Source of the DNA: Gammaproteobacteria bacterium
GTDB taxonomy: Bacteria > Pseudomonadota > Gammaproteobacteria > JABDGN01
Assembly: GCA_016763565.1 (NCBI GenBank)
Contig: JAESTO010000082.1
Coordinates: 1 to 21,404, forward strand
Reading direction: 5' to 3'
Length of the DNA stretch: 21,404 bases
In this document: positions 1-21,404 of the stretch, piece by piece
Layout of the letters: each line of letters opens with the position of its first letter
Position numbering within the stretch: position 1 is the first letter of the stretch
Translations under genes and position numbers: made by a program
Notes under the pieces: generated by a model
What the model saw: the letters and a program-made list of their open reading frames with translations, nothing else
What the model was told of the DNA's origin: nothing
Databases searched by the model: none

Positions 1-1
1 A

Positions 2-313
2 CGCACAGGTCGTGAAAACTACGCTGAGCGTGTGGGTTTTATCGTATCGTCGGTAGCGCAATGGCAGGCTAGTCTGACGCGTTATTTGCAAGGCGACACG
101 GATGCGCATACCTATACATTCAGTCAAGCAAGTGATGCCAGTACGAGCACAGTGGCCCATCAGAGCGACACGGCATCCACGCAAGCGTTAGCACGCTTAG
201 CCCAAGCGTGGGTCAATCGAGCTGAAGGTATTGACAGTGCCGATGAACCCTTGCTGCCAGGGCAACACTTGCCCTTACCGGGTTATCCTTTTGCGCGACG
301 TCGCCATTGGTTT
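2..313 (+). other. KS0 C-terminal linker domain (partial)
   Basis: This is the tail of the post-KS linker of a KS lying upstream. A segment reading RVGFIVSSVAQWQ resembles the YRCALVVSSLDEL segments of the five complete linkers in this protein. The end motif LPGYPFARRRHWF matches the YPFAKERYW ending seen after each other KS. In trans-AT synthases this region fills the place of the missing AT and is thought to serve as a structural or docking element. Module 0 therefore begins with a KS outside the window. Confidence 0.85.
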
Positions 314-3300
314 GCAGCGGCTGAGCAGCGCAATCCAGTTGTTGACAAAAAGCCCACGAACACTAAGACGACGAACGCGCCAGCATCAGCGACGGAGCAC
401 ACTGTTTCACTGGATGCGCACCACTATTATCTGCGCGACCATCATATTCAAGGCGAGTGGATATTACCGGGTGCTGCCCATTTTGAGTATGTGTATCAAG
501 CGTTGTGCGCGCAGGGCACGGATACCAACGACAAAGCGATTGAATTCAGTGATGTGTATTGGTTGAAGCCTTGGCGAGTCGTTCATCAACAAGCTTTACA
601 GATTTGTTTGACGAAACGTCATCCGTCTGCTCAAGGCGATGACTACGCTTATACCGTGAGCGATGATAAGGGCAATGACTACGTGAAAGGGCGTTGTTTG
701 CTGGTAGAAAAAGCGGAGAATGTGAGCTTACCGTATAGCGAACAGACCTTTGAGAAAGTATTAGCCAAAGCGCAGATATACCAAGCCTTGCAAGCGTATG
801 GTATTGGCCATGGTCCGGTGTTTCAAGTGATGGAGACCGTGCAGTTGGGCGCGGGCATGGCGGTAGCGCAGGTGCGCTGGCGACAGCCAAGCGAAGAGAT
901 TGAGGCATTGCGATTCAACCCGTGTTTAATCGACAGTGTATTTCAAGCGGTGACGCACGTGGGCTTACTGCACCAAGGTGATACACAAGTACAGTACGTG
1001 CCTTTTCTTTTGGAGAAGGTGATATTTTACCGTGCGTTGCCAACGAATTGCTTCATCGAAGTGAGAGCGCGTCAGCTAAGCAAGGCCAATTTACAAGCGT
1101 ATGACATGGTGATGTACGACACCGCCCGGCAAGTCATTGCACGCTTTAGTGGCTTTAAGAAAAAAGCGTTGGCCAAGCCAGCGCTTACCCGCGAGACACA
1201 AGCCTTGCATTATTACACGACGCGTTGGATTGACACCTCTGGGCAGGCAAGGCGCGCTTCAAATGGCGTGGTTGTGTGTGTATTACCAGATAAGCCTACT
1301 AAAGCCTTGCTCACCGCCTTACCCACTGCCTGGTTACGGGTTTCGAAAAGTGGCGTGATAAACCGTTCGTTGCAGGGTTACGTGCAAACAGATTACGGTG
1401 ATAGCAAGCGATGGCAAGCGTTGTTTCGTGAGATTCAAGCCGCGCATGGCGCGCTTGATAGCGTTGTTTATTGGTTAGATAAGCACACAAAGCGCGACGA
1501 GGTGATAGACGTTACACCGTTACAGCCAAGCGTAGATTGCTTGGCACTGGTACAAGGGCTCATGCTAACCAAGCCCAAACAATCGATACAGCTGTTAGTG
1601 AATATACGTGAGCAGGCACAAACCGTGCCGCTACATCAGGGCCTAGCAGGCTTTGCGCGGACACTTGCTTATGAGTACCCCAAACTATCGATGCGCGTAC
1701 TGGTGAGTGACGCCGCTAAGCCAGAGGCACGCATTGAGCAGATAAGCGCAGAGCTATTGCTTGAGGCAGCGGCCTTGCGCGTGGTGCGTTATCAGCAAGA
1801 TAAGCGAGGCACTCAACAGGTAGTCCCCTTAGCGTTGCCAGTGATAGCTGAGGCTAAAGAAAGGCCCCATTTTCGTGACGATGGCGTGGTCTTAATTGTG
1901 GGTGGTGCTGGTGGTTTAGGGCGCTTGATTGCCGCCCACCTGGTGCGTCATTCCACCTGCCAGGTGGTGTTGTGGGGTCGAAAAGCAATAACGTCATCCA
2001 TTACTGCTTTTTTGCAACAGCTAAATACCTCGACCATCCAAGCGACTTATGATGCGGTGGATGTCACCGAGGCTAAAGCAGTGAAGCGTGCTATCAAGCA
2101 GCTGAAGAAGCGGCACAAACGGCTTACCGGCGTTATCTACGCGGCTGGGGTCATTGACGATGCGTTTATTTTAAAGAAAACCGCAGCATCGTTTCAGCGA
2201 GTATGGTCAACGAAAGTGTTGGGATGTGTGCATGTTGAGCAGGCGACCTGTAAATACCCCTTAGATTACTTTGTAGCATTTTCCTCGATAGCGAGTTTAA
2301 TGCCCAACCAAGGGCAAGTAGACTATGCGACGGGCAACAGTTTTCTCGATGCGTTTATGGCGCGACGTAACGAGTGGGTGAAGCAAGGCAAGCGCCAAGG
2401 CCGCAGTATCGCGATGAATTGGCCGTTGTGGCAAGACGGTGGCATGCAAGTGAAAGCCGAAGAAGTGGCGCATTTAGACAAGGTGTTTGGCATGAAGCCG
2501 TTGTCGACGGACAAAGGACTGCATGTGTTCACGCAGTTATTGTCGTTATCAGCCGAGCCAGCCTTATTACCGTGTGAGCAGGTCATTCTCATTGATGGCG
2601 ATGCCGATAAAATAGCGAAGCATTTGCATCTTAAGACACATGCCACGCAAGTTCCTCCCTCGAACACAGAACAAACAACCCGAGTATCAACTATGAAGCA
2701 CAACACCACGAAAACACCCGTCAGTGAACAAGCCATCGAGCAGTCACTGCAGAGGTTTGTCCGCGGCTGTGTGGCGTTGACCTTACAGCGGTTATTGACA
2801 GCGTCCGATGACAAGACAGCGCTGCCAGAGCTGGGTGTTGATTCGCAAGGCTTAGTGACCTTAACCGAGCAATTGAACCTGCGTGGAGAATTGACGCTTA
2901 AACCAACAACCTTGTTTGCACATAACACCGTGGCTGCATTAGCCCATCACCTCTTGGCGACAAATAGCGAAGGCATTGTTGAGCGTTTTAAAACGACGTT
3001 GCAAGCAAACCGTGACGAGCCCTATTCGTTACTTGATTTACAGCACTCCGATACCGCGCAAGGCATTTTCCGCAAGACCTTGACCACGGAAGAATTTTAC
3101 ATGCAAGGGCATATTCGCGACGGCCAGTATAACTTGCCGGGCGCCTGTTACGTTGAGATGGCCTTACAAGTGGCCAGGGTCTTGTTTGATGATGCGGCCA
3201 ACGTGTGTTTACACAACACACTATTTTTGCGGCGTTTATTGTCGTATGGCGAAGCGTTGGCTATCGAGTTGCAAGTAAAGCCAGTGGCCGACAAAGGCAG

Positions 3301-6300
3301 CTACACCTACACCATCCATCAGGTGTTGGCTGATGGGCAGCGTCTATTGTGCTCACAAGGCGAACTATCGGCTGCCAAAAACGCGGCCCCGTTACCGGTG
3401 CCGACCCCTGTCGCCGCGTTTATTGCCAGTGGCCAACACGTGAAAGAACACGCGGGCATCGTGGCACAGATGCAAGCAGAAGGCGTTGCCGTATTGCCAG
3501 ATTTTGTGGCTGCCCAAGCGATTCATCTAAAAGCGGGTGAAGCCTTAGGTGAGCTGCGCTTAGGGCGCAGTATTGAAGCGACGGCGGGTGATTTTTCTTT
3601 ACATCCGGCGTTATTAGCGGGTTTTATGCAAACCGCGATCATGAGCTACGGATTTGACTACGGTGGTGCCTTTGAAGATGTGATGCCGATAGGAATAGCT
3701 GACATCACCGTCTGCGAGGCTTTACCCAACCCGTGTTATGCCTATGTGAAACAGCATGTGGGTGGACAGGGGAGTATTTGTAAATTTGATGGTTACTTAT
3801 TTGATAAGGCGGGGCGTGTGTGCGTCGTGATTGACCATTTTTCACTGAAATCACAACAAGCCGTTGTAAAAAAACAAACAGCGTCACCGGTTAGCACTGA
3901 AGCTGCTGCCATGACGACATCCTCGCGCATACCGTTTAGCGATACGGTGGCGTATCTCAAGGGCTTATTGGCTCCGATATTGGGTTATTCACAAGATGAG
4001 CTGGATGACGCCATTGCCTTTGAAGAATATATCAGTAACTCGGTAGTGATAGTTGAAATCAACGCCCATCTTGAACAAGCGTTTGGTGAGTTATCGAAGA
4101 CATTATTTTTTGAGTACGATAACTTGGGTGCTTTAGCGCAGTATTTTGTTGATAACCATCAAGCTGAATTGCAGGTGGTGTTAGGCACACCGAGTGAGGT
4201 GATAGACACGGTCCGTGAGGTTACAAGTTCAGATACGGGATTAACGTTATCACCGCCTGCGGCTTCAGCGGTTTTGCTGGTTGATGTTGTGGTCTATCTC
4301 AAGGCCTTATTAGCGCCCATACTGGGTTATCAACCCGACGAACTGGATGAGGCGAGTGCGTTTGAAGAATACATCAGTAACTCGGTAGTGATAGTTGAAA
4401 TCAACGCCCATCTTGAACAAGCGTTTGGTGAGTTATCGAAGACATTATTTTTTGAGTACGATAATTTGGGTGCTTTAGCGCAGTATTTTGTAGAGAATCA
4501 TCAAGCTGAATTATCAGCGATTGTTGATAAGACTTTATCACCGCCGCCGCGGGTTATATCACCGCCGCCGCAGGCTATATCTTCACCTAGCGAGCCAGCA
4601 CCAGCGCCTATTGAGGCGATATTGCCTGCTGCATCGGCCTCAACTGATACCAAGACAAAGCGTGCCACAAGCGATGACAATGCGATAGCCATTATTGGTT
4701 TAGCGGGTCATTACCCGCAGGCGAGCAACTTAGAGGAATTTTGGCAGAATTTATGTGCTGGCAAAGACAGTGTGACGGAAATTCCCGAAGGGTTATTTGA
4801 GCATCAACGTTATGCGAGCAAGGACAGCCAATCGGGCGGCATTTACAGCCATTGGGGCAGTTTTGTTGACGATGTTGATAAGTTTGATCCGTTGTTTTTT
4901 AATATATCGCCGCGAGAAGCGGAGCTGATAGACCCGCAAGAGCGGTTGTTTTTACAAGTGGCGTATCATGCCTTCGAAGATGCCGGTTACCCGAAATCGA
5001 TGTTATCGACTAAAGGCCTGAAGCAAGTAGGGGTATACGTCGGCGCGATATGGCAACACTTCAGTCATCTTGGCGCAGAGCTTACGGCCCAAGGTCACCA
5101 ACCGATAGCACCGATGAGCTTGTTATACAGCATTGCTAACCGGGTATCGTATTTTATGAATCTCACCGGGCCGAGCATGGCTATTGATACGGCCTGTTCA
5201 TCGTCGTTGACGGCCTTGCACCAAGCGTGTCAGGGATTGCTGTTAGGTGACACACAGATGGCGTTAGTGGGTGGGGTCAACCTATCGTTGAGCACCAGTA
5301 AATACCTCTGGCTATGCCAGAATCAATTTCTGTCAACCGATGGCAAGTGTCGGGCCTTTGGTGAAGGCGGTGATGGTTATGTGCCGGGTGAAGGTATCGG
5401 CGCGGTATTACTCAAACCCTTGTCAACAGCGCAAGCAGACAACGACCGTATTTACGGCGTGATACGGGGCGTCAGCATTAATCACGGTGGCAAAGTGAAC
5501 GGCTATACAGTGCCGAACCCCAATGCACAGCGGGACTTAATCATTGAGACGTTTGAGAAGGCCGGCATTGACCCTAAGAGCATCAGTTATGTGGAAGCGC
5601 ATGGCACGGGGACGAGTTTAGGCGACCCCATCGAAATGACGGGTTTACGTCAAGCGTTTGGGAAGTGGACGGATAAGACGCAGTACTGTGCTATTGGTTC
5701 GATCAAATCGAACCTGGGTCACCTAGAAGCTGCGGCCGGCATGGCAAGCTTAACCAAAGTGTTATTACAGCTGCAGCATAAACAACTGGTACCTTCGTTG
5801 CATGCGGATACGCTCAACCCCAACATCAATTTCACCAAGACACCGTTTACCGTACAGCGTACCCTCAGTGATTGGCACGCGATAGCCGGGTATCCACGAC
5901 GGGCCACGATTAGTTCCTTTGGGGCCGGTGGGGCCAATGCCCATATGGTCGTGGAAGAGACCTCCGTAGACTACGACGCGTCACAACGAGACCGTATGCA
6001 GGCGGCTAAGGCAAAACCATATTACCTGCTGTGTATATCTGCGAAAACGCAAGCCGTGTTGCAACAAAAAGTGGTTGAGTTGGGCGAGTGGTTAGCGCAG
6101 CAACATAAGCGCTTGTCACAGGATGAATATACCCCTGCTTTTTTATCAGCGATGAGTTACACGTTGAATGCGTGTCGCGATCACCTTGATTATCGTTGCG
6201 CCTTGCTGGTGCCATCCCTTGACGAATTAGGGGCGTTATTGGATTATGCGGGTAAACACCTGACAGAAAGTAAAACCAACTATTGTTATGGCGATGCCAG

Positions 6301-9300
6301 CGAACAACCCAAAGAGACGGCATTGTATGAAACTATTTTAGAGGGGCTCCATCAATCGTTGCGTGCACTTGAGACCCAAGAGACCCACCTGTACCACAAA
6401 CAGCTGATGGCTTTAGCGAATCTTTATGTCAAAGGTTATGCGTTGAATTGGACGTTGGTGCATCACGGTGACGCGATGAAAACACTGGCTTTGCCAGCGT
6501 ATCCCTTTGCCAAAGAGCGCTACTGGTTACGCGTGCCTGATGCTAAGACCAAGACGACAGTGCACACGAACGAAGAACACCTGCGCCCACCATCAAGCAC
6601 GCCCTTGGGTGAAAAGAACGTGAGTCAGACAAAGACAGTTGATATCGCCGTGAAAGCCGTGGTGACGGCACCGTCGCTATCGTTAGCGCACATCAGCCTG
6701 GCGCCCAGTGCCCTTGCTATTGAGCAGATTACGGCATGGTTGAGCGAGCAGGTCTGTGAGACCTTGATGTTAAGTCAAGACACCTTCCGTGCGGAGAAAT
6801 CGTTTATTGAACAGGGCATGGATTCAATTTTGGGCATGGAGTTGGTGAGCAAACTGAATCGTGTCTTGCAGATTCATTTAAAAGGCACCGTGTTATTCGA
6901 ACAGACCAGCTTGTTAGCGTTAGCCACGCATTTGCAGCAACATTATGGCACGGAGCTGGCGGCTTATTTGGTACCGGGTGTTGAACAAGCCGTGGAACGG
7001 TTAGCGGTATCCCCTCAGGCCATACCTTTGGCCTGTGATCTTGATAGTGCGCAGGTGACAGAATGGTTGAGTGAGCAAGTCAGCGAGACCTTGATGCTAA
7101 CGCAAGACACCTTCCGTGCGGAGAAATCGTTTATTGAACAGGGCATGGATTCGATTTTGGGAATGGAGTTGGTGAGCAAACTGAATCGTGTCTTGCAGAT
7201 TCATTTAAAAGGCACCGTGTTATTCGAACAGACCGCCTTGTTAGCGTTAGCGACGCATTTGCAGCAACATTATGGCACGGAGCTGGCCGCTTATTTGGCA
7301 CCGGGTGTTGACAACAATGCAGCGGCTATTCAGGCCTGTCAGCTGCGGCCGACAGCGGTGAGCTTGCGTGAGCCTGTGATGCGTGCACCCGTGATGCGTG
7401 CACAGGATAAGAAATTGATTTTATCCTCGGTATCGGCTACAGCGGCGCCGCTGACATCATCGTCAGCATCAACCGAGCCCGATGCTAGTTCCGTGAATGA
7501 TATTGCGATTATCGGCATGGCGGGCAAATTCCCCGATGCTGATAGTGTCGATGCCTTGTGGGAACAACTGACATCGCACGCGTATTGTCTCAAAGACATA
7601 CCGCTCGATCACTGGGACTATCGCCCCCATTACCAACCCGGTAGCGATGTGCCTGGAAAAATCTATGCGAAGACCGGGGGCTTTATCAACGGTATTGATA
7701 AATTTGATGCGGCATTTTTTGATATCTCGCCGCGAGAAGCCAAGTCAATGGACCCACAACTGCGCTTGTTGTTGGAAGTGGCGTGGCAAGGTTTAGAGGA
7801 TGCCGGTTATGCACAGGCCTGGCGTGGGTCGGCCACGGGTGTGTATGTGGGCAATTGTTTTAATGACTATCGCGAGCTAACGTTAGGCAGTGATGCGCAG
7901 GTTGATTACACCTATTTGGGCACCGGTAATGGCAATTCTTCCTTAGCTAACCGTTTAGCTTACTGCTTTGATTTAACCGGCCCAAGTATGATGTTAGACA
8001 CGGCGTGTTCGAGTTCATTGGTGGCCTTACATTTGGCGTGCCAAGCGATACGGCAAGGGGATTGCGCGCAAGCGATAGTCTGTGGCGTGAATGTGAATGT
8101 CAGTCCGAGCCGATACCAAACCTTCTGTGCAATGAAGGCATTTTCAGTGAGTGATACCTTAAATCCCTTTGATGAGCAAGCCGATGGTTATTTGCCGGGC
8201 GAAGGCATAGCCGTCTTAATTCTCAAACCCTTAGCACAAGCGCAAGCCGATGGCGATCACATTCATGGTCTCATCAAAGGTTCCTATGTCAACAGTGGTG
8301 GTAAATCAGCCGGTCCGACGGTTCCCAATATGGAGCAAGAAGAAGCGGTGATGGTCAAAGCGTGGCAAGCGGCCGGCATTACACCCGAGACGCTGTCGTA
8401 TTTTGAAGCCCACGGTACCGGGACGAAATTGGGCGATCCACTGGAAGTCAATGCTATCAAGCGTGCTTTTGGGCAATTTACCGATAAACAACAATTTTGT
8501 GCCTTGGGTACGGTGAAGGCCAATATTGGGCACACGGAAGCCACGGCCGGTTTAGCGGGTATTATTAAAATCTTATTACAAATGCGTCATGCGTGGATAC
8601 CTAAGTTACCGAAATTGCAGACGCTCAATAAGATGATAGAATTGGATAATTCACCGTTATACATTAATCGTGAAGCGATGGCGTGGGACAGACCCGCGAC
8701 CCATCCGCGTCGTGCGGGCGTGAGTTCATTTGGTATTGGTGGCACGTATGCGCATGCGGTGTTAGAAGAAGCCCCCCAACGTGCAGTGCAACAAGGCGTG
8801 ACGAAGCCTTACTATCTCATCACCTTATCAGCGAAGACGGAACAAGCCTTGCAGCAAAAAAGGGTGGATTTATGTGCGTGGTTAGCTGACAAACACACCT
8901 TGGCGCCCGCTGCATTATCAGACATCAGTTATACCTTAAACGTTTGTCGCAGCCATTTTGATTACCGTTGTGCCTTAGTCGTGTCATCGTTCGATGGCTT
9001 GCAAACATCACTGGAAAAAACCCACAAAAACAGCGCGCAAAAACAAACGCATGTCTTTGTGGGTGATGCCAGCCAGCCGCCGGATGATGCGGCGATATAT
9101 GACGAAGTGATGCGTGGGTTATTATCAAAATTGAAGGTGGCCGATTATCAGAATAAGTCACAATACGCTAAGCAGTTACGCGCCTTAGCCAATCTGTATG
9201 TGAAAGGTTACGATGTGGACTGGACCTTATTACACCAAGGTGAAGTGCGGCACACGCTTTCATTACCAACGTACCCGTTTGCCAAAGAAGCGCATTGGTT

Positions 9301-12300
9301 GCAAGCGGCAGCGGTATCGACGCAACCGCTATCCTCAGCGGCATCCTCCTCACCGCTACCTTCACCGGCATCAACGCAAATAACGGAAGCCTCAACACGG
9401 ACAGGGCATTATTTTTTAGATCACCCAGACACGGTAATCAGCCGGAATAAGCAACAGTATACCTATGCAATATCGGTTAAAGATAATTGCTTAATTGGCG
9501 AGCATAAAGAATTTGATGAATATACCATGCCAACGGATGCTCTCTTAGAAATGCTATACAGTGCGGGCCGACAGTACTACGATGACACATCTTTACATTT
9601 GTCCCAGCTATTTATTTTTTCACCGTTGATGGTGCGTGATGAGCAAATCTGTCGTGTTAGTCAGCGCCTCATCTCCCAATTCTCCGGTGAACTCTCGTGC
9701 AGTATCAGCAGCACGCATCCTATCACCCAAGACGCACAACTGCATATCAAAGGGATGTTGCGTCAACACACGACCCCAGCAGCATTATTGACAGCGCATC
9801 ATCGATTTAAGGAGACCAGTGCCAGTGAGACCTTGGTATCGCTGTATCAATCGGAACAGCCTTTATGGGTAGGACCTTTTTTCCGCAGTGTTAAAGCGAT
9901 ACGTTTTATTGACAACTGTGTGTTAGCTGAGTTGTGTTTGAGTGAAACGGCTAGACATTATCAGGGGCGATTTTATTTGCACCCTGGGATAGTCAATGGA
10001 CTATTAACGGCTGTGGTGGCTTTGTGCCAGAGACTGGAGGGTGTCGATAACCAACAGACATTTATACCCACGTACATAGAAGATGTGTTTGTTTATGAGG
10101 CATTGGTGGCTGACCATTATAGGGTCTATGTGGAGTCGGTTGCTATTCATGCAGAATTTCAGCGAGTGAACGCTTACATCATCGATGACGATGATCGTAT
10201 TGTTATGCAGTTAATGGGGCTCGATGAGAAAAAAGTCAGCCTGGATAAAATGGCGGCCATAGCCATGAGAACCCAGCCATCCCCGGCTGAATCTGCTACG
10301 CAAGTCACCGATGATGCGAAGCAGATTAGCCGTGAACAGGTGAAAGCGTGGTTGGCGCAACAAATCATCGAGACCTTGATGTCGAGCGAAGCGCAATTTC
10401 GTGAGGATAAATCGTTTGTTGCCCAAGGCATGGATTCGATATTAGGCATGGAGTTGGTGAGTAAGTTAAATCGCTCACTCAACATTGATTTAAAAGGCAC
10501 CGTATTGTTTGAATACACGGACCTGCCTGCATTAACACAGTATTTACAGGCACATTATCAACCCGCTTTGCTGGCGTATTTAATGCCTGCGTCACAAGCT
10601 GTTGCGCCATCGCCAAAGGATAAGGCCGTACCCCATCAACCCGCAGCAGGGCGTGCGAAACACACTTTACAATCCGTCACATCCCGTGCATCAACGCCCT
10701 TGGTTCCTCCTGCGCAACACAAATTAGCCTTAAGCCAGATTGCGATGCGCGCTGCAAACAATACCGCGACACCCGCCGCTGCGGACGAGCCGTTGACACA
10801 ACGCACCGCAACAAACGCACCCTTGGCGCAAGACGCTCATGATATAGCGATTGTGGGCATGGCCGGTCGGTTTGCCGATTCTGCGACACTCGATGCGCTA
10901 TGGACGCATATCAAGTCAGGCGATTATTTACTGAAGGACGTTCCCCAAAATCATTGGGATTATCGGCCTTACTACCAACCCGGTAGCCATGAAGCCGGAA
11001 AGATTTATGCAAAAACCGGTGGCTTTCTTGATGAGGTTGATTGTTTTGATGCGGCATTTTTTGATATATCACCACGCGAAGCCGAGAGCATGGACCCACA
11101 ATTGCGCTTGTTGTTGGAAGTGGTCTGGCACGGTCTGGAGGATGCGGGCATGGCCAACCAGTGGCGAGGCAGTGCGACCGGTGTGTATGTTGCCAATTGT
11201 TTCCATGATTACCGTGGTGTTATTTTTGAGGACAAACAATCGGTTGATTATGTTTATGCGAGCATAGGCAATGGCAATTCGACGTTAGCGAATCGTGTGG
11301 CGTACAGTTTTGATTTAAAGGGTCCGAGTATGACGCTAGACACCGCATGCTCGAGCTCCTTGGTTGCGTTACATTTAGCGTGTCAAGCGATACGACAAGG
11401 TGATTGCGAGCAAGCGATAGTGTGCGGTGTGAATATTAATGTGAATGCCAATAAGTACCAAACGTTTTGTGCGATAGAAGCCCTTTCCTTGACCGATGAA
11501 CTTAACCCCTTTGATGAACAAGCCGATGGTTATTTACCGGGTGAAGGTGTGGCGGTCTTACTCATCAAGCCCTTAACGCACGCGATGAAGGCGGGTGATT
11601 CAGTGCATGGCATTATCAAAGGTTCGCATGTTAACAGTGGTGGGCACTCAGCTGGGCCAACCATTCCCAATGTTGACCAAGAAGAAGCGGTGATAGTCAA
11701 AGCTTGGGAAGCTTCCGGTATTGACCCTGAGACCATTTCCTATTTTGAAGCACACGGTACCGGTACGAAGTTGGGCGATCCACTGGAAGTGAATGCGATA
11801 AAACGTGCCTTTGGACGTTTTACCGACAAACAACAATTCTGTGCGTTGGGTACGGTGAAGGCGAATATTGGCCATACGGAGGCCACTGCAGGCCTTGCAG
11901 GTGTGATCAAAGTATTGTTGCAAATGCGCCATGACTGTTTGCCAGGCTTACCGAAATTACAGACGCTCAATAAGATGATCGTGTTAGCAGATTCGCCATT
12001 ATATATTCCACGAGAATCACAAGTTTGGCCACGACAAGGCAATCATCCGCACCGTGCTGTGGTGAGTTCATTTGGCATGGGCGGCACCTATGCGCATGTG
12101 GTACTGGAAGCAACACCCGACAGTTATTTACACTCACAGCAAATAAAAGCGCAATCAGCGCGCATCAAACCCTATTATCTGATAGCGCTTTCAGCAAAGA
12201 CGCAAGCCTCACTTAAGCGCAGTATCACGCATCTGCATACATGGTTGTGTGAAAAGACAGCGCAATGGACGGTTGAGCAAGCCAATCGTATTATTTTACC

Positions 12301-15300
12301 GTCGCTTAGCTATACACTCAATGCTTGTCGTGCGCATTTCAACTACCGTTGCACGCTAGTGGTTTCTTCGTTAGCGCATTTGCAAGATAGTTTGGAAAAA
12401 TTTGAGGGGAGTGATACGGGCGTATTGCCTTCCACATTGACACATGTGTTTATGGGCGATGCGTGTAACACACCTGATGATGCTGCGATATATAAACAAG
12501 TCCTGGCAACCAGTGTAGAGAAATTACAGCAATTTTCTGCCGATGCCGATGTGCAACAATACCAAGATACGTTGCTGGCTTTAGCCAATTTATACAGTAA
12601 AGGCTACGTGTTAGATTGGGCATTATTGCATCGGGATGAAGCTTGTCAGAAAATAGCGTTACCGGCATACGCCTTTGCCAAAGAGCGATATTGGGTAGCC
12701 ACTACGCCAGCGGTGATTGCGACTGACCCCACCGCCTTACATCCGTTGCTAACTTGCAACGTGTCAACGCTCAATGCGCCATGTTTCACGAAACGATTGA
12801 CCGGACAAGAATTTTATTTAACCGATCATGTGATTCAAGGTCATAAAATGTTACCCGGTGTGGCTTATTTGGAAATGGCGCGTGTGGCCGGTAATGTTGC
12901 GCATTTGACACAAACGGTCTTTCAGTTATGTGATGTGACATGGATGCACCCATGCATTGTTGAACAGGACCCGGTGCAGCTATCCGTTGCACTGACACCT
13001 ACAGCGGCCGAGGCTGATGCGGTGACATTTGCCATCAGTAGCGCAGGTGAGCGTGTGGATACCACCGGTGGTGCAACGTCCATCGTTCACGCGCAAGGCA
13101 CCTTGGTTTATGGCGCGCACACGGCACAAAGTCTGCCGTCACGCCTGGAGGTAGTGAATGCACGCAAAGCCTTATCAGAGACGCTCAGTGGTGATAGGCT
13201 CTATGCTCAGCTTGCTACCTTGGGCTACGATTATGGTCAAAGCTTTCAGTGCTTGCAATGGTTACAATACGACAGTGAACAAGGTAAAGGCGTCGGCTAT
13301 GTGGTGTTAAGTGAGGTACTACGCCAGGCGGCCGATCGCCACGATTATGGGTTACATCCGGCGTTAGTCAATAGTTGTTTGCATGCCGTGTTGGGCATGG
13401 CCATGGGGCCGTCTCATGCGCCAGCCGATGCTGCTGCATTATTGGTGCCTTTTTCCGTGGATGTTGTCAGTGTGTACGGTGCCTTAACCGATGCCTGTTA
13501 TGTGCTGGTCGACCTCACGCACCACGCTGTCGATGAAATAAGCGCTCACGTACAAATTACCGATGAAACGGGTCAAGTATTGGTTGATTTACAGAAGGTT
13601 AGCGCGCGTTTATTGACGACAGTGAATAAGGTAGCGCCGCTGGCAACGCCTGATTCATTGCCAGCGCCTGCGGTGAAACCACGCAGCGGTGCGGATGCGA
13701 CATTGTGCTACTACGTACCGCAGTGGCAAGCGCAAGACTTACCGACCAACCCATCGAACCAAGACGCTATCAACGGTTTATTAATCTTGACGAATCAGCA
13801 ACGCGATGTTGAGCAGTTACAAGCGCAACTGTCAACGACACAGATACCCCTCATTCAAGTCAGTGCGGGTAAAGACTATAAAAAACTTAAACACGACCAT
13901 TACCAAGTGCGATTGTCCGTTGCCGATGACTATCGGCGTTTGTGGCACGATTTGCTGAAAGACAACCGCACTATTAGTCATGTATTACATGTTTGGGATG
14001 TTTATCATAAGGGAAGCAGCAAGTTATCCACGGTATTAGCGTACGCGCTTGAGAGTGTCTGGTTACTCACACAAGCCAGTATTGTCGCTAAAATAAGCGC
14101 ATTGCGGCTGTTATCTATTTGTTCGAATGATAGAGAGGATATCCATCAAGTTGTTGATACCGCCTTAATCGGATTATGCAGAAGTATTCGCCAAGAACAA
14201 CCGCGTTATTGTTACAGTTTACTGCAAGTTGATACACGTAATTGGGGTGTTAATCCTGCCTCTCACCTGTTTGAGCACGCGATTGCTGAACTCACCGTAC
14301 AAGCTGATGCAGCGGAACATGTTTCGTATAAAGATAATAAACGCCATGTTTTACGCTTCATCTTAGCAAAGGACGTGCCCGTGTCTGCCATATCACATAG
14401 CCGGCTACCCACCACCACATCATTAAGCCTCGCGTCGGGTGATGTGATAGTGCTCACCGGTGGGCTGGGTGGCTTAGGCTACCTCTTCGCGCAGTATGTG
14501 GCGCAGCAGTATCATGCAAAATTGGTGTTGACCGGGCGCAGTGCCTTGGACACCGCGAAGCAAGCGAAGCTGGTGCAGCTTGAGCAACTCGGCGCTGACG
14601 TGTTGTATATCCCGTGCGATATATCTGACAGAAACGGAGTTGAGCAACTCATCGCTAAAGCCAAAGCCCACTTTACTCGCATTGATGGCGTCATTCACTG
14701 CGCTGGCGTATTGCATGATAGTTTACTCAGCCATAAGACCCAACAAGAATTTGCAGCCGTATTAGCGCCGAAAATATCGGGCACCGTGCATTTAGATACC
14801 GTGTTGAAGCACGATCCACTCAAGTATTTTGTGTTGTTTTCCTCACTGGCCAGCGTCTTGGGTAATGTGGGTCAAGCCGACTATGCCAGTGCGAATGCGT
14901 TCATGGACAGTTTTGCACAGTGGCGTCAGCATCAACGGGAACAAGGCCAACGTCAAGGAAAAACCCTCAGTATTAGTTGGCCGTTATGGCGTGAGGGTGG
15001 TATGCAGTTAGACGAAGCGACCCAAACGTGGTTGGCAGATACCTTGGGTATGCAGCCATTACCAACGGCGCAAGGGTTACACGCCTTTGAAACGGTGTTG
15101 GCGATGGGCGATAGCGATGCCGTATCGCCTGCCGCCTTTTCACACGTTGTGGTAGGGTACGGTGATGCGACGGTGATACAGCGTGTCTTAACCACCACAC
15201 CCACGATTGACGCTGCTAATGCGAGTGAGCAAGCAAAGCTGCCCATAGCCGCGTCGCTTGAATCGGCACGTGAGTTAACCGAAGCGATGCAGCAATATCT

Positions 15301-18300
15301 CATGCGCCTTCTGCGCGATGTACTCAAACTCAAGCCACAAAAAATAGGGCTGGACACTCCCTTTGAGCGCTATGGATTGGATTCTGTCTTAGTGGTGCAA
15401 TTAACACGGGTACTGGAAAAAGATTTCGGCGCATTACCCAAGACATTATTTTTTGAATATCAGACGCTAAGTGCCCTCACCACGTATTTTGTGACACAGC
15501 ACACGCAGCCATTGCAGCAGTATTTCTCAAACGGTGCGGCTCAGCGCGAAGCATCGGCCGTTGCCGTCAAAAAAAATCGGCCCGCAGCGGCGTTATCCCT
15601 GCCTTCGCTACGCGCCATTTCATCGCCCGTCGCAAGCCTTGTGACAGAACGTCCCGTAACGCCCACAAGCGAGCACCCTCAACCAAGGCATCACACACCG
15701 AATACGGCCGTTGAGCCCATAGCGATTATTGGTTTAGCGGGCTATTATCCGCAAGCAAAGAATCTGGATGAATTTTGGAAAAACCTGACAGAAGGGAAAG
15801 ACAGTATTGTAGAAATACCAGCGGACCATTGGGATCACCGTGACTATTTCAGTCAAGATAAAAATCAAACCGGCAAGAGCTACAGCAAGTGGGGAAGCTT
15901 TGTGGATGATTTTGATAAGTTCGATCCCCTGTTTTTTAATATCTCGCCGCGAGAAGCGGAGTTGATGGACCCACAAGAACGTTTGTTTCTGGAAGTGAGT
16001 TGGCACTGTTTGGAAGATGCCGGTTATACCGCTGACAGCTTAGGCAATGGTTATGCTGCGTCCTCAGTGGGTACGTTTGTGGGTGTAATGTATGGGTCGT
16101 ATCAATTGTATACCTCATCGGCGAGTGCCGGTTTGCCAAGTTCATCCTATGCCTCAATCGCCAACCGTGTCTCGTCTTATTTGAACCTGCATGGTCCGAG
16201 CATGGCCATCGATACCATGTGTTCGTCATCGTTGACCAGTATCCATTTGGCCTGTGAAGCGATACAACACGGGCATTGTCACATGGCCCTAGCGGGCGGC
16301 GTGAACATCAGTTCGCACCCGAGCAAATACCAATTTTTAAGTCAAGGGAAGTTTTTATCGAGTGAAGGGCATTGTAAGAGTTTTGGAGAAGGTGGCGATG
16401 GTTACGTACCAGGCGAAGGTGTAGGAGCCGTTTTGCTTAAGCCGCTGTCCAAAGCCATCGCCGATAACGACCATATTTACGGTGTTATCAAGGGTAGCAG
16501 TATTAACCATGGCGGCAAAGCGAATGGTTATACGGTGCCTAACCCGGTGGCACAAGGCGAGGTGATAGTCGAGGCCTGTAAACGCGCTAATATTACGCCT
16601 GACAGTCTCAGTTATATTGAATGCCATGGCACGGGTACCAGCTTGGGCGATCCGATAGAGATACGCGGCTTAAGCCGGGCTTTTGGCGAAACACAACGTG
16701 CGTCAAGCGATAAGAAGCTGGCTATCGGTTCGGTAAAAAGCAATATGGGCCATTTGGAATCTGCGGCAGGTATTGTGGCACTGACGAAAGTCTTATTGCA
16801 ACTGCAGCACAAACAATTGGTGCCCTCCATTCATGCCGAGACACTCAATCCCCATATTGATTTTGCGCAGACACCGTTTGTCGTGCAACGAGAACTGAGT
16901 GAATGGCCGTCGATAGGGGATGAACCCCGTCGTGCTGGCATCAGTTCATTTGGTGCCGGTGGCAGTAATGCGCACATGATAATCGAAGAATATGTGCCGA
17001 GCGCGGTTGTTAAAACCGCCGTGGTCAAGCCGTATTACCTCATTGCCTTATCTGCAAAAATACCCTCATCTTTAACGCAAAAAATGGTTGAATTGTCTGC
17101 GTGGTTGATACAACAAAAAAAATTGTCGTTAGAGGATGCAAACAAAGCGGTGTCACTGGCCTCTATCAGCTATACATTAAATGCTTGTCGTAGTCATTTT
17201 GACTATCGATGTGCCTTGGTTGTGTCCTCCCTCGATGAATTGCAACAACGGCTTGAAAGCCTAGCGACACATACCTCGCGCCAACACAGCAACGTATTTT
17301 TTGGGGATGCAACACACGCAGCAGCGGATAATACCGTACACGACAAGACATTCGACGCGTTAATCAAAGAAAGTGCAACGCTGGATAAACAAGATGATGC
17401 GCACTATCAAAAAAACAGAGCAGCGCTCGCGCGCCTTTATAGCCAGGGTTATGACGGGGATTGGGCCTTACTGCATCAAGATGAACCTCGACAAAAGCTT
17501 TCAATGCCAACGTACCCTTTTGTGAAGAAACGGTATTGGTATGACTCCTATGCACATCAGCAGGGTACGTCAGCACAGCCATCGCCTCACAACGTGAGTC
17601 AGCTCACCTTAAAGACAGGAGTAAACATTATGCAACAACCGTTAGCAACGCCGGGTAAGACCCTATCCATTTATGATGAGCCCTCAACCATTGCAAAAGC
17701 GTATCACAGCGAGGTTGTGAGCTGGGCGTTTAATGAAACAGGTATTGCTGTCATACAATTGCAAGATAAGCACAACCGCAATCAATTATCGGCAGCATTG
17801 GTCAAAGGCATTGAACAGTGTTTTAGGCAAGCGGTCTTGCATCCAGACACCAAAGTGATTTTGTTGATGGGCTATGACGACATATTTTGTATGGGCGGCG
17901 ATAAAGCGAGCCTGGAAAAAGTGGTTGCCGGTGAAATTAACTATACTCAGGTGCCCTTATATCGCTACATGGTGGAATGTCCTTTGCCCATTGTGGTGGC
18001 GATGCAAGGCCATGCCTTTGGCGCGGGGTTAGCCTTTGGTTTATTTGGTGATTTAGTGGTGTTATCGCAGTCCCATATTTATAATGCCAATTTTATGCGC
18101 TATGGTTTTACGCCAGGCATGGGTTCGACGCTGATTGTGCCACACAAGTTAGGCGAATCGTTAGGCAATGAGATGTTGTGGACGGCCTCGGATGTGACGG
18201 GAGAAGAATTGGCGAAACGCGGGGCGAATGTGACGGTGAAGCCGAGCACTGACGTCGTGGCAGAGGCCCTGCGTTTAGCACGTTCGTTAGCAAAAAAATC

Positions 18301-21300
18301 GGTGTTGGCGTTGAAAACGTTTAAACAACATTCAGTCAAGCTGATAGCACAACAGTTGCCTACCGTCATTGCTGATGAGTTGGCAATGCACAGTGAGATA
18401 TTTAGTCAAGACGAAGCGCTAACCAAGGTACACCAACATTTCGATAAATTAGCTGATTTTACTCGTCAAGCTACGCCGGCGACTGTCTCAGTCATCCAAC
18501 TGACGCCACCAACCTTAAAGGTGACGGCCACAAAAGTGACGGCTACGCAGGCCACATCAGCGGTGAACACTGTGCAAGTACCGACATCCAAGCGTGGCCC
18601 CTCCCCACAAGCGGATGAAGCGGCGATATTAAAGCAATTAATTCAGCTGACATCAGAACGCTTGCCCATACCGCTTGAGGAACTATCCATACAGGCTAAA
18701 TTCAACGATTTAGGGATGGACTCCATTGACGGTATAGAATTTATAAGAAGTGTTAATCAAACCTTTCATTTAGTGATGGAAGCGAGCGATTTATACGATT
18801 ACCCGAGCTTGCAAACGTTAAGTCGCTATGTGTGGGAACAAAGGCCTACCCGTACGGTCGATGAAGCAATGGACACGCGCGATACGGAGCTAGATGAGGC
18901 AACGCCTGCGCAACCGATAGCCATGCCTGTACAGGTTGTCGGTGAGGCTGTGGCAGAGCCCACGGCCAAATTGGTTTTGAATGCGGTGGGGAATCACTCG
19001 CATACGCCAAAGGCTATTCCCGATAAAGCAACCGTCACCGTCAACGTGAGCGAGCACATTCCGGTGGTGACGCCGCAGGCGCCTGCTGTTTTATCCGTAG
19101 CAGAAGACATTGCTGTCATTGGCGTATCGTGCCGTTTTCCTGACGCATCAAATAAAGAGGCCTTCTGGAAAAATTTATGTGGCGGTAAAAATAGCATCGT
19201 TGAAGTACCCACTACGCGTTGGCCTGCAGGTTATTATCAAGCAGGTAAGCCTGCTAAAGGGAAAAGTTATAGCAAATGGAGTGGCTTATTGGCCGACATC
19301 GACCAGTTCGATCCTGCCTTTTTTTCAATTTTGCCATTGGAAGCCGAAAGCATGGACCCACAGCAGCGCTTGCTGCTACAAGAGAGCTGGCATGCCTTTG
19401 AAGATGCGGGCTATACCGCCAGTGCGTTATCAGCGCAGCGCTGTGGCGTATTTGTGGGATTGGCTGCCAGTGATTATATGGATTTAGCAGCCGATAAAGA
19501 AGCCCTTAGCGCACAAGCCTTGACGGGCATGGCCGCGTCGATATCGGTCAGTCGTATTGCGTATCATTTGAATTTACGCGGCCCAACGTTAGCGATTGAT
19601 ACCGCGTGTTCAAGTTCTTTAGTGGCGATACATGAAGCGTGTCGTAGTTTACAGACAGGCGATAGCGATATGGCCTTAGCCGGCGGTGTTTACCTTGCTT
19701 GTACACCCAAGATGCATATTATGTGTAGTCAAGCGGGTATGTTAAGCCCCGATGGGCAATGCCATACGTTTGATGCGCGTGCGAATGGTTTTGTGCCGGG
19801 CGAAGGTGTAGGCGTGGTGGTGCTCAAACGATTGACTGAAGCCTTGCGCGATGGTGACAGAGTGTATGCGGTCATAAAAGGCAGTGGCGTCAATCAAGAT
19901 GGCGCAACGAATGGTATTACGGCACCCAGTGTACAGTCACAAACGGCCTTGATAAAACAGGTGTATGCTAAAAACGGTATATCGAGGGAGGCAATCAGTT
20001 ATATTGAGACCCATGGTACGGGTACGCAACTGGGCGACCCGATAGAAGTGAAAGCGTTAAGCCAGGTGTTTGGTGCTGGTAGTGAAACGGCATGTGCCTT
20101 GGGCTCAGTGAAGACGAATATTGGTCATTTACTGATGGCATCAGGTATGGCGAGTTTTATAAAAACGGTGTTGTGCTTGCATCATAAACAACTGGTACCG
20201 AGTTTACATTATGAAAATACCAATGCACATATTCAATTCAAGGGCAGTCCATTTTATGTCAACACGGCGTTAAAGCCCTGGACACGTAGCGATAATCAGA
20301 TACGATTAGCCGCGGTGAGTTCATTTGGTTTAAGTGGCACGAATGCGCATATGGTACTAGAAGAAAGTCCTGCGCAAGTGATGCCAACACAAGCGCAGGT
20401 TAAACCTTATTATCTGATTGCTTTATCTGCGAAGACTAACGTGGCATTGCAACAAAAAATAGTTGATTTGCACGAAGAGTTAATTGAAGGCAATACCTTA
20501 TCGCAGCCCCTTGCCTCTATTAGCTATACCTTAAACGTTTGTCGTGACCATTTCACGCACCGTTGTGGGCTAGTGGTGTCTTCAGTCGATGAACTGCGCG
20601 ACTTGTTAGAAAAAATGCACGTTAAGGGTCAGCAGAAACAAGCCAATGTATTTGTTGGTTATACGAAAAAAGCACCCGATGATATAGCAATATATAAACA
20701 AGTGTTAGCGATCAGCTTAGAAAAATTGCAGCAGTTTTCTGAAAATAAAGATGCTCAAGAATATCAAGATACGTTACTTGCCTTGGCGAATCTCTACGCT
20801 AAGGGTTACGACTTGGATTGGGGATTATTATACCAAGGTGAAGCACAGCAGAAAATATTGATGCCAACCTATCCGTTCGCTAAACAGTGTTATTGGTTGC
20901 CAGAAGAGAGGCATCCTTGTCACGTCATATCAAATACAGGAGTAATGAGTATGTTACATCCTTTACTTGACAGTAATGTATCGACATTGAGTGAGCAATG
21001 TTTTAAGAAAACTTTATTGGGCAGTGAATTTTATTCGGCTGATCATGCGATACAAGGTAATAAGGTTTTGCCAGGTGTCGCTTATATTGAGATGGTTAGA
21101 ATGGCAGGAGAACTTGCTAGCAAGCAAGCCAGGGTGACCACCATTAAACAACTTGTTTGGCAGCAACCTGTCATCGTTACTGACGTAGCAGTGTCCCTGG
21201 TGACAGCGCTACATCCTGAAGAAAATCATGTGGCATTTGAAATATACAGTGAAACAGATACACCGGAAGAACGTGTGCTACACGCACAAGGTCGTTTGTT

Positions 21301-21403
21301 TTATGATGAAGCGGTGCCTACAGCAATGATGACAGAAGTAGTGGATATTGCTCATTTACAAACTCAATTAACAACACATATCGACGGTGAGCTATTGTAT
21401 CAG
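2..21403 (+). CDS. Giant trans-AT type I polyketide synthase, internal fragment open at both ends
   Basis: One reading frame runs through the window without a stop: 7,134 codons, about 0.78 MDa, with start and stop outside. Residue numbers elsewhere count from base 2 as residue 1. It assembles a polyketide on carrier proteins in the cytoplasm: KSs condense malonyl units, KR/DH/ECH domains process the beta-carbon, and ACPs hold the chain on phosphopantetheine arms. Domain order is KS0 tail-DH-KR-ACP-DH*-ACP-ACP-KS-ACP-ACP-KS-DH*-ACP-KS-DH-KR-ACP-KS-ECH2-ACP-KS-DH. No acyltransferase, methyltransferase, enoylreductase or thioesterase is seen, so malonyl loading must come from a separate AT protein (trans-AT type). 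The first codons are the end of a KS linker and the last lie inside a DH, so both module ends are missing. Two translation-start-like sites inside the frame (17615, 20936) hint at former gene borders. The product is unknown. Confidence 0.97.
398..1180 (+). other. DH1 dehydratase domain
   Basis: Double-hotdog dehydratase, residues about 133-393. The first-half motif HxxxGxxxxP is intact, with catalytic His147 in DHHIQGEWILPG. The middle motif reads GIGHGPVFQ, with His where Tyr is usual. The second-half motif is NPCLIDSVFQ, with catalytic Asp311 and Gln present but Asn in place of the usual leading His. With both catalytic residues present I expect an active dehydratase that removes the beta-hydroxyl made by KR1 to give an enoyl-ACP. 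It is the only complete DH in the window with the full His/Asp pair. Confidence 0.88.
1199..2620 (+). other. KR1 ketoreductase domain, predicted B-type
   Basis: Full-length PKS ketoreductase: a structural half (about 1199-1870) followed by the catalytic Rossmann half. The NADPH loop GGAGGLG lies at 1901-1921 (residues 634-640). Catalytic residues are Lys738, Ser762 in FSSIAS and Tyr775 in DYATGN, with the usual Ser-to-Tyr spacing of 13. The loop GVIDDAF corresponds to the LDD motif of B-type KRs, so a D-configured hydroxyl is predicted (family rule, inference here). It reduces the beta-keto group on ACP1 before DH1 acts. Order DH-KR-ACP is the normal trans-AT layout. Confidence 0.93.
2731..2976 (+). 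other. ACP1 acyl carrier protein domain
   Basis: Carrier domain after KR1, residues about 911-992. The phosphopantetheine site is Ser948 in LPELGVDSQGL. The residue after the Ser is Gln, where Leu, Ile, Val or Met is usual. Later helices read LKPTTLFAHNTV, the normal ACP pattern. It carries the intermediate processed by DH1 and KR1. Unusually it is followed directly by a DH-like domain, not by a KS or a second ACP. Confidence 0.85.
3020..3853 (+). other. DH-like1: double-hotdog domain lacking catalytic Asp (pyran-synthase or isomerase candidate)
   Basis: DH-fold domain placed between ACP1 and ACP2 without its own KS or KR. The first motif is intact: His1037 in GHIRDGQYNLPG (HxxxGxxxxP). The middle YGPxFQ motif is degenerate (VLPDFV). 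The second-half motif reads HPALLAGFMQ, with Ala1206 where the catalytic Asp should be. DH-related domains that keep the His but lose the Asp occur in trans-AT synthases as pyran/furan synthases (oxa-Michael ring closure) and enoyl isomerases (double-bond shift); some are inactive. Sitting after a DH-KR-ACP unit, it could act on the enoyl chain delivered by ACP1. Which of the three roles applies cannot be told from motifs alone. Confidence 0.75.
3944..4177 (+). other. ACP2, first of tandem doublet, with atypical ISNS motif
   Basis: Carrier domain of the FEEY...KTLFFEY type usual at the end of trans-AT modules. The predicted pantetheine site is Ser1347 in EEYISNSVVIVEIN. The usual G-x-D-S core is replaced: the three residues before the Ser read Ile-Ser-Asn, where Gly-Ile/Leu-Asp is normal. 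The rest of the domain is well preserved. ACP3 downstream is almost identical. The chain is probably handed to KS1. Confidence 0.85.
4019..4170 (+). repeat. Near-identical direct repeat, copy 1 (ACP2 core)
   Basis: Copy 1 of a 152-bp direct repeat; copy 2 is 4361-4512, offset 342 bp. By eye the copies differ at only a handful of bases (for example TAT/TAC, AAC/AAT, and GTTGATAAC/GTAGAGAAT near the end). Silent sites are conserved too, so the duplication is recent or the copies are being homogenised. Weaker similarity reaches back to about 3951 and 4293. Confidence 0.95.
4286..4519 (+). other. ACP3, second of tandem doublet, with atypical ISNS motif
   Basis: Near copy of ACP2 shifted by exactly 342 bp (114 codons). 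The pantetheine-site Ser is residue 1461, again in YISNSVV. The C-terminal helix differs by a single residue (VENHQ against VDNHQ). It precedes a Pro-rich linker and KS1. Tandem ACPs can raise flux or mark a special tailoring step. The Trp six residues after the Ser that marks many beta-branching ACPs is Ile here. Confidence 0.85.
4361..4512 (+). repeat. Near-identical direct repeat, copy 2 (ACP3 core)
   Basis: Copy 2 of the repeat at 4019-4170, in the same frame. Recombination between the copies would remove or add exactly one ACP without a frameshift. Confidence 0.95.
4538..4579 (+). repeat. Two 21-bp Pro-rich units in the ACP3-KS1 linker
   Basis: Units at 4538-4558 and 4559-4579 encode SPPPRVI and SPPPQAI and differ at two bases. 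They lie in a Pro/Ala/Ser-rich flexible linker (4520-4678) between ACP3 and KS1. This looks like slippage-type growth of a linker. Confidence 0.9.
4679..5962 (+). other. KS1 ketosynthase domain
   Basis: Full-length KS (about 428 residues) from NAIAIIGLAG to GGANAHMVVEE. The triad is complete: Cys1732 in DTACSSS, His in EAHGTGT and His in SNLGHLEAAAG, so it should be able to elongate. It is most like KS4 in the window (shared FDPLFFNISPREAEL, INHGGK.NGYTVPNP). It takes the chain from ACP2/ACP3 and extends it on ACP4/ACP5. Its module has no reductive domain. Confidence 0.95.
5963..6532 (+). other. Post-KS1 linker domain
   Basis: Conserved post-KS region starting near KPYYLLCISAKTQ, with the middle segment SYTLNACRDHLDYRCALL, then LANLYVKGYALNW, and ending in YPFAKERYW. 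It replaces an AT, and no GHSxG acyltransferase motif is present. It recurs after all five KSs here. Confidence 0.85.
6725..6984 (+). other. ACP4, first of tandem doublet
   Basis: Carrier domain following the KS1 linker with no processing domain between. The pantetheine site is Ser2275 in EQGMDSILGMELVSKLN. The residue six after the Ser is Leu, so the Trp flag of many beta-branching ACPs is absent. ACP5 and ACP6 are close relatives. A chain here should keep its beta-keto group unless a trans-acting enzyme changes it. Confidence 0.92.
6734..6984 (+). repeat. Near-identical direct repeat, copy 1 (ACP4)
   Basis: 251-bp direct repeat; copy 2 is 7061-7311, offset 327 bp. The core around 6781-6900 differs from its partner at about two bases, including silent sites. 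The edges diverge more. Confidence 0.93.
7052..7311 (+). other. ACP5, second of tandem doublet
   Basis: Near copy of ACP4, shifted 327 bp (109 codons). The pantetheine site is Ser2384 in EQGMDSILG. It is followed by a linker and KS2. The KS1-ACP-ACP module is minimal; tandem ACPs next to an unreduced beta-keto group are a common setting for HMG-synthase beta-branching, but there is no direct mark of that here. Confidence 0.92.
7061..7311 (+). repeat. Near-identical direct repeat, copy 2 (ACP5)
   Basis: Second copy of the repeat at 6734-6984, in the same frame and separated by a short linker. Recent in-frame duplication or gene conversion is the simplest explanation. Confidence 0.93.
7373..7402 (+). 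repeat. 15-bp tandem duplication in the ACP5-KS2 linker
   Basis: Units at 7373-7387 and 7388-7402 both encode PVMRA and differ at one base. They lie in the flexible linker 7312-7495. Confidence 0.9.
7496..8776 (+). other. KS2 ketosynthase domain
   Basis: Full-length KS from NDIAIIGMAG to GGTYAHAVLEEAP. Cys2669 in DTACSSS, His in EAHGTGT and His in ANIGHTEATAG are all present. It is strongly similar to KS3 (shared GKIYAKTGGF, MDPQLRLLLEV, RGSATGVYV). Unusually, the C-terminal GG-x-N-AH motif has Tyr where Asn is normal, as in KS3. It draws the chain from ACP4/ACP5 and serves the DH-like2 module. Confidence 0.95.
8777..9302 (+). other. Post-KS2 linker domain
   Basis: Runs from about TKPYYLITLSAKT through DISYTLNVCRSHFDYRCAL and LANLYVKGYDVDW to YPFAKEAHW. 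It has the same architecture as the other post-KS linkers and no AT motifs. Confidence 0.85.
9395..10240 (+). other. DH-like2: divergent double-hotdog domain, enoyl-isomerase (shift) candidate
   Basis: DH-fold domain between the KS2 linker and ACP6, in a module without a KR. The first motif keeps His3168 and the Pro, but the Gly of HxxxGxxxxP is Asp3172. The middle motif is reduced to WVGPFFR. The second-half motif reads HPGIVNGLLT, with Asn3332 replacing the catalytic Asp and Thr replacing Gln/His. In trans-AT synthases, KS-DH*-ACP modules with His kept and Asp lost are typical of double-bond-shift modules, where the domain moves an alpha,beta olefin to beta,gamma. That fits the layout here. 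A pyran-synthase-like or inactive domain remains possible. It is clearly more diverged than DH1 or DH3. Confidence 0.75.
10325..10575 (+). other. ACP6 acyl carrier protein domain
   Basis: Carrier domain closing the KS2 module. The pantetheine site is Ser3479 in AQGMDSILGMELVSKLN. The core matches ACP4/ACP5 closely, so all three descend from one ACP. A linker rich in Ala, Pro and Thr (10576-10837) leads to KS3. Confidence 0.93.
10838..12118 (+). other. KS3 ketosynthase domain
   Basis: Full-length KS from HDIAIVGMAG to GGTYAHVVLEATP. Cys3783 in DTACSSS, His in EAHGTGT and His in ANIGHTEATAG are present. It is the closest relative of KS2 in the window, with the same Tyr in the C-terminal GGTYAH motif. 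It should accept the product of the KS2/DH-like2 module and elongate it on ACP7. Confidence 0.95.
12119..12697 (+). other. Post-KS3 linker domain
   Basis: Runs from about IKPYYLIALSAKT through SYTLNACRAHFNYRC and LANLYSKGYVLDW to YAFAKERYW. The final motif has Ala where Pro is usual in the YPF element. Confidence 0.85.
12740..13620 (+). other. DH3 dehydratase-family domain with Asp to Asn change
   Basis: Full-length DH domain starting at the usual HPLL. The first motif is intact: His4276 in DHVIQGHKMLPG. The middle motif is GYDYGQSFQ, with Gln where Pro is usual. The second-half motif reads HPALVNSCLH: Asn4457 replaces the catalytic Asp and His fills the Gln/His position. It sits in an ordinary DH-KR-ACP module, where a working dehydratase would give an alkene. 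The Asn change suggests reduced or altered activity, so this module may leave a hydroxyl or shift a double bond. The fold is otherwise well kept. Confidence 0.85.
13694..15180 (+). other. KR2 ketoreductase domain, predicted B-type
   Basis: Structural half about 13694-14430, then the catalytic half. NADPH motif GGLGGLG at 14459-14479 (residues 4820-4826). Ser4948 in FSSLAS and Tyr4961 in DYASANAF are spaced as expected, and the catalytic Lys lies in LAPKISG. The loop GVLHDSLL keeps the second Asp of the LDD motif, so a D-configured hydroxyl is predicted. It reduces the beta-keto group formed by KS3. Confidence 0.93.
15270..15524 (+). other. ACP7 acyl carrier protein domain
   Basis: Carrier domain with canonical site Ser5128 in FERYGLDSVLVVQL and the usual PKTLFFEY segment. 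It is related to ACP2/ACP3 in its second half but retains the normal GLDS core, which makes the ISNS core of those two stand out. A linker (15525-15712) leads to KS4. Confidence 0.93.
15713..16990 (+). other. KS4 ketosynthase domain
   Basis: Full-length KS from PIAIIGLAGYYP to GGSNAHMIIEE. Cys5407 lies in DTMCSSS, with Met where Ala is usual before the Cys. His in ECHGTGT (Cys where Ala is usual) and His in SNMGHLESAAG are present. It is closest to KS1. It elongates the chain received from ACP7 and feeds the ECH2/ACP8 module. Confidence 0.95.
16991..17548 (+). other. Post-KS4 linker domain
   Basis: Runs from about VKPYYLIALSAKI through ISYTLNACRSHFDYRCAL and ARLYSQGYDGDW to YPFVKKRYW. It ends shortly before the internal start-like site and the ECH2 domain. 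Confidence 0.85.
17615..17632 (+). promoter_or_regulatory. Internal ribosome-binding-site-like sequence and in-frame ATG before ECH2
   Basis: ACAGGAGTAA at 17615-17624 is followed after 5 bases by an in-frame ATG at 17630. AGGAG is a strong Shine-Dalgarno match with 8 bases to the ATG. No stop codon precedes it, so the main frame reads straight through. It lies exactly at the border between the post-KS4 linker and ECH2, as expected of a fused former gene start or an internal initiation site. The same ten bases recur at 20936. Confidence 0.55.
17708..18430 (+). other. ECH2-type enoyl-CoA hydratase/isomerase domain (beta-branching decarboxylase)
   Basis: Crotonase-fold domain of about 240 residues (5903-6143), the size of stand-alone ECH2 proteins. 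The first oxyanion segment is IFCMGGDKASL near residue 5965 and the second is AMQGHAFGAGLAFGLFGD. The stretch YNANFMRYGFTPGMG followed by VPHKLG is characteristic of ECH2 enzymes of the PksI/CurF-ECH2 kind, which decarboxylate a glutaconyl-type intermediate after HMG synthase and ECH1 have acted on a beta-keto group. In most trans-AT pathways ECH2 is a separate protein; here it is built into the module KS4-ECH2-ACP8. HMG synthase, donor ACP, decarboxylating KS and ECH1 are not in the window and would be needed in trans. The predicted outcome is a beta-methyl or exomethylene branch. Confidence 0.88.
18518..18547 (+). repeat. 15-bp tandem duplication in the ECH2-ACP8 linker
   Basis: Units at 18518-18532 and 18533-18547 both encode KVTAT with three silent differences. 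They lie in a Thr/Ala/Val-rich flexible linker. Confidence 0.85.
18620..18840 (+). other. ACP8 acyl carrier protein domain, partner of ECH2
   Basis: Carrier domain with site Ser6241 in NDLGMDSIDGIEFIRSVN. It has the sequence flavour of beta-branching ACPs (GMDSI-x-GIE-x-I), but the flag residue six after the Ser, usually Trp in those ACPs, is Phe. An aromatic residue at the position supports the beta-branching assignment without proving it. A long linker (18841-19102) rich in Ala, Val, Thr and acidic residues follows. Confidence 0.92.
19103..20365 (+). other. KS5 ketosynthase domain
   Basis: Full-length KS from EDIAVIGVSCRFP to SGTNAHMVLEE. Cys6536 in DTACSSS, His in ETHGTGT and His in TNIGHLLMASG are present. 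The segment after the second His reads LLMASG where LEAAAG is usual. GSGVNQDGATNGITAPS makes it more like the general KS pattern and distinct from KS1-KS4. As the acceptor after the ECH2 module it should take a beta-branched chain. Confidence 0.94.
20366..20911 (+). other. Post-KS5 linker domain
   Basis: Runs from about VKPYYLIALSAKT through SYTLNVCRDHFTHRCGL and LANLYAKGYDLDW to YPFAKQCYW. Stretches match the post-KS3 linker closely (IYKQVLA, SLEKLQQFS), suggesting module-scale duplication. Confidence 0.85.
20936..20953 (+). promoter_or_regulatory. Internal ribosome-binding-site-like sequence and in-frame ATG before DH4
   Basis: ACAGGAGTAA at 20936-20945 is followed after 5 bases by an in-frame ATG at 20951 (a second in-frame ATG is at 20945). 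AGGAG lies 8 bases from the ATG at 20951, the same geometry as at 17615. It sits at the border of the post-KS5 linker and DH4, just before the HPLL that opens the DH. The frame is open through it. Confidence 0.5.
20957..21403 (+). other. DH4 dehydratase domain, N-terminal part only
   Basis: Starts at HPLLDSN. The first catalytic motif is intact: His7015 in DHAIQGNKVLPG. It is close to the first half of DH3 (shared STL...CFKK/CFTK and G.EFY..DH.IQG). The window ends before the second-half motif, so whether its Asp is present cannot be seen. Confidence 0.88.
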
Positions 21404-21404
21404 C

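What the first reader, a model, noticed from the sequence alone, without database searches (positions are those of the whole stretch)
17708..18430. ECH2 decarboxylase built into the megasynthase, between KS4 and ACP8
Seen: a full crotonase domain with ECH2-type segments (YGFTPGMG, VPHKLG) fused in frame between the KS linker and an ACP. Knowledge: beta-branching ECH2 enzymes are mostly free-standing in trans-AT pathways, with in-line versions known in only some pathways. Inference: this module installs a beta-branch, with the decarboxylation step tied to one ACP.
Basis: partly seen in the sequence, partly recalled or inferred. Interest (0 to 1): 0.7.

Follow-up and report, generated by a model that had tools for sequence, protein, structure and literature searches.

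The report
In-line ECH2 decarboxylase in polyketide synthase
A bacterial assembly line for a complex natural product carries, fused into the chain, an enzyme that should finish a one-carbon side branch; it is a known kind of enzyme, but of a separate group whose carrier domains lack the usual marker residue.

Summary
Window 17723-18427 is a complete crotonase domain, in frame between KS4 and ACP8 of one 7134-residue open trans-AT PKS frame. It is an ECH2-type decarboxylase: best PDB matches by sequence and fold are PksI and CurF ECH2, NCBIfam's cut-off is passed, the catalytic His is kept. The CurF lysine is absent, as in PksI and in 130 of 130 other in-line ECH2 domains examined. In-line ECH2 is common (131 domains in 121 megasynthases). 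The window's domain falls with KS-ECH2-ACP modules, outside free-standing ECH2 and a second in-line type (KS-ech-ech-ECH2-ACP). This group appears to include leinamycin-family domains, which make an exo-beta-methylene. Its acceptor ACPs lack the Trp flag (0 of 57 distinct ACPs have it; 116 of 132 in the other type) but mostly share Arg at Ser+8 with Asn at Ser+11 (44 of 57; 10 of 382 other ACPs). Of the window's eight ACPs only ACP8 has both. Nine of KS5's ten nearest distinct KSs follow ECH2 modules. Relatives carry HMGS; three of seven lack a free-standing ECH2. The window's own cassette could not be checked. Verdict: new member of a known kind; the two-group pattern is the interesting part.

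The parts
10817..15514 (+). Upstream module KS3-DH-KR-ACP7 (predicted to deliver an alpha,beta-unsaturated chain to KS4)
   Evidence: the same KS-DH-KR-ACP module precedes the ECH2 module in the closest relative, P0013 (G002 contig C95)
15692..16981 (+). KS4, ketosynthase of the ECH2 module (active site DTMCSSS at 16211)
17723..18427 (+). In-line ECH2 (3-methylglutaconyl-type decarboxylase) domain
18389..18391 (+). Codon of the predicted catalytic His (equivalent of PksI His230 / CurF His240)
   Evidence: His in 130 of 130 other in-line ECH2 domains; role of His230 from PMC7501309
18617..18853 (+). ACP8, predicted beta-branch acceptor: GMDSIDGIEFIRSVN, Phe instead of Trp at Ser+6, Arg at Ser+8, Asn at Ser+11
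19085..20356 (+). KS5, next ketosynthase; nine of its ten nearest distinct KSs follow ECH2 modules

Best explanation
KS4 extends the chain by a malonyl unit and leaves a beta-keto thioester on ACP8, since the module has no KR or DH. Enzymes encoded outside the window (donor ACP, decarboxylating KS, HMG synthase, ECH1) add a two-carbon unit to that ketone and dehydrate it to a 3-methylglutaconyl-type thioester. The fused ECH2 domain then decarboxylates it in cis, using its single His and an oxyanion hole. The product is a beta-branch, more likely an exo-beta-methylene than an endo-beta-methyl, which KS5 accepts. Shown here by sequence: the ECH2 identity, kept catalytic residues, module anatomy, an acceptor-type ACP8 and a post-branch-type KS5. 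Inferred: the cassette in trans, decarboxylation in cis, and the regiochemistry (from leinamycin-family module 5).
For: ECH2 by profile, sequence and fold (the best 18 PDB chains are all PksI or CurF ECH2). His kept, and the Gly66 position kept. In the tree of 158 domains it lies with in-line ECH2s of the same KS-ECH2-ACP layout, apart from the free-standing and multi-type ECH2s (support 100) and from five ECH1s. Relatives with this layout have HMGS on the same contig in 4 of 7 genomes; the stretches fetched also hold an ECH1-like gene. ACP8 has Arg+8/Asn+11, alone among the window's 8 ACPs, and its 15 nearest ACPs in the sampled ACP tree are all from this layout. KS5: of its 10 nearest distinct KSs, six follow this layout, three follow other ECH2 modules, one starts a protein. 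Largimycin LrgJ module 5 (PMC9396626, passages read) and weishanmycin module 5 (PMC7618002, passages read) have an in-line ECH2 and make an exo-beta-methylene.
Against: No cassette gene was seen for this organism: the window's assembly is not held and G001 has no HMGS. ACP8 lacks the Trp flag. Asn at the PksI Lys80 position is rare (1 of 130 others), though PksI K80A keeps activity (PMC7501309). In the KS tree KS5 has a supported partner only in P0013 (0.994); the next fork up holds more than 90 tips, so its placement rests on nearest neighbours. HMGS sequences do not follow the ECH2 groups. In the passages that I saw, the in-line ECH2 of LrgJ was not itself mutated.
Confidence: 0.82

Rival explanations
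1. [quoted passage not shown] (This overlaps the best explanation, which only favours exo.)
For: The active-site residues at the PksI Phe81, Phe136 and Phe234 positions are Tyr, Phe, Phe, close to PksI. Lasonolide's in-line ECH2 of module 10 is predicted to give an endo-methyl (PMC9600693, passages).
Against: The members of this in-line type with known chemistry (leinamycin family) give exo-methylene. Lasonolide's domains have the truncated-ECH-plus-ECH2 layout, i.e. the other in-line type, and that paper calls exo-methylene the common outcome even there.
Confidence: 0.28
2. The domain has lost decarboxylase activity and acts as a scaffold or gatekeeper, like the ECH-Q domain of aurantinin Art21.
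For: No lysine at the CurF Lys86, PksI Lys80 or PksI Lys232 positions (Val, Asn, Glu). Art21-ECH shows that ECH2-like domains can be repurposed (PMC11425284, sections 2.1 and 2.4 read).
Against: Art21 has Gln in place of the His; the window keeps the His. PksI K80A and K232A have activity equivalent to wild type (PMC7501309, passages). 130 of 130 other in-line ECH2 domains also lack Lys86.
Confidence: 0.06
3. The module is not HMGS-dependent: the domain is an enoyl isomerase or hydratase acting on the chain directly.
For: ACP8 lacks the Trp flag; no cassette seen for this organism; ordinary crotonases are isomerases or hydratases.
Against: The module has no KR or DH to make an enoyl on ACP8. 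The domain is far from ordinary crotonases in score. Clusters such as Vallitalea G008:C20 and Lachnotalea G004:C1 combine this layout with HMGS and an ECH1-like gene, have no ACP with Trp at Ser+6 among those whose motif could be read, and no free-standing ECH2 was found in the genome.
Confidence: 0.05

Closest known systems
In-line ECH2 (mECH) of leinamycin-family module 5 (largimycin LrgJ, weishanmycin)
   Same: KS-ECH2-ACP layout with a single ECH2 and an ACP without Trp flag; domains that I take to be of this family (by the PF09924 and PF01212 domains of their proteins) fall in the same group
   Different: Only 40% and 37% identity to two such domains (P0098, P0103); a different assembly line. 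ACP8 has Phe at Ser+6, while theirs have Ile, Leu or Val (P0104 misread there)
PksI (bacillaene, free-standing ECH2)
   Same: Best PDB match, E 3e-55; fold E 2.7e-21, TM-score 0.91; catalytic His
   Different: Free-standing, and on the other side of the main branch of the tree
CurF ECH2 (curacin)
   Same: ECH2 fold and His; fused to a PKS
   Different: Uses a catalytic Lys (Lys86 by my recall; PMC7501309 says 'an active site lysine') that the window lacks; groups with a cyanobacterial N-terminal ECH2 on the other side of the main branch
ECHa-ECHb in-line pairs (lasonolide LasH/LasO, onnamide OnnB) and kalimantacin mECH
   Same: ECH2 fused into the megasynthase
   Different: The KS-ech-ech-ECH2 type is one clade nested among free-standing ECH2; that the named pathways belong to it is inferred from their described layout. 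In P. batumici the in-line ECH2 is followed directly by a KS and scores 261.7 bits with profile A1, against 334-364 for the window's type

Membership tests
ECH2 decarboxylase of HMGS (beta-branching) cassettes | Sequence and fold of PksI / CurF ECH2 rather than ECH1 or ordinary enoyl-CoA hydratase | tested here: met
ECH2 decarboxylase of HMGS (beta-branching) cassettes | Catalytic His (PksI His230 / CurF His240) | tested here: met
   window codon 18389-18391
ECH2 decarboxylase of HMGS (beta-branching) cassettes | Oxyanion-hole positions (PksI Gly66, Gly108) | tested here: met
   Gly at 66; Ala at 108, as in 86 of 130 other in-line ECH2 domains (the backbone amides form the hole, PMC7501309)
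ECH2 decarboxylase of HMGS (beta-branching) cassettes | HMGS, donor ACP, decarboxylating KS and ECH1 in the same genome | not testable with these tools
   own assembly not held; G001 lacks nearly all of the PKS
CurF-type ECH2 | Catalytic Lys86 | tested here: not met
   Val at that position
Trp-flag acceptor ACP (GxDSxxxxxW) | Trp at Ser+6 | tested here: not met
   Phe in ACP8
Single in-line ECH2 module (leinamycin-family module 5 type) | KS, one ECH2 about 190-310 residues after the KS, then ACP(s) without Trp; domain in the in-line-only group | tested here: met
   gap 248 residues, one ACP
ECH2 decarboxylase of HMGS (beta-branching) cassettes | Decarboxylation of 3-methylglutaconyl-ACP | not testable with these tools
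   needs an assay

The most novel reading that the evidence does not exclude
In-line ECH2 exists as two separate groups. The one in the window is, in the domains sampled, exclusively in-line, lies outside the free-standing ECH2s, and travels as a fixed ECH2-ACP-KS unit with its own type of beta-branch acceptor ACP. That ACP does not carry the Trp flag but mostly keeps Arg at Ser+8 and Asn at Ser+11. These two residues, rather than the Trp, may be a general mark of beta-branch acceptor ACPs, including the Trp-less leinamycin module-8 ACPs.
Probability: 0.55. Interest if true: 0.5.

Novelty: new member of a known kind. Interest (0 to 1): 0.36.

Why it matters
How an HMGS cassette finds the right ACP among many is an open question, and the Trp flag is known to fail in some pathways. 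A second class of acceptor ACPs, tied to an in-cis decarboxylase and sharing Arg+8/Asn+11 with the Trp-flag class, gives a testable recognition hypothesis and perhaps a better rule for predicting beta-branches from sequence. For this window it predicts one beta-branch, most likely an exo-methylene, next to a double bond set by the preceding DH-KR module.

Tried and rejected
Looked for the rest of the cluster: the window's assembly is not held. G001 shares 5 kb of the PKS at 99%; of its four hits to the KS model only that contig is PKS-sized; it has no HMGS and no ECH2 (best 98 bits). G001 looks alphaproteobacterial from one SDR protein (a 96% hit without a name, named hits about 60-62%), and its G+C (0.45-0.50 in seven loci) fits the window's 0.492; but one 5 kb contig could be misbinned, so the host is unproven.

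The first genome-contig scan with the window's own protein found nothing; the second, with a 19-row profile, gave 80 kept loci of 505.

Lysine loss as a sign of inactivity: rejected, because PksI lysine mutants stay active and 130 of 130 other in-line domains lack Lys86.

That the single in-line type might not depend on HMGS (prompted by the missing Trp flag): rejected after and the largimycin and weishanmycin papers.

That each ECH2 group has its own HMGS lineage: not supported. Three of five cluster HMGSs fall in one clade and two in the other (26 of 30 HMGS loci used, four distant ones left out; further HMGS matches had no locus).

Random sampling of 398 genomes of the phylum for an out-of-sample test gave a single ECH2 hit at E 1e-65, too few to use. 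Free-standing relatives by protein search: only 7 hits.

Limits of the counts: the ECH2 tree used 29 of 87 multi-type domains, and free-standing ones only from the 80 loci plus 3 proteins. The KS tree used 378 of 501 KSs. Three modules with an ACP before, or none after, the ECH2 were set aside, and one single-type ACP (P0104) was misread there. Multi-type includes domains with a KS-to-ECH2 gap over 400 residues even where no second ech was detected. ACPs that begin the next protein in G004, G005 and G008 were labelled single-type by hand. One of 584 ACPs was dropped and 12 duplicates removed in the recount. Aquimarina RZ0 was in the KS and ACP sets twice (P0078 and G007) until that recount. 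The Arg+8/Asn+11 pair was picked after looking at all positions from -10 to +13, not named beforehand, and has had no independent test.
Full report
WHAT IS THERE. The window is one open reading frame of 7134 residues, open at both ends. Pfam finds ketosynthase, DH-like, KR and ACP domains and no acyltransferase domain, so it is a trans-AT polyketide synthase. It holds five KS and eight ACP domains. The order is DH-KR-ACP1-DH-ACP2-ACP3-KS1-ACP4-ACP5-KS2-(weak DH)-ACP6-KS3-DH-KR-ACP7-KS4-ECH-ACP8-KS5-(start of a DH). The crotonase domain spans residues 5908-6142, window 17723-18427.

IT IS ECH2. The NCBIfam model PRK07110, named polyketide synthase, gives 263.9 bits against a cut-off of 215; the next families are hydrolases and enoyl-CoA hydratases far below theirs. 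In the PDB by sequence, PksI (3e-55) and CurF ECH2 (4e-47) stand far ahead of other crotonases (1.9e-18). The AlphaFold2 model (19-row alignment, mean pLDDT 88.2) has PksI and CurF ECH2 as its best 18 PDB chains, E 2.7e-21 to 4.9e-17; the next is the isomerase PaaG at 1.3e-13.

ACTIVE SITE. The His of PksI (230) and CurF (240) is kept, as in 130 of 130 other in-line ECH2 domains; the Gly66 position is Gly (120 of 130 others); the Gly108 position is Ala, as in 86 of 130. The CurF Lys86 position is Val; the 130 others have Ile, Leu, Val or Met. At the PksI Lys80 position the window has Asn, seen in 1 of 130. In PksI the K80A and K232A mutants have activity equivalent to wild type and catalysis depends on His230 (PMC7501309, passages read). 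So the window's domain should be active by the PksI mechanism.

IN-LINE ECH2 IS COMMON AND OF TWO KINDS. One search with the window's region found 251 proteins of megasynthase length, of which the best 120 were listed. With the window, these hold 131 ECH2-like domains in 121 proteins. Setting aside three oddly placed ones, 41 modules (window included) have one ECH2 187-308 residues after the KS ('single'), and 87 have one or two further crotonase-like domains before it or a long gap ('multi'). In a tree of 158 domains, free-standing and multi-type ECH2, with PksI and CurF (106 rows), are split off by a branch of support 100 (SH-aLRT); on the other side lie the 45 single-type domains, the window, one oddly placed in-line domain (P0012) and the five ECH1s. 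The multi type is one clade (99) nested among the free-standing ones. The quick tree left the 47 single-type rows unresolved towards ECH1; holding them together as one clade gave a higher likelihood (by 37.8) and was not rejected (AU p 0.89). ECH1 branches are long, so the root is uncertain. The window's nearest relative is P0013, 60% identical, from a Planctomycetota MAG (L011), where the same KS-DH-KR-ACP module precedes KS-ECH2-ACP.

THE ACCEPTOR ACP. Multi-type modules carry the Trp flag at Ser+6 in 116 of 132 distinct ACPs; single-type in 0 of 57; other ACPs of the same proteins and clusters in 38 of 382 (before removing duplicates 118 of 134, 0 of 59, 38 of 390). Arg at Ser+8 together with Asn at Ser+11 is found in 125 of 132, 44 of 57 and 10 of 382. 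Thirteen of the 57 single-type ACPs lack the pair. Of the ten 'others', two (P0113, P0115) sit just before an ECH2, and five (P0091, P0094, P0098, P0107, P0117) I take to be leinamycin-type module-8 ACPs, by the PF09924 and PF01212 domains of their proteins (DUF and SH of the family; my recall). Module 8 is known to install a beta-branch and to lack the Trp flag (PMC7618002, passages read). ACP8 reads GMDSIDGIEFIRSVN and is the only one of the window's eight ACPs with Arg+8 and Asn+11; its 15 nearest ACPs in a sampled tree are all single-type. In the full ACP tree, 57 of 59 single-type ACPs fall in one split of 60 rows, support 0.925, while the multi-type split has no support. Papers already record Trp-less acceptors: virginiamycin, with Phe at this place (PMC10006238, passages), ripostatin and leinamycin. 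I did not find the link between single in-line ECH2 and Trp-less ACPs, nor the Arg+8/Asn+11 pair, in what I saw from searches; subscription papers, among them the main reviews and the paper that defined the Trp motif, were not held.

THE NEXT KS. Ketosynthases of trans-AT lines group by the chain they accept (established knowledge). In a 378-tip KS tree the ten nearest to KS5 are seven that follow single-type and three labelled as following multi-type modules (two of these are P0113 and P0115, with ACPs before the ECH2). One of the seven is a duplicate; among distinct sequences the ten are six, three and one other, the first KS of P0012. As controls, KSs that follow single-type modules have on average 8.0 such neighbours of ten, other KSs 0.78 (duplicates not removed). 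Seven 'other' KSs had seven or more; at least two of these start a protein just after a terminal ECH2 (G004, G008), i.e. they were mislabelled. KS5 has clade support only with P0013 (0.994); the next fork up holds more than 90 tips.

THE CASSETTE. HMGS (PF08540) was found in 27 of 27 genomes searched that carry a relative ECH2, against 4 of 14 control genomes. Of seven genomes with single-type modules (G002-G008), HMGS lies on the same contig in four: Lachnotalea glycerini, Brevibacillus dissolubilis, Aquimarina sp. RZ0 and a Vallitalea MAG. In the other three it is on another contig. In the stretches fetched, an ECH1-like gene lies close to HMGS in five of five (G003, G004, G005, G007, G008); a free-standing KS was seen in four (not G005), and a small free ACP in G003, G004 and G008 and, further off, in G007. 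In Vallitalea (three single-type modules), Lachnotalea (one) and the NORP100 MAG (two) no free-standing ECH2 was found at E 1e-15; the other four genomes have one each. In the Vallitalea and Lachnotalea clusters no ACP whose motif could be read has Trp at Ser+6 (a few were misread), so Trp-less ACPs are the likely acceptors there. HMGS sequences do not split by ECH2 type.

CHEMISTRY. Largimycin LrgJ module 5 carries an in-line ECH2; deleting lrgKLM1 left the C9 exo-methylene in place, and mutants in the HMGS gene lrgM2 and the ECH1 gene lrgF point to HMGS, ECH1 and, by proposal, the in-line ECH2 as its makers (PMC9396626, passages). Weishanmycin module 5 likewise is said to give an exo-beta-methylene through its in-cis ECH2. 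I therefore favour an exo-beta-methylene here. This step is by analogy across about 40% identity.

WHAT IS MISSING. The window's assembly is not held; G001 holds a 5058-base contig of this PKS at 99% identity, and no other PKS-sized KS was found in it. No statement about the presence or absence of the cassette in this organism is possible.

VERDICT. A real, probably active in-line ECH2; a new member of a known kind. The wider pattern, two in-line groups with two acceptor-ACP types, is the part worth following.

Noticed in passing
window 6722-7285: ACP4 and ACP5 are near-identical tandem ACPs; in G001 contig C197 (99% identical) one stretch aligns to both, so that contig seems to hold one copy fewer (assembly collapse or real variation).
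   Followed up: partly
window 3041-3871: A DH-like domain lies after ACP1 with no KS between, followed by tandem ACPs; it keeps HxxxGxxxxP (HIRDGQYNLP) but reads HPALLAGFMQ where a DH has Asp. It may be a pyran synthase-like domain (my recall of that motif, not tested).
   Followed up: no
window 3944-4513: Tandem ACP2/ACP3 read ISNSVVIVEI: Asn replaces the usual Asp before the phosphopantetheine Ser, and the Gly is missing, in both copies.
   Followed up: no
G002 (Planctomycetota OFTM357; L011, L078, L163-L166): One MAG holds ten ECH2 domains (one single in-line, eight in other long frames, one free-standing) while a single HMGS gene was found: one cassette may serve many assembly lines.
   Followed up: partly
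L034 (Pseudomonas batumici): The in-line ECH2 of what I take to be the kalimantacin PKS is followed directly by a KS (what precedes it is not in the locus). P0113 and P0115 have ACPs before the ECH2 and a KS after it. This may be a third arrangement.
   Followed up: partly
382 distinct ACPs outside in-line ECH2 modules: Trp at Ser+6 occurs in 38 of 382 of these ACPs, while Arg+8/Asn+11 occurs in 10, so the Trp alone is the less specific mark in this set.
   Followed up: no
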